From Lujinxingiaceae bacterium (GTDB lineage: Bacteria; Myxococcota_A; Bradymonadia; Bradymonadales; Bradymonadaceae), in NCBI GenBank assembly GCA_013697635.1, contig JACCWM010000078.1:1-62114 (forward strand): 62,114 nucleotides of DNA, written 5' to 3'. The notes under the pieces are model-generated. The model saw nothing but the letters and a program-made list of their open reading frames with translations. It had not been told where the DNA came from and did not search any database. The position numbers and the translations under genes are program-made. Of this stretch, positions 1 through 62,114 are shown piece by piece. Position 1 is the stretch's first letter. Every line of letters begins with the position of its first letter.

Positions 1-142
1 ATGCTGTCAATGATGGTTCGTACATACTCTTGCCGGCGTAAATCCTCGTTATGAGGTTAAACAGCCAGGAAATGCTCTCATTTCAAACACCAACCGCACT
101 TGTGTTATATCGACAGGCAGGATGCCCCCGGTACTGTAGTCG

Positions 143-976
143 TCATCCCGGGGAAGCAAATCCGATCCCGAACGCCTCGAGCAAGATCGCCGTCGCAAGG
201 ATCGCCAACACGATCACCAGCACGCGCTGCAAGGAGGCGGCGGCGATGTTGCGGCCGATGCGCGAGCCGGTCTGGGAGCCAACCAGGATGCCGAGCACGG
301 CCGGCACGGTGAGCGCGGCGTCGACCAGGCCGCTCGAATAGTAGATCAGCGCACTGACCGAGGCCGTAACGCCGACCATGAAGGTGCTCGTGGCGGCCGC
401 GGCCTTGAGGGGCACGCCCATGACGGTGTTCATCAGGGGCACCTGGACGGGGCCGCCGCCGATGCCGAGCAGGCCGGAGGCCAGGCCGGCGAAGCTCGAG
501 AGGCCCATTCCCAGGCCGATGCGATCAGGGGTGTAGCTGACCTCGCTGGCCAGTGCAGGATCGTCGTAGGCGCAGCGCAGACCCAGTCCATCGGGTGCGC
601 CGACGATCGGGGCGCGGGGCGGAGGTTTTCGGACCATGGCGGCGATCATCAGGTACAAGACCAGAGCGAAGACTATTTTGAGGGCGTTGACCGGGGCATA
701 GACCACGAGCAGGCCGCCGACGATCGCGCCCATGGTGGTCGTGATTTGCAGGTACAAGCCCAGCTTGATGTTGACCATGCAGGCGCGAAGATAGACGCCG
801 GTGCCGCTGAGCGAGTTGACGACGACGCAGATCGCGCTGGCGGCGATCGCCGACTTGAGATCGACGCCGAGCAGCACCGAGAGCACGGGCACGATGAAGA
901 TGCCGCCGCCCAGTCCGCACATCGCGCCCAGGCCGCCGGCGAGCAGCGCTGTGAAGAAGACGGCCAGACTCAACAC
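143..976 (-). CDS. TSUP/TauE-SafE family membrane anion exporter
   Basis: The protein (277 aa) is an integral membrane protein of the TSUP family, whose members move sulfite, sulfonates or other small anions across the inner membrane. The N-terminal motif GGLGAMCGLGGGIFIVPVL and its second-half echo GLASGLLGIGGGPVQVPLM are the two glycine-rich repeats typical of the family, and about eight hydrophobic stretches are visible. The GTG start follows directly on the TAA of the upstream DUF1634 gene, so the two are translationally coupled. The pairing of TSUP with DUF1634 is common. The substrate cannot be told from sequence. Confidence 0.88.
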   Translation of the reverse strand: MLSLAVFFTALLAGGLGAMCGLGGGIFIVPVLSVLLGVDLKSAIAASAICVVVNSLSGTGVYLRACMVNIKLGLYLQITTTMGAIVGGLLVVYAPVNALKIVFALVLYLMIAAMVRKPPPRAPIVGAPDGLGLRCAYDDPALASEVSYTPDRIGLGMGLSSFAGLASGLLGIGGGPVQVPLMNTVMGVPLKAAAATSTFMVGVTASVSALIYYSSGLVDAALTVPAVLGILVGSQTGSRIGRNIAAASLQRVLVIVLAILATAILLEAFGIGFASPG

Positions 977-1348
977 TTACGCGCCTCGCGTCCAGTATTC
1001 GATGGGGATGCTCAGGGCGATGATCGCAAAAACAATGAGCGCGATAAACGCGCTGCGCCGATCGCGGCCCTGGATGTAGGTGAGCACCAGCGTCAGCAAA
1101 CCCAGCGCGGGACCCAAGATCAAGACCAACAGACCCAGCGTGATCAGCGCACCGGGCTCGAGTGCGATCAAGCTTGGCACCAGATCGCCCAGGCCGACCA
1201 GCGGGCCATTCAATGTGCCCAAACGCGCCAACTGCCAGCTTGCGCCAATGACGACCAGCCCGAGGCCCACCGCGCAGATGCCACGAAAAACGTGGCCAAG
1301 GCGCCCCTCCGCGCGGCTGTTGTCGGGTCGTTTGAGTGCTTCGATCAT
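977..1348 (-). CDS. DUF1634 family membrane protein
   Basis: This is a 123-aa protein with three hydrophobic segments and a charged N-terminus, matching the size and layout of DUF1634 proteins. These are small inner-membrane proteins almost always encoded next to TSUP exporters. Its stop codon abuts the GTG of the TSUP gene, so they form a two-gene operon. The molecular role is unknown; an accessory subunit of the exporter is a reasonable inference. The Shine-Dalgarno sequence in front of the ATG is weak. Confidence 0.75.
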   Translation of the reverse strand: MIEALKRPDNSRAEGRLGHVFRGICAVGLGLVVIGASWQLARLGTLNGPLVGLGDLVPSLIALEPGALITLGLLVLILGPALGLLTLVLTYIQGRDRRSAFIALIVFAIIALSIPIEYWTRGA

Positions 1349-1438
1349 GGCGCGCTCGCTTCAAGATAAGGAGGCCCGTTCTCGCGCCACCGTACCCACA
1401 ACGCCCAAATGGTGTCAACGCATGGCTTTGAACCAAAA

Positions 1439-1494
1439 GCAACCCCCTGGTGCAGCAAAGACCCAAAAGGGTCTTCGCCGCCCCAGGGGGTTGC
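1439..1494 (-). terminator. Long nested hairpin terminating the glycan operon
   Basis: Outer arms GCAACCCCCTGG/CCAGGGGGTTGC enclose an inner hairpin (AAGACCC/GGGTCTT). On the minus strand the structure is followed by TTTTGGTT, so it probably terminates the operon whose last gene ends four bases upstream. Confidence 0.75.
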
Positions 1495-1497
1495 AGA

Positions 1498-2475
1498 CTA
1501 CCTGCGGTCTCGGGAGAGCACCATGTTGCTGGAGACGACCGTCTCCGACCAGTGACGCAGAATCGTCATCGGCGCGATCTCGGGCTGCACGATCGACTTG
1601 TGCTCGATCAGGTGGCGCAAGATCATCTCCACCTCGTTGAAGCCCGCGTGAACGCGCAGCGGTGTGGTGCCCGAGAAGCGCGCGTTGATCTCGAAGACCT
1701 TGACCCGATCGCCGTCGAGGCGAAACTGGATGTTGACCGGCCCGTGCGCGCGCAAATGCTCCGCCAGAATGCGCACCTGAGCGTTGAGATCGGAGTACTC
1801 GTCGACGAAGGCCTGGTAGGTGTTGCCATCGCGTAGCCTTCGGCGCATCACGATCGATGCGTGGCATTTGCCGTCGAAGACCACGGCGCCGGCGGTGTAC
1901 TCGTCCTCCGGGGTGGCCACGCACTCTTGAATCATGCAGGTGGGATCGGCCTCGATCAGGCGCATGAGCTCGGCGCGGTCGTGGACCACGTGCACCCCGA
2001 TCGATCGACAGCCCACGCGCGGCTTGACGATCAGCGGGAAGCCGACCTCGGAGATCAGTTGTTCCTCATCGCCGGGCAAGCACGAGAGCGGATAATCCAT
2101 GCGCAGCTCGCGCAAAAACTGGTACGTGAGCCACTTGTCCTCGGCGATCTGCACCACGTGCTCGGGGCTGACCACGACGTGCATGCCGTAGGTCTTCTCG
2201 AGGCGTTCGCGGTGGCGCGCAAAGATCGGAAGTTCGACGTCGGTGCCCACCAACAAGACATCGGGCCGCTCGACGGCCAAAATGCGCTCGATGCGTTCAA
2301 GATAATCCGGCGCCGCCGCCCACGGGATAAGATAAGCCGCGTCCGCCCAGTACAGGCCGGCTGCCAGCGGATCGGGGTCGACCGCGATCACGGTCACGTC
2401 GAGTGACGAGCTGCGAAGGGCACGGATGATGCCTTGCCCCAACAAAGCACCTGCACCCGTAATTAGGACCTTCAT
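1498..2475 (-). CDS. ATP-grasp family ligase in glycan cluster
   Basis: The protein (325 aa) starts at the ATG behind AGGAGG; an in-frame ATG 33 bases upstream lacks a ribosome site. The N-terminus MKVLITGAGALLGQGIIRAL is the Rossmann-like pre-ATP-grasp fold seen in carbamoyl-phosphate-synthase-like ligases. Features near residues 130-280 (GFPLIVKPRVGCRSIGVHVV; FEINARFSGTTPL) are the ATP-binding lysine region and the metal-binding E-x-N. Such enzymes join a carboxylate to an amine. In this operon, next to deacetylase, formyl- and acyltransferases, it may add an amino acid or acyl group to an amino sugar; the substrate is not predictable. It is the last gene of the operon. Confidence 0.82.
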   Translation of the reverse strand: MKVLITGAGALLGQGIIRALRSSSLDVTVIAVDPDPLAAGLYWADAAYLIPWAAAPDYLERIERILAVERPDVLLVGTDVELPIFARHRERLEKTYGMHVVVSPEHVVQIAEDKWLTYQFLRELRMDYPLSCLPGDEEQLISEVGFPLIVKPRVGCRSIGVHVVHDRAELMRLIEADPTCMIQECVATPEDEYTAGAVVFDGKCHASIVMRRRLRDGNTYQAFVDEYSDLNAQVRILAEHLRAHGPVNIQFRLDGDRVKVFEINARFSGTTPLRVHAGFNEVEMILRHLIEHKSIVQPEIAPMTILRHWSETVVSSNMVLSRDRR

Positions 2476-2593
2476 TCTTGGCCTCCTGGTACCAGGACAA
2501 CATCCCACTTAAGGGCTTTGAAGGACCCGTGCTTCACCCATTCATCCAACAACAGGAGTAAGGCAGGGCCGTATCGATGCTGCATGGTCGCCA

Positions 2594-3274
2594 TCAGTAA
2601 TTGAATTTATTGTGAAGAATGCGCCCGGGATTGCCGACAATGGTAATCCCATCGGCGACGGTGCGGATAACGACCGCGCCGGCACCGACGATCACCTCAT
2701 GGCCTACACGGATGCCCTGGATGACGGTGCTTCCCGCGCCGATCCAGCTCAGAGCACCCACGCTTACCGATCCACATACAGTGGCATTGGGTGAAATATG
2801 GACACCGTCGCCGATTTGGCAGTCGTGTTCGACCACAGCACCGCTGTTGATGATTACAGCACGACCCACCACGGCGCTGGCGTTGACGATCGCGCCGGGC
2901 AAGACCACCGTGCCCGGTCCAATCGTCGCCGATGGACTGATCACGGCCGAGGGGTGGATCAGCGCCGGGCAGAGCGCATCACCGATGGTCTCGAGTAACT
3001 CCAAACGGGCCTGCCCGGCACCGACCGCCAGCGCCACGGCTTCCGCTGCGCCCGGAAGCCGATGGCGTCGCTCCAAGAACTCGAGCAGATCGTCTTGAAA
3101 GGCGACCACCGTTGCGCCGCCGGGTTCAACAATCACGCCCAGCTTGGACTGGTCGCGCTCTACGTAGCCGGCAATCTCTCCGCCCACTGCTCTGATGATG
3201 TCGGCAACCACTTTGCCATGGCCGCCCCCTCCAAAGACGTAGAATGTTCGTGGATAGATCATAGACTGACTCAT
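2594..3274 (-). CDS. NeuD/PglD-type sugar O- or N-acyltransferase
   Basis: The N-terminus FYVFGGGGHGKVVADI is the nucleotide-sugar binding motif of NeuD/PglD acyltransferases. From about residue 110 the chain is a left-handed beta-helix of hexapeptide repeats (HPSAVISPSATIGPGTVV..., then GALSWIGAGSTVIQGIRVG). Family members transfer acetyl from acetyl-CoA to an amino or hydroxyl group on a nucleotide-activated sugar. A TTG immediately upstream and an ATG 12 bases downstream are alternative starts, because no clear Shine-Dalgarno decides. It lies inside the glycan operon, so it most likely decorates one sugar of the repeat unit. Confidence 0.85.
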   Translation of the reverse strand: MSQSMIYPRTFYVFGGGGHGKVVADIIRAVGGEIAGYVERDQSKLGVIVEPGGATVVAFQDDLLEFLERRHRLPGAAEAVALAVGAGQARLELLETIGDALCPALIHPSAVISPSATIGPGTVVLPGAIVNASAVVGRAVIINSGAVVEHDCQIGDGVHISPNATVCGSVSVGALSWIGAGSTVIQGIRVGHEVIVGAGAVVIRTVADGITIVGNPGRILHNKFNY

Positions 3275-3334
3275 CAAGTCGTCGTGAAGGTCGATAAATC
3301 CCTGACTTCAAAACGCACAACCAGGAACTACGGC

Positions 3335-4120
3335 TCACTTCACACTGTGAAGAATGCGATAGAAGACGTACTGCCACAGGGTCGGGTGGCTCCATAGCCG
3401 CGACTCCTTGGGTGGAACCGGCGCCAGGCGCAAGGCGTTGTTCGCAACGCTGTGCACGGCGCGCTCGAGGAGGGGAAGTCCGCAGGCAAGCTGCAGATAG
3501 GGATAGGTCACGAAATTGTCCTCCACACCCGGCGAGATCACGCCCTGTGCGATGATCTCGCCGGTGTCGATACCCTGATCGATCAGATGGACCGTGACCC
3601 CGAAAAAGCGCATGTCGTTGTTGACCAGCGCCCAGTATCCACCGTGTACCCCCCGGTACTTTGGTGTGATGCCGGTATGAAGATTGATGAACCTGGCCGC
3701 GCTCGACTCCAGGATTTTGCGCCCGATGATCCGCGTGCCAAAGACCACCACCGCGTCGTGCTCGTAGCGCGCCAACACCTCGGCCACACGCGCATCGTTG
3801 ACCGACTCGACATAGGTGACAATCGTTTGGGGAATCGCCAGATCGTCGAGCGCGTGGCTGGCCTTGATCGCCCCGATGCGCTCACGCGCCTCGCTGGCCA
3901 GGCGCGGATAGACCAGGCCTTGAAAGGCCACCTGGCCGACCACCGTGGCCATGCCAAGGCGGCGCACCCGCCGGCTCAAAAAACGCTTGAGCGGCTCGGG
4001 CTTCTCGATGACGACCTGCACGATGTTGCAGCGCTTCGCCAGATGGTTGTAGAGCATGGCCGGCATCTCGCCGCGCCGTGTCAACAAGACGATTTTAGGC
4101 CGTGCACGCGTGCTCTTCAT
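3335..4120 (-). CDS. Formyltransferase-family enzyme (methionyl-tRNA formyltransferase-like fold)
   Basis: The 261-aa protein begins at the ATG preceded by GGGAGGTGC, overlapping the end of the deacetylase gene by 26 bases. The core FINLHTGITPKYRGVHGGYWALVNND carries the N-x-H...P-x-Y-R-G pattern of formyl_trans_N domains, followed by FGVTVHLIDQGIDTGEIIAQ with the catalytic Asp region. Relatives use N10-formyl-tetrahydrofolate to formylate an amino group. In an O-antigen or exopolysaccharide operon these are usually sugar N-formyltransferases (e.g. for Qui3N or Qui4N). The Asn-His-Asp triad is recognisable; the sugar is not. Confidence 0.82.
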   Translation of the reverse strand: MKSTRARPKIVLLTRRGEMPAMLYNHLAKRCNIVQVVIEKPEPLKRFLSRRVRRLGMATVVGQVAFQGLVYPRLASEARERIGAIKASHALDDLAIPQTIVTYVESVNDARVAEVLARYEHDAVVVFGTRIIGRKILESSAARFINLHTGITPKYRGVHGGYWALVNNDMRFFGVTVHLIDQGIDTGEIIAQGVISPGVEDNFVTYPYLQLACGLPLLERAVHSVANNALRLAPVPPKESRLWSHPTLWQYVFYRILHSVK

Positions 4121-5138
4121 GCACCTCCCGGGGGCTGATGGTGGAATCGAGGGCGACCTCGAGCATGCTCTGAGTTCGCACGCCATAGCGCTGCTTCAAA
4201 TAAAGGTAGTGCTCGAAGATCTCGCCCAAAAAGCTCAAGTTTTCCTGCAGGTTGGCGCCAAAATTGTGCGGATGCCACCACAGATGGTAGTTGCCACCGG
4301 CGGCCACGACCTGTTCGAACTCGCGCTGAATACGCAGCAGGCGAAGCCGCTCCGCGCTGCGCAGGCGCACGTCGAAGGGGCGCAAAAACCGCCCGGCCGT
4401 GACATCGACCGGCAGTTCCGCAGCTTTTTGCCCGGCTGTTTGCCCGTCATACTCGCCGCCCATGCTCGACGCCCGACTGAGCGGAAGATAGCTGTCGGCA
4501 AAGCGCGCCACGCGCCGCAGTGACGACTCCTGCTCGGCCGCGCGGCTGCGATAGATCCAGCTGTCGGCGTTGCCCCGGTAAGCCAGAATCCCCAGCTCCC
4601 GGCAGATCGGCAGATAGGCCGGATTGCACTGGTTGCGCGGGAACACGATGCTCGAGAGCTTGATACCACGGCGTCTGGCCACGCTGATCGCCGCGAGCAA
4701 ATCGGCGCGAAAGGCCGCCTTGTTCTGGCCGCGCTCGAGGCAGTAGTAGTGTGAAAACGTGTGTGTCGCGACCTCCTGGCCGGGCGTGGCCGCGATCTGG
4801 GCGATCAACGAGGGCGCAAAATGAAAAGGATCTTCACGCTCGTTTTTGCCCACGCTCAAGATTCCCTCGAAAGGACAAAGCTGTCGGCGCGCATAGCGCG
4901 GTCGCGTCGAGGGCAGACAGGCGAGCAGCTCGGCGCGGCTCTCAAAAAACAATAAACCCACCGTCGCCCAGGTCGCGTGAATCCCGTAGCGCTCAAAGAG
5001 CTCGAGCATCGCCGGGATCGCCTCGCGCGCACCGAGCAGGTGGGCGCGGTATTCATCGAGCGAGACCAGATCGCGCATGCCCCAGTACAACTCGAAATCC
5101 AGCGAGAGCACGAAGCTCGGGCCCTTGGAGGTCACCAT
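4095..5138 (-). CDS. Polysaccharide deacetylase family protein (NodB-like)
   Basis: This is a 347-aa cytoplasmic protein without a signal peptide. LSLDFELYWGMRD near the N-terminus supplies the first catalytic and metal Asp, ATWATVGLLFF is the usual second motif, and EVATHTFSHYY near residue 115 gives the H-x3-H metal site. It probably removes an acetyl group from an N-acetylated sugar or lipid-linked intermediate. It overlaps the glycosyltransferase upstream by 7 bases and the formyltransferase downstream by 26, so deacetylation followed by re-formylation of the freed amine is an attractive reading, but this is inference. Confidence 0.85.
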   Translation of the reverse strand: MVTSKGPSFVLSLDFELYWGMRDLVSLDEYRAHLLGAREAIPAMLELFERYGIHATWATVGLLFFESRAELLACLPSTRPRYARRQLCPFEGILSVGKNEREDPFHFAPSLIAQIAATPGQEVATHTFSHYYCLERGQNKAAFRADLLAAISVARRRGIKLSSIVFPRNQCNPAYLPICRELGILAYRGNADSWIYRSRAAEQESSLRRVARFADSYLPLSRASSMGGEYDGQTAGQKAAELPVDVTAGRFLRPFDVRLRSAERLRLLRIQREFEQVVAAGGNYHLWWHPHNFGANLQENLSFLGEIFEHYLYLKQRYGVRTQSMLEVALDSTISPREVHEEHACTA

Positions 5139-6334
5139 GATCGTTGCTCTTGGAGAGGAAAGGGCTGTTGGCCGGCACGCTTTTGGCGCTCTTGTCCCAG
5201 CGCCTGCGCATAGAGCGCCTCATGCATCGCCAAAATCTTGCGCGCATCAAACTGGGCCACCATGCGCGCGCGCGCGCTCTTACCCATCGCGCGAACCGCC
5301 TGCGGGTTATCCAGACACCAGCGCATCTGACCGGCCAGCGCGGTCGTATCGCCCACGTCAAACAGCAGGCCGCACTGCTCGCTGAGCAACTCACGCACAC
5401 CGCGGATGTCCGCACCGATCACCGGCACGCCCATCGACAAAGACTCCAAGATGCAGCGCGGCAAGCCCTCGCGCTCGGAGGGCAGCACCGTGATGAAGCT
5501 CGCCCCAATCAGCTCGGCGATGTCTTGTCGCTGGCCGACAAAGTGCACCTGGGCGGCGATGCCCAGCTCACGCGCAAGCGCCCGGGTCTTCTCGAAGAGC
5601 ATGCCGTCGCCGGCGCAGATCAGCTGCACGTCGGGCCGGTTCAACTTGGCCATCGCGCGCAGCATGTCGCGGTGGCGCTTGCCCGCCTTGAACTCCGCGA
5701 TCATCAAGAAAATCGGGGCCTTGTGCTCAATTCCAAGCTCGTCACGGATCGCTGTGGAGCGCTCGGCGCGCACCCGGCGCGGATTGTAGAATTGCGTGTC
5801 CACCCCGATGCCCGGCATGTAGCGAACCCGCTCCTCGGCCATGATCCCATAATTGATCGCCGCCTTGTGATCCTCGCGGTTCATCACCACCAGATAGTCC
5901 GTCCAGTGGCCGGCGAGCTTCTCGAGGCCCAAAAACACACTGTTGCTCAGCGGATTTCCGTTCGGGTGGAAGTGAAAGCCGTGCGCCGTGTAGACCAGCG
6001 CCGGAGCCACACCTTGAGCACGCATTTGGCGAAGCGCGTAGCGCGTCACAAACGAGGCCACCGGCGTGTGCATGTGCACGATGTCGTAGTTGTTCTTCTT
6101 GACGAGCGCGCGCACGCAGCGAGCACCGGCCAACAAGTTCTTCGGATCGGCGGGGTTTCGCGACCACCGTGCCTCGTAGAGATTGTCAAATGCCTCGCGG
6201 CACATCGCATTGTCATGGATCCCCGCGCTCATCGCGTCGACCTGCCAGCCAAGCTCACGAAAATGGTGCGCGAGCGGCGAGATGAACAGACCCAGGGTTT
6301 GGGGCACCGTGCTGATTTGAAGCAGTCGTTTCAT
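5132..6334 (-). CDS. Glycosyltransferase family 4 protein
   Basis: The 400-aa protein starts MKRLLQISTVPQTLGLFISP, with the ATG behind AAAGG; longer readings upstream lack coding character. The N-terminal acceptor domain holds YDIVHMHTPVASFVTRYALR. The C-terminal half has a GT4 (GT-B) donor site with PSEREGLPRCILESLSMGVP, including the E-x7-E motif. The cytoplasmic face of the inner membrane is the usual site. Resembles EpsD/WcaA-type transferases acting on lipid-linked repeat units. Confidence 0.88.
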   Translation of the reverse strand: MKRLLQISTVPQTLGLFISPLAHHFRELGWQVDAMSAGIHDNAMCREAFDNLYEARWSRNPADPKNLLAGARCVRALVKKNNYDIVHMHTPVASFVTRYALRQMRAQGVAPALVYTAHGFHFHPNGNPLSNSVFLGLEKLAGHWTDYLVVMNREDHKAAINYGIMAEERVRYMPGIGVDTQFYNPRRVRAERSTAIRDELGIEHKAPIFLMIAEFKAGKRHRDMLRAMAKLNRPDVQLICAGDGMLFEKTRALARELGIAAQVHFVGQRQDIAELIGASFITVLPSEREGLPRCILESLSMGVPVIGADIRGVRELLSEQCGLLFDVGDTTALAGQMRWCLDNPQAVRAMGKSARARMVAQFDARKILAMHEALYAQALGQERQKRAGQQPFPLQEQRSW

Positions 6335-6401
6335 GGATGCATACCTTTCTCGACCCGGCGCGTTGCGCCCGACGTCGAGACAAGAGAAGTGAGTGCGTTG
6401 A

Positions 6402-7598
6402 TCAGGCCACGCATCGACGCCACTGCTCGGTGCGTGTGTGCACATGACGGTAGAGACCCACGCGCCGCTCGCGCAGCACGTCCTCGCGGTAGAGCTCGGC
6501 GTGGGCCAGGTTTGCTCGCGACATCTGCGTGAGCTGCTCCGGATGGCGAGCAAGCTCGTTGATGCGTTTGACCAGGCCCTCGACATCGCCCGGTTGCACC
6601 AGATCTTCGTCGGACAAGAGCTCGGGAATACCCCCGACGCGCGAGCCGATGCAGGGAAGCGCGCGGGCCATGGCCTCGATCATCGCCCGCGGCAACCCTT
6701 CGGTGCGCGAGGGCAAGATGAAGAGATCGCTGGCATCGAGCTCGGCGCGCACGGACTCGGCGCTGAGCTGGCCGGCAAAACGGATGCGCTTTTGTAGACC
6801 GAGCCGGGCGACTTGCGCCTCGAGTTGATCGCGATACTTGCCGTCGCCGATCAGATTAAGCGTCAGATCGAGGCCCTGCTCGATGCAGCGCCCAACCGCC
6901 TCGATCAGCACGTCCGGCGCCTTGTAGAGCTGGCTCAGCGAGCCCACCGTCACGATGCGAAGCGGCTCACTCAGGCGCAGCTTGAAGCTGCGCGCCTTGG
7001 AGACCAGCGCGTCGGCGCCAAGATCGATGCTCGAATAAAAGGTGCTGTAGGCGTCCTCGGCCGGGGGATAACGCCGCTGCAGAGCGTGCTGGGTGACATA
7101 GGTTGCGGCCACGGCCTGCGCGCACTGCGCACGCAGCTTGCGTGGCCACCACCAGTGCAAAATCGGGCTCAGCGGATGACTCACCGCACCGGGCGCAAAG
7201 ACATCCATCGGATCGCCGACGATCTCCACGCCGTAGGGCCGCCTGCTCGAGAGCTGGCGCCACAGCTCGCTGCCCACGACACAGGGCAGGCGCAACATCA
7301 CCGCCTCGCGCTCGAGCAGCGCGCGGCCCACCAGACGGCGCACCGTCACGAGATTTCGGGCAAATTGGGCCGGCCCCACAAAGTGGGGCAGCGCCACGAC
7401 GCTGACACCCTCGCCACTGGCCTCGACCCAGCCCTCGGGCACATCGCGCATCGGCTGGGCACGCACGATCAGGCGCACCTCATCGAAGACGTCGAGATAG
7501 CGCGCCCAGAATTTGTGCACGAGCGAGGCGTTGGGCGTCCACAGACGGTTGTCCGACCCCAGCACGAAGCGTGCGCTAGCGGAGACCAAGACTTTCAT
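6402..7598 (-). CDS. Glycosyltransferase family 4 protein
   Basis: The 398-aa product begins MKVLVSASARFVLGSDNRLW behind a near-perfect AAGGAGGT five bases before the ATG, and overlaps the upstream gene by 23 bases. The C-terminal GT-B domain has VTVGSLSQLYKAPDVLIEA and PSRTEGLPRAMIEAMARALP with the conserved E-x7-E pair. A hydrophilic tail follows. The donor and acceptor are unknown; it is one of four GT4 enzymes in the operon, suggesting a repeat unit of about four or five sugars. Confidence 0.87.
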   Translation of the reverse strand: MKVLVSASARFVLGSDNRLWTPNASLVHKFWARYLDVFDEVRLIVRAQPMRDVPEGWVEASGEGVSVVALPHFVGPAQFARNLVTVRRLVGRALLEREAVMLRLPCVVGSELWRQLSSRRPYGVEIVGDPMDVFAPGAVSHPLSPILHWWWPRKLRAQCAQAVAATYVTQHALQRRYPPAEDAYSTFYSSIDLGADALVSKARSFKLRLSEPLRIVTVGSLSQLYKAPDVLIEAVGRCIEQGLDLTLNLIGDGKYRDQLEAQVARLGLQKRIRFAGQLSAESVRAELDASDLFILPSRTEGLPRAMIEAMARALPCIGSRVGGIPELLSDEDLVQPGDVEGLVKRINELARHPEQLTQMSRANLAHAELYREDVLRERRVGLYRHVHTRTEQWRRCVA

Positions 7599-8727
7599 CG
7601 TAGACCTCCTTGAGACGGCGTGCCCCTGCTTGCACCGAGAAACGACGCTTGGCGCGCTCACGCCCGTTCTTGCCCAACTGGCGACGGTAAACATCGTCTT
7701 GAAGCAGGCGCACCACCGAGGCGGCCATGCCAACATTGTCCTCGAGCGCGTGCAGCAGCCCCGTCTTGCCCTCGTCGACGGCCTCGCAAAGCCCCGCAAT
7801 GCGCGTGCCGACCACCGGCAAGCGCGCGGCGTTGGCCTCGATGGCGACCAGCCCAAAGCCCTCGTGAATCGAGGGAAACAAGAAGAGATCGCAAAGGCTC
7901 ATGAGCTGGGGCACGTCGTCGCGCGTGCCCAAAATCAGGGCCTTGCCCCCGAGCTTGCGCCGGGCGATGTCGGCCTCGATGCTCGCGCGAAGCGGCCCCT
8001 TGCCCACGAGCAACAAGCGCGCCCCGGGCACGCGCTCGAGCACGCGCTCGAAGATCGTCAGCAGGCCCGTGTGGTTTTTCTGCTCGGCGAAGCGGCCCAC
8101 GTGCAAAATCAGCGGCGTCGACTTGTCAAAGCCCAGCTCGCGGCGAAAAGCCGCGCGCTGAGCGGCGCTGGGAAGCTTGGGAATCTCGACGCCGTAGTAG
8201 AGCGTGCGCGCGTCCGGGGGGATCTGGCCGCGCTCACCATACAAGCTCTCGAGCACGCCGTTGGAGCAGCCGGTGATCCGGTGCGAGTGGCGAAGCGCAT
8301 AGCTCACCGAGACCTGGCTGTAGGCCTCACGAAGCTGGCGAACGCCCGCGCGCTCGGTGAGCGCCGTGCCCGGCGGAAAATAGGTGTTGTGAAACGAGGT
8401 GATCACCGGCACCCGCGAATTGTTCGCGATCCAGGCGCCCAGCCCGCTGTGGGCCTCGAGGTGATTGTGCACCAGGTCGTAGCGATCGCGGCGCAAGATC
8501 TCGAGCAGCTCGCGCGTGTAGCCAAGCATCGTGGGCTTGAGCGGGCAGTGGTAGATTTCACTGCCCAGCGCGCGCGCCACCGGCGCAAGCTCGCCCACGC
8601 TTGGACCCTTGCAACAAAAATTCATCGCGATCTGCGAGCGCGGGATCGTCGCCGCCATGCTCAGCAGCCACTTCTCGATGCCACCGCGCGTCACCGAGGT
8701 GATCAAGTGCAATACTTTGAGTGCCAT
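7576..8727 (-). CDS. Glycosyltransferase family 4 protein
   Basis: This 383-aa GT-B fold enzyme begins MALKVLHLITSVTRGGIEKW, a start typical of the EpsF/CapM subgroup (the RGGIE loop), with AAGGA seven bases before the ATG. The donor domain shows LHVGRFAEQKNHTGLL, then DLFLFPSIHEGFGLVAIEAN with the E-x7-E motif. It transfers a nucleotide-activated sugar during glycan assembly on the cytoplasmic side of the membrane. It is separated from the polymerase-like gene upstream by 95 bases, the largest gap among the operon's upper genes, and overlaps the next gene. Confidence 0.88.
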   Translation of the reverse strand: MALKVLHLITSVTRGGIEKWLLSMAATIPRSQIAMNFCCKGPSVGELAPVARALGSEIYHCPLKPTMLGYTRELLEILRRDRYDLVHNHLEAHSGLGAWIANNSRVPVITSFHNTYFPPGTALTERAGVRQLREAYSQVSVSYALRHSHRITGCSNGVLESLYGERGQIPPDARTLYYGVEIPKLPSAAQRAAFRRELGFDKSTPLILHVGRFAEQKNHTGLLTIFERVLERVPGARLLLVGKGPLRASIEADIARRKLGGKALILGTRDDVPQLMSLCDLFLFPSIHEGFGLVAIEANAARLPVVGTRIAGLCEAVDEGKTGLLHALEDNVGMAASVVRLLQDDVYRRQLGKNGRERAKRRFSVQAGARRLKEVYDESLGLR

Positions 8728-8822
8728 ACCAATATCCTTGACTCAGCGCCCGCTGCCCGGCCTCAAAAAGGGGGCGGCAGCGTCCATTTAAAAAATCCAA
8801 ACGCGGATACAAATCTTGCTCG

Positions 8823-10331
8823 CTAGCCACCCTCGCGCGAGGTGCTCATGCGATAGCGCCGAGAGCCCATGAGGATGACGACAAAGGGCACGGCGCCGTT
8901 TTTGATGAAGAAAAACAATATGTTATCTGAATCTGCGATCAGAACCATGAAACACAAGTTGATTAGAAACGGGACCATCAGCCAGCGCATGTCGTCGGGG
9001 TGCAGGCTCTTCAAAAGGCGTTGGGTTCGGCCGACCACGAAGCCCAAAATCACGAAGAAAAACGGCACCGCCGACGGCCCAAAGTTGAGCATCGCCTCGC
9101 CGGCCAGGCCGTGAACGCGCGAGGACTGCATCACACCCTCGATGTAGGTGCCCATGCCCATGCGGATCTCGGTGCCCTCCTTGACCTTGTTGGGCGGGCG
9201 ATCGGGCCACACGCCGCGGGGAATGAGGATTGCGGCCGTGCCCAGATAGGTGCGCCCCTTGGCCGGCTCGTAGTTGCTGATCTCCATGCGCCAGAGCACA
9301 AAGGCCTGGATGTCGGTGCGGCCCAGATCGCCCAAAAGCGCGCCCTCCATGGTGCGCCCGGTGCGCTCCTCGACGAGCTCGATGTCCTCGCGGCCCTGGA
9401 TGACCGACATAAAGGCCTCCGAGCCGCCGCCCTTGAAGAAGCCGTAGACGTACATGAACATCACCAAAAACATGACGCCGGCATAGAAGATGCGCTTGGG
9501 CAGCGGGCGAATCCAAAAGTGGATGATCCCCACCGCCCAGAACAGGCTCCAGACCGTATTGCTGCGGCTGCCGCGAAGCCCGCCAAAGAGCAGGCTCAAG
9601 ATCAGATATCCCACCAACAGCAAGAGCAGTGTGGTCCAGGTCGCCGACTTGTCCTTGGATCGCGCATAAAAGGCGTAGCCCATCAGCGCGATCACCGGGA
9701 ACTTCTCCGAGAGCATGAACAGCCAGCCCTTGCCCTCAAACGCTGCGCCACCGTCTTCGTAGGCCATGATGTAGCCCATGATTCCGCCAAACTGCACGTA
9801 GATCAGCAGCTGCAAGAGCGCGGTGCCCACCAGCGCGTAGGCCACGGCCATCGAGAAGTTTCGCGAGTGGATCTTCCACATCATCTGGCTGGTGACCGGC
9901 TTGGGCTTGGCAAAAATGCGCCGCGAGAAGCGGTAGACCAGCAGGCCGGCCACGTTGAGCCAGGCCATCTGTCCCATCCAATCGCGCCAGTCCGCCGGCC
10001 CGATCGTATTGGTCATCCAGAAGTCCCAGTGCAGATGCAGCAAGGGCGCAATAAAGAAGAAGTGAAAGCCCAAAAGCCCGATGATTCCGATCGGGCTGAA
10101 GATGTCCAGCCGGCCGCGAAACCAGTTGATCCCGTCGATGCCGATCAGCACGCCGCAAATCCACACCGGCAATAAAAACCGGTGTTCGTAGGTCTCGGCG
10201 TCGCCTATCCAAAAGCCCGCCACGAGCAGTGTGCAGATCGCCAGCGAGAGAAACAGGCTGGTCGTGCCCCGTGGCAGCTTGTTTTGCGAGCGCTGAGCGC
10301 GCGCCGGTAAGTAGGGAGCTTCAACGGCCAT
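8823..10331 (-). CDS. Multispanning membrane protein, probable O-antigen/exopolysaccharide polymerase
   Basis: The 502-aa protein has about twelve hydrophobic segments and a large loop around residues 305-400 containing FFKGGGSEAFMSVIQGRED and ISNYEPAKGRTYLGTAAIL. GGLRGSRSNTVWSLFW near residue 275 resembles the conserved arginine region of Wzy-like and oligosaccharide-repeat polymerases, which link lipid-borne repeat units on the periplasmic side. The ATG at 10331 lies within the end of the upstream glycosyltransferase gene (11-base overlap). Assignment rests on topology, loop position and context, since these polymerases diverge strongly. A ligase or flippase-like role is possible, but no typical Wzx pattern was seen. 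Confidence 0.68.
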   Translation of the reverse strand: MAVEAPYLPARAQRSQNKLPRGTTSLFLSLAICTLLVAGFWIGDAETYEHRFLLPVWICGVLIGIDGINWFRGRLDIFSPIGIIGLLGFHFFFIAPLLHLHWDFWMTNTIGPADWRDWMGQMAWLNVAGLLVYRFSRRIFAKPKPVTSQMMWKIHSRNFSMAVAYALVGTALLQLLIYVQFGGIMGYIMAYEDGGAAFEGKGWLFMLSEKFPVIALMGYAFYARSKDKSATWTTLLLLLVGYLILSLLFGGLRGSRSNTVWSLFWAVGIIHFWIRPLPKRIFYAGVMFLVMFMYVYGFFKGGGSEAFMSVIQGREDIELVEERTGRTMEGALLGDLGRTDIQAFVLWRMEISNYEPAKGRTYLGTAAILIPRGVWPDRPPNKVKEGTEIRMGMGTYIEGVMQSSRVHGLAGEAMLNFGPSAVPFFFVILGFVVGRTQRLLKSLHPDDMRWLMVPFLINLCFMVLIADSDNILFFFIKNGAVPFVVILMGSRRYRMSTSREGG

Positions 10332-11490
10332 AGATGCGCACCAGGTTTTCGACACTTTGCGCGATACAAAATGAGCTGTTCGCCACGACTCTGTGGGCCT
10401 GGCGAGCGGAGGGCCGCGGCCTGGCCGCCATCTGCAAGACCGCCTCGGCCCAAAGCCCGGCTTGCTGCTCAAGGCCCATGCGACAAACCAATTCGGGCAC
10501 CACGTCGGCCTCTTGTGGAATGCTCTGCGAGATCACACACGGCAGGCCGGCGGCCTGGGCCTCAACCAGCGCGAGGCCCAGGCCCTCAAAGATCGAGGGA
10601 AAGACAAAAACGTCCATCGCGCGCAGCAGCCGGGGCACATCCTCGCGCACGCCGGCAAAGACGACCTGGTCCAGGCCGACCTCGCTTGCGCGTCGCTCGG
10701 TGTCAGCGCGCAGCGCCCCGTCGCCCACCATCAACAGCCATGCTCTGGGCTCGCGCCGCCGCAGACTGCGCGCCACCTCAAGCAGGTGCGCGTGATTCTT
10801 GGGCGCCTCGAAGCGCCCCACGTGGCCTATCAGCAGCGCGTCGGGCGCGATCCCCAACTCGGCGCGCACCTGCTCGCGCACCTGCTCGCGCCCCTGGGCA
10901 CGCTCGATCGGCTCGGCGTAGGGCGAAAAATCCAGCCCGCAGTGCACCACCTCGACGCTGCGCTCGCTGGCCCAATTTGCGCCAAACAACGACGCCGCAG
11001 CCGGCTCGCTCGCGGCCAGCCCGGCCGTAGCAAAGCGCCGAATCATGCGCTGCATCAACTGCACGTACAACCGGCGCTTGATCCCAAATTTGGCCTCGCG
11101 CGCCGCCCGGTCGCTATGGCTGTGCGCGATTCGCACCCGCACACCTTGGCCGGCCGCCAGGCGCAGCACTCGCCCGCTAAAATAAGCCACATGGCTGTGC
11201 ACCACGTCGTAGGGGCCGTGCAGAGCGAGCACCTCGTCAAAGCGCTTCTTGTAGCCCCACAGCGAGTGATGATCACCGCCGTAGATCACACGGCTGCCCA
11301 GCGCGCGAATCTCCTCGTCGTAGGCACATGGCTGCGCCGCGTGCACCAGAAAATCCATCGTGAAACGCGTTCGGTCGATCGTGCGCAGCACGTGCATCAA
11401 CCAGGTCTCCAGACCTCCTCGGTCCATCCCACCAACCACATGGAGGATGCGAAGTGGACGCGAGCCGACATCTTTCTGTGAAATGCCCAT
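10321..11490 (-). CDS. Glycosyltransferase family 4 protein (EpsF-like), first gene of glycan operon
   Basis: The 389-aa GT-B enzyme contains RILHVVGGMDRGGLETWLMH (acceptor-side loop), GHVGRFEAPKNHAHLLEVAR and FPSIFEGLGLALVEAQAAGLP (E-x7-E donor motif). It resembles EpsF/CapM-like capsule transferases. A short internal repeat, REQVREQVR, lies before the donor domain. It is the promoter-proximal gene of the operon. No good Shine-Dalgarno precedes the ATG, so the start is somewhat uncertain. The 245 bases upstream, to the sulfatase gene end, hold no gene I can support and should carry the operon promoter. Confidence 0.87.
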   Translation of the reverse strand: MGISQKDVGSRPLRILHVVGGMDRGGLETWLMHVLRTIDRTRFTMDFLVHAAQPCAYDEEIRALGSRVIYGGDHHSLWGYKKRFDEVLALHGPYDVVHSHVAYFSGRVLRLAAGQGVRVRIAHSHSDRAAREAKFGIKRRLYVQLMQRMIRRFATAGLAASEPAAASLFGANWASERSVEVVHCGLDFSPYAEPIERAQGREQVREQVRAELGIAPDALLIGHVGRFEAPKNHAHLLEVARSLRRREPRAWLLMVGDGALRADTERRASEVGLDQVVFAGVREDVPRLLRAMDVFVFPSIFEGLGLALVEAQAAGLPCVISQSIPQEADVVPELVCRMGLEQQAGLWAEAVLQMAARPRPSARQAHRVVANSSFCIAQSVENLVRIYGR

Positions 11491-11735
11491 AATTCACATA
11501 CACAAACGAGGGTAGATTTCAGCCACAAGTGCACGCCGTGCCAGAGCACGGCCATGTGCATCACATGGCGCACACTCACGAAGTGTTGAGCTAAACTGCT
11601 GAAGCTGTTGGGATGATGTTAGGCACGACCAACTGCCCGGGAAGTGCTGGCGCCGATCCGTCAAAGATTGACTGGATCTCGTGGGCCCGTAAGAGAGCTC
11701 GGCCTGGTCGGCTCAGGGCATGATCTTCAGGGTCT

Positions 11736-13799
11736 TCAGGGCAGGGCGTTGAGCTGTGTCGCCACCCAGCTCTGGAGCACCGTCCAGTCCTCGAGACGCG
11801 ATTTCATGATCTCGAGGCGCTCGGGCTCGTCTTGGGCGAGGTCGACCCTTTCGTAGGGATCGGCGACGATGTCGTAGAGCCAGTAGCGCTCCAAGACCCG
11901 GTCATAGATGATCTTTTCGTCGCCATACTGCAGGCCGATCTTCGGTGCGTAGCCCTCGCCCTCGATACTGATCTGGCGATATTTCTCGAACATCGCCTCG
12001 GGTGAATCGCCCTGGCTGACCTCGTGGACGAAGTCGAAAAAGTCTTTACCGCGAATGCTGAAAGCCTCGGTCACCAGCGCTCGCTGCGGTCGCGTGGCAA
12101 GCAACTCGTAGAGCGAATCACCCTGGGGGTAGAGACCAAGCGAGAGGTGGGTTCCCAAAAAATCATAGACCGTGGGCATGATGTCCATCTGAGCGGTCAC
12201 CAGTTGCCGGTCGGTCTTGCCTCGCGGCAGACCCGGCCCGGCAAAGAACATCGGCACCCGCGAGACCACGTTGTTGACATGAACATGATGCCCATTGAAC
12301 TTGCGCCCGAAGATCACCTCGCCCATACCCTCACCGTGGTCGGCGACCACGATCACCAACGTGTCTTGGGCCATGGGCTGCTCGAAGAACCAGTCCATGA
12401 AATTGCCCAGGTGCTCGTCGACATAGGCGATCTCGGAGCGATAGGCCTTGATGCGCTTGGTTTTGCCGCCACGCTCGAACTTGGGCCGAAATTTGTACGG
12501 TGAGTGCGGCTCATAGAGATGTACCCAGCTAAAAAACGACTCGCCGTCGTCGAGTGCCTCCAAGCTCTTGCGCAAGTGGCCAAGCGCTGCCGGAGAACTC
12601 TTGTGGCGGTTGACCGGCGTCTCGGGCGCAATGAAAAAATCGGTGATCGCCGTGTGCTCGAACCACTCGTTGTCCGGCTTGCTCAAGATCAGCTGGTCGA
12701 AGTTCGGAGCCACCTCATCGAAGAGCCGATGTCTGCTCCAAAAAGGACTCAGCCCCAGCACCGTGGGCGGCTGAGAGGTGAACATCGCGCCGTAGGCAAG
12801 CGGCGTCGCTGGATATTGAGCGACGGCCTCAGGGATGTAGAGCCCATGGCGCTTCCACTGGTGAAAACGCGGAGTCAGCTTCGGATCTGCCCAATAATCC
12901 CAGCGCACCGTCTCCAAAACGACGAGCAAGACGTTTTGGCCCCGCACTTCGTTGTCATCGTTGATCTCGCGCAATCGATGCTCGAACTGGCGATGAAAGG
13001 CGCGCTCCTGCTCCCAGGTCCATTCATGATCGTAGGTGAAGGTGGCGTTGGCCGACCGCATCAACTGCTGGGCCATCGGCACACTCACGATCATCGCATT
13101 GGGAACCATGGAGTAGCGCTGGATGTGGCGAAATATCGCATCGCGCTCGCCAGCAAACACGGCGGCCACTGCCAGGCAGACGATCGTCGCAGCGAGCGTC
13201 ACCCGGCGAGTGATCAGATGTCGGCCCAGCGGCTGGGCCAGCCAAATGAAGAGCACGCCGTTGAAGACGGCCAGATGCCCATGAAAGCCCAGATAATCCT
13301 CGAACAGGTTGATCTGAAACAGCACACCGGCCAAGAGCGCCAGGGCAGCCACCGCCCGGCGCAGCACCAGTGGAAAGCGCCGCGAAAGCAGAACGAACCA
13401 GCTAAACAAAGCCAGCGACGCCGGGGCCAGGACTTGGAGGCCTAAAGCGATGAGCTCAAAGTGGGGGTGCGCCCGAATCCCATCTCCCTGCACCAACGTG
13501 TTCTGCCACGAAAGCCCAAAAATCGCCGCGTAAATCAGCCAGGGAAACCACCGCCGACCGACGAGCTTCTCCGCCTGGGCGCCCAGCCACCAGGCGGGCA
13601 GCACGAGCAGCACAAAGACGGCAAAGATCACCACAATCAGACCGCTGACATAGATGCCCACAGCGAGCTCGAAGTCGGCCGTGACCGAGCGGTCCTGAAC
13701 CAGCCAAAACAACTCCATGAGCGTAAGAAACCACGCGCCCCAGGCTACCGTCAGCCACAGCGGAGATTGTTTGAGATCTTTGATCGATGAAGAAGGCAT
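11736..13799 (-). CDS. Membrane-anchored sulfatase/phosphoglycerol-transferase-like protein
   Basis: The 687-aa protein has five or six membrane segments in residues 10-220, then an alkaline-phosphatase-superfamily domain. LLVVLETVRWDYW (about 291-303) is the first metal-binding strand, HLYEPHSPY (427-435) and VVADHGEGMG (484-493) carry further metal ligands, and HHVHVNN (504-510) follows. The classical Cys/Ser-x-Pro-Ser-Arg is absent; YPATPLAYGAMFTS occupies its place, and Thr332 is the candidate nucleophile, as in LtaS/OpgB-type transferases. Topology suggests a catalytic domain in the periplasm modifying glycans or lipids. It may act on the neighbouring glycan product, but that is inference. 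Confidence 0.8.
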   Translation of the reverse strand: MPSSSIKDLKQSPLWLTVAWGAWFLTLMELFWLVQDRSVTADFELAVGIYVSGLIVVIFAVFVLLVLPAWWLGAQAEKLVGRRWFPWLIYAAIFGLSWQNTLVQGDGIRAHPHFELIALGLQVLAPASLALFSWFVLLSRRFPLVLRRAVAALALLAGVLFQINLFEDYLGFHGHLAVFNGVLFIWLAQPLGRHLITRRVTLAATIVCLAVAAVFAGERDAIFRHIQRYSMVPNAMIVSVPMAQQLMRSANATFTYDHEWTWEQERAFHRQFEHRLREINDDNEVRGQNVLLVVLETVRWDYWADPKLTPRFHQWKRHGLYIPEAVAQYPATPLAYGAMFTSQPPTVLGLSPFWSRHRLFDEVAPNFDQLILSKPDNEWFEHTAITDFFIAPETPVNRHKSSPAALGHLRKSLEALDDGESFFSWVHLYEPHSPYKFRPKFERGGKTKRIKAYRSEIAYVDEHLGNFMDWFFEQPMAQDTLVIVVADHGEGMGEVIFGRKFNGHHVHVNNVVSRVPMFFAGPGLPRGKTDRQLVTAQMDIMPTVYDFLGTHLSLGLYPQGDSLYELLATRPQRALVTEAFSIRGKDFFDFVHEVSQGDSPEAMFEKYRQISIEGEGYAPKIGLQYGDEKIIYDRVLERYWLYDIVADPYERVDLAQDEPERLEIMKSRLEDWTVLQSWVATQLNALP

Positions 13800-14092
13800 C
13801 AGAGCGTATACATCCTTAACTACGCCGCGCTTTGAGTCGAGCCGCGATCCCTGCGGTTACCGTGACAGTTCTACCCCGAAGTTCATCTCGACTTCCAGAA
13901 ATCAGTCAAAAAACCCGAAACACGCCATTAAGCTGCTGATATGTCTATATTTTATCAAGCCCGACCTTTCTCTACTGCAACGCTACGCCAAGAGATAAGC
14001 CACGTCTTGCGCATCGCTGGCGGGCCCGCTACATAGGAGCCAGCCCTTTATGGCCGCAGCCATTTCAACCTTGCAACGACAGGAGCCCCCAG

Positions 14093-15460
14093 GTGCCATC
14101 GTCAATCATCCGTGACGTCGTCTGTTTTGGTCCGCGAGGCCGCCTCGAGGGCGACTGCCTCATCGAAGATGGTCGAATCGTCGAGCTTGGCCGTGTGACG
14201 GGCAGCGCCGAGGAGACGATCCGCGGCGAGGGCCGCTGGCTGTGGCCGGGCGCGATCGACGGCCATGTGCACTTTCGCGAGCCCGGTCCCACCCACAAGG
14301 AGGATTGGACCTCGGGCTCGATGTCCGCCGTCGCCGGCGGCGTGACGTCCGTGCTCGAGATGCCCAACACCAATCCGGCCACGACCAGCGCCTTGGCGCT
14401 CGAGCAAAAGCGCGCGATCGCTGCAGCCAAATCGCTCTGCAACTACGGGCTCTTCTTTGGCGCAAGCCCGACCAACTCGGCTGAATACACGCGCATCGAC
14501 AACGTGCCAGGCTTGAAGATCTTCATGGGCTGCAGCACCGGAGATCTACTCGTTCACCGCGAGGAGGATTTGCAGCGCGTGTTCGCCGCCTTCGATCAAC
14601 GCATCGGCGTGCACGCCGAGAGCGAGCGCCTGCTCAACGAGCGCGGCGCCCTCTACGCCGATCGAAACGACGTCGCCGTGCACTCGATCATCCGCAACCC
14701 CGAGACCGCCGCCGAGGCCGTGCGCCTGGCCTGCAAGCTCGCCATTGAGCACGAGCGCCACCTGCACATCCTGCACCTCTCCACCCAGCTCGAGCTCGAC
14801 GTGGTCAAGGCCGCTCGCCAGCAGGCCCAAGAGGAGGGCCGGCGCACCCGGATCTCGTGCGAGGTCTGCCCCCACCATCTGTTTTTGAGCACCTCCGCCT
14901 ACGACCTGATGGGCACAAAAGTGCGCATGAACCCCCCGCTGCGAGACGAGCGCGACCGTGAGGCCATGTGGCAAGGCCTCATCGACGGCCACATCGACAT
15001 GATCGCCACCGACCATGCCCCCCACACGATCGAAGAAAAAGCGCGGCCTTACCGCGAAGCCCCCAGCGGCGTGCCCGGCGTACAAACCATGCTCGTGCTC
15101 ATGCTCGACGCCGCCTTTCGCGGCCTGTGCACCTACGAGCAGGTGCTCCAATGGGTATGCCAGGGCCCGGCAAACGTCTGGGGCATCGTCGATCGCGGCA
15201 CACTCGAGGTCGGCGCCTTTGCGGATCTGGTGCTCATCGATCCCCACATGCGCCGAAAGCTCACCGACACCGAGCAGCTCTCACGCTGCGCCTGGACACC
15301 CTGGGCCGGCCGCACGCTGACGGGCTGGCCGGTGTTGACGCTCGTTGGCGGCCGCCTCGCCTACCGACGCGATGACGACGGACCCGGAGAAATCGTCGGC
15401 TCGCCCGGCATCGGTCGCGAGCTGAGCTTTCACTCGGTGGAGAGCTCGCGAGCGCAGTAG
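14093..15460 (+). CDS. pyrC: Dihydroorotase (class I, PyrC-type)
   Basis: The 455-aa amidohydrolase would convert N-carbamoyl-aspartate to dihydroorotate in pyrimidine synthesis. Visible signatures: IDGHVHFREPGPTHKEDW (zinc ligands His58 and His60), PGLKIFMG with Lys142, CPHHL, and ATDHAPHTIEEK (about residue 306) with the catalytic Asp. Length fits class I enzymes. The start is a GTG seven bases behind AGGAG. Allantoinase shares this fold and remains an alternative; the VRMNPPLRDERDREA segment is typical of dihydroorotases. It stands alone, divergent from the sulfatase gene, and ends at a bidirectional terminator. The intergenic 13800-14092 is relatively AT-rich and should hold both promoters. 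Confidence 0.85.
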   Translation: MPSSIIRDVVCFGPRGRLEGDCLIEDGRIVELGRVTGSAEETIRGEGRWLWPGAIDGHVHFREPGPTHKEDWTSGSMSAVAGGVTSVLEMPNTNPATTSALALEQKRAIAAAKSLCNYGLFFGASPTNSAEYTRIDNVPGLKIFMGCSTGDLLVHREEDLQRVFAAFDQRIGVHAESERLLNERGALYADRNDVAVHSIIRNPETAAEAVRLACKLAIEHERHLHILHLSTQLELDVVKAARQQAQEEGRRTRISCEVCPHHLFLSTSAYDLMGTKVRMNPPLRDERDREAMWQGLIDGHIDMIATDHAPHTIEEKARPYREAPSGVPGVQTMLVLMLDAAFRGLCTYEQVLQWVCQGPANVWGIVDRGTLEVGAFADLVLIDPHMRRKLTDTEQLSRCAWTPWAGRTLTGWPVLTLVGGRLAYRRDDDGPGEIVGSPGIGRELSFHSVESSRAQ

Positions 15461-15472
15461 CGCCAGAGGGCA

Positions 15473-15514
15473 ACAAAAAAAAGCGACGCGTTCTGATGAA
15501 CGCGTCGCTTTTTG
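15473..15514. terminator. Bidirectional terminator between pyrC and TPR gene
   Basis: A perfect 13-bp stem (AAGCGACGCGTTC/GAACGCGTCGCTT, loop TGAT) is flanked by an A-run on the left and a T-run on the right. It serves the convergent genes on both strands. Confidence 0.88.
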
Positions 15515-15538
15515 TTGCTCTTCACTGCTTACAAAAAC

Positions 15539-16567
15539 TTACTGGCTACAGCCCTGATGCCTTTCCCGAACGTGCTGGTGGCTCGAGCGGTGAATAGGTA
15601 CAGCGCGCATGCGCTGGCTGGCCTGCTCTTCGGCGCGAAGGTGCAGCACGCTGCGGTGGACACGCTCGACGCAGCTTTGATGGGTTTCGGCCAGCGGCAT
15701 GGCCTCGCGACAAATCACGTCGATCGAGGCGCCGCGGTAGTTGCTGCGAAACTTGCTGGCGACAGCGAGCAGCGTGGGGTGATGCTCATTGGCGCCGGGA
15801 TTCTGAGCGTCGACCTCCTCGAACATCAGGGCTGCACCGACGACTTCGACCAGGCTGTTCCAATCACCGTTGTGCAGACGAGAGAGGCAGGGCTCATAGC
15901 CCTGGCGAAGGTTGTCGAAGCGCTTGAGCGCGTCAAAGCGCTCCACGCCGCTGGTGCGCTGGGAGATCGCGTACTCGACCCAAAGCGCGGTGTGCAGCGT
16001 CTCGCAGGTGTTGGCGTTGATCGCCAGCGACTGCTGATAGAGCGCGCGGGCCTCTTCGAGGCGCATCTCGCGCGGCGTCCACAGCCCGGCCCAGGCCAGG
16101 TTGTTGGCCATCACGCCGCTTTGGTTGCGCGCGACGTTGCGCATGCCGGTGCGCAAGGTCTTGACCGCCTGGGAGTGCTCTCCGAGCGCGATCTGGTGGA
16201 AGCCGACGAGGTTGTAAAGCGTCTCCGATGAAGGATAGAAGCGCAACCCCTGCGAGGCCGACGAAATCACCATGCGCGAGTCGTTGCGCGTATCGAAGCA
16301 GCTCGCGTAGGTGATCCAGGCCGACTCCGACCAGCCGCGCTTGTCACTACCAAAGACGTCGGCGACCTCGTTGCAGGCCTCCGCGCGGTAGGTGTGCAAA
16401 CTTGGCGTATCGACGTTGGCCACCTGGATCGGCACCTGGATCGACGAGCTCGCATCACGCGCGCATTTGTAGGCGATCGTGCCCAACGCGGTGAATAAGT
16501 ACAAGGAGACGACTGCTACTGTGGCTGGGGCAGCACTGGTGAGAATTGTTCGTGGGGTAATTGCCAT
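15539..16567 (-). CDS. Membrane-anchored TPR-like protein of unknown function
   Basis: The 342-aa protein starts behind AAGGAG. A single hydrophobic segment near residues 14-33 (VAVVSLYLFTALGTIAY) anchors or exports it. The rest is mostly helical with tetratricopeptide-like repeats, best seen from 105 to 200 (GLRFYPSSETLYNLVGFHQI; NNLAWAGLW...EEARALYQQSLAINAN). It is preceded by a small membrane protein and a glycosidase-like lipoprotein in the same direction with short gaps, so the three may be co-transcribed. No family was recognised; a scaffold role outside the cytoplasm is inference. Confidence 0.7.
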   Translation of the reverse strand: MAITPRTILTSAAPATVAVVSLYLFTALGTIAYKCARDASSSIQVPIQVANVDTPSLHTYRAEACNEVADVFGSDKRGWSESAWITYASCFDTRNDSRMVISSASQGLRFYPSSETLYNLVGFHQIALGEHSQAVKTLRTGMRNVARNQSGVMANNLAWAGLWTPREMRLEEARALYQQSLAINANTCETLHTALWVEYAISQRTSGVERFDALKRFDNLRQGYEPCLSRLHNGDWNSLVEVVGAALMFEEVDAQNPGANEHHPTLLAVASKFRSNYRGASIDVICREAMPLAETHQSCVERVHRSVLHLRAEEQASQRMRAVPIHRSSHQHVRERHQGCSQ

Positions 16568-16679
16568 GGCCTTATCTCCTTGCGGGGGCGTTAATCCGGG
16601 TCGACTTCAAGAGCTTAGCGTAATCCTGACCTTATCTCAACAGCACCTCTTCAAGATGCTATTCCACACTTGCCTGAAG

Positions 16680-17306
16680 CTAGGCACCGATCGCACGGTC
16701 CAAAAGGCGGCCGCTGGCCATCTCCACGTCCCAGGCCACGCAAGCCCCATCGGGCTGCGTGGGCACAAGCTCGGCGCGGTAGGTTCGGTCTTCATAAAGA
16801 CCGAGGGGGCGCGTGGCCTGCTCGATCAGATCGCTCAAGACAATCGAGTAGCGCCGGTTCAAATCCTCAAATGCCGTGGGCGGGCCGTAGAGGCGATCGT
16901 CCTTTTTGAGAAACCAATTCGGATTGGTGCGAAGCTGGCCGCAGATGTTGCCCGGCATCGTCAAGGACAGCAAAATGGCCGTCATGAAGCTAAAGATCGA
17001 CACGCCAATAAACACACGCGCCGTGCGCTCGAGCGGCCCGCGCGCCGTCTTGCCGCTCTCCTTTTGGCTGTTCTCACCAAGCGCGGTGAGCACCGGGATC
17101 GCGATCGCCAAGACGGCGGCCGCGATCAACTTCAAATCCCCGTCCAAAAACTGGTCGAAGATCGTGCCGGCGATGATGAAGGCCGTGTAGACGCCGAAGC
17201 AGCCCAGCGTGCCAAAGAGGAGCACCTTGACCAGATCGATGGCGAAGTTGTCTTCGTCGGGCTGCTGCTGTTGCTGAGGCAACTGTTTGGGACTGTCGTA
17301 GTTCAA
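16680..17306 (-). CDS. Small inner-membrane protein, unknown function
   Basis: About 208 aa, beginning at a TTG (reading MNYDSPKQLPQQQQQPDEDN) with GGAG six bases upstream; a longer reading would run into the preceding gene. A short Gln-rich N-terminus is followed by three or four hydrophobic segments (VKVLLFGTLGCFGVYTAFII; LIAAAVLAIAIPVLTAL; VFIGVSIFSFMTAILLSL). A soluble C-terminal region of about 90 residues has four scattered acidic patches. No known domain was recognised. It sits 64 bases downstream of the glycosidase-like gene and 112 upstream of the TPR gene, all on the same strand. Confidence 0.62.
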   Translation of the reverse strand: MNYDSPKQLPQQQQQPDEDNFAIDLVKVLLFGTLGCFGVYTAFIIAGTIFDQFLDGDLKLIAAAVLAIAIPVLTALGENSQKESGKTARGPLERTARVFIGVSIFSFMTAILLSLTMPGNICGQLRTNPNWFLKKDDRLYGPPTAFEDLNRRYSIVLSDLIEQATRPLGLYEDRTYRAELVPTQPDGACVAWDVEMASGRLLDRAIGA

Positions 17307-17370
17307 TGGCCTCTCCGTGCGTAACTGATCAAGATCAAAAGCAAAGCGAACAGTGTGCCTCTCGACTTCA

Positions 17371-20300
17371 CTACTTGACGCTCCACGCGTCAACGCCAAT
17401 TCGCGCACCGAGCTCAATCTCATAGAACCCCTCGACGCCTGCCTGCCATGGCGAGTGCGTGGTGGGCACGACGTCCTTCCACTCATTGTCGAGCACGGCG
17501 TTGACCACGTGGGCGGCCAGGCGAATGTGCGTCGGCGAGCCGAGTGCGGCGCGCGGGATACGCAGCGACATCGTGTGGTTGTCGCTCGCCAAAAAGTACT
17601 GGCGCCCAGGCACCAGGCGCTGCTGCTGAGTCCAGGCCCCGTCGCGCCGCCAGATGCCGTTGAAGGGGCCCGCGGTGTCGTCGCTCAATTGGCGGGTGGC
17701 GATGGCGTAGTTCGCCAAAAACGGCAGCGAGGCCGTCTGGCCGCTGTACTCCATGCCAAGAGCCGAGGCCGGCTGATCGAAGCTTTCGCGCGTGGCCTCG
17801 ATGTAGATCATCCACGGCTTATAATTGTCCTCAAAAGCCTCGGAGACCAGCGCCAGGTACAGATAATCGGCGTCCCAATCGAGCGCGAAGCCGTCCCACT
17901 CCTGATAGGGCGCCCCGGGTGTCAGGCGCTGAGAGGCGTCGAACTTGCCCAGATCCCCATCGCCATCGAGCGCCACAAGACCGCCGCTCTGGCGCTCGCG
18001 CGCCGTGCCCTGCATCGGCAAAAAGCGCACCGCCGAGATGTTCGCCCGGTTAAACGACGACTCGCCGCCGCCGCTGCCGCCCGTGTAGGGGATGAAGTGG
18101 GCGAAATACGACATGTTGACGCCATCGGAGATCGTCACGCGGTAGAGCTCGTTGGCGTCGAGCTCGACGGGCATCAAGGTCGACTCACCCCAGCGCTCCC
18201 AGTCGACGAGCTGGGGCAAAACCAGCGAGTCGTTGGCCACTTCCTGGCCGTCGGATGCGCGCCGCACGCTGACCTGCTTGACGGCGGCCGTGATTCCCGT
18301 CGAGATCGGGCCGGCGCCGTTGCCGTACACGAGCTGGATGTAGTGACGCCCCGTCCAGGCCGGCTGAAAGTGCGAGATCTCAAGCCCATCATCGGCATCA
18401 CCCCAATTCTCGTAGTGCGGGCGGCCGTGGCTTGTCGACCACGTGCCACCGCCGAGCTGGCGAAACCCAAAGGCCGTGACCTCCTGGACCCGTGCGCTCT
18501 CAGCGCCCCAGAAGCAGCGCGGCGCCGAATGGTGCGAGCGATTGCCCGCGCTCGTAAACTCGGACTCGAGCGCGTAGCAATAGGTGTTGCTGGCAAAGTC
18601 GGCCGAGGCCGCATCGCTCCAGCTCGTCTCGCCAATCGGCCCGGCGACGTGCTGGCCGTTGCGATAGACATGAAAGACCACGCCTTCTTCCTCGTTGGCA
18701 TCAAAGGACAAGCGCAGCCGGCCGCCTTCTTCGCTGACCGCGTGCATGTTGGGCTCGCGCGGAGCCCAGAAGCGGCGAAAATCGCCGTCGTCCTCGACAA
18801 TGTTGATCGCCTCGGCGCTGGTCGTGCCCACAACAAGCGTGATCTCGAGTGTGTTTTGCTCCGCAAGCTGCGCGACGCTCAAAAAGGCGTCACCGACCTC
18901 GGCGCCGTTGAGCTTGACCGAACCCACGGCAAAGACGCCGCCCGTGGCGCCCTCTTGGGCCGCAGGCAGCGCGATGGTGACCGTGATGCGCTTGCCCCGG
19001 TAGGGCAGATCGACGAGCGTGAGCTCCTCGCTCTCGGCCAACCAGTCGTTTCGAAGCGTGCGCGTTACGAAGGGGCGAAAACGCACGCCCTGCTGGGTGG
19101 CCTCCAGGCCGAAGACGCCCTTGACGATCGCGCCGGTGTAGCCGGCCACCGACCACAGTTGGCGGCGCGAGTTGACCACCGGCCCGGAGTAGGCGCCGTC
19201 CTCAAACCAGTTGGCGAGCGTCAAAAACTCGAAGTTCTCCATGTTCGACAAATTGAGCGCCGCGCCGCGCGCCAGACTCTCCAGATCGTGGTCGAAGACG
19301 GCGTCATTGCCCACCTCACGCGCCGCAAGCAGCGCGTAGGCCGTCACAAACGGCCAGATCCCACGGTTGTGGTACACCGGAATCAGCGGCTGCTGGGGCC
19401 ACAACACCGGCGGCCCAACCACCGAGTGCGGATACTTCGAGACGATGCTGCGCGCGTCAGCCTCGCTCGTCATGCCTTGCAAGACGGCCAACGAGAGGCC
19501 GAGCAAATCGTATTTGTGCAACGCGGCCTGATCGAGCTCGGTGGTCTTCATCGCCGAATACATGCCCACGTTGGCAAGCCACATCTGCGCTTTGAGCGCG
19601 CCGGAAAGCTCGCCGGCCCAGCCCGCATAGCGCGCGGCCTTGGCGGCGTCGCCCTTTTCTTCGGCCAGCGCCGCGGCGACTTGCAGGATCGCGAAGTGGC
19701 CGACATTGGTCGAGAGCGTCTTGGACATGGCGATGTGCACCGTGTCCTGGGCCGTCCAGCTCGGATAGGACTGCTCGCGCCAGTCCAAAAACGACTGCTC
19801 GCCGCGATAAAGCCCGTCGGCGGCATCGAAGACCATGCGCCGGTCCTGCTCGATGGTGTTGACCAGGGCGTCAAACGTGCGATCGCGAAAGGCCGTGCGC
19901 TCGGCGCCGTCGAGAAACTTCATCACCTCCCAGGCACCGATAGCCCAGACCACACGGTCCGTGCTCACCGGATAGGAGCCGCCCGTGCCGGTGTCCTGCA
20001 CGACCTGCAAATCGCCGCCGCCTTTGCGCTCGGAGAGCTTGAAGTCGAGCGAGTTCTTCGAGCGCGTCGGGTCGGCAAAGGCCAGGCCCAGATCGACCGC
20101 ATAGGCCGTGTCGCGCGTCCAGACATAATTCCATTTGGCGCCGGTCTCAAAGCAATTGCAGTCCACGCCGTTGCCGTGATTGAAGGCGCCGTCCGAGATC
20201 GAGCTCACGCTGTTCTGGCGGATCTCCTCGATCGACATGGCAAAGAGCGCGTCGAAGAGGTGGTTGCCCGAGCGCAGGACCATCTGTCCGGCCTGCTCCT

Positions 20301-20862
20301 CAAAGCTGACCTGCTTGCTCGACGGATCGTTGTCGCGAAGGCTCGCCGTGGTCTTCAAGACGTAGGCGCGCAGATCATCGTCATCGTTTTTGCGAACGCT
20401 CACCGTGGCCGTCTCACCGTCCCAGGTGCGCGCGCTCGTCAGGCCGCCGGGCGTGTCCGTGCCCTCGCCAGTGGTGAACTTGAAGCTGTGCTCCTTGGCC
20501 ATGGCGCGCCCTTTTGCGTCCTTGATCCCAGGCGTCAAGGTGACCGTGTAGATCGTGCGCGCCTGCAGATTCTCGCTGGGGCGAAAACTCGCCTGCAAAC
20601 TCGGACCATCCCAGCTCCAGGCACCCGAGACGTCAGGATCGAGATAAAACGTGCTCGCCTTGAGGCTTGCCGGGTCGAGCGCGCGATTAAACGTCACCAC
20701 CACCTCGACGTCTCGCGAGACGTTCGTGGCATTGCCGACCGGAGTCGTCGAGACGACCGAGGGCCCCGCGCCGCCAGGCCCATCGGTGTCATCATCGCCC
20801 GCACAGGCGGCCACGAACAGGCTGCAAAGAGCGCAAAGGGTGATACGCGCAAAAATCTTCAT
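17371..20862 (-). CDS. Large lipoprotein with Big_5-like, (alpha/alpha)6 glycosidase-like and C-terminal carbohydrate-binding-like domains
   Basis: The 1163-aa product starts at MKIFARITLCALCSLFVAAC, a lipoprotein signal with lipobox VAAC; an upstream in-frame ATG (20880) lacks a ribosome site. Residues about 30-130 look like a Big_5/SbsA Ig-like domain (VSTTPVGNATNVSRDVEVVV). Residues about 200-650 resemble a six-hairpin glycosidase: KWNYVWTRDTAYAVDLGLA near 243 and RGEQSFLDWREQSYPSWTAQ near 345 are characteristic acidic and aromatic motifs. The final 200 residues (LDWDADYLYLALVSEAFED) look like a CBM9-type or DOMON-like domain. It probably works at the cell surface on glycans; substrate unknown. 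Confidence 0.75.
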   Translation of the reverse strand: MKIFARITLCALCSLFVAACAGDDDTDGPGGAGPSVVSTTPVGNATNVSRDVEVVVTFNRALDPASLKASTFYLDPDVSGAWSWDGPSLQASFRPSENLQARTIYTVTLTPGIKDAKGRAMAKEHSFKFTTGEGTDTPGGLTSARTWDGETATVSVRKNDDDDLRAYVLKTTASLRDNDPSSKQVSFEEQAGQMVLRSGNHLFDALFAMSIEEIRQNSVSSISDGAFNHGNGVDCNCFETGAKWNYVWTRDTAYAVDLGLAFADPTRSKNSLDFKLSERKGGGDLQVVQDTGTGGSYPVSTDRVVWAIGAWEVMKFLDGAERTAFRDRTFDALVNTIEQDRRMVFDAADGLYRGEQSFLDWREQSYPSWTAQDTVHIAMSKTLSTNVGHFAILQVAAALAEEKGDAAKAARYAGWAGELSGALKAQMWLANVGMYSAMKTTELDQAALHKYDLLGLSLAVLQGMTSEADARSIVSKYPHSVVGPPVLWPQQPLIPVYHNRGIWPFVTAYALLAAREVGNDAVFDHDLESLARGAALNLSNMENFEFLTLANWFEDGAYSGPVVNSRRQLWSVAGYTGAIVKGVFGLEATQQGVRFRPFVTRTLRNDWLAESEELTLVDLPYRGKRITVTIALPAAQEGATGGVFAVGSVKLNGAEVGDAFLSVAQLAEQNTLEITLVVGTTSAEAINIVEDDGDFRRFWAPREPNMHAVSEEGGRLRLSFDANEEEGVVFHVYRNGQHVAGPIGETSWSDAASADFASNTYCYALESEFTSAGNRSHHSAPRCFWGAESARVQEVTAFGFRQLGGGTWSTSHGRPHYENWGDADDGLEISHFQPAWTGRHYIQLVYGNGAGPISTGITAAVKQVSVRRASDGQEVANDSLVLPQLVDWERWGESTLMPVELDANELYRVTISDGVNMSYFAHFIPYTGGSGGGESSFNRANISAVRFLPMQGTARERQSGGLVALDGDGDLGKFDASQRLTPGAPYQEWDGFALDWDADYLYLALVSEAFEDNYKPWMIYIEATRESFDQPASALGMEYSGQTASLPFLANYAIATRQLSDDTAGPFNGIWRRDGAWTQQQRLVPGRQYFLASDNHTMSLRIPRAALGSPTHIRLAAHVVNAVLDNEWKDVVPTTHSPWQAGVEGFYEIELGARIGVDAWSVK

Positions 20863-21031
20863 GGTCTGGTGGCGCTCCATTGAAACCCAAATGATTGAAA
20901 AGGCTTGTGAAAGTCTGAGAGTTCGACCCGGCTAACGTGTAGGCGAAAGGGTAGCCGTTTGGGGCTATGCAAGTCAAACAATGTTGGTTAGAAGGGAGCG
21001 AGCACATCAAACCCGATTTTGGAGTAAAGCG

Positions 21032-22108
21032 ATGGCGAGCATCAAGGCGTTTTGGCAGGCACTATGTTACGGAAAGAGCGACCGCACGCGCAATTGGAAG
21101 CGCGACGAGTCCGTGGCGCTTCGCTACGAGTTGGAGACCGGCGCGCTCAGCGGCGTGCGCCTTCAAGAGCCTGCCGACAAGATATCCTTTCTGGGTCCGG
21201 TGGACCGCGGCGACGTGCTGTGCAAGAGCGGCACCTTCGATTACCAGAAGAGTCTGGGCCTGGTTCTGCACACCAACAACGACGACCTGCTCTACGAGAT
21301 GGAGCTCTACGCCAACTTTCCAGGCGAGCTTGGCTGCAAGGGCGAGTCGCTCAAGGTCTCACCCACGACGAGCGCCGAGCAGGTCGAGGCGCTTTTGGGC
21401 GAGCCCGATGACCGCCAACGCCTGCCCGGCGGCGAGCTGCACCTGAGCTACGAGCGCGGCGCGTTCGTCTCGACCTTCGAGTTCACCCACGACGGCCTGT
21501 TCACCATGCTCGCCTTGACCGACTACGGCACGCTCAACGGCGCCGACTCCGACGCCTCGGCCAAGTGGCGCCGCGACTCGTCCGTAGAGCTGGCCTTCGA
21601 CTTTTCGACCAACGCCTTGAGCGGCATCGGCCTTGGCGAGCCGTATGCGCGCCTGGCCTTTTTGGGCTCTCCGGAGAGCGACGAGGTCATGATGGGCAAC
21701 CTCGAGTACCCCTCGATGGGTCTATCGATCACGCTCAACAAGGAGCTCACCCTGGGCGAGTTCTACATCGCCAACAGCTTCGCCGGCGCGCTGAGTTTCG
21801 CCGACCAGAGCTTCGTTTTGACCGAGCAAACCACCCCCGACGAGCTCACCGCGCGCTTTGGCGAGCCCTACTTTGCCAGCCTCGACGACGAGGGCCACGA
21901 GTACGTGGTCTTCTACGAGTTTGGCGGAAATCTGGAGTGGTGGTTCGCCTTTGACGGCCAAGAGCGCCGATTTTTGCAGGGCTGCGTGACCACCCGCCCG
22001 CTGCTAGCCGACGAAGACACCCGGGCCAACTACCGCATCGACAAGGCCTGGCCGCCCGGGGGTGGGCGCCTCGATGCGCAAGTCTCCATGCCGATTCCCC
22101 AGGATTGA
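21032..22108 (+). CDS. Unknown protein made of two tandem copies of one domain
   Basis: The 358-aa protein starts MASIKAFWQALCYG, with GGAG eight bases before the ATG. No signal peptide or membrane segment is seen. It contains an internal duplication: RDESVALRYELETGALSGVR (about 25-45) is echoed by RDSSVELAFDFSTNALSGIG (about 185-205), and AEQVEALLGEP (117-127) by PDELTARFGEP. Each copy is roughly 150 residues and ends in an aromatic-rich strand pair. I do not recognise the family. It is alone between the divergent lipoprotein gene and a hairpin-rich intergenic region. Confidence 0.72.
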   Translation: MASIKAFWQALCYGKSDRTRNWKRDESVALRYELETGALSGVRLQEPADKISFLGPVDRGDVLCKSGTFDYQKSLGLVLHTNNDDLLYEMELYANFPGELGCKGESLKVSPTTSAEQVEALLGEPDDRQRLPGGELHLSYERGAFVSTFEFTHDGLFTMLALTDYGTLNGADSDASAKWRRDSSVELAFDFSTNALSGIGLGEPYARLAFLGSPESDEVMMGNLEYPSMGLSITLNKELTLGEFYIANSFAGALSFADQSFVLTEQTTPDELTARFGEPYFASLDDEGHEYVVFYEFGGNLEWWFAFDGQERRFLQGCVTTRPLLADEDTRANYRIDKAWPPGGGRLDAQVSMPIPQD

Positions 22109-22124
22109 AGCCCGGCTTCACCCG

Positions 22125-22146
22125 CCTGGGGGCTTGTTCCCCCAGG
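22125..22146 (+). terminator. Hairpin after the duplicated-domain gene
   Basis: CCTGGGGG-CTTGTT-CCCCCAGG is a perfect 8-bp stem starting 17 bases after the stop codon. No T-run follows, so termination efficiency is uncertain. Confidence 0.5.
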
Positions 22147-22310
22147 TGGCGCACCCGGCGGACGTTAGCGCGTGGCCGGCCGCCGGCGTCAGGGGGTCAG
22201 GGGGCCCGACGGACCGCCCGACACATGGCTGTGGTCGACGGACCGCCCGATACATGGCTGTGGTCGACGGACCGACCGACACGACGTCCGCCTGGGGGAA
22301 CAAGCCCCCA
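22127..22310. repeat. 20-bp inverted repeat flanking tandem repeats
   Basis: Positions 22127-22146 and 22291-22310 are exact reverse complements (TGGGGGCTTGTTCCCCCAGG and its complement). Each arm can also fold on itself. They bracket about 145 bases without coding content, including the 29-bp tandem repeats. This looks like a small mobile-element remnant or paired transcription-stop hairpins; no target duplication was identified. Confidence 0.6.
22208..22282. repeat. 29-bp tandem repeat, 2.6 copies
   Basis: Units start at 22208, 22237 and 22266 and begin GACGGACCG. The first two differ at one base; the third is partial with one change in the overlap. Function unknown; lies between the arms of the inverted repeat. 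Confidence 0.85.
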
Positions 22311-22385
22311 CCGTTTCAGATACAGCGCCCCCCGTGGCAGGCAAGCCTGCCGGGTGCATTCGAGATAATAACGTCGCTGCCTAAA

Positions 22386-22730
22386 TCAATGTGCACCGGC
22401 GCGCCGGGCTCCGAAAAGACCCACGCGCAAGAGAGCCGCAACGGCGGAGTGTTCGCTGAAACGAAATGCAACAAAGAGCTCCGAGGGGATGCCCGTTGCG
22501 GCCTGACTGTTTTGCGGCCCCCAGAGCATGAAAGCGCCGACGTAGCCGCCAATACCCAATGCTAGGCGGTCGTAGTGGCGTGGTGTATTGGGTCGGTCCA
22601 CGGGCCAGCCGGTTGCGGTCGTGCTCGCAACACAGAATACCAACACACAGAAAGACACGACGGTGAGAATTTCTCGAGGGAGACGGTAAGTCTTCTCGCT
22701 GCGACGTTGATATTCAAAGGGTTTTGGCAT
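22386..22730 (-). CDS. Hypothetical small membrane protein
   Basis: A possible 114-aa protein divergent from rimO. It has a basic N-terminus (MPKPFEYQRRSEKTYRLPRE) followed by two hydrophobic segments, ILTVVSFCVLVFCVAS and LALGIGGYVGAFMLWG, a plausible helical hairpin. The ribosome site is weak (AAAGGG, about 12 bases before the ATG). No family recognised and no close neighbour supports it, so it may be spurious. Confidence 0.42.
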   Translation of the reverse strand: MPKPFEYQRRSEKTYRLPREILTVVSFCVLVFCVASTTATGWPVDRPNTPRHYDRLALGIGGYVGAFMLWGPQNSQAATGIPSELFVAFRFSEHSAVAALLRVGLFGARRAGAH

Positions 22731-22836
22731 AGCTTGTGCGCCCTTTGGGAATCCGGCGGCGCCGGCGTTGTTTTTGGTTCGACGTTGATTCTTTTTCGCC
22801 CCGTCTGGGGCAGACCTCGATTGGAAGTAGCAGAAG

Positions 22837-24225
22837 ATGCGTAAGAAAGTTCATATGATTTCGCTGGGTTGCCCGAAAAATCGCGTTGACTCCGAGGTGA
22901 TGGTCGGCCTGATTCAACAAGACGACGAATTCGACATGGTCGGCGACATCGAGCAGGCCGACTTTGTCGTGGTCAACACCTGCGGCTTCATCGACGCGGC
23001 CAAAGAGGAGTCGGTCAACACGATCCTCGAGATGGTCGAGCTCAAGAATCAGGGCCGCCTGCAAAAGGTGATCGTCACCGGCTGTCTGTCCCAGCGCTAC
23101 TCCGGAGATCTCGAGCTCGAGATCCCCGAGGTCGACGCGATCCTCGGCACCCAGACCTTCACCTCGATCAACCGCGCCCTGCACGGCACGCTCGAGCACA
23201 AGACTTACATCCAGCCGGGCAGCTTCATCATGGACAACGAGGTCGCCCGCACCAACACGGTGCGCGGCGGCACGGCTTATCTGAAGATCGCCGAGGGTTG
23301 CTCGCGCACCTGCAGCTTTTGCATCATCCCCAAGATCCGCGGCAACCAGCAAAGCCGCACGATCGAGGACGTCGTGCTCGAGGCCAGAAAGCTCGGCCGC
23401 GCTGGCGTCAAAGAGGTGATCTTGGTCGCCCAGGACATGACCAGCTACGGCGTCGACCTCGACCCCAAGGCCAACCGCGACTATCTCGCGCGCCTGCTCC
23501 ACCGCCTCAGCGACGAGGCCGAAGAGATCGACTGGGTGCGCCTGCTCTACATGTACCCCTGGAATTTCACCGACGAGCTCGTCGAGATCTTTCGCGCCGA
23601 CAACCGCATCCTTCCCTACGTCGACATGCCCTTGCAGCACATCAGCAAGCGCGTCTTGAAGTCGATGCGCCGCAACATCCAGCGCGATGCCCAGATGAAC
23701 CTCATCGAGCGCCTGCGCTCGATCGACGACCTGGTGCTTCGCACGACCTTTATCGCCGGCTACCCCGGCGAGACCGACGCCGAGTTCCAGGAGCTCTACG
23801 ACTGGGTCAAGGAGGTCGAGTTCGACCGCGTCGGCGTCTTCACCTTCAGCCCCGAAGAGGGCACGCTGGCGGCAACCCTCGACGATCCCGTCGAGGAGCA
23901 CGTCAAGCACGAGCGCCGCGACGCCCTGATGAGTCTGCAACAAGAGATCAGCCTTCGCAAAAACGAGTTGTGGATCGGCACCCGCACCGAGGTGCTCGTC
24001 GACGGCGTCTCCGAGGAGCACGAGTTCGTCCTCGAAGGCCGCCACTACGGCCAGGCCCCCGACATCGACGGCGTTGTCTACCTCTCCTTTGACTACGGCG
24101 GCGAGATGCCCACCCCGGGCGACTTCGTCGAGGTCGAGATCCAGCAGGCCACCGAATACGACCTGATGGGTGTCGTAATCCCCAAAGACCCGCTCAACCT
24201 GGGCAGCGGCGATCTGCGCATCTAA
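22837..24225 (+). CDS. rimO: Ribosomal protein uS12 methylthiotransferase RimO
   Basis: The 462-aa radical-SAM enzyme adds a beta-methylthio group to the conserved aspartate of ribosomal protein S12. MISLGCPKNRVDSE, NTCGFI and TGCLSQRY give Cys12, Cys49 and Cys83 of the UPF0004 iron-sulfur cluster. CSRTCSFC (Cys155, 159, 162) is the radical-SAM cluster site, and a C-terminal TRAM domain starts near 385. The SLGCPKN/RVDSE start separates RimO from MiaB. The gene is intact. Its last 29 codons plus stop occur again 2.2 kb downstream with only silent differences, suggesting its 3' end has been a recombination or integration target. Confidence 0.95.
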   Translation: MRKKVHMISLGCPKNRVDSEVMVGLIQQDDEFDMVGDIEQADFVVVNTCGFIDAAKEESVNTILEMVELKNQGRLQKVIVTGCLSQRYSGDLELEIPEVDAILGTQTFTSINRALHGTLEHKTYIQPGSFIMDNEVARTNTVRGGTAYLKIAEGCSRTCSFCIIPKIRGNQQSRTIEDVVLEARKLGRAGVKEVILVAQDMTSYGVDLDPKANRDYLARLLHRLSDEAEEIDWVRLLYMYPWNFTDELVEIFRADNRILPYVDMPLQHISKRVLKSMRRNIQRDAQMNLIERLRSIDDLVLRTTFIAGYPGETDAEFQELYDWVKEVEFDRVGVFTFSPEEGTLAATLDDPVEEHVKHERRDALMSLQQEISLRKNELWIGTRTEVLVDGVSEEHEFVLEGRHYGQAPDIDGVVYLSFDYGGEMPTPGDFVEVEIQQATEYDLMGVVIPKDPLNLGSGDLRI

Positions 24226-24427
24226 AAGGCCTTTGACCCCAAAGCCATACTTTGTACCTGGCGCGACTCAGCGCTCGGGGTCGCCAACTGTACACAATAC
24301 GTGGCATCGACAGCTAGATGCGCTCGACAGAAGTCATAACACGCTTCGCCCTTCGCCTTTCGCGTTCAGGTCGCCGGGGGAGTGGGTTAGTGGGGAATGT
24401 GAGTAGGCAGAGACGTTGCCGAGAGCT

Positions 24428-24772
24428 TCATTGTGGCACCTCTGGAGCAGTATCTCTGGCATCAAGCGGCCCCATATGGATGAAAATCTCTTCGACGCTG
24501 CGCCTGTCTTTATCGGCCGTTGCAGACTCGTGGCTATAAAAGAATCGTGCGTCCCTTCCACGTTCAAATGCCTTTAATTCAGCAAACAGAATCTTGAGGC
24601 CGGTCAAAAAAGCTTGCCATACAGTGGCGCCATAGATCGGCATTTTGCGTGGCTTATCGGCCGTGCCATAGACGACACGGCAAACAAAGATCGTTTTGTA
24701 AGTCTCGACCGTGAGCGAAACGTCGAACTGAGTCACATCGTTGTCTATCCGGACAAAGAACGATTCAGCCAA
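24428..24772 (-). CDS. Small protein, possible immunity-type (DUF6968-like) family
   Basis: About 114 aa from a TTG start without a clear ribosome site; the true start is uncertain. The core, IYGATVWQAFLTGLKILFAEL, resembles the G-x-D-x-x-QAL-hydrophobic helix of small immunity-like proteins found beside polymorphic toxins (DUF6968-like). That likeness is from memory and is weak. It ends HMGPLDARDTAPEVPQ. It lies 100 bases downstream of a DUF4288 gene, on the same strand, in the mosaic segment after rimO. Just upstream is a 24-bp sequence copied exactly from inside the neighbouring lipoprotein gene, so the 5' end may be a recombination product. Confidence 0.5.
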   Translation of the reverse strand: MAESFFVRIDNDVTQFDVSLTVETYKTIFVCRVVYGTADKPRKMPIYGATVWQAFLTGLKILFAELKAFERGRDARFFYSHESATADKDRRSVEEIFIHMGPLDARDTAPEVPQ

Positions 24773-24783
24773 GACACAAGCAG

Positions 24784-24807
24784 GAGCTGCCGCTGCCTTC
24801 GGCGACG
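24784..24807. repeat. 24-bp exact direct repeat, second copy at 25688-25711
   Basis: The two copies are identical and in the same orientation. One lies within the lipoprotein coding sequence (encoding VAEGSGSS on the minus strand), the other directly upstream of the small immunity-like gene. It marks a past duplication or deletion joint between the cassettes. Confidence 0.85.
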
Positions 24808-24872
24808 ACGCTTTTTCGAAGGCTTTTTATGAATATATGCAGCGCTTCGACAGGCAGTTTATGAAGTGTGTT

Positions 24873-25214
24873 TCAGGGGTCGTTTGAGACCGTAAAGGCT
24901 TCGCCAAGATCGTCGACAAAACGTGCATAAAGCTCGGTCACATCATCAAGCGAATCGTAAAGCACCGGACGTACGTCGAGTATTTGCTTCAAGGTCCAGG
25001 TGATACGGTCGCCGAACTTGTTTTCAAAGCCATGCGGCTGACCGGCGTAGTCCAGGACCTTTTGACGGGCATGATCCTGCGAATCGGCCTTAATGAGCAG
25101 AAAGCTCTGTTCGAAGAGCGGAGCGCGTTCGTTGTCCGTTGAAGACGACTCTGAGACTAAGATCACAAAGTAGTACTTTTCCAAGAGATTGTTGGTTGTC
25201 GGTTCGGTGGTCAT
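24873..25214 (-). CDS. DUF4288-like small protein, possible orphan immunity protein
   Basis: The 113-aa soluble protein has the layout of DUF4288 proteins: KYYFVILVSES as the first strand, FEQSFLLIKADSQDHARQKV as a beta-strand plus helix, then WTLKQILDVRPVLYD. DUF4288 members are often immunity or accessory genes in contact-dependent and polymorphic toxin loci. It begins 7 bases after the lipoprotein stop codon, implying co-transcription. No toxin-like gene with a recognisable nuclease or secretion domain is present here, so any immunity role would be as an orphan. Base composition is less GC-biased than the surrounding genes, consistent with transfer. Confidence 0.6.
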   Translation of the reverse strand: MTTEPTTNNLLEKYYFVILVSESSSTDNERAPLFEQSFLLIKADSQDHARQKVLDYAGQPHGFENKFGDRITWTLKQILDVRPVLYDSLDDVTELYARFVDDLGEAFTVSNDP

Positions 25215-25221
25215 ACGCTCT

Positions 25222-26139
25222 TCATTTGGCGAAACGGTTATCGTTCAAGAGTTTCCATGCTTTTTTGCTGTCCGCATCTTTTCCTTTCTTGATGTCACCA
25301 AGCCGCGACGTAAGCAGCTGTGATGGAAATTCTTGGCGGATTTTTGCTTGGCGGCACCTGCTAATAAATGTATCCGCGATTTCATCGAGATTTTCATTGG
25401 CCAAACAACTTTGTGCCGTGCACAGACCGTAATCATCCGCACAAGCTGTCCAACAACCACGATACTCAAGAGCATCGCTGCTTGCGGAACTACAGTGATT
25501 ACTACAACTATCATACACAGACTCACAGTCTTGCCAAATCGCCGCGCAGCCATGGCTGCTCCACTCAAAGACGCCGCTGACATAATCGAGCACGAGCGGC
25601 GACGAGCCCATGACGAAGACTTCGCCTGCAAACGAACCCATGACGTATGTGCTCGTATGCTCATTCAGGGTGAAGTTGAGCGTCGACGAGCTGCCGCTGC
25701 CTTCGGCGACGTAGGACTGGCCGTTGCCGTCTTGAATCGAGAAATAGCCCCTGTAGGTGCCCGTCACGCCGACAGGCACCTCGGTTCTAAAGGAGCTCAA
25801 AACGCCAGAGGGCTCCGTGGGCGTTGCATTCCTGAACTCGATGCCGAAGACATCAAGCCCCTCGGCCTGCCCCGATGTGACGTCGCCATAATAGATGCTG
25901 CCCTTGGTGCGCTTGATCTGGTCGCCCCTGATGTGCTTGCCCTCGACATAGAGTGACCAGCTGGCGCACTCAGTGCCCGCAGCCGCCGGGTCGGCGTTGC
26001 GATCGTCAGGATCACCGCACGAGGCCAGGGCGGCGGTTGCCGCGATCAGAGGCTGGGTCGGTGACAAAGGTGGTCGCTGTTTGGGAGAAGCAGACGAAGC
26101 CGTCGAGAACGAGGGAGTTGATATACATCGTGACCTCAT
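25222..26139 (-). CDS. Cys-rich lipoprotein-like protein with uncertain 5' end
   Basis: A probable secreted lipoprotein: PLIAATAALASCGDPDD has a hydrophobic stretch ending in lipobox LASC. The N-terminus is unconvincing. The ATG at 26139 gives a 40-residue leader with little hydrophobicity, and the nearer TTG at 26067 gives no basic residues. Neither has a ribosome site, so the 5' end may have been lost by rearrangement. The middle (about 150 residues) is beta-rich, and CAAIWQDCESVYDSCSNHCS begins a Cys-rich segment, spacing similar to the lipoprotein at 26774. A basic tail (DIKKGKDADSKKAWKLLNDN) follows. Unknown family. Confidence 0.6.
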   Translation of the reverse strand: MRSRCISTPSFSTASSASPKQRPPLSPTQPLIAATAALASCGDPDDRNADPAAAGTECASWSLYVEGKHIRGDQIKRTKGSIYYGDVTSGQAEGLDVFGIEFRNATPTEPSGVLSSFRTEVPVGVTGTYRGYFSIQDGNGQSYVAEGSGSSSTLNFTLNEHTSTYVMGSFAGEVFVMGSSPLVLDYVSGVFEWSSHGCAAIWQDCESVYDSCSNHCSSASSDALEYRGCWTACADDYGLCTAQSCLANENLDEIADTFISRCRQAKIRQEFPSQLLTSRLGDIKKGKDADSKKAWKLLNDNRFAK

Positions 26140-26322
26140 AACGAGCGGTGACGAAGGGTTTCGAATGGGCGGGCGCGAGCGTCGAAGCGGTTGGCCGGGT
26201 ATTCGAATGGTTGTTTTTGTGCACATGTAGCGTGTGGGCGACGAGTCAAATGAGCGTGTTTGCGCTGTATGAGCGCCACGGCGGCAACTCGAGTCATCGC
26301 GTTCGCGCTGTCGAGCGCGGCG

Positions 26323-26412
26323 GAGATCCAGCAGGCCACAGAATACGACCTGATGGGCGTCGTGATCCCCAAAGACCCCCTCAACCTGGGCAGCGGCGAC
26401 CTGCGCATCTGA
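26323..26412 (+). pseudogene. Detached second copy of the rimO 3' end (29 codons plus stop)
   Basis: Bases 26323-26412 encode the same last 29 residues of RimO (beginning EIQQATEYDLMGVVI) as bases 24136-24225. They differ at five synonymous codon positions and in the stop codon (TGA versus TAA). Similarity continues for about 80-90 bases beyond the stop. Upstream of 26323 homology ends abruptly. The first 17 bases of both copies are identical (GAGATCCAGCAGGCCAC). There is no start codon, so it is a non-translated remnant. Confidence 0.93.
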
Positions 26413-26443
26413 GAGATTTGTCACGCCAAAGCGATACCTTGTA

Positions 26444-26664
26444 CGTGGCGCACCTCAGAGTTCGGGGTCGCAAAGCCGTCCACAATACGTGGCGACGACA
26501 TGCACCTGCACCTCGCAATGCTGTATGGAGGTCGTGGCATCGACATGCGTCTGCCCTCACAATCCGTACACAATACGTGGCGACGACATGCACCTGCACC
26601 TCGCAAAGCCGTATCGAGGTCGTGGCAACGACAGGTACCTACCCCTCGCCATGCCGTATCCCAA
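26444..26664. repeat. Degenerate 43-45 bp tandem repeats, five copies
   Basis: Units begin with CGTGGC at 26444, 26488, 26533, 26576 and 26621 (spacing 44, 45, 43, 45). Alternate units are closest to each other (for example 26488 and 26576 share CGTGGCGACGACATGCACCT), so the array probably grew as pairs. One or two related units also follow the intact rimO (CCTGGC at 24257 and CGTGGC at 24300). No unique spacers, so it is a minisatellite rather than CRISPR. The remaining non-coding bases of 26140-26773 show nothing else apart from the rimO fragment and the terminator. Confidence 0.8.
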
Positions 26665-26690
26665 TCCCAACTTCGACAGGTGCCAGCAAC

Positions 26691-26718
26691 AAAAAGAGCG
26701 TCCAAAGGACGCTCTTTT
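26691..26718. terminator. Rho-independent terminator, bidirectional
   Basis: AAAAAGAGCGTCC-AAA-GGACGCTCTTTT gives an 11-bp stem with A-run and T-run flanks, 55 bases beyond the stop codon of the Cys-rich lipoprotein gene. Confidence 0.88.
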
Positions 26719-26773
26719 GAGTGGGTCGAATTGCTCGCAAGACGTGCCCAGGATTGTTTAGGCCCTCGCTCGC

Positions 26774-27526
26774 TTAGTCGTCTGCCAGGCACGCATTGAG
26801 CGCCGGAGCGCACTGGGTCTCGAGGCACTGGTACTGTGTATCGGGGCCCTCCTCGATGCAGTGCTCGATGCGGCAGTCGACGACCGGATCCCACAGCTCG
26901 AGGTCTTCAGCGAGGTATTCGCAGTCGACGTGGCAGCCCTCGAACTCGCCGGCGCAATCGTCGACACACTCGACGTCGTCTGCTTCGCAGTCGATCAAGC
27001 AAAGCGCCTGCTCGTCGAGACAATCCGAGTAGCAGCCGGCAAAGCCGCGGCACGAGAGCGTAAGCTCGACGTCGTCGTCGGCGCACGCATCGAGCCAGAG
27101 GTCGTCGAGTTGGGCGCACTCCGATTCGACACAGCCCTCGAAATCGTGCACGAGCTCACAGTCGCTCCAGCATTGCAACAGGGCGTCGCCTTGCTCGGCC
27201 GCACTCGGGCCCGCCTCAGTTGCGCATTCGGCGTCACAGGCGCTGTCCAGACAGGGGTCCAGGCAGTCGACATAGACGCAAAAGACGGCCAACCACTCGG
27301 GATAGTCGTTGTTCTCCTCGTTGTTGAAGAGATTGTTGTCGTTGTTCTCCTCGTTGTTGAAGAGATTGTTGTCGTTGTTGCTGTTGTTGTCGTTGTTTTG
27401 CTCGACGTTGTTCGTCGCATTGTTTGCCTGAATCGAACTCTCGGGAGTGCAGGCCGACGCGCAAAAGGTCATGATCGCCAACGCCATCAAAATGCGGCGG
27501 CGCATAACATTTGTGGACAGTTTCAT
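26774..27526 (-). CDS. Cys-rich lipoprotein with Asn-rich linker
   Basis: The 250-aa product starts MKLSTNVMRRRILMALAIM with GGAG eight bases upstream; lipobox CASAC follows (Cys near 26). A linker of about 45 residues is nearly all Asn, Asp and Glu with a repeated block DNNLFNNEENN encoded by a perfect 33-bp duplication. The mature domain is acidic and holds over 25 cysteines in spaced C-x3-C pairs, likely disulfide-bonded in the envelope. Such Asn-rich linkers are frequent in Bradymonadales-type lipoproteins, from general knowledge. Function unknown; the pattern resembles the lipoprotein at 25222. Confidence 0.78.
   Translation of the reverse strand: MKLSTNVMRRRILMALAIMTFCASACTPESSIQANNATNNVEQNNDNNSNNDNNLFNNEENNDNNLFNNEENNDYPEWLAVFCVYVDCLDPCLDSACDAECATEAGPSAAEQGDALLQCWSDCELVHDFEGCVESECAQLDDLWLDACADDDVELTLSCRGFAGCYSDCLDEQALCLIDCEADDVECVDDCAGEFEGCHVDCEYLAEDLELWDPVVDCRIEHCIEEGPDTQYQCLETQCAPALNACLADD
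27308..27373. repeat. 33-bp perfect tandem duplication in lipoprotein linker
   Basis: Two identical 33-base units (27308-27340 and 27341-27373), in frame, encode DNNLFNNEENN twice on the minus strand. Copy number may vary between strains by slippage without breaking the reading frame. Confidence 0.9.
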
Positions 27527-27618
27527 CTTCAAATCTCCAAAAGTCTTCATCATGGATTCGGTTGGACACCGTCTTACGATGGTTGTCCTGTCGCAAGGTG
27601 GTGTCAAGCAAGGTGCGC

Positions 27619-30600
27619 TCAGCTGCGCGGATTCTCGTTTTCGAATGCATAGCGCTGCTCGACGGTGGCGAGGATGCGCCGGATCGTGGCGGCTCGGTCT
27701 TCATGCCACATCGCCGGTGTGACGCGCACTGTCGTCCAGCCCATTCGCGTCCAAAAAAGCGGCCCGTGCACATCGCGAGCAAGCGGCGATGCGGTGGCCA
27801 GAAACTGAGTGCAATCGATGCCGACGCGCGCCGGCGTATGAGCGTCGGGCGCCACGGCGATGTCGAGGCTCTGGCTGCCCAGACCCACATCGAAGCTCAC
27901 ATGCAAGCCACGCGCCTCGAGCGCCTGGCCGAGCTCGTCTCGCACACGTTGGCCGCAGCGCGCCGCTAGAATACGCCGGCCGCCCTGACCCGTTACGCCC
28001 TGGCCGCGGCCGAGCTCGTCGGCCTGCTCGAGCAGGCGCTCGACGCCCGCTACATCGCCGCGCGAGAAGGCCTGCACGAAGCCAATATAGGCCTTGAGCA
28101 ATTGCGGACCGACGTGGCGCGTGTGGGCGACCTTGAGCGCGTCGGGATCGATCGAGGTCACAAGCCAGGTGCCAAGGCGCGCGCGCGTGATCGCCACGTT
28201 GAGCCGCTTCTCGCCGCCTTGTTGGCCGATCGGGCCAAAGCGCGCGTGGATCGGGCCGCCCGGCTCGCTCGGCGCATAACCTGTCGAGAGCACGATCACG
28301 TCGCGCTCGTCGCCCTGGACGTTCTCGAGATTTCGAACAAAGAGCTGCTCGACGACGACGCGCTCGCCATCGCGCTCGAGCGCCCGGCGAAACTGCGGGT
28401 CGATCGCGCGGCGCGCGTCGAGCATCAGCTCGATGAGCTCGGTCTGCTTGCGGTTGAAGGTGACCACGCCCACCGTCGGCGCGCTGCCCTCGGCCAGCAC
28501 GATGTCGAGCAACTCGGCGACGAGCTCAACCACGCGGCGAGCCTCGGCCACGTTGGTCTGCTCCTCCCAGAGGCCGTCGACGCGAGCCAGATGCAGGCCT
28601 TCGACCATGGGGTGGCGCACTTGATCCTGGGCGCTGGGCGCAGTGATCAACCGGCCGCCGTAAAAGGCACGATTGGAAAAAGCGATCAACTCCTCGTGGC
28701 GCGAGCGATAATGCCAGCGAAGCGTCGTGTTCGCGTAGGCCACGCGTGCCAGCGCCAGAATCGAGCGTGTGGCGAGCAGCGTGTTCTCCTCGTCCTCGTC
28801 GTGCTCGATGCCGGCGCGAAAGAAGTGGCTCGGCGGCATCTGCTGGTCGTCGCCGGCCACGATCGCACGCTTGGCACGCACCAGCGCCGGCAGCGCCGAC
28901 TCCACCGGGCACTGGCTGGCCTCGTCGAAGATCACCAGGTCGAACAGACCTGGTGTCAACGGAAACAGCGCCGAGACCGCCTCCGGCGAGCACAGCCAGA
29001 CCGGGCGCGCGACGCCCAAGCCAGTATCCCAGTAGCGCTCGATGAGCTGGCGAAGGCTCGCGCGATTTCGCTGCTTTCGTGCCTCGCCCGCAAGCCGCTG
29101 CAGCGCGATGCGCCGGTTTGGGTCACGCTGCGCGCTGGAGAGGGCGTGGTGGTAGAGCGCAAACACACCGTTTCCGGCCACATCGCGACAGCGCGCCACA
29201 TCCTCGGCCATGTGCGCCAGATAATCGGCATCGACCAGCGGCGCCTCGATCTCGGCTGGCTCACGCTCGCCAACGAGCAGCGCGTGCCAGGCCCGCTCGA
29301 GGGCGGCCATCGCGTCGACCGCCGCGCTGCTTGCCTTTGCGCCAGCCTTGGCATCGGGGCGCCAAAGCCGCAAAAAGCGCTTGACCCAGGCCGACTCGCC
29401 AGCAACCAGGCGATCGATGCGAACGGCCTGTTCGGCGCGCTCACGCGTCGACAAAAAGGCCTCGAGCGCCTCATCGACCGCCGTAAAGTCGCCGCCGGCC
29501 AGCGCCGCTTGAAGCTCGACGGCGAAGCGCTCGTCGAGGCCGCCCGAGCCAACGAGCTCGTCTAGTTTCGTCTCAAAACTGCTCATGCCACGCGCGACGG
29601 CGCGATCGCCGATCGCCATGGTGAAGGTGGCCACCTCGCGCACCGGGTTCTCCAGATGCGGGCCGAGATCGGGCAAGCGATCGTAGGGCGCGCCGCGGCC
29701 AGCGAGCGCGCCCTGCAACTCATGCAAGCAGCGCGTAAAGGTGTGCTGGCGGCGCAAGGTCTCGATCGCGGTGTCGATGTCCTCGAGCGTGCCGTCAAAA
29801 CCAAAGTCGAAGAGCGCGTTGTCCGAAGGCAGGTCGCTGATGAAGCGCTGCCATTTTTTTGCTCGCGCGCACAGATCGCGCACGTTCACCGGCATGGCGT
29901 CGTCGCCAACGAGCGCGTTGCAAAGCCCCAATATCTCGGCCGGCAGCTTGCGAAGCCGCCAGTATTTGGGCAACAGAACGCGGTACCAGCGCGCCTCCAG
30001 AGCGGCCAATTGGTCGAGCTCGTCGATCCAGCGCGCGAGCTTGGCCATGGGCACAACGATCAGCTCATAGGGCACGGGCGTCAGCGTCGTGCGCGCCTGC
30101 TCGAGCAGCGTCATCACCCGGTGCCACTCGCCGTGCTCGGTCTCGCCGCCCATCCATCCCCAGAAGAGCAAGAACTCCGAGACCAGCGCCTGTTCGAACT
30201 CGAGCATATCGAGCAGCGGGCTTGCCGCCTGCCACACCCCGTCGTGGCCGGCCGTCTCGCCAGGTGTCATCGAGGCCTTGGACGCGCCCATCTGGCGCAC
30301 CACGGCTTGCAGCGAGGCGACACGCTCGTAGAGCGCATCGATCGCGGCCGGCTCAAATTCCGCCCAGTCACCGCGCCGCGCGAGCAGATCGGGCGAGGCG
30401 ATGGCCGTGGTGTGGGCGCCAAGCGCGTCGATGCGCGCCAGGTCTGCCACGGCGGCGTTCTCGGTGACGCTGTGCGCGACATCGCGCAGATCAGGCAGCG
30501 CGCGCCCATCGTCGTCAAGCGCGCGCTCTTGCAGCTCAGCGAGCGATGGGCGGCCGTTGTGGCGGCGCGCGAGCAGGTTGAAGGCTTGCTGCGAGGTGCC

Positions 30601-31938
30601 AAGTCGCGCCAGCAGACGGCTCAGCGCCTGTTCGTGAATCCGGCGCGCGCGCACGATCTCGTCGTCTTGCTCGCTGGCGCCATCGCTGGCCTCCTCGAGC
30701 TGATCCAGGGTGCGCGAGAGCGCGTTGCACACGGCGTTGCGATCACGGCTGACATCGTGCACCAGGGCCAGCGGCTCGCTCAGACCCACGGCCGCGAGGC
30801 GGTCGGCGACCACATCGAGCGCGGCGCGCTTGGAGCAGACCACCAGCACCCGGTCGCCGCGCGCGATGCTCGCGGCCACCAGATTACCGATCAACTGCGA
30901 TTTCCCCGTGCCCGGCGGCCCTTGAACGACAAGCCCGCCGGCCTTTTCGCGCTCCAGAAAGCGAAACACGGCGTCCTGGCTGGCATCGGAGGCAAAGACC
31001 TGCCAGCGAGCCAGCGCGCCGAGCACGGCTTCGGCGTCGAAGGCCTGCTCGACGGGCTCCTCGATGCCGGCCTCCTCGCTCCAATCGCTGTCTTCGTCAA
31101 CGAGCAAGAGCTCGCTTGCCAGCCCCATCGACGCGTCGTCGAGCGACGCGCTCAGCAGCGCATCGTAGTCGACGACGACGTTGCTGCCTGCCACCGGAAA
31201 GCGGCCCAGCACGGCGTGGTGGCTAAACCAGAGCTTGGCGCTCGCCACCCCATCGCGCTGCTCGCGCGAGAGGGCTTCGACCGCAGTGAGCGGCCCCAGC
31301 GAGGGCGTCGCCTCGATCGCCAGACCGGTGCGCTCGAAGTAAGTAACCAGCGTCTGCCAGCTCGAGGCGTCGATCTTGGGCGACTCCTCGCCGAAGATGT
31401 CTTCGAGCGTGGGCCGTACGCCTTCGAGACGGGCTAGCAGCTGCATCAGCGGCTCGTTGAGCTCGGCCGCGCCCTCGGGCGCCAGGCGCCACTGCAGCCG
31501 GCCGGTCTGCGTCGCATCGAGCGCGACCGGAAAGAGCAGAATCGGCGCGCGCAGCCACGTACCATCGCGCGTCTTACCCTCCAAAAACGGCCAGCCCACC
31601 GCCAGATCTTCGGTGCCCGACTCCATGCGCTGCTCGCGCACGGCGTGCGCCAACGAGCCCACCTCGCGCGCAAAGCGCTCCATGTCCTCGCTCGCCCGAA
31701 CGTCGCAAAGCGCCACGGCGCCAGCACCTTCTTGGCCAAGCGCCGCAAGCAGCGCCCGAAAGGTATGCGGTTCACGCTCATGCAAAGCGAAGAGATCGAG
31801 CGCGCCGCTTTGAACCGGCCGCGTCAGCCGCAGCGAGCGCGTGCCAAGCGTCACGGCCACAAATCGATCGCGAAGCTGCTCGAGTCGGCGGCGCCTATGC
31901 GCCAGGGTATCTTGTTTGGAAGGAGACGAAATATGCAT
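27619..31938 (-). CDS. Large SF1 helicase with DUF4011-like N-terminus and C-terminal nuclease-like domain
   Basis: The 1439-aa protein has an N-terminal DUF4011-like part (RRRLEQLRDRFVAVTLGTRS) and Walker A VQGPPGTGKSQLIGN (340-347 core). Walker B LVIFDEASQCPVESALPAL lies near 1000 and motif VI RLNVAITRARLGTWLVTS near 1250. The last about 100 residues (FDVGLGSQSLDIAV...VGIDCTQF) look like a PD-(D/E)xK or Vsr/MTES_1575-type nuclease fold. The long insert between Walker A and B is mostly helical. Proteins of this build are often found in anti-phage defence loci and act as one-gene systems, so a defence role is plausible, not shown. Start chosen at MHISSPSKQ behind AAGAGG. Confidence 0.82.
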   Translation of the reverse strand: MHISSPSKQDTLAHRRRRLEQLRDRFVAVTLGTRSLRLTRPVQSGALDLFALHEREPHTFRALLAALGQEGAGAVALCDVRASEDMERFAREVGSLAHAVREQRMESGTEDLAVGWPFLEGKTRDGTWLRAPILLFPVALDATQTGRLQWRLAPEGAAELNEPLMQLLARLEGVRPTLEDIFGEESPKIDASSWQTLVTYFERTGLAIEATPSLGPLTAVEALSREQRDGVASAKLWFSHHAVLGRFPVAGSNVVVDYDALLSASLDDASMGLASELLLVDEDSDWSEEAGIEEPVEQAFDAEAVLGALARWQVFASDASQDAVFRFLEREKAGGLVVQGPPGTGKSQLIGNLVAASIARGDRVLVVCSKRAALDVVADRLAAVGLSEPLALVHDVSRDRNAVCNALSRTLDQLEEASDGASEQDDEIVRARRIHEQALSRLLARLGTSQQAFNLLARRHNGRPSLAELQERALDDDGRALPDLRDVAHSVTENAAVADLARIDALGAHTTAIASPDLLARRGDWAEFEPAAIDALYERVASLQAVVRQMGASKASMTPGETAGHDGVWQAASPLLDMLEFEQALVSEFLLFWGWMGGETEHGEWHRVMTLLEQARTTLTPVPYELIVVPMAKLARWIDELDQLAALEARWYRVLLPKYWRLRKLPAEILGLCNALVGDDAMPVNVRDLCARAKKWQRFISDLPSDNALFDFGFDGTLEDIDTAIETLRRQHTFTRCLHELQGALAGRGAPYDRLPDLGPHLENPVREVATFTMAIGDRAVARGMSSFETKLDELVGSGGLDERFAVELQAALAGGDFTAVDEALEAFLSTRERAEQAVRIDRLVAGESAWVKRFLRLWRPDAKAGAKASSAAVDAMAALERAWHALLVGEREPAEIEAPLVDADYLAHMAEDVARCRDVAGNGVFALYHHALSSAQRDPNRRIALQRLAGEARKQRNRASLRQLIERYWDTGLGVARPVWLCSPEAVSALFPLTPGLFDLVIFDEASQCPVESALPALVRAKRAIVAGDDQQMPPSHFFRAGIEHDEDEENTLLATRSILALARVAYANTTLRWHYRSRHEELIAFSNRAFYGGRLITAPSAQDQVRHPMVEGLHLARVDGLWEEQTNVAEARRVVELVAELLDIVLAEGSAPTVGVVTFNRKQTELIELMLDARRAIDPQFRRALERDGERVVVEQLFVRNLENVQGDERDVIVLSTGYAPSEPGGPIHARFGPIGQQGGEKRLNVAITRARLGTWLVTSIDPDALKVAHTRHVGPQLLKAYIGFVQAFSRGDVAGVERLLEQADELGRGQGVTGQGGRRILAARCGQRVRDELGQALEARGLHVSFDVGLGSQSLDIAVAPDAHTPARVGIDCTQFLATASPLARDVHGPLFWTRMGWTTVRVTPAMWHEDRAATIRRILATVEQRYAFENENPRS

Positions 31939-32032
31939 ACGCCCGCATCCTCTTACAGATGCCACCAGCGCGCAACGCCATTGAAGCCGCAGGTGCTTTC
32001 GTGGCATAAAAGCCCTCTGGAGAAGGCTCAAT

Positions 32033-33352
32033 ATGGACTCGAAATTCAAGCAACGCCTCAAGCGACTTCACGACTCGCGCCTGCGCGCCGCCGCGGCCAA
32101 TGAGCGGGCCGAAGATCAAGGCGTTTTCACCGCGGAAACCGAAAAGGTCGGGTCCCCTGAGGGGCCGGCCTCGGCGTCGTTAAAGGCGAAGGCCGACCAG
32201 GGCTGGCAAACGCTGGGTGCCGAGGTGGTGCAAAATGAACGCGGTCAGTTCTTGCTTCTTGCGCGCCACTATGGCGATGCCAGCCGCCACGGCCATCACC
32301 ACCTCGGGGCCTGTCGCGGGGCCGATCACAGCCAGCTTCGACGGCTGATGAACCGGCGAGCCTTTGAGTGTCTCGTGGCCGAAGACATGGTCTTTCTCGA
32401 CATCGAGACCAACGGTCTGGGTCGCGATGCGGGCACGTATGCGTTTTGTATCGGGGTGGGGCTTTGGGTCGAGGGCGGCCTGCTCGTCGAGCAGTATGTG
32501 ATGGGCAGCCTCGACGAGGAAGTCCCGATGCTCGCTGCGCTGGGCGACAGGCTGGACAAAGCGCGCGGGCTTTGCACCTTCAACGGCAAGAAATTCGACG
32601 TCGACCGCCTCGAGGCGCGCTACAAGCACCACGCCATGGCGTCGCCCTTTGGGCACCTGCACCACGTTGACCTGTTGCCGCTCTCGCGCAAACACTTGAA
32701 GGGTCACGTGCGCTACGGGCTGCAGGCGCTCGAGGAGCGCATCCTCGGCGTTCGACGCATCGACGATGTGCCCGGTCAAAGAATCCCGCCGCTTTGGAAG
32801 CGCTATCTGGCCGGCGGACAGGCCAGGCTGCTCGACGGTGTGCTCGAGCACAATCGGATCGACATCGTCTCGATGCCCGTCTTGCTGGCCGTATTGCTCG
32901 AGACGACGCCAGATTTGAGCATGCCGGATTCGAGCGCGCCGGCCGCAACAGGCGCGCCCGAGCCACGCACGCAAATGCCCGCTTTGAAAGCGCCCACAAG
33001 AGAATCGAGCGAGCCCTTGAACATCGGCGCGCGTTTGACGCGCTCATATACGCTTCGCGAGCGCTCCACAGGGCTGCCAAAGTCCAAGGCCGAGTTGCGC
33101 ACGTCTGCTGGCCCAAGGCTCGATGATTTCAAGACGATCGGTGAGAGGTTGCGCGCGCTTCGCGAGACGGCCGACGCGCTGATTGAGCGCGACCAGAGCG
33201 CGCAGGCGCTCGCGCTGCTCTTCGAGATGGTCGCCCTCTCGCCGGGCAATCCCTACCCGCTCGAGCAGCTCGCCAGATACTACCGCGCCCAGGGCAATCG
33301 CGCCTTCGCCGAGTATTTCGAGGCGCGCCTCAAGGCTTGCGCGCCTTACTGA
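32033..33352 (+). CDS. YprB-like RNase H-fold exonuclease with C-terminal helical region
   Basis: The 439-aa protein carries a DEDD-type 3'-5' exonuclease core: VFLDIETNGLGRDAGTYAFC (D-x-E), LCTFNGKKFDVDRLEARY, VDLLPLSRK and LEHNRIDIVSMPVLL. This is the order seen in YprB_RNaseH-like domains. Residues from about 350 form TPR-like helices (AQALALLFEMVALSPGNPYP; LARYYRAQGN). Divergent from the helicase/nuclease gene, 94 bases apart, with GGAGAAGG upstream of the ATG. Possibly acts in nucleic-acid processing or repair; partnership with the helicase is suggested only by proximity. Confidence 0.82.
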   Translation: MDSKFKQRLKRLHDSRLRAAAANERAEDQGVFTAETEKVGSPEGPASASLKAKADQGWQTLGAEVVQNERGQFLLLARHYGDASRHGHHHLGACRGADHSQLRRLMNRRAFECLVAEDMVFLDIETNGLGRDAGTYAFCIGVGLWVEGGLLVEQYVMGSLDEEVPMLAALGDRLDKARGLCTFNGKKFDVDRLEARYKHHAMASPFGHLHHVDLLPLSRKHLKGHVRYGLQALEERILGVRRIDDVPGQRIPPLWKRYLAGGQARLLDGVLEHNRIDIVSMPVLLAVLLETTPDLSMPDSSAPAATGAPEPRTQMPALKAPTRESSEPLNIGARLTRSYTLRERSTGLPKSKAELRTSAGPRLDDFKTIGERLRALRETADALIERDQSAQALALLFEMVALSPGNPYPLEQLARYYRAQGNRAFAEYFEARLKACAPY

Positions 33353-33594
33353 GCCTGGGCGTCGTCTTTGCTCTCTTCTTTGGGAGCGTCTTTGACGTCG
33401 CCTTTAGGCGGGTAAAGGGCTCGGTCCCGGGCCTTGAACTCGACATCCAACTCCTTGATATGGCGAGCCTTCCAGATGTCGAGCACCGCCTTGATTCCCT
33501 CTCCGACAAAGGTGCCGACGGCCTTCTTGGCGGCCTCTTCGCCGAGCTCCTTCCACAATGACTTGCTCATTTCTTTGGCCAGAGTCTCAAACAT
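33346..33594 (-). CDS. Small charged helical protein, unknown
   Basis: About 82 aa from the ATG behind GAGG (reading MFETLAKEMSKSLWKELGEE). Amphipathic helix up to residue 50, then a Lys/Asp/Glu-rich tail ending DDAQAQ. Its stop overlaps the end of the convergent exonuclease gene by 7 bases. No family recognised. Confidence 0.6.
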   Translation of the reverse strand: MFETLAKEMSKSLWKELGEEAAKKAVGTFVGEGIKAVLDIWKARHIKELDVEFKARDRALYPPKGDVKDAPKEESKDDAQAQ

Positions 33595-33797
33595 GAAAAA
33601 CCTCACATGGATGGCATTGGAGTCCGAAGTACCTGTGTCGAAGCTAACCGCGCCGCCAAATTTTTCCTGTCGCCATGCCCACTCGACGATCGCCGCAGCG
33701 TTATGCTATGAAGCGCGTGCCGTGCGCCGTCTATTGCATTTCATTGTGACTTTGCCGGCTCCACGGCTCATTTTACTTTATACCCGGAGGCAACGCC

Positions 33798-35129
33798 ATG
33801 GCCGAGATCAAGGCCTTTCGAGGCATGCGATTCAATCCCAGCCGCTTTGACAACGAAGAATTTGCTCGCCTGGTCGCTCCTCCCTACGACGTGATCGACG
33901 CCACCGAGCAAGATGAGCTTTACGCGCGACACTCGAACAACATCGTGCGCCTGGATCTCAATCGGACCCAGGCCAGCGACGAGGCCGAGAATAACCGCTA
34001 CACGCGCGCGCGCCGCCACATGATGGACTGGCTGGCCACGGGTGTCTTGCGCATCGACGATGCGCCGGTTTTCTTTGTCCACCTGCAAGAGTTCAGCGAC
34101 GAAACCGGCGCTCGCCATAGCCGCCGCGGCTTTGTCAGCCTGACGCGCCTGGCCGACTACGAAGAGGGCATCGTGCTGCCGCATGAGCGCACGCTCAAAG
34201 GACCCAAGGCCGACCGCCTCGAGTTGATGAAGGCCACCGAGTGCAACCTGAGCCAGGTCTTCTTTCTCTACGAAGATCCCAGCGGCGCCGTCGACCGCCT
34301 GCTCGGTGAGCCGCCAAGCGGTGGTGACACGCTCGACATCACGACGCCCGATGGCATTCGCCACGTGATGTGGCCGATCGCCGACGACGGTGTCCATGCC
34401 GAGATCGCACAGCTGCTCGCGGACAAACCGCTGCTGATAGCCGATGGTCACCACCGCTATGAGACGGCCCTGGCCTACCGCGATTTTCGCCGCAGTGTGG
34501 CCGAGGAGCCCAATTCTGAGGCGCTCTACGAGTACACCATGGGCTTTATGGTCAACATCCACGACCCCGGCCTGCAGGTGTTTCCCACCCACCGCGTCGT
34601 GCACGGCACGGCCGACTTCGACTTCGATCGCCTGCGCTCCCAGCTCGAGGCCTCCGGCCACTTTTCTGTGCGCGCGCTGTCCGCCGATCTGGTCAGTGAC
34701 GCCGGGCGCCTGCAAGAGGAGCTGCTCCAGGCCGGTCAACATTACCCGAGCTTTGCGCTGCTCTCCTCGCAGTCGAGCACACCCCTGCTCGTCAGCTTCA
34801 CCGGCGACGAGTCCTCGCCAATCTTCGACGACGAGACGCCCAACGAGGTGCGCGCGCTCGATGTCGCGATCTTGCACGAGGGCATCATCGACCGCCTCCT
34901 CGGCGTCAGCAAAGAGGCCCAGGAAGCCAAGACCAACCTGGGCTATATCAAGGGTTTCGAGGAGTCTGTGGCCGCCGCTCGCAACAGCTACACCCAGCTC
35001 GTCGTGCTCATGAACGCCACGCCCGTCGACCAGGTCAACCGCGTCTGCCTCTCCGGCGGCAAGATGCCTCAGAAGTCGACCTTCTTTTACCCGAAGATTT
35101 TGAGCGGCCTGGTGATCAACCCGCTCTGA
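33798..35129 (+). CDS. DUF1015 family protein
   Basis: The 443-aa protein matches DUF1015: N-terminal KAFRGMRFNP...LVAPPYDVI, LPHERTLKGPKADRLELMKA, and the C-terminal IADGHHRYETALAYRDF motif with clustered histidine. These are cytoplasmic proteins of unresolved function that often sit beside serA/serC; here it stands alone behind GGAGG seven bases from the ATG. It terminates at the hairpin 35166-35197. Confidence 0.92.
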   Translation: MAEIKAFRGMRFNPSRFDNEEFARLVAPPYDVIDATEQDELYARHSNNIVRLDLNRTQASDEAENNRYTRARRHMMDWLATGVLRIDDAPVFFVHLQEFSDETGARHSRRGFVSLTRLADYEEGIVLPHERTLKGPKADRLELMKATECNLSQVFFLYEDPSGAVDRLLGEPPSGGDTLDITTPDGIRHVMWPIADDGVHAEIAQLLADKPLLIADGHHRYETALAYRDFRRSVAEEPNSEALYEYTMGFMVNIHDPGLQVFPTHRVVHGTADFDFDRLRSQLEASGHFSVRALSADLVSDAGRLQEELLQAGQHYPSFALLSSQSSTPLLVSFTGDESSPIFDDETPNEVRALDVAILHEGIIDRLLGVSKEAQEAKTNLGYIKGFEESVAAARNSYTQLVVLMNATPVDQVNRVCLSGGKMPQKSTFFYPKILSGLVINPL

Positions 35130-35165
35130 GCTCTAAGTGATCACCTTGGGGCCACGCTGCACCGC

Positions 35166-35197
35166 ACCCACCTTCTTTTTGAGAAGGTGGGTATTTT
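35166..35197 (+). terminator. Rho-independent terminator after DUF1015 gene
   Basis: ACCCACCTTCT-TTTTG-AGAAGGTGGGT followed by ATTTTCGTT; an 11-bp stem, 37 bases beyond the stop. The following 155 bases to sctP hold nothing else recognised. Confidence 0.88.
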
Positions 35198-35352
35198 CGT
35201 TCAGATCGTTGATATTGCTTGCATTTTTGACCTTCCTCTTGTGATCGCGATGGTATCAACGCAATTAACGGGCAACTTTTGCCACGCTCGCTCCGAAAAC
35301 AAGACGTGCACTCTTTTGATGAGTGTTCGCTCTGTCATGGAGGAAAAAGGGC

Positions 35353-35958
35353 GTGAAGATCGACAACGCCAGGCTGCCAGGCGCTGATTTGCAAGCAGCT
35401 GCCTGCATCAAAACAGCATCGGCCAAAGACCCAACGTGCCCAAACGAGCGGCTCGACGTCGAGACCAAAGACTTTCAAAAGGTCTTCGAGCAGACGGCAC
35501 AGGCGGCTGACGAGGCGCTCGCCACGCCCTCGCCCACGCCCCCCGACGTGCAGCAGGAGCGGGCTCTGAGCAAGCTCAAGAGCGAGCTGAGCGAAGAGGC
35601 CGCGCTCGCGGCGATTCTTCCCGCTCTGGAGCCCGCCTCTCAACCGCAGCCAAGCGTGACGAGCGCGCCGGCAGCCGGCGCAGATCGCGCCGAGCTTGCC
35701 CAGGTGGTCGACAAGATCGTGCAAGCATTCTTCGTCGGCCAGGATACACGCTCCAAGAAGATCGTGATGATGGACGTGCAAGTGCCCGGCCGCGGTTCGG
35801 TGCGTGTGCGCTTGAGCCGCAGCGGCGAGCAGGTCGACGTGCGCATGCGCGCCGACAACGTGGAGCTAGCCCGATTGCTTCGCACACACCGCGAGGAGCT
35901 GCGCGAGGCAGGCACACGAGCAGGCATAACGTTTGCGAGCATCGAGGTCGTAGGCTAG
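35353..35958 (+). CDS. sctP: Type III secretion needle-length/HpaP-like protein (SctP family)
   Basis: The 201-aa protein begins at a GTG nine bases behind GGAGG (an in-frame ATG 30 bases upstream has no such site). The first half is unstructured and Pro/Ala/Glu-rich, with TKDFQKVFEQ near residue 40. The C-terminal 75 residues, MMDVQVPGRGSVRVRLSRSG...LLRTHREELREAGTRAGITF, resemble the FliK/SctP C-terminal domain, which controls needle or hook length and substrate switching. The next gene, 16 bases downstream, is a SpoA-domain protein, and sctP-sctQ is a common gene order in injectisome loci. Confidence 0.66.
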   Translation: MKIDNARLPGADLQAAACIKTASAKDPTCPNERLDVETKDFQKVFEQTAQAADEALATPSPTPPDVQQERALSKLKSELSEEAALAAILPALEPASQPQPSVTSAPAAGADRAELAQVVDKIVQAFFVGQDTRSKKIVMMDVQVPGRGSVRVRLSRSGEQVDVRMRADNVELARLLRTHREELREAGTRAGITFASIEVVG

Positions 35959-35973
35959 CCCATGGAGCACGAG

Positions 35974-37179
35974 ATGAGCGACAAATACAACGTGAGCGCC
36001 TGGAGCCTCGATGGGCTCGAGGCGCTCTCCAAACAACAGGTTGCCCTGGGGAACCGGATGCTCGCCATGCTGCCGCTTGCGGCCTACGAGCGCGGCGCGC
36101 TCGCGCACATCTCGAGCTGGCTCGAGGAGCTCACGAAAGCGCGCTATGTTTTCGAGCTGCACCGGCTGCGCGTGCATCCCGGAGGCGATGTTCCCGACGC
36201 CTTTGGCGACAGCTTCGTTAGCTGGCTGCAATTGCCGCCCGAGCGCGAGCGCGGCGCGCTGATCGTCGATCTGCACATCACCGAAGAGCTCGTGGCAGGC
36301 CTGGTCGAGGAGCTGCCCGCCTTTGATCGCTATCCGCTCGACTCCAACCCGTACGACTACGGCTTGACCGTCTACCTGCTCTTGCGCCTGCTCGATCGGC
36401 TGGGCGCGTTGGGCCTACCCCCGCTGGTCGTTTCGACCGAGCAGCCCACACATGAGGCGATCAAGAGCTTTTGGTCGCGTTATCGGTGCGATTTGGTCGA
36501 GATCGTCTACTTCGCGATCGGGCGAAGCGGGCGGCGCGGTCTGGTTCGCCTGCTCTTGCCGGCGGGATTTGTTCAGGCCGGCGAGGCCTTCACATACGGC
36601 GCCATGAACCAGGCTCAGTGCGAGGAGCGCATCGTGCGCGGGCCGCTTTGCGCGCTGAGCCTCGCGCTGCCTGCAACACTTGCGATGCTGCCGCTCTCCT
36701 GCGCTGAGTTTTGTGGCCTGCTGCCGGGCGACGTGCTCCTGCCCTCAGAGCACGGCCTGCTCCTCGATGGGCTTGACGCCTGCGGCAGTGGTCGGCTCCA
36801 CATCAATGCGACGCAGTATTTGGCCTGCAACTTCTTCGAGGGTGCAAACGGGCGCTGGCAGGCCATCGCGCTCTCGCTCGATTTGCGCCTGCAAACCGCC
36901 CCCGGCAAGGAGATACCCATGACCGAGCACGATCTAAGCGAGGAGCGCACCTCCTCGATCGCCCAGGCAGCCGTCCTCAACCTCGAGGTGCGCATCGGCG
37001 AGCTCGCGATCAACATCGGCGAGCTGGCGCGCCTGCAATCCGGACAAGTCCTCCCACTCGAGCGCACGGTGTCAAGCGCGGTCGATCTGGTGATCAACGC
37101 CAAGATCGTCGGCGCCGGCGAGCTGGTCAACATCGAGGGCAGGCTCGGGGTGCGCGTGCTGTGGATGGCCAACCGCTAA
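35974..37179 (+). CDS. sctQ: Type III secretion cytoplasmic-ring protein (SctQ/YscQ family)
   Basis: The 401-aa protein starts at the ATG with GGAG six bases upstream; an ATG 12 bases earlier is an alternative. The C-terminal SpoA (FliN) domain is clear: LEVRIGELAINIGELARLQS, then LINAKIVGAGELVNIEGRLG and VRVLW at the end. A second SpoA-like stretch (SCAEFCGLLPGDVLLPSEHG) precedes it near 245-275, as in YscQ-type proteins with two SpoA domains. SctQ forms the sorting platform beneath the injectisome. No other sct gene is in the window; its stop overlaps the convergent MgtC-like gene by 4 bases. Confidence 0.78.
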   Translation: MSDKYNVSAWSLDGLEALSKQQVALGNRMLAMLPLAAYERGALAHISSWLEELTKARYVFELHRLRVHPGGDVPDAFGDSFVSWLQLPPERERGALIVDLHITEELVAGLVEELPAFDRYPLDSNPYDYGLTVYLLLRLLDRLGALGLPPLVVSTEQPTHEAIKSFWSRYRCDLVEIVYFAIGRSGRRGLVRLLLPAGFVQAGEAFTYGAMNQAQCEERIVRGPLCALSLALPATLAMLPLSCAEFCGLLPGDVLLPSEHGLLLDGLDACGSGRLHINATQYLACNFFEGANGRWQAIALSLDLRLQTAPGKEIPMTEHDLSEERTSSIAQAAVLNLEVRIGELAINIGELARLQSGQVLPLERTVSSAVDLVINAKIVGAGELVNIEGRLGVRVLWMANR

Positions 37180-38492
37180 ATCAAGAACATCGAGACGATG
37201 CCCGCCACCAATATCGGCAGCATGCCCAGCGCAACGAAGATGCCGAGCTTCTTGGACCCGATCAGGGCGGTGAGGCCGGCTTTGACAAAGCTGTTAGTGA
37301 GAATAGCGACGACGATGGCCTGGGTGGCCACCGTGGAGCTGAGATCGCCGCTTGCCGCCATGCGCGCAAGCGTGAGGCTGATCGCGTTGGTTTCAGCGAT
37401 GCCTCCAAAGAGCGCAGCGACGTAGATCGCGGAGTGACCAAAGATGGACTGCAAAATGTTGGCAATGCCGATGATGATCACGAGCAGCAGGGTGAACTTG
37501 AGCGCGGGGAAGAACTCGAAGGGGTTTCGAAGCTGGAGCTCCTCGTCTTCGTCGATCGCGTCCGGTCGTTGAGGCCGCGCCTCCTCATTGCGAAGATACT
37601 GGGTGAGCCGATACCACATGCCGCCTGCGACGAGCACGCCGGGGATGGCCATGCTCGTGAACGGGATCCACAGCGTGGAGAGCAACTTGGCGTTGATGAT
37701 GCCCACGGCGAGCGTTACGCGCACGAACATGAAGGCATTGGCCAGCAGCACCGCAAAGCTAGCGCCCAGCAGCATCTTTTGGGAGCGTGGCCGCCGGCTT
37801 ACCTGGCGAGACATGGCCAGGGCCACGGCCGTGCTCGAGGCCATTCCACCGAGCATGCCGGTGAGCACGAAGCCGCGGCCCGTGCCCAGAAAACGAATGG
37901 CAAAGTAGGCCAAGAAGCTGATGCCGCTGATCAGCACGACGAGCAGCCAGAGTTCGCGCGGATTGTAGATGCCCCAGGGATCGATGGTCGTGTTGGGCAG
38001 CAGCGGGAGCAAGACGACGGTGACCAGAAGAAACTTCATCGTGGCCAGAATCTCGACCGGCGTCAAAAGCCCCACGAAGCGGTGGGTGAAACGCTTGATC
38101 GAGAGGATGCTCGCCACGACGACGGCGACGCCCACAGCAAAGACTGGGCTGCTCGGGGCGAGCGCGCCGAGCACGAAGACCAGCAGAGCCGAGACCTGAG
38201 TGGTGATGCCCACATCTTGTTCAACCGTGTGGCGCTCGTGCCAAAAGAAGGCGAGCATGAGCAAAAAGTAGCCGACGCCGGTGACGTAAGGCACGGCCGG
38301 GGCGACCTCCTGAGCGAGCACGGAGAGCGTGCCGAGCAAGGCCGTCAGCGCGAAGGTGCGAACACCCATGCTGCCCATGCCGGCCTCAGGATCTTTGTGG
38401 CTCTGGCGCTCGAGGCCGACGATGCCGCCAATGGCCAGGCTGATGGCGACGGTGCGAAACAAATGCCAGTCTACGGAGGGATCGATAGTCAC
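37176..38492 (-). CDS. MgtC/SapB family membrane protein with DUF4010 domain
   Basis: The 438-aa integral membrane protein has about 12 hydrophobic segments. The N-terminal MgtC/SapB part contains SLAIGGIVGLERQSHKDPEA and MGVRTFALTALLGTL. The C-terminal DUF4010 part ends with LVAGIVSMFLI and includes GMLGGMASSTAVALAMSRQ and SAIYVAALFGGIAETNAISL, typical of the family. GTG start with AAAGG nine bases upstream. Probably an inner-membrane ion-related protein of unknown substrate. Confidence 0.88.
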   Translation of the reverse strand: MTIDPSVDWHLFRTVAISLAIGGIVGLERQSHKDPEAGMGSMGVRTFALTALLGTLSVLAQEVAPAVPYVTGVGYFLLMLAFFWHERHTVEQDVGITTQVSALLVFVLGALAPSSPVFAVGVAVVVASILSIKRFTHRFVGLLTPVEILATMKFLLVTVVLLPLLPNTTIDPWGIYNPRELWLLVVLISGISFLAYFAIRFLGTGRGFVLTGMLGGMASSTAVALAMSRQVSRRPRSQKMLLGASFAVLLANAFMFVRVTLAVGIINAKLLSTLWIPFTSMAIPGVLVAGGMWYRLTQYLRNEEARPQRPDAIDEDEELQLRNPFEFFPALKFTLLLVIIIGIANILQSIFGHSAIYVAALFGGIAETNAISLTLARMAASGDLSSTVATQAIVVAILTNSFVKAGLTALIGSKKLGIFVALGMLPILVAGIVSMFLI

Positions 38493-38541
38493 CGACGATG
38501 CCTTTGGGGGTCATCGCAGAAAACGGCGTCATATCTGCGCT

Positions 38542-39840
38542 TTAGTAGGTTTTCTCCAACACTTGCACGCTGCAAATCGATGAGGCGCAGCTGTAATAGG
38601 AGATCGCGATCTCATCGTTATGATTGATCGCCGTGGAGACGCCGTAGGCCTCGGAGTTGAGCGCGACCTCGGTGGTCCACTGCCCCGTGTGGGTGCGGCG
38701 CGCGACGCGCAAATCGTTGCGGTCGAGCCCGTGGTAGGCCACAAAAAGCGTGCCGTCTTTGCCTTCGAGCATCGAGGAGTAATAGGTCACGCGCTGGTCG
38801 CTAAAAACCCTGCGCGAGCGCGCAAGATTGCTCATATCGCCGCAGGTTACGACCAGGTTGTTGCCCGTGGTGCTGCTCATGCACAGCTCGCCGTTTCGCC
38901 GGATCACAAAGGAGCTGACCAGACTGTTGTCGCCAAAATACTTCTTTTCGCTCCACTCGTTGCTCGCCAGGCTGTAGCGGGCCAGCCCGTAGGGGCCGTT
39001 CTCTTCGCGCCGGTGCACGAGGTAGAGATTGAAGGCGTTGTCGGCGCCCAGGCCGCGCTCAAAGGCTGCGGAGTGGGCGTTGGGCAGCGAGGGCAGACGC
39101 CGCCATAAGGCGTTGTTGTCGGCCGTGTTGTAGGCGAAAAATTCGACCGTCGAGCTCAAGCGGCTCGCGAAGCTGACATAAAAGCGCGCCCGATCGCGGG
39201 TGACGTCAAAGCCGTCATAGCCGCCACCGCGCACCGGCAAGGACTCAATGTCCCAGCGGTTGCGCCCCTGACGCATGGCCACCTTCAATACGTTGTCAAA
39301 GGGATCAGGGTAGACCACGATCGGTTGCTCTGCGTCGATGACTTCAAGGCCGAAGATTCCCTCGTGGCGCTGGATGTTCTCAAAGCTCCAGCTTCCACCG
39401 ACCGGGCGTCGACCTACGGTTAACTGCGCCGCGCTGCACGCGCGATCTGGGCAGGAATGATAGCCAAGCCACATCGTGCCGTCCTCATCGACGACCAGGC
39501 TCGTGCGATCGTTTAGCGCATGATTAAAAGAGAAGTTAGAGTCAACCACCTGCGGAGTCCAGGTGCCTTCTTCCCAGGGCACCTCGCGCGGTACGTCCGG
39601 CGCCACCCAGATTTCCTCCTCGATCAACGGAACGTCCCAGACATAGGGCACGTCAGGGCCGACATCCTCGATGACGACGACGTCATCAGCCAAGATCGGC
39701 CCGGCATCGAGCTCGAGCTGCGCGTCGGGCCCGAAGGGCTCATAAAACTCCCAGCGATTGGCGTTGTATTGATCGCTGCAATCACAGCCTGCGAGGGGAA
39801 AGAGGGCAAAACACAACACGACAAATCGTCTTGGCAACAT
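38542..39840 (-). CDS. Lipoprotein with beta-propeller-like repeats
   Basis: The 432-aa product begins MLPRRFVVLCFALFPLAGC, a lipoprotein signal with lipobox LAGC followed by CDCSDQ. A linker of about 70 acidic residues rich in Asp, Val and Pro follows, then repeated blocks such as LVVDEDGTMWLGYHSC and GKDGTLFVAYHGLDRNDLRV, resembling the blades of a sialidase or BNR-like propeller. Ends CASSICSVQVLEKTY. Stands alone, terminating next to MgtC. Function unknown; a binding or sensing protein at the outer membrane is likely. Confidence 0.72.
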   Translation of the reverse strand: MLPRRFVVLCFALFPLAGCDCSDQYNANRWEFYEPFGPDAQLELDAGPILADDVVVIEDVGPDVPYVWDVPLIEEEIWVAPDVPREVPWEEGTWTPQVVDSNFSFNHALNDRTSLVVDEDGTMWLGYHSCPDRACSAAQLTVGRRPVGGSWSFENIQRHEGIFGLEVIDAEQPIVVYPDPFDNVLKVAMRQGRNRWDIESLPVRGGGYDGFDVTRDRARFYVSFASRLSSTVEFFAYNTADNNALWRRLPSLPNAHSAAFERGLGADNAFNLYLVHRREENGPYGLARYSLASNEWSEKKYFGDNSLVSSFVIRRNGELCMSSTTGNNLVVTCGDMSNLARSRRVFSDQRVTYYSSMLEGKDGTLFVAYHGLDRNDLRVARRTHTGQWTTEVALNSEAYGVSTAINHNDEIAISYYSCASSICSVQVLEKTY

Positions 39841-39962
39841 GGGCGAGCCTTGGATCGGGCAGGGTAATACCAACAAACAATCAGCAAGAGCCTGGGGGGG
39901 CCGATGCAGTGTGACACAAGTAGGGTGTGCGGGGCAAAAGCGATGGAGGGAGAATGAAAAAT

Positions 39963-39992
39963 GCCCTCCCGTCACGGCCGTGACGGGAGGGC
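39963..39992 (-). terminator. Terminator of the Hsp20 pair
   Basis: GCCCTCCCGTCACG-GC-CGTGACGGGAGGGC, a 14-bp stem, followed on the minus strand by ATTTTTCATTC. It starts 8 bases after the second Hsp20 stop codon. Confidence 0.9.
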
Positions 39993-39999
39993 TCAAGCG

Positions 40000-40413
40000 T
40001 CAGCGGGCCTTGACCTCGATCTTTCGCGGTTGGGTGCTCTCGGCCTTGGGCAGGTTGAGGCGAAGCACGCCGTCGGTGAGCTCGGCGCTGATCTTGCTCT
40101 GGTCGATTTGCTGACCGAGGCGAAACTGGCGACTGAAGTGGCCCGTACGAAACTCCGTGTACAGAGGCTGCCAGCGATCTTCGACCGGGCGCGTGTAGCC
40201 GGTGATCGTGAGCAGGTTGTCGCGCAGGTCGATCTCGAAGTTCTTGGCGCTGGTGCCGGGCACGTCGGTGACGACCATCAGCACGCGTGAAGTCTCGTAG
40301 ATGTCGACGTCGGGTTTGAAGTAAAGGCCCTCGCGGGTGCCTTCACCGGCTTGGAGCTCTTCTTTGTCGCGAACCTGAAGATCGCGGGTTTCGGACGAAC
40401 TTTTCTTGGCCAT
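40000..40413 (-). CDS. Small heat-shock protein (Hsp20/alpha-crystallin)
   Basis: The 137-aa protein has the alpha-crystallin fold at residues about 32-137: VDIYETSRVLMVVTDVPG, LLTITGYTRPVED, GHFSRQFRLGQQID and ELTDGVLRLNLPKAE. The last is the conserved G-V-L-x-L-x-L-P-K signature. It is a cytoplasmic holdase oligomer preventing aggregation of unfolding proteins. It follows another Hsp20 gene by 67 bases on the same strand. Confidence 0.95.
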   Translation of the reverse strand: MAKKSSSETRDLQVRDKEELQAGEGTREGLYFKPDVDIYETSRVLMVVTDVPGTSAKNFEIDLRDNLLTITGYTRPVEDRWQPLYTEFRTGHFSRQFRLGQQIDQSKISAELTDGVLRLNLPKAESTQPRKIEVKAR

Positions 40414-40480
40414 GATTCATACTCTTCAATAGGTGCATTTAGGATTCGACATCATCAAAGGGAGCAAAAACTGCGTGGTT

Positions 40481-40897
40481 TCAGGAAATCTTGATCTTAC
40501 GCGGTTTGGCCTCTTCGGAGCGCGGCGCATAGATCTCGAGAATGCCGTCTTTGTACTCGGCCATCACCTTTTGGCCGTCGATCGGCTGAGGCAGCGTCAC
40601 GACGCGGCGAAACTGGCCGGCTTCACGCTCGCGACGATGGTAATTGGCCGACTCCTCGACAGCCTCGTGCACGCGCTCGCCGCGGATGATGATCTGCTCG
40701 CCCTTGCAGCTCACATCGAGGCTGCTCTTGTCGATGCCAGCCATCTCGGCGCGCACCATGAAGCTTTCGCCATCGTCGTAGATGTTGACCAGGGGAAAAA
40801 CACCACCAACCTGGCGCAGGTTCGAGGGGCCAAAGAGGTCGCGAAGCTCGTTGCGAAATTGGGACAGAGAGTCGTCGGAACGGCGGGGCTGATACAT
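40481..40897 (-). CDS. Small heat-shock protein (Hsp20/alpha-crystallin)
   Basis: The 138-aa protein carries VNIYDDGESFMVRAEMAGID, QIIIRGERVHEAVEESANYH, EREAGQFRRVVTLPQPID and the strand AEYKDGILEIYAPRSEE. The last matches the conserved G-I-L-x-I motif, and the protein ends in KIKIS. GAGGAGG lies seven bases before the ATG. First of a two-gene operon with a second, distinct Hsp20; such pairs form hetero-oligomers in several bacteria. Possible operator repeats lie upstream (40922-40997). Confidence 0.95.
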   Translation of the reverse strand: MYQPRRSDDSLSQFRNELRDLFGPSNLRQVGGVFPLVNIYDDGESFMVRAEMAGIDKSSLDVSCKGEQIIIRGERVHEAVEESANYHRREREAGQFRRVVTLPQPIDGQKVMAEYKDGILEIYAPRSEEAKPRKIKIS

Positions 40898-40921
40898 AAA
40901 GGGTCCTCCTCATAGATACAG

Positions 40922-40997
40922 ACAGTGTTTGCCAATTCAACGGGAAAACTTTTGCAGATAAACCTCGTCTGGGCCGCTAAGCTAAACACAGTGTTTG
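40922..40997 (-). promoter_or_regulatory. Candidate operator pair upstream of the Hsp20 operon
   Basis: The decamer ACAGTGTTTG occurs at 40922-40931 and again at 40988-40997. The second copy sits in the perfect palindrome AAACAC-A-GTGTTT (40984-40996). On the minus strand they lie 25-100 bases upstream of the start codon with the TTGACG-like element between them and the palindrome. No CIRCE element was found. The rest of 40898-41199 holds the promoters and no gene. Confidence 0.4.
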
Positions 40998-41199
40998 GGC
41001 GTCAAGACGGCGAGGCATGTTTTTTAGACTCTTTGGATAAGGCTTTATTATCAAGGCATTAGGCCGATCGCCTGTTCGCTGGCCAGCGCGCAGGTGCCAG
41101 CAGGCTTGCATTGGCAGGGCCAAGGGCACTAACATTTCGGGCGATGCGCACCGCTCAAGGCGCGCTTGTCCAACCCAACGACCATTTTAGTGAGGTCCC

Positions 41200-42500
<1,301 letters not shown>

Positions 42501-42504
<4 letters not shown>

Positions 42505-43244
42505 GGCGATCGGTGCTCATCTCGGGGGCACTTGGCGGGCTCTTGCTGCTTTGCAACTGCGAGCGGCAAACGCCAGAGCTGGCCGAGCAACCGCTTGAGC
42601 TGCAAGGGCTCGAGGGCGGCTTCTTTGATGACGCCTTGCTGCTCGAGGGCGCGATCGATATCGCCAAAGAAGAGGCCGAGGTCGTGTGCGCAGGTAAAGG
42701 ATCTGTGGAGATTCGCGGTGTCGTTTTTGCGCCGCAGGGGCAATTGGCGCTGGCACCAAAGTGGCCATTCCCGGCCTGGTTGGTCGGCTCGGCCGCTGCC
42801 TCGGCCTTGGAGGGCGAGCTTGGGGTGGGCGAGGTGGCCGTGCGCCTCTACGAGCGTGCGGACGCCCTGTTGGCCCAGACCACGACGAGTCGTTCGGGGC
42901 GCTTTTGTCTGTTGGTCGACGCGCTGGGGCCCACCACGGTGGTGGAGGCTGGCTCCGGCGGCGTGCGGCTTCGGCGCCTGGTCTTGAATGCCGACGATGC
43001 CGATGTTCATGCGGTCTCGGAGGCTTTTTTGCAGACGCTACTCGAGCGCGAAGTTGCGCTGGACAAGGTGGCGCGCGCGACGCTGGTGAACCTGGAGGTC
43101 GTCGGCCAGACCGCCGTCGATCTGCTCAATCCGGTCGTGCTCGAGGACGGCGAGGGTGTGGCCGCTGGCGTGGAGCGCGCCAAGCGAGCGCTCGAGGGTG
43201 ATGCGCGCTTTGGAGCGATGATCGAGCGCCTGGCCCGGCGCTGA
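42501..43244 (+). CDS. Hypothetical lipoprotein
   Basis: About 247 aa, starting at a GTG that overlaps the stop codon of the phosphorylase gene. MRRSVLISGALGGLLLLCNC is a lipoprotein signal; the C-N-C makes the exact lipidated Cys uncertain. The mature part is beta-rich, with a carboxypeptidase-regulatory-like stretch around residues 105-150 (VAVRLYERADALLAQTTTS; FCLLVDAL). The final 60 residues are helical. No family recognised; ends at the shared terminator with rnpB. Confidence 0.7.
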
Positions 43245-43250
43245 GCACTG

Positions 43251-43300
43251 CAAGAAACAAACGCGGGACACCTTTTGGGGTGTCCCGCGTTTGTTTCTTG
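43251..43300. terminator. Bidirectional terminator, perfect 22-bp stem
   Basis: The arm beginning CAAGAAACAAACGCGGGAC pairs exactly with its complement at 43279-43300 through a six-base loop. It serves the lipoprotein gene on the plus strand and rnpB on the minus strand. Confidence 0.93.
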
Positions 43301-43303
43301 TCT

Positions 43304-43709
43304 GATCGGTTTTGCTGATAAGCCGGGTTCTGTTTCGCGCATCTTGCAACGCGCGACAATGGCCATTCATCTAGGCCCACTGTTGCCAGTGGGCTCAAGC
43401 GGTTACCTGAGATCAGCGAGGCGGGTACCTCGGAGCCGCCGACAAGCGACGTCTCGACCTCTGTTTACCTTGCATCGGGTGGGGTTTACCATGACGGACG
43501 ACGTCACCGCCGTCCCGGTGAGCTCTTACCTCGCCTTTTCACCCTTACCGAGCCGTAGCCTGGCGGTCTGTTTTCTGTGGCACTTTCCCTGGGGTTACCC
43601 CCGGTCGGCGTTACCGACCACCCTTACCCTGTGATGCCCGGACTTTCCTCCCGCCTGCCTTTGCCGTTTAAAGCCCGGGCAGACCGGCGACCATCCCACA
43701 AAGCCGATC
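43304..43709 (-). ncRNA. rnpB: RNase P RNA (type A)
   Basis: The minus strand reads GAGGAAAGTCCGGGCATC near the 5' side (43636-43651 region) and AGAACCCGGCTTATC near the 3' side (43317-43331). These are the universal conserved regions of bacterial RNase P RNA. Helix P1 is visible as GATCGG (43709) pairing with CCGATC (43304). The GTAA tetraloop-rich arms and GGGAAAGTGCCACAGAAA (CR II) are also present. At about 406 nt it is the size of a type-A RNA. It cleaves 5' leaders from tRNA precursors, including those encoded just downstream. Confidence 0.97.
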
Positions 43710-43779
43710 GCGACACTTATAGACGACATGCGGCCAAGTGCAAACATTCCGCGCGCCAATAACGCGCGCAATGTTTGCT

Positions 43780-44529
43780 TCAGGCCTCGATCGATTCCTC
43801 GGATTGGGAGTCGCTGGTGAGGCCGTCCTCCCAGAAGTAGAGGATGCGATTGCAGCTCGGGCAGGTCTCGAGGGTTTCGGCGCGCTGAATCTCGATATAC
43901 TGCTGGGGCGGCAGCGACATGAAACAGCCCTCACAGTGCGAACTCTTGGCGGCGACGACGGCCAATCCCGGCCGGCGGCTGCGAATGAAGTCGTACTTGT
44001 AGATCACGCGCTTGGAGACCTGGCCGCGCGCCTCGTCTCGGCGCGTGCCGAGGCGCTCGATCGTGCGGTCGAGGGTGGCGAGCTGGCGCTCGGCCTCGGC
44101 CTCATCGGAGGCGATGCCCTCGCGAAGCTGCACGATCTTCTCCTCCTTCTCGCCAATCGACTTCTCGGTGGCCTCGATGATCTCGAGCAGATGGAGGAGT
44201 TCTTCCTCGGTCTGTTCGGTCGATTTCTTGAAGGCCTCGATTTCCTTTTCGACCGCGTTGAACTCCTTGGTCGTGCCCACATCGCGCAGCCGCTTTTGAC
44301 GGGATGTGAGCTGCTCGGTGACCTCGCGCAGATCATCTTTTTTCTGGCGTTGCAGGCTGCGGATTTCCTCGAGCTCGCCCTTTTGGGCATTGAGGTCCTC
44401 GACCAGCTTGTCGAGAAAGCCGGTGTTTTCCTGGAGCCTGGACATGATCTCCGCTTTGCGCTGGAGGATCTCGTCTAATTCCAGATCATTGTTCTGAAGT
44501 TCGCGTAGTAGGGCCAACTGCTGCTTCAA
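43780..44529 (-). CDS. Coiled-coil protein with C4 zinc ribbon (zf-RING_7/CdsZ-like)
   Basis: The 249-aa protein starts at a TTG with GAGGTGAAAA ahead of it. Residues about 10-170 are a long coiled coil, including the conserved VGTTKEFNAVEKEIEAFKK. The C-terminal zinc ribbon shows HCEGCFMSLPPQ and CPSCNRILYF. Members of this family bind DNA or RNA and are widespread in bacteria. It is the usual neighbour of folE2/nif3-type genes elsewhere; here it lies between rnpB and a tRNA gene. Ends EESIEA. Confidence 0.9.
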   Translation of the reverse strand: MKQQLALLRELQNNDLELDEILQRKAEIMSRLQENTGFLDKLVEDLNAQKGELEEIRSLQRQKKDDLREVTEQLTSRQKRLRDVGTTKEFNAVEKEIEAFKKSTEQTEEELLHLLEIIEATEKSIGEKEEKIVQLREGIASDEAEAERQLATLDRTIERLGTRRDEARGQVSKRVIYKYDFIRSRRPGLAVVAAKSSHCEGCFMSLPPQQYIEIQRAETLETCPSCNRILYFWEDGLTSDSQSEESIEA

Positions 44530-44562
44530 TTTTCACCTCGCCGATGTGTCGTCCCAAATACA

Positions 44563-44595
44563 AAAGCGCCTGAAGGGAAACCCTTCAGGCGCTTT
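44563..44595. terminator. Bidirectional terminator upstream of the zinc-ribbon gene
   Basis: AAAGCGCCTGAAGGG-AAA-CCCTTCAGGCGCTTT, a perfect 15-bp stem. On the minus strand it follows the tRNA-Ile2 gene by about 220 bases, so it probably ends that transcript. A translation start overlapping it can be excluded. Confidence 0.85.
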
Positions 44596-44813
44596 GATAT
44601 TGAAGCCTCTTTTTTGCCGTACTCTTTGCTGTTGCAGTCCCGTTCACGGATGCTGCAACCTTGGTATTTGCTCAGACTTGCTGTCACGTGTTTAAACCCG
44701 ACTGTCTTTGGTTCATCGGTGTCCTCGAGACGAGGCACCGATCTTGGTTCAAGGTTCATCGTCACTCTATCAAAACCGGCAATCACCGGATCGGAGGTCC
44801 GAAGTCCTCCAAA

Positions 44814-44887
44814 TGGGCCCACCTGGACTCGAACCAGGGACCGGCCGGTTATGAGCCGGCGGCTCTAACCAACTGAGCTATAGGCCC
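44814..44887 (-). tRNA. tRNA with CAT anticodon, probably tRNA-Ile2 (k2C34)
   Basis: The minus strand folds as GGGCCTA/TGGGCCC acceptor stem, D-loop AGCTCAGTTGGTTAGAG, anticodon loop CTCATAA and T-arm GGTTCGAGTCC. The acceptor GGGCCTA is shared with tRNA-Ile and argues for Ile2 rather than Met. CCA is not encoded. The CAT anticodon would need TilS to read AUA codons. Confidence 0.9.
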
Positions 44888-45165
44888 GTCAGCAATAGCG
44901 GCCCTTTGGGTCCGCGTTTGCCAAGGACGAACGGACAAGATGCAAGGGGTATTTCAATTGCTCAACTTTTTCCCTTACCTTCCATACCGTGTTCGGCTCA
45001 GGGGACAAGTCCGGGCATTTGCTCGAAAATTTGCTGGCCCTGGCCGCGCACGGTGCATTTCATAGCGAAGCGCGCTTGTTTTCGCAAGTGCGTTTTTCAT
45101 AAAATTGTCGTGCATGCTCAAAAACTTGGGCACGCTGCGCCGCGCTTGTAGGGCGCACAATTGTC

Positions 45166-45194
45166 TTGACGCCCTACCAAAGCTACTTTATGGT
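45166..45194 (+). promoter_or_regulatory. Probable sigma-70 promoter of the tRNA-Val-Asp-Asp cluster
   Basis: TTGACG (45166-45171), 17-base spacer, TATGGT (45189-45194), about 55 bases before tRNA-Val. The rest of 44888-45249 shows no gene. Confidence 0.7.
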
Positions 45195-45249
45195 CCGTGC
45201 TCTCTTTCGAGGCGGCGAAATAAAGCGCTGTGAAAGGGCTTATAAAGTG

Positions 45250-45321
45250 GGGCGCATAGCTCAGCGGGAGAGCGGCGGCCTTACAAGCCGTTGGTCACAG
45301 GTTCAAATCCTGTTGCGCCCA
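45250..45321 (+). tRNA. tRNA-Val (TAC)
   Basis: Acceptor GGGCGCA/TGCGCCC, D-loop AGCTCAGCGGGAGAGC, anticodon loop CTTACAA, T-arm GGTTCAAATCC; discriminator A and no encoded CCA. Confidence 0.96.
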
Positions 45322-45357
45322 TGGCTCTCGGGCTCGATGTTGAAAGGGTTGGTTTTA

Positions 45358-45431
45358 GGGGTGGTAGTTCAGATGGTTAGAATGCCGGCCTGTCACGCCG
45401 GAGGTCGCGGGTTCGAGCCCCGTCCACCCCG
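45358..45431 (+). tRNA. tRNA-Asp (GTC), copy 1
   Basis: Acceptor GGGGTGG/CCACCCC, anticodon loop CTGTCAC (GTC), T-arm GGTTCGAGCCC, discriminator G. Identical in sequence to copy 2 142 bases downstream. Confidence 0.96.
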
Positions 45432-45440
45432 CTCTAAAAT

Positions 45441-45470
45441 GCCCAAGAGAATGCTTTACATCTCTTGGGC
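45441..45470 (+). other. Hairpin between the two tRNA-Asp genes
   Basis: GCCCAAGAGA-ATGCTTTACA-TCTCTTGGGC, a perfect 10-bp stem without a T-run. Probably a processing hairpin of the tRNA precursor. Confidence 0.55.
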
Positions 45471-45499
45471 AACCATAGTAAGGAAGTTTCAGCCACTCA

Positions 45500-45573
45500 G
45501 GGGTGGTAGTTCAGATGGTTAGAATGCCGGCCTGTCACGCCGGAGGTCGCGGGTTCGAGCCCCGTCCACCCCG
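45500..45573 (+). tRNA. tRNA-Asp (GTC), copy 2
   Basis: Same sequence as copy 1 over the 74-nt gene; Asp anticodon GTC in CTGTCAC. Last tRNA of the cluster, followed by a terminator. Confidence 0.96.
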
Positions 45574-45580
45574 CTTGAAG

Positions 45581-45618
45581 AGAGCCACCAAATCCCCGGA
45601 TTTGGTGGCTCTTTTCGT
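45581..45618 (+). terminator. Terminator after the tRNA cluster
   Basis: AGAGCCACCAAATCC/GGATTTGGTGGCTCT, a 15-bp stem followed by TTTTCGTTT, 8 bases after tRNA-Asp copy 2. Confidence 0.88.
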
Positions 45619-45630
45619 TTCTGGAGCTTT

Positions 45631-46110
45631 ATGAAGCGCACGCTGGCGATCGGCTTGTTGATGGTAGTTGCTGTGAGCGCCTGCGCGCCGGCATCGACGC
45701 TCGCGCCGCAAAGCTCGAGCTGGGAGCGGGCAGCGGGCTTTGGGCCTGCGGCGCCGCTGAGTTGGAGCGGGCAGCAAGACGACCCAAGCTTTGAGCGCTG
45801 GGACCAGTCGCGGCGCCAACGCCAGGCGAGCTCGGCGCGCCCGGCCGCCATCTTCGACGTGGCCTATCGGCTGTATTCGCGCTATCTTACCCAGGTTGAT
45901 GGCCCGCGCTGCGAGCATCGTCCGACCTGCTCGCGCTATGCACACGAGGCTTTGCAAAAGCACGGCTTCGTTTTGGGCTCGATGCTGACCATCGACCGGC
46001 TGATGCGGGCCAACCGCTCGAGCGTGCTGCGTCAGTTGCCGATCGACAAGGTCGAGGACGGGCAGATCTATTACCGCGATCCGGTCGAGCACAACGACTT
46101 CTTCTTGTAG
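45631..46110 (+). CDS. YidD-domain protein with lipoprotein signal
   Basis: The 159-aa product has a signal MKRTLAIGLLMVVAVSACAP (lipobox VSAC), a spacer of about 55 residues, then the YidD core RCEHRPTCSRYAHEALQKHG and FVLGSMLTIDRLMRANRSS. YidD (haemolytic domain, DUF37) is normally a 70-85-aa inner-membrane-associated factor that helps YidC-dependent insertion, encoded by rpmH-rnpA-yidD-yidC. Here it is twice that length, secreted and far from yidC, so it has probably been recruited to another role. GGAG lies five bases before the ATG. Confidence 0.85.
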   Translation: MKRTLAIGLLMVVAVSACAPASTLAPQSSSWERAAGFGPAAPLSWSGQQDDPSFERWDQSRRQRQASSARPAAIFDVAYRLYSRYLTQVDGPRCEHRPTCSRYAHEALQKHGFVLGSMLTIDRLMRANRSSVLRQLPIDKVEDGQIYYRDPVEHNDFFL

Positions 46111-46118
46111 CCTTTAGC

Positions 46119-47525
46119 ATGCCGGTTAATCGCGCGTTATTTTGGACGGGGATCGTGGCGGTTTGCGGCCTTCTGGCGAGCGGCTGTTGGGACAAGCGCG
46201 AGCCGAGCGATCAGGCGCCGCTTCAGCCGCTGATCTACACCGAGTATCCCAACCTGACGCCGGAGGCGGCCGCCGTGCGCGAGCGCCGCCTGGTGCGTCA
46301 ACTCATGGACGGTGCCGGCTCGGGTGGGCAGTGGGGAGATTTGGAGACCTCGCCGGTGCAGGCCATGCCGGCGCTCGACAACGCCCAAAAGCTTGGCGAG
46401 GCGATCTTCGAGGCCCTGATCGATCGGCGCGAGGCGCTCTGGGAGCATGTCTTTGTCAGCCCGCTGGCCTACTCCCAGCTCGTGCACGTCGACATGGAGG
46501 CCGCGCGCGAGTTCGTCGACAATTTGCAGGGAAAGTCGTTTGCAGCCTGGAAGCTCTTTGACGTCGAACAGTCCTCCGAGCTCGCCGAGGGCGGCCTCAA
46601 GGCCCTGGTCAGCCTCGACGAGCTTCGTTTGGGCCAGGGCCGAACGGTCGATGGGCCGGTGGCCAAGGACGAGGAGGCCATCGTGCAATACTGGGGAAAC
46701 ATCCTGGTGCTGCGCTTCAAGCAGACCGACGTGCGCTTTGAGATCGCGATTCCAAAGATCGTGCGTGTTGCAGACCCGCTTCAGGGCGGCGCAAGCGTGC
46801 TGGCGCTCGCCTCGGAGATCCGAATGGACCGCCGCCTGGAGGTGCTTTTGCGCATGGGCCTGCATCTCAAGGCCGAGCTGATGCGAAGCCGCGAGTATCC
46901 GTATCCACTCAAGGTGGGCAATTTTTGGCGCTACCGACGCTACAATGCTGCCGCCAGCAACGATCCCCTCGATTTGCTCGATCAGGTCTCCGACGACCCA
47001 TCGGTGGTGCTCGACGCCTCCGAGGTGCTGCTCGAGGTCGAAGCGATCGATCGCTACGAGACGATTCGCCTCGTGCGCCTTGCCCGCACTTACAACGATC
47101 AGCGCCTGTCGCGCTACATCGAGCACTGGCTTTTGACTCCGCGCCACATCTATCTTTGCCCTCGCCCGTGCCAGAACAACATTGAGAACATCGGCTGGCT
47201 GCTCGAGTATTTTGACAACCAGACGCCGATCTATCGCTTCGCCCTGACGCCGTCCATGGCCTGGAAGCGCGGGGGCGCCGACGCCAGCACCGACGCGGTT
47301 TTTCGCGTCGATCCAACATGGCAGTCCATGGAGACGGCGGCAGGCACGTTTAGCGCCGTGGTGGCGATTACGGGCACAGGCGCGCTCGGCCAGGTCGACC
47401 GTCATCTGGCCGGGGCTGGACAGCGGCGCTACTTCGCCACCGGAAAGGGTGTGATCAAGCGCGTCCTCAAGAACAAGGACGTCGAGATCACCGAAGAGCT
47501 CGTCGAGACCCGGATCATGCCCTAA
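46119..47525 (+). CDS. Hypothetical lipoprotein, cotranscribed with yidD-like gene
   Basis: The 468-aa product starts MPVNRALFWTGIVAVCGLLA and continues to the lipobox LASGC (Cys23). The mature protein is mixed alpha/beta. YPYPLKVGNFWRYRRYNAAA (about 265-284) and the later AGTFSAVVAITGTGALGQ are typical of outer-membrane-lipoprotein beta domains of unknown function seen in Myxococcota-like genomes. YICPRP-like YLCPRPCQNN holds two cysteines. Eight bases after the YidD-like gene, so the two may be co-expressed. It overlaps the end of the convergent rhodanese gene by 4 bases. Confidence 0.7.
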   Translation: MPVNRALFWTGIVAVCGLLASGCWDKREPSDQAPLQPLIYTEYPNLTPEAAAVRERRLVRQLMDGAGSGGQWGDLETSPVQAMPALDNAQKLGEAIFEALIDRREALWEHVFVSPLAYSQLVHVDMEAAREFVDNLQGKSFAAWKLFDVEQSSELAEGGLKALVSLDELRLGQGRTVDGPVAKDEEAIVQYWGNILVLRFKQTDVRFEIAIPKIVRVADPLQGGASVLALASEIRMDRRLEVLLRMGLHLKAELMRSREYPYPLKVGNFWRYRRYNAAASNDPLDLLDQVSDDPSVVLDASEVLLEVEAIDRYETIRLVRLARTYNDQRLSRYIEHWLLTPRHIYLCPRPCQNNIENIGWLLEYFDNQTPIYRFALTPSMAWKRGGADASTDAVFRVDPTWQSMETAAGTFSAVVAITGTGALGQVDRHLAGAGQRRYFATGKGVIKRVLKNKDVEITEELVETRIMP

Positions 47526-48475
47526 TTGCGCGTCACCGGCGTATCGGCCTGCGCGGTCCACTCCCACATCGATGCGTCGTAGTTCTTGATGTTGGTGTAG
47601 CCTAGCGAGCTGAGCACGGCAAAAATGAAGCCCGAGCGGATGCCGCCCGTGCAATAGGCGACGATCTGCGTGTCGTGGGTTATGCCGCGGCTGGCGAAAA
47701 GAGCGCGCAGCGCCTCCGGTGAGCGAAGCTTGCCGTTGCTCTCGAAGACCTCGTACCACCACAGGTGGCGCGCGCCGGGGATGTGACCGGCGCGATCCTC
47801 GCCGTACTTGGGGATGCCGCGGTATTCGATGGCCTCGCGCGTATCGAGCAGCACAATCTTGGAGGGATCTTTTTCGAGCGCGGCGGCGATCTCGGCCGTC
47901 GTAGCGCGCAACTCCTCGCGGCGCGCCACGACGAAGTCACCGGCCACGACCTTGACCGTGGCTTTGACAACCTCTTCGGTAGCGTCGGCTTTTTGGGCCT
48001 GCTTCCAGGCCTTGTAGCCGCCCTGGAGCACGTAGACCTCGCGCTTGCCAAGGTATTGCAAGCTCCAAAGTACGCGGCCCTCCTCGCCCCAGGCGCTCTT
48101 GGCGCTCCAATCGCCGTAGATGAGCACGGGCTTGTCGGCGCGAACGCCGGCTTTTTGAAGCATTGCGCTCAGGCGCTTGTCGTCGGAGCTGATCGTGCCC
48201 GACTTGTCGCCGTCGACATAGAGCTGCCAGGGGGTGTTGTAAGCGCCGGGGATGTGGGCACGCTTGAAGGCCTTGGCTTCGCGGGCGTCGATGAGCGCAG
48301 CACCCTCAGCGCGCAAAGCCTCAAAGCGCTCCAGATCGACGAAGACCTCGTTGAAGCTCGGAGGCGCGCTGCTTTGAGCCTCGGCGCAGCCAAGCAACAG
48401 AGCCAATGTCGCCGTGGCCAGGGTGAAGGCGAGCAGCAAGAGCGCGATGGGGTGACGGCGGGACAAGGTGTGCAT
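47522..48475 (-). CDS. Lipoprotein sulfurtransferase with two rhodanese domains
   Basis: The 317-aa lipoprotein has the signal LLLLAFTLATATLALLLGC, then two rhodanese domains. The first (about 40-165) contains LIDAREAKAFKRAHIPGAYN but its active-site position reads LIYGDWSAKSAWG, with no cysteine. The second (about 190-310) carries AYCTGGIRSGF with the catalytic Cys near 267. This is the layout of thiosulfate or mercaptopyruvate sulfurtransferases with an inactive N-terminal half. It probably works outside the cytoplasm in sulfur handling or cyanide detoxification. A paralogue lies 93 bases upstream. Confidence 0.88.
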   Translation of the reverse strand: MHTLSRRHPIALLLLAFTLATATLALLLGCAEAQSSAPPSFNEVFVDLERFEALRAEGAALIDAREAKAFKRAHIPGAYNTPWQLYVDGDKSGTISSDDKRLSAMLQKAGVRADKPVLIYGDWSAKSAWGEEGRVLWSLQYLGKREVYVLQGGYKAWKQAQKADATEEVVKATVKVVAGDFVVARREELRATTAEIAAALEKDPSKIVLLDTREAIEYRGIPKYGEDRAGHIPGARHLWWYEVFESNGKLRSPEALRALFASRGITHDTQIVAYCTGGIRSGFIFAVLSSLGYTNIKNYDASMWEWTAQADTPVTRN

Positions 48476-48504
48476 GGCGGCTCTCGACTCTCGGTGGACA
48501 AAAA

Positions 48505-48545
48505 AAACTCGGGTACGGCCAATGGTGCGCCGTACCCGAGAGTCA
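48505..48545 (-). terminator. Terminator between the rhodanese genes
   Basis: Stem CTCGGGTACGGC/GCCGTACCCGAG (48508-48540) followed on the minus strand by a run of seven T. It separates the second paralogue's transcript from the first gene. Confidence 0.87.
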
Positions 48546-48567
48546 ATTGCTCGAATGCAGTGGCGCG

Positions 48568-49539
48568 TTAGTTCTCGACGACGACTTCGACTTCGTGACG
48601 GTCTTCGATCGGCAGACCTTCAGTGCGCGACCACTCCCACCAGGAGCCGTCGTAGTTCTTGGCCGCCGGAAATTCAAGCCACTGGAGTACGGCGTAGAGG
48701 AAGCCCGAACGCACGCCGCTCTGGCAGTAGGGGATGGTCAGCGAGGTCTCATTGATGCCCAGTGCAAGCAACTCGGCGCGGATCTCGGCTTTGGGGCGAA
48801 GCACGCCGTCGGCGCTGATGACGTCTTCCCAGTGGTAGTGCACGGCCTGTGGGATGTGGCCCGCGACCGTGTTGCCACGGCGCACGGCGTCTTCGAGGTC
48901 GCCGTCGTACTCGGCGTCGGTGCGGCTGTCGATAAGCTTGAGCGTGCCATTTTGGCTAGCAGCCAGAACTTCGGCCTGGGTCGCGCGGATTTCGGGGCGA
49001 AGCTTCACGGTAAAGGTGCCAGTGGCGGCCGTGGTCGTGCCAGCCTCGGTTGTCAGGTTGGCCTTTTTGTAGGCCTCAATGCCGCCATTGAGCAGGTAGA
49101 CGCTCGGGTGGCCGATGTATTCAAGTGTCCAGAACAGACGACCGGCAGCGGAATCGCCCTTGCCGCCGTCGCCGTAGATCAACACGGTCTGGTCATTGTT
49201 GATGCCCAGGCTGCGTGCGGCAACCTGCAGATCGGCCGCGCTGTCGAGCACGATGCCGTTTTTGTCTGGATAGACAAAGGCCTTCCAGGCGGCGTTGACC
49301 GCGCCCGGAACGTGGCCGTCCGTGAAGTTCGATGCGCCGCGCGCATCGAGCACGAGCGCGCCCTGTCCACGAAGGTACTCGAAGTCATCGATCTCCAAGA
49401 ATACTTTCGCCGTGACCGTGCGCTCTTCGCCCTCGGGCTCACCGCAGGCAGCGACAAAGGAAAACGACAAGAGCGTGACGAGAAGGTAGAGCGCGGTGTG
49501 CTTGAATTTGCCTTGCCAGTGTTGTCGGTTCATCGTCAT
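48568..49539 (-). CDS. Lipoprotein sulfurtransferase with two rhodanese domains (paralogue)
   Basis: The 323-aa lipoprotein signal is MNRQHWQGKFKHTALYLL... with lipobox FVAAC. As in the neighbour, the N-terminal rhodanese domain lacks a cysteine (LIYGDGGKGDSAAGR) and the C-terminal domain has the active-site loop PYCQSGVRSGF. LVLDARGASNFTDGHVPGAV is the conserved pre-loop motif. Both proteins share the same order of motifs throughout. Their separate terminators show that they are independent transcription units, not a simple operon. Confidence 0.88.
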   Translation of the reverse strand: MTMNRQHWQGKFKHTALYLLVTLLSFSFVAACGEPEGEERTVTAKVFLEIDDFEYLRGQGALVLDARGASNFTDGHVPGAVNAAWKAFVYPDKNGIVLDSAADLQVAARSLGINNDQTVLIYGDGGKGDSAAGRLFWTLEYIGHPSVYLLNGGIEAYKKANLTTEAGTTTAATGTFTVKLRPEIRATQAEVLAASQNGTLKLIDSRTDAEYDGDLEDAVRRGNTVAGHIPQAVHYHWEDVISADGVLRPKAEIRAELLALGINETSLTIPYCQSGVRSGFLYAVLQWLEFPAAKNYDGSWWEWSRTEGLPIEDRHEVEVVVEN

Positions 49540-49840
49540 TCTCCTGATTGGGTGGTGCTCTTTAAGTTCGTTGTTTCAAACAGTTAGGCCATGGTTTAGT
49601 TATGCGGCTTGCGAGATGGCACATAAACCCTACTGGCTAACTATGGTTTAACGGGAGCGATGATCGAAGTCAATAGTTTTTGTCGTAGGGTTCAAGAATT
49701 GTTCGAGGCGTTGATGCCAACGTCAAGAGATTGACGCAGCGCTCTGGCTACTGCTCGTTTGTTACGTTATGATGCGCGAAGCAACACCTTCGAAATCATT
49801 CATATCGAAAAACTGATGCTGAGACTCCGAGAGGGATTTC
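49540..49840. other. Divergent intergenic region with imperfect repeated motif
   Basis: The 301 bases between the rhodanese and Cys-rich lipoprotein genes hold the two divergent promoters. A motif resembling GTTAGGCCATGGTTTAG recurs as GCTAACTATGGTTTAA about 45 bases later, a possible regulator site. No gene is seen. Confidence 0.3.
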
Positions 49841-51439
49841 ATGAAGAACGACTGTTTGCGCATTTTTCTCTTGTTCGTGGTGATGGCGTTCGTGTCGGCC
49901 TGTGGTGGCTGCGGGGCGGGCGAGGCCGGCTCGGAGTGTCATCCCGACGATCGCGATTCGTGCAATGATGGCCTGGTGTGCGCGGCCCACGCTTCGGGGG
50001 ACAACCTGTGTCAGATTCCGGTTGGCGGGGCCTGCGATCTCGACGACGATCCGTCGTATTGTCAGACCGGATCGGCTTGCTTTAAGCAGCGCGACGAGAG
50101 CGCTTGTTTGACCACGCGCGGCAACACCTGCAGCGCCGAGGAGGCCCACTGCGCGCCCGACCTCGTGTGTGCCGAGCGCGAGGGCGGCACCTTCGCCTGC
50201 TACAGCCCCGTGGTGGTGACGGGCCTGGTCTTTGACTCCGAGGATCGCGACGCGATCGAAGGGGCCCATGTTATTGCGCTCAACGAGGAGGCCACGGCCG
50301 TCACCGATGTGGCGATCTCGGGCGTCGACGGCAGCTACGCGCTCTCGCTGCCGGTCAAGCGCGATGCCAATGGCAAGCCTTTGCGCCAATTCTTTACGCT
50401 GCGCGCCAGCGCCCAGGACTATCAGACCTTCCCCAGCGGCATTCGCACGGCGCTGCCGATCGATGCCTCAGTGGGCACGGACAAAGACGGCAAGTGGCGG
50501 ATCTCCACGGCGCTGACCGAGATCGCGATGATCGCGCTGCCTGAGAGCGAGCAGGGCCGGGCGGCAATCTCCGGGCGCGTGCTCGCATCGACACGGTCCG
50601 ACGGCGTGCTTGTGGTGGCCGAGCGTGACAACAAGGGTATCAGCGGTGTCAGCGATCGCCGTGGTCACTACACGATCTTCAACGTGCCGCCCGGCGGCTA
50701 CGCGGTGCGCGGCTACGCCGCCGGCGTGCAGCTCGAGCCGGTGAGCGCGACGATGCAAGACGCCGATTTGACCGGCGTCGATCTGCAGGAGTCGGACAAG
50801 GGGGTGGCCAGCGTCAGTGGGACGATCCAGATCGTCGCTGCCGGTGGCGGTCTGACCACCTCGGTGGTGTTCGTCGTCGCCTCGACCTTCAACGAGCTCG
50901 CCATTCGCGGCGAGGTCCCCTCAGGGCTTCGCGCGCCGCGCACAGGCACGCCCAACATCAGCGGCAGTTGGACGATCGAGGGCGTGCCGGCTGGCGACTA
51001 CGTTATTTTGGCAGGATTTGAGAACGACTTTCTCGTGCGCGATCCGGACCCGGGCATCGCCGGCACCGAGATTGTGCGCATCACGATCCCGGCGAGCTCG
51101 GCGCCTGTCACAATCGGTCAGTCATTCAAAGTCACGGCGGCGCTGGCCACGGTTTCGCCGGGCGCGACCGAGGCCGAGCTCGTCACCCAAAAGCCGATGC
51201 TGGTGTGGGGGCCGCTGAGCAACGCCGACGCCTATTCGGTGGTCGTCTTCAACGCGCACGGCAATCTCGTCTGGTCCGATGACGACGTCGCAAAACCCTC
51301 GGGCTCGACCAATGTGAGCGTTCAGTACGCCGGGCCGCTCGACGATGGCATGTACTATCAGTTTCGCGCCACTGCTCACCGGCGCGGCTCGCCGAACTCG
51401 ACGACCGAGAATCTGCTGGGCGTCTTCTATACCGAGTGA
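49841..51439 (+). CDS. Lipoprotein with Cys-rich head and carboxypeptidase-regulatory-like repeats
   Basis: The 532-aa product begins MKNDCLRIFLLFVVMAFVSAC (lipobox VSAC). Residues about 20-125 are Cys-rich (CHPDDRDSCNDGLVCAAH; ACDLDDDPSYCQTGSACF), similar in spacing to the disulfide-rich surface proteins of myxobacteria. Three carboxypeptidase-regulatory-like (Ig-like) modules follow: SGVDGSYALSLPVKRD, SDRRGHYTIFNVPPGGYAV and SGSWTIEGVPAGDYVILAGF. The last 90 residues resemble a fibronectin-type III domain. GAGGG precedes the ATG. Likely outer-membrane-facing; function unknown. Confidence 0.8.
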   Translation: MKNDCLRIFLLFVVMAFVSACGGCGAGEAGSECHPDDRDSCNDGLVCAAHASGDNLCQIPVGGACDLDDDPSYCQTGSACFKQRDESACLTTRGNTCSAEEAHCAPDLVCAEREGGTFACYSPVVVTGLVFDSEDRDAIEGAHVIALNEEATAVTDVAISGVDGSYALSLPVKRDANGKPLRQFFTLRASAQDYQTFPSGIRTALPIDASVGTDKDGKWRISTALTEIAMIALPESEQGRAAISGRVLASTRSDGVLVVAERDNKGISGVSDRRGHYTIFNVPPGGYAVRGYAAGVQLEPVSATMQDADLTGVDLQESDKGVASVSGTIQIVAAGGGLTTSVVFVVASTFNELAIRGEVPSGLRAPRTGTPNISGSWTIEGVPAGDYVILAGFENDFLVRDPDPGIAGTEIVRITIPASSAPVTIGQSFKVTAALATVSPGATEAELVTQKPMLVWGPLSNADAYSVVVFNAHGNLVWSDDDVAKPSGSTNVSVQYAGPLDDGMYYQFRATAHRRGSPNSTTENLLGVFYTE

Positions 51440-51464
51440 TGGGAGCGCGCGCGCCCATCAGAGC

Positions 51465-53996
51465 TCAAAAGCTCTGGTGGGCGTAATCCCACAGATAGTT
51501 GAGGCCGATGGTGAGCTCGGTGTTGGTGCCAAACTCGCCGACGGCGTCCGTGCGGTAGAGAAAGGCGTTGAAGGTGGTGGTGAAGAAGAACTGATCGAAG
51601 ACGGCAAAGAAGAGCCGGTTGCCGCTGCGCAGCTCCTGGATGTTCTGGGCTGCGATGTCGTTGTAGAAGTACTCGACCTCGCTCTCGAACTGAATGGGCC
51701 GGCCGAGCAGGGTTAAGAGGCTGATGCGGCGCAGTTTGTAGCCGAGGTTGAGTCCGTAGGTGGCCTCGGCGTCGGGAGCGTTCAGGTCATGGCGAGCGTT
51801 GGCGCCGATTTTAAACTCCAGCGGAGCCGCGAGCAGGAAGCTGACGCCGAGGATGGCGCGCAGATCCATGCGCCGCCACAGGCGAGTTTCGGGCGGATCA
51901 AATTCGGTCTCGAGTTGGAGTTCGGCCAGCGGACTGGGCACGAACCAGCGACCACCCAAATCGGCGCGAAAGCCCTGGTAGCGGTACTGGCTTCGCAGTC
52001 GGATCAGATCCTTGGTCTCCTGGAATCCTACATCGGCCTCGTCGGCAACGCGCGCGGTGGCGAACTGCAAGACGGCGTCGTTGTCCCAGCCGTGGTTGCG
52101 GCTGTCCGCGCGCAGTACGATACGTCCCTCCAGGTTGATCTGGTCAGTGGAGTTGACCGTGAGCTGGGACTGGTCATAGCCCAGCGCACCGAGCACGACC
52201 GGATTATGCACGCTGACCTTGTGGTAGGAGGCGTTGAGCGAGCCGGTGAGCGTCCACAAGAATTGACGATAGAGATCGGGGAAGTTGCCGTCTGGCGAGA
52301 GTGCGTTGGTGATTTTGCCGCCCTCAGCGTAGCGGCCCGAGCTGATGTACTCGATGGCCACGGCGCTCAAGGTGGGCGGCGCGGCGCTCCACTCTGGATG
52401 GAAGATCTGGACGTTGTGAAGCTGGGCGGGTGTAAATACACTGTCGCCGCCTTGAGCCAAAAAGTCGTTGGTGGCGATGCGATAGCGCCGATCGGGGCTG
52501 GGCGCTCGCCCGTTGATCAGCAACTTGCCGTCGACGACCTCGAGGCCGGCGGCAATGAGCTCGGTGCCGATGCGTGGGCCAAGCGCGGCGAGCACGGCGC
52601 CGCTGACATCAACAGTCGCGAGCATGTTGTTAAAGGGCAGCGCCGTGTGGATGTCGGCCAGGCTCAGCTCGCCGGTGAGCGGAAACTGCTCTTCGTTTCG
52701 AAAGGCACGCCGATTGATCAGCGCAACCTCCGAGCGCGTGGCAAAGCGCATCGTGTTGAGCACGTAGCGCTGCAAGTCACTCAACTCAAAGGCTTTTTCC
52801 AATGGCACCGTGGTGATCGGTCGGCCCCAGTCGTCGCAATAGGCCTGGGCGACGGAGGTCAATATCTGGGCGGTCTCGCGTCTTGGCGGCATGTCGCGCG
52901 TGTCGAGCACGCGCGGCTCGACATCGCGAACGTGCCAAAGAGCACCTTCGTTCTCGTCGCGGGCCATATGCACGCTCAAGGTGATCACGCTGCGGTGGCC
53001 GGAGTCGGCGCTGACGATGTAGGTGCCGGTGCCCTGAGCACGGATCACGGCGGCCGATGCGCTGGGGCGCTCGGTGCCTGAGGTGTCGAGCAGGTGATTG
53101 ACGATGAGCAGGTCGATGCCTGGCACCTGGCTGGCAAGGCTGTGTGCGGCCTGCACGGCGTTGGACTCGCGCACGTGAAGCTGGACGACGACGAGGTTGC
53201 TCTCCTGGCGCATCGAGTTGACGAGCGGGGCGAGCATCTCGAGCGGATCGAGCAGCTCGAGGCCTTCGGTTTGCTCGCGTCCAACGGTGCGAAAGACGCC
53301 CGGATCAACCACCGAAGTGATCGAGACGCGCAGGCCGGCGCGCTCGGTGACGACGAAGGGCCGGCCGCCGGCAAAGGTGCCGACGGACTCGCAGATCGCC
53401 TCGGCGCCGCTGAATTCGGCGCAGCGAAGATTGGCCGCCTGGGTGCGCAAGTGGGTCGCGTTGGCGGCCTCGAGAAATCCCAAGAGCTCGGCGCGCGGGA
53501 CGCTGAACTCGCGGTTTCCCAGCGCGTGCGCCTCGTAGGGGATCTGCACCAGGCTGTGCATGAGGTTGCGCATGCCAGGCCGGCCCTGGGAGAGCAAGTA
53601 GCGCGCGATCGGACCGGGGAAGATGGTGTCGCCGGCGTTGAGCGCGATCGGCCGGGCCATGCCTTCGCTGCCGCTGAGGCTGTCGAGGGTCTGGTAGACG
53701 CTGGCTTGTTGGGCGTAGAAGAGATCTTCATCCGCGATGATCTCAGGGGCGCGACAGTTGGGCTGGGCAAAGCGGCCGTCGATGTTCGCCGTGAGCAAAA
53801 AGCGCAGATGACGGTGGTTCGAGCGTGGTTGGGTGGGCTTTGGCTGCGCTTCCTCGACCGCGTCAGCTTGTTCGCCCTCTTCGGAGCTGGCCGGTGCCTC
53901 GGCCGGTTGCTCGGGAGCTTCTTCGAGTGGCTGGGCCAGGGCGGGGGCGCACAAAAAGATGGAGATCAACGCTCCAACAATCCAAGTCCTCTGCAA
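51465..53996 (-). CDS. 5'-nucleotidase-like domain fused to predicted outer-membrane beta barrel
   Basis: The product is about 843 aa, started at a TTG seven bases after AGGAG; the upstream ATG (54029) has no such site. A signal peptide (WIVGALISIFLCAPALA) precedes an acidic linker. The metallophosphatase domain has TANIDGRF (about 69-76), NAGDTIFPG (120-128), GNREF (160-164). A nucleotidase C-terminal domain follows with FNNMLATVDVSGAVL and YRIATNDFLAQGGDSVF. The last 250 residues have alternating strands and end YLWDYAHQSF, the C-terminal aromatic signal of outer-membrane barrels. Several metal ligands of the UshA-type site appear altered, so catalysis is doubtful. Confidence 0.78.
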   Translation of the reverse strand: MQRTWIVGALISIFLCAPALAQPLEEAPEQPAEAPASSEEGEQADAVEEAQPKPTQPRSNHRHLRFLLTANIDGRFAQPNCRAPEIIADEDLFYAQQASVYQTLDSLSGSEGMARPIALNAGDTIFPGPIARYLLSQGRPGMRNLMHSLVQIPYEAHALGNREFSVPRAELLGFLEAANATHLRTQAANLRCAEFSGAEAICESVGTFAGGRPFVVTERAGLRVSITSVVDPGVFRTVGREQTEGLELLDPLEMLAPLVNSMRQESNLVVVQLHVRESNAVQAAHSLASQVPGIDLLIVNHLLDTSGTERPSASAAVIRAQGTGTYIVSADSGHRSVITLSVHMARDENEGALWHVRDVEPRVLDTRDMPPRRETAQILTSVAQAYCDDWGRPITTVPLEKAFELSDLQRYVLNTMRFATRSEVALINRRAFRNEEQFPLTGELSLADIHTALPFNNMLATVDVSGAVLAALGPRIGTELIAAGLEVVDGKLLINGRAPSPDRRYRIATNDFLAQGGDSVFTPAQLHNVQIFHPEWSAAPPTLSAVAIEYISSGRYAEGGKITNALSPDGNFPDLYRQFLWTLTGSLNASYHKVSVHNPVVLGALGYDQSQLTVNSTDQINLEGRIVLRADSRNHGWDNDAVLQFATARVADEADVGFQETKDLIRLRSQYRYQGFRADLGGRWFVPSPLAELQLETEFDPPETRLWRRMDLRAILGVSFLLAAPLEFKIGANARHDLNAPDAEATYGLNLGYKLRRISLLTLLGRPIQFESEVEYFYNDIAAQNIQELRSGNRLFFAVFDQFFFTTTFNAFLYRTDAVGEFGTNTELTIGLNYLWDYAHQSF

Positions 53997-54076
53997 AACA
54001 ATACTCCTGACAACGTCGGTGTGGTGCAAACGGGCCTGGGGCGGTCATAGAATAACGGCCGGCTTTTGTGAAGCAT

Positions 54077-56521
54077 CTAGCGCATCGAGCGCACCACGAT
54101 TTGTCCGTCGCCTGCGATGTCGATGACGATCAGGCCGTTTTCGTCGGTGCGAAACGTCGAGGCGCCGGCTGCCTTGTAGCGCTCCAAGACATCCGGGCTG
54201 GGGTGGCCGAAGTGGTTGCGTTTGCCGGCCGAGGCGACGCCGATGCGCGGTCTGGTCGCGTGCAAAAAGCCGGAGGTGCTCGAGGTGCGCGAGCCGTGGT
54301 GGGGCAGTTTGACGATGGCGTGCGGGCCCAGGCCGCCGGCAACGAGCCAGGCTTCGCTCTGGGCTTCGATGTCGCCGGGCAGCAAAATGGCGGCGTTTGC
54401 GTGGGTGAGCGAGGTGACCAGGCTGAGATCGTTGAGCGAGCCGCGGTGGGCCCCGCCGGGGCGAGTGATGTGCAAGGTGGTCTGGCCAACGACAAAGGTG
54501 CCAGTGTGCTCGATCGGGTGCATTCGTGCGCCCCCGCTTTGCATCTCGTCTTTGAGCCGGGCGAGCTGCGGGGAGGCTTCGCCGGCGTCGAAGACGAAGT
54601 TGCGCGGCCGAGAGGGGCGCACCAGGGCGTGCAGCCCTCCCATATGATCGTGGTGGGCGTGGGTGAGGATCACCCAGTCAAGGCGCCGGATCCCGCGTTG
54701 CTTGAGGTAGGGCAGCACGCGGCTCAAGCCCGGGTCTCGGCCAAGCGCGCTGCCACCGGCATCGACGAGCACGGTGTGGCCGCCGGGTAGCTCGAGCAGT
54801 GTGGCGTCGCCCTGACCCACGGGGATGAAGTGCACGCGGGTGATATCGTCGCTTTCAAACACGGCAGCCAGCAGCGCCGGCACCAACCCAAGCGCGGTGA
54901 GCAAAGCGGCGATCACGAGCGCGCGCCGCGAGAAGGCTGTGGCGACAAGCACAAAGATGGCCGTGGCGAGGGCAAACCAGCTCAGCGCGCTCAGCGTGCC
55001 CAGCCGAAGCGTGCTGGCCGGCCAGTAGGCGACCTGCTCGAGGCCACGTTGAATGAGCACGATGCCGCCCGAGGAGAGCTCGAGCAGGATCGTCGCCAGT
55101 GGCGCACAGATGGGCATCAATAGGGCGCCGGCAACCATGGCGGGAAAAAGCACGGTGCTGACCAACGGCACGACGATCAAGTTGAGCCACAGCCCGGCCA
55201 GCGGTAGCTCGCCGGTGACCAGCACGATCGCCGGCCAGGTCGACAGGCTGGCTGCCAAGGAGATGCCGACAAATGTGGCGATGCGGCGCAGGTAGCGCCG
55301 GCGCCGGCTCTCCTCGGACGGCGCAAACTCGGGAGCCCGCAGCCAAACGGGGCGAGCACGCATGAAGAGCAGGATGCCGCCGGTGGCGAGGAAGCTGAGC
55401 TGGAATCCCAGCTCGAAGATCACCGTGGGTTGGGTGACAATCAGTGCCAGCGCGGCAGCGCACAGGGCGTGGATGCTGCAAAAAGGGCGAAGCGCGGTGT
55501 AGGCCAAGATGCCCACCGAGAGCATGGCCAGCGCGCGCTGGGCGGAGACCGGTGCGCCGATCGCCACGACATAGACGCCCAGCACCAAAACCACGGCCGG
55601 TCCACAGACACGCCGCTTGCCAAAGCGCAGCAAGAGGCCAGCAGAGCGGCCGATAAGCCAGCCCAGCACAAACCATAGAATGGCCGCGAGCACGCCCAGG
55701 TGCAGCCCGGAGATGGCGAGCAGGTGGCTTGTGCCGGTGGCATCGAAGGGCAGGCGAAAGGCCGGCAGGATCAGCCCGCGGCTGGCCGTGAGCATGCCCA
55801 TGGCGACGGCGCTTTGCTCGGCTTGCAGGCGACAGCCGAGCTCGCGCTCCAAAGCGATGCGTCGCGCGGCCAGCCAGGCGAGCGCGTGCTCGTCGATGGC
55901 CGATCGCGCGCTCAAAATCTCCATCGGTTCGCGAGCGTTCGCGCGCGCGGCTAGCCCGCGGTTCTCCATGAAGCGGCGAAGGGAGGTCTCATGGGGGAAG
56001 TCCGCCGGCGCGTAGCGCTCCAGGCGCACGTAGCCGCGCACGATGTCGCCGGGCAGCGGCAACGCGGCCTCGGGCGCAGAATCGCTCGCCGACAGAGGAT
56101 AGAAAACGCCCACCCTGGAGGTGCGCGGATCGTCGAGGCGAGTGTCATCGAGGCGGCTGAGCGTAAGCTCGAAGGCCCAGCCAGCGCTGTTGGGCACCGG
56201 TGCTGAGCTCACGCGCCCCTCGATCACGGCCTCGATGCGCTCATCGCCTACCCGTTTGGCCAATTGGCCGTGCTCCGGCGCACGCGCGGCATCGCCAGCG
56301 AGCAACAAGGCGCCAGCAAAAAAGGCCAATGCGCCGGCCGCAAGACGGCTGTGGGCAAGGCTTGCCGGCAGGCGGCGACCGACGAGCGCGATCACGGCGA
56401 TCAGCCCGCTCCCAGCGGGCAGGGCTGCGGCCGGATTTGTCGGCCCCAGCGCAAATCCGCTCGAAAGCGTCGCTATCAACAGCAAAGTGAACAAGACCAG
56501 CGGCCTGGCGAGTGCATCCAT
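54077..56521 (-). CDS. comEC: ComEC/Rec2 DNA-uptake channel
   Basis: The 814-aa protein has about ten transmembrane segments, the competence domain with LLAISGLHLGVLAAI (typical H-L-L-A-I-S-G-L-H-x-G) and PVSAQRALAM. A periplasmic DUF4131-like loop precedes it and a C-terminal metallo-beta-lactamase domain follows, with LTHAHHDHMGGLHALV and LPHHGSRTSS. ComEC moves transforming DNA strand through the inner membrane in natural transformation. The His-rich site is complete, so the nuclease-like domain should be active. It stands alone; no pil or comEA gene is near. Confidence 0.94.
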   Translation of the reverse strand: MDALARPLVLFTLLLIATLSSGFALGPTNPAAALPAGSGLIAVIALVGRRLPASLAHSRLAAGALAFFAGALLLAGDAARAPEHGQLAKRVGDERIEAVIEGRVSSAPVPNSAGWAFELTLSRLDDTRLDDPRTSRVGVFYPLSASDSAPEAALPLPGDIVRGYVRLERYAPADFPHETSLRRFMENRGLAARANAREPMEILSARSAIDEHALAWLAARRIALERELGCRLQAEQSAVAMGMLTASRGLILPAFRLPFDATGTSHLLAISGLHLGVLAAILWFVLGWLIGRSAGLLLRFGKRRVCGPAVVLVLGVYVVAIGAPVSAQRALAMLSVGILAYTALRPFCSIHALCAAALALIVTQPTVIFELGFQLSFLATGGILLFMRARPVWLRAPEFAPSEESRRRRYLRRIATFVGISLAASLSTWPAIVLVTGELPLAGLWLNLIVVPLVSTVLFPAMVAGALLMPICAPLATILLELSSGGIVLIQRGLEQVAYWPASTLRLGTLSALSWFALATAIFVLVATAFSRRALVIAALLTALGLVPALLAAVFESDDITRVHFIPVGQGDATLLELPGGHTVLVDAGGSALGRDPGLSRVLPYLKQRGIRRLDWVILTHAHHDHMGGLHALVRPSRPRNFVFDAGEASPQLARLKDEMQSGGARMHPIEHTGTFVVGQTTLHITRPGGAHRGSLNDLSLVTSLTHANAAILLPGDIEAQSEAWLVAGGLGPHAIVKLPHHGSRTSSTSGFLHATRPRIGVASAGKRNHFGHPSPDVLERYKAAGASTFRTDENGLIVIDIAGDGQIVVRSMR

Positions 56522-56681
56522 CGAGTTGGGTCTCCGCGCGTCGAGATGAAAAATCCTCCAGATCTGTTATCGGGATTTCGCGCAATTTGTTGCGTACAAA
56601 GTGTCCAGGGCGCGATACAAGACTTTACAAATGCGCAATATCTCACGCGAAAAGCGCCATTTTACCCAGCGGATCAAGAAC

Positions 56682-56905
56682 TTTTCCACAGATTTTGCGA
56701 AGTTTCCCACAGGTTGTGCCCTTGTGGCGCGCTGCTCACAGCCATCATGTCGGCCGCCCACCGACACAAGCCCAAGCCATTAATTTTAAACGGCTTAATG
56801 GCAATTTAGCGTGCGCAGGTCGATGTTCCAGCTGGCCCCAGGCGATCTCGTGAACGGGTGTTGTGCGGGGGCTGTGGAAAAGCCTGTGGGAAAATTTGTG
56901 GACAA
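56682..56905. other. DnaA-box-like cluster in AT-rich intergenic region, candidate oriC
   Basis: Five near-consensus DnaA boxes occur: TTTTCCACA (56682-56690) and TTTCCCACA (56703-56711) on the plus strand, then TGTGGAAAA (56873-56881), TGTGGGAAA (56885-56893) and TGTGGACAA (56897-56905), which are minus-strand boxes. Each differs from TTATCCACA at one or two bases. They flank an AT-rich stretch (TTAATTTTAAACGGCTTAAT, 56779-56798) that could unwind. The region lies in a 755-base gene-free interval (56522-57276) between comEC and secA, unusually long here. A role in replication initiation is a hypothesis; dnaA, dnaN and gidA were not seen. Confidence 0.45.
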
Positions 56906-57276
56906 TTTTTCGCTGCGGGTCACAGGCCGCAAAAATACAACGATATTGTAGTTTTACACCGGGGGCCCCGCTGTCGGTGGGTCCGCCAAGGGCTATCCAT
57001 GGGTTGACCAGGCAAGGAATATATGCCTCTGAGGTGTACGTTGTTTGATCGGTTCGAGGCATCGTGAATTTGCACAACGGTCGCTGGTCAATGGCCCTTT
57101 TTTGAGTAATTTTGACCCGTGACTTGGGCAAGCGCGATCAAAAGCGTTTGCGTTATGGCGTGAGTTTGGTATTCCATGCCGCGCCACCTGAGCTCTTCTC
57201 TGACGATGTTTCTGCGCGCCGGTCAAGCGCACCGCCCGCGTGGGATGTCAATGCACAAGAAAAAACGGAACGATCT

Positions 57277-60102
57277 ATGTTGAACTTCATCACCCAGCTG
57301 TTCGGTACGGCCAACGATCGCTATGTCAAAGATGCGCGAGCGCGCGTTACGGCCATCAACAGCCTGGAAGCCTCGCTCAAGAAGTACTCGGACGAGGAGC
57401 TGCGCGGTCAAACGGTCAAGTTTCGCGAGCGCCTGGACAAAGGCGAGCAACTCGACTCGCTGCTCGTCGAGGCGTTTGCCACGGCGCGCGAGGGCGGCAT
57501 TCGGGCGCTGGGCATGCGCCACTACGACGTGCAGCTGATCGGCGGCATGGTGCTCCACGAGGGCACGATCGCCGAGATGAAGACCGGTGAGGGTAAGACG
57601 CTGGTTGCGACGCTGGCCCTGTATCTCAACGCTCTGGCCGGCGATGGCGCGCATCTGATCACGGTCAACGACTATCTGGCTCAGCGCGATGCGGCCTGGA
57701 TGGGCAAGCTCTACAACTTTTTGGGCCTGAGCGTGGGCACGATCATCTCGGATCTGTCCGACGCCGAGCGCAAGCGCGCCTACGGCAGCGACATCACCTA
57801 CGGCACGAACAACGAGTTTGGCTTCGACTATCTGCGCGACAACATGAAGTACCGCCTGAGCGATTATGTTCAGCGAAAGCTCAAGTTCGCGATCGTCGAC
57901 GAGGTCGACTCGATTCTCGTCGATGAGGCGCGCACGCCGCTGATCATCAGCGGCAAGGCGGATATGGACACCGCCCTGTACTTCGACATCAACAAGATCA
58001 TCCCGTACCTCAAGCGCGACGAGGACTATCTCGTCGACGAGGAGCACCGCTCGACGACGCTCACCGACAGCGGCATCGAGAAGATCGAGGAGCGCATGGC
58101 CATTGCCAACCTCTACGATCCGACCAACATCGAGGTGGTCCACCACGTCAATAAGTGCTTGCAGGCGCACACGCTCTATAAAAAAGACGACCAGTACATC
58201 GTGCGCGAGGGTGAGGTGATCATCGTCGACGAGTTCACCGGCCGCCCGATGCAGGGCCGTCGCTGGTCCGATGGTCTTCACCAGGCGATCGAGGCCAAAG
58301 AGGGCCTCGAGATCAAGGACGAGAACCAGACGCTGGCCACGGTCACCTTCCAGAACTACTTTCGCATGTACGAAAAACTCGCCGGCATGACCGGTACGGC
58401 CGAGACCGAGGCCGAGGAGTTCCACGAGATCTACAAGCTCGAGGTCGTGGTGATCCCGACCAACCGGCCGATCCAGCGCCTCGATCAGGAGGACGTGGTC
58501 TTTCGCAGCTACCGCGAGAAGTTCAACGCGATCGTCGAGCAGATTCTGCTGTGCAACGCCAAGGAGCAGCCCGTGCTCGTCGGTACGACGAGCGTGGAGA
58601 AGAGCGAGGCGATCAGCCAGGTGCTCAAGAAAAAGGGCATCGCCCACGAGGTGCTCAACGCCAAGCAGCATGGTCGCGAGGCGCACATCGTCGCCCAGGC
58701 CGGGCGCAAGAGCGCGGTGACGATCGCCACGAACATGGCCGGTCGCGGAACCGACATTTTGCTCGGCGGCAACCCGGAGTTTTTGACCGAAGAGATCCTT
58801 GGCAAGCCCGAGGTGCCCGAGTTTACCCCCGAGAACGAGCGCGCCAACTACTTGAGCGACGAGTACAAGGTGCTCTTCGAGACGATGCGCAAGCAGTGCG
58901 TCACCGAAAAAGAGCAAGTGCTCGCCGCCGGCGGCCTGTTCATCATCGGCACCGAGCGCCACGAATCTCGCCGCATCGACAACCAGCTTCGTGGTCGTGC
59001 CGGCCGCCAGGGCGATCCCGGTGAGAGCCGCTTCTTCCTCTCGCTCGAGGACGATCTGTTGCGCCTCTTCGGCGCCGATCGCATCGGCAAGATCATGGAC
59101 ACGCTGCGCATGGAAGACGGCGTGCCGATCGAGCATCGCATGGTCACGCGCAGCATCGAGGGCGCCCAGAAGAAGGTCGAGGCGCGCAACTTCGAGATTC
59201 GAAAGAACATCCTCGAGTACGACGACGTCATGGACGTGCAGCGAAAGAGCATCTACACGCTGCGTCGAAACGTGCTTCGTGGCCACGACGAGAAAAAGCG
59301 CACGCTCTTGCCCATGGTGCTCGACCAGTTCGAAGAGGTCGCCGTGGCAACGCTCGACACCTACGCGGCGCGCGTCGTGCGACACGACGACTGGGATATC
59401 TCCGGTCTGACCGCGGCCCTCGAGCAGGTCTTCAACCTGCGCGTCGATCTCGAGAGCATCACCGGGCGCGACGCGATCGAGATGTACGTCTGGAACAGCA
59501 TCACCAAAATGGTCGATGAAAAAGGCGAGATGTTCGACAAGATCGCCGAGCGTCTCAATGAGCGCCGCGCCCAGCTGCAGGCCGAGGCCGACGCGGTCGG
59601 CGAAGACGGCGAGGCCACGCGCGCGGCGGTGGCCGACATCGACCTCGTCAGCGGCCGCGAGCTCTTCGAGGAGCAAATTCAGTCGCGCTATCTGGCGTCG
59701 ATCGATCGCTTCTGGCGCCAGCATCTCCTGGCCATGGATCAGCTTCGCGACGGCATCGGCATGCGTGGCTACGCCCAAAAAGATCCCAAGCAGGAGTACA
59801 AAAAAGAGGGCTACACCCTCTTTGTCGATCTGATGTTGAGCATCAAGACCAACATCGTCGAGTTCGTCTCCAAGGTCCAGGTCGAGACGCCGGCCTCGCT
59901 CGAGGCCGTGCCCCAGCACAATGTGCCCAAGCAGATCCATTTCAACCGCCCGGGCGTCCAGGAGGTGGCCGCCCAGCAGCAAGAAGAGGACACCTTCAAG
60001 CGTGATTTGCCCAAGGTCGGGCGCAACGATCTGTGCCACTGCGGCAGCGGCAAGAAGTACAAGAATTGCTGCATGCGCAAAGAAGCCGCCGCAAGCTGGT
60101 GA
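57277..60102 (+). CDS. secA: Preprotein translocase ATPase SecA
   Basis: The 941-aa motor drives unfolded preproteins through SecYEG. Start MLNFITQLFGTANDRYVKDA; Walker A MKTGEGKTL (Lys107 in the loop), DEVDSILVDEARTPLIISG (Walker B region near 208), and TNMAGRGTDILLGGNPEFL with ESRRIDNQLRGRAGRQGDPG as DEAD-motor motifs. The C-terminal tail DLCHCGSGKKYKNCCMRKE is the zinc-binding SEC-C motif that contacts SecB and the ribosome. Length is slightly above E. coli SecA (901). The stop overlaps the start of folB by one base. Confidence 0.98.
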   Translation: MLNFITQLFGTANDRYVKDARARVTAINSLEASLKKYSDEELRGQTVKFRERLDKGEQLDSLLVEAFATAREGGIRALGMRHYDVQLIGGMVLHEGTIAEMKTGEGKTLVATLALYLNALAGDGAHLITVNDYLAQRDAAWMGKLYNFLGLSVGTIISDLSDAERKRAYGSDITYGTNNEFGFDYLRDNMKYRLSDYVQRKLKFAIVDEVDSILVDEARTPLIISGKADMDTALYFDINKIIPYLKRDEDYLVDEEHRSTTLTDSGIEKIEERMAIANLYDPTNIEVVHHVNKCLQAHTLYKKDDQYIVREGEVIIVDEFTGRPMQGRRWSDGLHQAIEAKEGLEIKDENQTLATVTFQNYFRMYEKLAGMTGTAETEAEEFHEIYKLEVVVIPTNRPIQRLDQEDVVFRSYREKFNAIVEQILLCNAKEQPVLVGTTSVEKSEAISQVLKKKGIAHEVLNAKQHGREAHIVAQAGRKSAVTIATNMAGRGTDILLGGNPEFLTEEILGKPEVPEFTPENERANYLSDEYKVLFETMRKQCVTEKEQVLAAGGLFIIGTERHESRRIDNQLRGRAGRQGDPGESRFFLSLEDDLLRLFGADRIGKIMDTLRMEDGVPIEHRMVTRSIEGAQKKVEARNFEIRKNILEYDDVMDVQRKSIYTLRRNVLRGHDEKKRTLLPMVLDQFEEVAVATLDTYAARVVRHDDWDISGLTAALEQVFNLRVDLESITGRDAIEMYVWNSITKMVDEKGEMFDKIAERLNERRAQLQAEADAVGEDGEATRAAVADIDLVSGRELFEEQIQSRYLASIDRFWRQHLLAMDQLRDGIGMRGYAQKDPKQEYKKEGYTLFVDLMLSIKTNIVEFVSKVQVETPASLEAVPQHNVPKQIHFNRPGVQEVAAQQQEEDTFKRDLPKVGRNDLCHCGSGKKYKNCCMRKEAAASW

Positions 60103-60458
60103 TGCGCATCTTCGTGCAGAACCTGGCCTTCAGCGGTCGCCACGGCGTCTATGAAGACGAGCGCCGCGACGGTCGCCGCTTCGAGGTCGATCTGAGCGTC
60201 GATCTGGCCGAGGCGACCGCCGGCCAATCCGATCAGCTCGACGACACGCTCGACTATCGGCGACTGGCCGAAACGATCCTGGAATTTGGTCAGGGACCAA
60301 GCTGTATACTCGTCGAGCGTCTGGCTGACCAAATCCTCACGGCGCTCTTCTCGCGCCACAGCGAGGTCGTGGCCGCTTCGGTCACGATCCGCAAGTACGC
60401 CACCGGCGTGCCGGGCAATCCCGCCTGTGTCGGTGTGCAACTGGAGCGGACCAGGTAG
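60102..60458 (+). CDS. folB: Dihydroneopterin aldolase
   Basis: The 118-aa enzyme cleaves dihydroneopterin in folate synthesis. MRIFVQNLAFSGRHGVYEDE contains the conserved G-x-x-G-V-x-x-x-E of FolB (catalytic Glu near residue 18-20), and TLDYRRLAETI and VTIRKYATGVPG (catalytic Lys) follow. Its ATG overlaps the secA stop (TGATG), so the two are translationally coupled, an unusual partner for secA. Confidence 0.92.
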   Translation: MRIFVQNLAFSGRHGVYEDERRDGRRFEVDLSVDLAEATAGQSDQLDDTLDYRRLAETILEFGQGPSCILVERLADQILTALFSRHSEVVAASVTIRKYATGVPGNPACVGVQLERTR

Positions 60459-60513
60459 AGCCCTGCTGCTCGCTCCTGAGCAGCTGGCACATACCGACAC
60501 CGAGTAACAAACC

Positions 60514-61506
60514 ATGCTCTTCGAACGCAGCGGCTTACATCTGTTTACCTGGCGCGGGATCGCGGTCTCCGTGTCGATGTGGTACATGATCTTGATGGCC
60601 TTCATCGTGTTCATGCCGATGATGGGCTCGGGCACGATCATCAGCGGCGTGATCTTCGCTGTGGCCGTCACGCTCTCCTTGCTCGTGCACGAGTTTGGCC
60701 ATGGTTTGGTCTCCAAGCACTATGGGCTAGGCCCGCGCATCTTGCTGCACGGCTTTGGTGGGCTCTGCATCAGCGATTCGGCCGCCCAGAGCGACGGCGA
60801 CGACGCGCGCATCCTGCTGGCCGGCCCCTTTGCCGGCCTGGCCTTTGGCGGTTTGCTCATCGCCTTGCAGTTTTTCTTGCCCGGCGTGGTCGGGGTATCG
60901 CCCCTGCTCGCCAAGTTTGTCGGCGCCCTGATCTGGATCAACATCGTTTGGAGCCTGGTCAACTTGCTGCTGCCGATCTGGCCGCTCGACGGCGGGCAGC
61001 TCTTTCATCTGATCTTGCGCCGCTTCACGGCGCCCGACAAAGCCCAGCGCGTTGCCCTGACGGTGAGCATCTTTGTTGTCATTCCAGTGGCGATCGTGGG
61101 CTTCATGGTGCTCAAGAGCCTGTTCTTTGCGATCCTCGGCCTGTTCATCTTGATGGACAACGTCAACACTTTGCAAAGCGGCCATGCGCTCGTTGATCGC
61201 GCCGGCAGCAAGCCCAAAAAGGCCAGCAGCTTTCACGAGGAGTTGATGCGTGAGGCCGAGATCGCCTTCAAGGAGCAGGATTGGCGCGAGGCCGCTCGCC
61301 TTGGCCACCACATGCGCTCGGTGGGCTCGATGCCCAACGCCATGCTCAAGCGCGTGTGGACGATCCTGGGCATCGCGACCATGGAGCTTGGCCACTTCGA
61401 CGAGGCTTTGAACTACCTCGAGCGCGCCCCCGACACCAACGAGGTGCGCACGGCCTATCAGCGCTGCAAGAAGCAGTTGCCCGGCGACGCCAAGAACCTC
61501 GCATGA
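60514..61506 (+). CDS. Site-2 protease family (M50) membrane peptidase with TPR tail
   Basis: The 330-aa protein has five or six membrane segments and the zinc site LLVHEFGHGLVSKHY (His59, Glu60, His63) plus LLPIWPLDGGQLFHL (Asp159), the M50 pair. Residues about 245-325 form TPR-like helices (EIAFKEQDWREAARLGHHMR; IATMELGHFDEALNYLERAP). Probably cleaves a substrate inside the membrane, with the tail selecting partners. Its stop overlaps the ATG of the next gene (ATGA). Confidence 0.9.
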   Translation: MLFERSGLHLFTWRGIAVSVSMWYMILMAFIVFMPMMGSGTIISGVIFAVAVTLSLLVHEFGHGLVSKHYGLGPRILLHGFGGLCISDSAAQSDGDDARILLAGPFAGLAFGGLLIALQFFLPGVVGVSPLLAKFVGALIWINIVWSLVNLLLPIWPLDGGQLFHLILRRFTAPDKAQRVALTVSIFVVIPVAIVGFMVLKSLFFAILGLFILMDNVNTLQSGHALVDRAGSKPKKASSFHEELMREAEIAFKEQDWREAARLGHHMRSVGSMPNAMLKRVWTILGIATMELGHFDEALNYLERAPDTNEVRTAYQRCKKQLPGDAKNLA

Positions 61507-61811
61507 TCCGGGTCCTCTACCAGCTCAAGAGCGATCCGCACGCCATCGACGAGCTTCGCGCGGCCTGGGCCGAGATCGTCGAGGCCCACGCCCGAGCCGG
61601 CCACGGCGCGCTCGAGAGCCTGCTGCTCCAGGACCACGAAGATCCAAGTCGCGTGCTGATTATCTCGCGCTGGCAAAGCATCGAGCACTGGAACACCCAA
61701 CAAAACGACGACGTCCACCCCGCAGCCTTCGCCCGGCTTCGCACGGTCGCCACCCTCGAGCACAAGAGTATCTTCGATGAGCGCGGCGTGATCGCCCAGA
61801 CGGCCCCGTGA
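61503..61811 (+). CDS. Antibiotic-biosynthesis-monooxygenase (ABM) domain protein
   Basis: The 102-aa single-domain protein (MIRVLYQLKSDPHAIDELRA; LIISRWQSIEHWNTQQNDDV) has the dimeric ferredoxin-like fold of ABM proteins, with the conserved W-x-s-x-e-h-w. Such proteins act on quinones, heme or aromatic compounds. The ATG overlaps the previous stop by 4 bases. Confidence 0.75.
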   Translation: MIRVLYQLKSDPHAIDELRAAWAEIVEAHARAGHGALESLLLQDHEDPSRVLIISRWQSIEHWNTQQNDDVHPAAFARLRTVATLEHKSIFDERGVIAQTAP

Positions 61812-62086
61812 GCGATCCGATCACCACACTCGAGCACTGTCTGGGAATCTCAACCGACGACGCTGAGGAGCTCTTACAGCTCACCTTCTCCGTCGATCAA
61901 GAGGTCGCGATCAAGGCCTACGGCTACCCCAAAGACAATCTGATCCCGCCCCCGATGCAACAGCGCCTGGCCGACCCGGCCTACGTCGCCTTGCTCGTCG
62001 AGCTGGCCGCCGACGAGCAAGGCCTCGCCAGCCACGTCCTGGCCGCCCTCGAAGCCCACCTTGCGCGAATCACGGCAGCGGGCTGA
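61808..62086 (+). CDS. Hypothetical small soluble protein
   Basis: A 92-aa protein starting at a GTG that overlaps the previous stop (GTGA). All-helical (DAEELLQLTFSVDQEVAIKA; ALLVELAADEQGLASHVLAA), no membrane segment. Family unknown. Coupled to the ABM gene, so likely co-expressed; complete within the window. Confidence 0.62.
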   Translation: MSDPITTLEHCLGISTDDAEELLQLTFSVDQEVAIKAYGYPKDNLIPPPMQQRLADPAYVALLVELAADEQGLASHVLAALEAHLARITAAG

Positions 62087-62114
62087 AGTTTTCTCCGGCC
62101 CCGGACGTCGGCGT

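Follow-up and report, generated by a model that had tools for sequence, protein, structure and literature searches.

The 3' end of rimO is present twice in the DNA stretch studied here, and the question raised by this locus is how a second copy came to lie 2.19 kb downstream of the gene's present end. The stretch (62,114 nucleotides, referred to as the window) corresponds to contig C142 in a Lujinxingiaceae genome of 6.2 Mb in 213 contigs (99.45% complete, contamination 0.66%). Full-length RimO relatives within the family display 69-80% identity, the closest cultured and named one being that of Lujinxingia vulgaris (80%). The genes adjoining rimO in the window were not found beside rimO in the family relatives, indicating that the neighbourhood is not conserved. 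The features of the locus are listed in Table 1.

Table 1. Features of the rimO locus in the window, with coordinates, strand and basis of assignment.
Feature	Coordinates	Strand	Basis
rimO (ribosomal protein S12 methylthiotransferase), intact	22837..24225	+	Pfam UPF0004, Radical_SAM, TRAM_2
Proximal rimO 3' end, probably incoming (replacement) copy	24136..24225	+	5 silent differences; codon likelihood
3' flank of proximal tail	24226..24312	+	Homologous to 26413-26500; first 1-2 units of 45-bp array
Weakly DUF6968-like 114-aa protein, candidate orphan immunity gene	24428..24772	-	Pfam E 0.064, below curated cut-off; cassette position
Lipoprotein-gene relic	24784..24883	-	Start region fused to 24-bp internal piece of the same gene; preceded by cassette spacer
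DUF4288 protein, candidate immunity gene	24873..25214	-	PF14119, E 6e-19
Lipoprotein gene, polymorphic-toxin-like C-terminal domain	25222..26050	-	Paralogues on C93, C208
Leader and degenerate unit of dispersed 43-bp array, cut off at distal rimO tail	26142..26322	+	
Distal rimO 3' end, probably displaced native copy	26323..26412	+	Codon usage typical of rimO body
3' flank of distal tail	26413..26500	+	82% to 24226-24312
45-bp degenerate tandem array, ~4 units	26468..26660	+	TRF

The repeat (24136-24312 and 26323-26500) is 178 bp in length, with 85% identity (E 9e-52). As stated in a preliminary description of the locus, both copies code for the same last 29 residues of RimO and a stop; six of the 90 bases differ, five of them synonymously (ACC/ACA, GGT/GGC, GTA/GTG, CCG/CCC and GAT/GAC) and the sixth in the stop codon (TAA/TGA). 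The homology claimed for 80-90 bases past the stop was also seen: over an 87-bp 3' flank the copies are 82% identical, having diverged at about the pace of the tails themselves, and the alignment score exceeded those of all 500 shuffles. This common flank displayed no significant terminator fold. The abrupt left edge reported for the distal copy was reproduced, as no significant similarity was detected to the left of 24136 and 26323 (P 0.37 for 60 bp, borderline at P 0.05 for 150 bp), and none was detected beyond 24312 and 26500 (P 0.84). Hidden homology to the left of the distal copy was considered and rejected: it was not significant, and this stretch matches the leader of a dispersed array instead. 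The first 17 bases are identical, as had been noted, but the identity is no evidence of an att core, because it has a P of 0.27 given six differences in 90 bases, and the copy contains other identical runs, of 17 and 20 bases.

When positions 22837-24152 were joined to the distal tail, an identical RimO protein was obtained. An intact gene is followed, on the far side of the insert, by part of a 3' end that was probably displaced, as expected of an element that enters a gene at its 3' end, and this part of the preliminary view is supported. A third rimO tail is absent from the genome. Duplication of gene ends as a habit of this genome was also considered and rejected; the other matches in the approximately 490 kb sampled came from genes with paralogues or internal repeats, from a tRNA-like pair and from short repeats between genes.

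The divergence between the two tails is purely silent (dS 0.29, dN 0). Whole rimO genes from three genomes of the Lujinxingia vulgaris genus differ by a dS of 0.24-0.33, so that both tails appear to have evolved on working rimO genes, at approximately the distance between sister species; this supports the earlier proposal that the incoming copy came from a related functional rimO. The last residues of RimO are highly variable across the family, and the tail found here (ending PLNLGSGDLRI) was present in none of the 18 other family and order genomes aligned; the donor must therefore be close, and so both copies would stem from the lineage of the window or from a sister species.

One alternative explanation for this pattern is that a single lineage duplicated the tail in tandem and the locus was remodelled afterwards, the proximal tail being the source and the distal one its decaying copy. 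Such an event would account for a tail peptide of the same lineage and for the same type of 3' array after both copies, but five silent and no replacement changes in a neutral, free-running fragment have a probability of only ~0.003 (flat prior on the rate; 0.0003 with a plug-in rate), and the insert itself has no second copy. We consider this explanation, which the preliminary description had named as a potential refutation, improbable. An assembly chimera, in which the contigs of two strains were fused at 26322/26323 with the right half starting inside the rimO of the other strain, would explain why the left edge is abrupt and why the silent divergence is as large as that between species, and the assembly is indeed fragmented. 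However, the window contains no N, no identical run longer than 20 bp was available for a misjoin, the genome holds no other, divergent version of positions 26650-32100, and contamination is 0.66%; of all the explanations considered we regard this one as the least probable.

The direction of the replacement was addressed through codon usage. The codon likelihood of the proximal tail was below that of 97.5% of the 29-codon windows in the rimO body, whereas that of the distal tail was at the 28th percentile (log-likelihoods of -23.4 and -18.2, respectively); the proximal codons GTA and GGT are rare in the remainder of rimO. This comparison was made post hoc on five sites, one of which (ACC/ACA) favours the opposite direction, and it weakly suggests that rimO now carries the incoming tail, the stranded original being the distal one.

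The preliminary description had placed a lipoprotein gene and two small immunity-like genes between the tails; all three were recovered, and to these were added the lipoprotein-gene relic and the piece of dispersed array that it had missed. Paralogues of the lipoprotein are encoded in the same genome on C93 (93.6% DNA identity over 514 bp) and C208 (52%), and the family was found in none of the 378 other genomes of the phylum (379 searched including this one). The C93 paralogue bears a different C-terminus from the window copy. In the latter, homology to the paralogues ends at 26050, within the signal peptide, so that the gene lacks its original start region and the frame continues into unrelated sequence. 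Over its final 50 residues, the lipoprotein is similar to an Rhs-type ORF tip of the Caballeronia plasmid pSBC1_2 (47-56% identity, E 2e-4 to 2e-7, the strongest figure being obtained with the C208 paralogue); the Rhs nature of this ORF was judged from its sequence, as the record is unannotated there. A constant N-terminal part with an exchangeable C-terminal domain was therefore found among the three paralogues, and the C-terminal domain is common to another toxin delivery class (Rhs). The DUF4288 gene adjoins the lipoprotein gene at two loci, the window and C208, paralogue following paralogue, and the relic matches C93 at 2376-2409, 2775-2798 and 1106-1141. No solved structures were found for the lipoprotein or the DUF4288 protein. 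Judged by sequence, the anatomy of the insert is that of a putative polymorphic toxin with an exchangeable tip and collected immunity genes, and we infer a toxin-immunity function from it.

At the C93 locus, a DUF3841 gene and a HEAT-like gene are located upstream of the lipoprotein paralogue and next to it. These two genes are bracketed by a 70-bp direct repeat of 91% identity (L060, 404-473 and 2258-2325), as if immunity genes had been gained via duplication of the flank.

Two types of repeat array are present around the insert. Positions 26142-26322 are similar to G000:C34:31511-31645 (85%) and G000:C205:20663-20743 (80%) elsewhere in the genome, and a 21-bp exact match at 26298 supports their identity as an array leader. 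Such intergenic arrays, with degenerate repeats of ~43 bp and a conserved leader of ~135 bp, are dispersed over the window, C34 (L111, 1501-2100) and C205 (L112, 1501-1900, after a trxB-like gene). The units of the 45-bp type contain GTCGTGGCAACGAC-like hairpins; this type occurs after both rimO tails, at 24226-24312 and 26413-26660, and nowhere else in the genome. With the lipoprotein family, the cassette spacers and the array leader all recurring in the same genome, the insert looks like a patchwork of chromosomal pieces.

Another possible explanation for the locus is a site-specific element that entered the rimO 3' end and brought a replacement end; the insert would be what remains of it, and its integrase would have been lost since or supplied in trans. 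The geometry is exactly that of attL, element and attR, with a copy that begins abruptly at the distal edge, and an integrase would yield the replacement and the displacement of the tail in a single step. Moreover, rimO has been reported as an island site in Acidithiobacillus, the case being A. ferrooxidans ATCC 53993 (PMC10322971), and in Polaromonas CJ2, as cited in a passage of PMC4482086. Against this, no integrase gene or recognisable remnant was found among the ORFs of the insert, in accordance with the preliminary description; the whole genome yielded only two Xer-type recombinase matches and one 75-residue fragment, all on other contigs, and no serine resolvase. The homology also continues through the 87 bp beyond the stop, and the identity of the first 17 bases is not significant. 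A duplicated rimO tail was seen in none of 20 relatives (0.9-18.6 kb examined downstream in each genome). The cargo had no match to phage families. We rate an integrase-borne element, as originally proposed, as somewhat less probable than the recombination favoured below, which it follows closely, and as deserving more weight than the duplication or the chimera. Neither the rimO tail nor the cassette was found in viral contigs. The 75-residue fragment (G000:C189:19945-20169) is the genome's only tyrosine recombinase match that is not Xer-like. A test for integrases at the rimO ends of relatives had been proposed; the sole match close by lies 1.3 kb downstream of rimO in relative G007, where just two matches are strong and Xer-like, and this one is presumably a housekeeping XerC/D.

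Since the insert has no integrase, the 3' flanks of the two tails are homologous at neutral divergence and the content of the insert resembles a chromosomal patchwork, we slightly favour recombination of DNA from a sister lineage into the rimO 3' end, with no dedicated integrase, over such an element; we put this forward tentatively, giving it somewhat less than an even chance. The incoming segment, from a sister lineage at species-level divergence, would have carried a rimO 3' end, its 3' flank and a toxin/immunity-type cassette. A crossover would then have joined the 5' part of the resident rimO to the incoming tail, and because the tail swapped in was synonymous, the RimO sequence would have remained unchanged, while the resident tail and its repeat array were stranded at their present distance downstream. 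The route may have been ordinary chromosomal recombination, through homology in the rimO tail and either a second, illegitimate joint or a Campbell-type circle, and the arrival may be likened to that of new Rhs/CDI tips displacing old ones. Donor, route and cargo function are all inferred here. Two points count against recombination: the tails share no identical run longer than 20 bp, which is short for RecA, and a tail can be duplicated in this way only if the donor is circular or another joint forms, steps that an integrase would make unnecessary.

In integrations of the icd/e14 type, the element supplies a replacement gene end and the original is displaced to the far side, with an integrase and short, defined att repeats. 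In the dusA-associated islands (PMC4482086), an end supplied by the element likewise replaces that of a housekeeping gene and displaces the original to the far side; these islands, however, have integrases and a 21-bp att repeat at the 5' end, whereas the window has no integrase and 178 bp of homology. Closest in target is iMGE1 of A. ferrooxidans ATCC 53993, a genomic island or partial ICE (PMC10322971), which shares with the window the rimO target, a rimO direct repeat at its ends and the lack of a listed integrase gene, but is ~165 kb in length with conjugation genes and belongs to another phylum, compared with 2.2 kb for the window insert. Orphan Rhs-CT/immunity pairs resemble displaced fragments (PMC3967940), gene-end fragments being stranded downstream, as here, after the arrival of a toxin/immunity cassette; there the displaced fragment is the toxin gene's own, while in the window it belongs to an unrelated housekeeping gene. 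The gene layout of SitA of Myxococcus, of the same phylum (PMC5562445), is also similar, with a lipoprotein, an exchangeable C-terminal domain and adjoining small immunity-type genes, but the window lipoprotein lacks its original start region. Replacement of a gene end with displacement of the original is thus a known type of event at a known target, of which the window holds a new and small case that lacks an integrase, carries cargo of toxin-immunity type and comes from a class that has received little study.

In this Bradymonadia genome, the replacement of a housekeeping gene end is linked to the arrival of a cassette of toxin-immunity type, and with it rimO seems to serve as a landing site in three lineages; the general picture of gene-end use is left unchanged. 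As the copies differ only silently, both served in living genes before they met, and together they form a clean molecular fossil. A broader scenario, to which we assign little probability, is that toxin-immunity cassettes of this lineage spread without an integrase, with housekeeping gene ends and their 3' repeat arrays serving as homology arms. If so, each arrival would swap in a synonymous gene end and strand the old one, and displaced ends would therefore record successive arrivals.

Members of the Bradymonadia have been described as predatory (PMC7460792). Downstream of the distal tail, positions 27619-32061 (- strand) encode a 1480-aa helicase/nuclease of anti-phage-like type (PADLOC PDC-S37, E 9e-145, and Hhe; NCBIfam ProA, E 1e-152, below the ProA cut-off), a candidate defence gene, by its sequence, adjoining the cassette. 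Between the two, at 26774-27607 (- strand), lies a gene for a Cys-rich putative lipoprotein, which had no family match and no copy adjoining rimO in the relatives; it has an Asn-rich spacer and a 33-bp perfect tandem repeat at 27305-27379.
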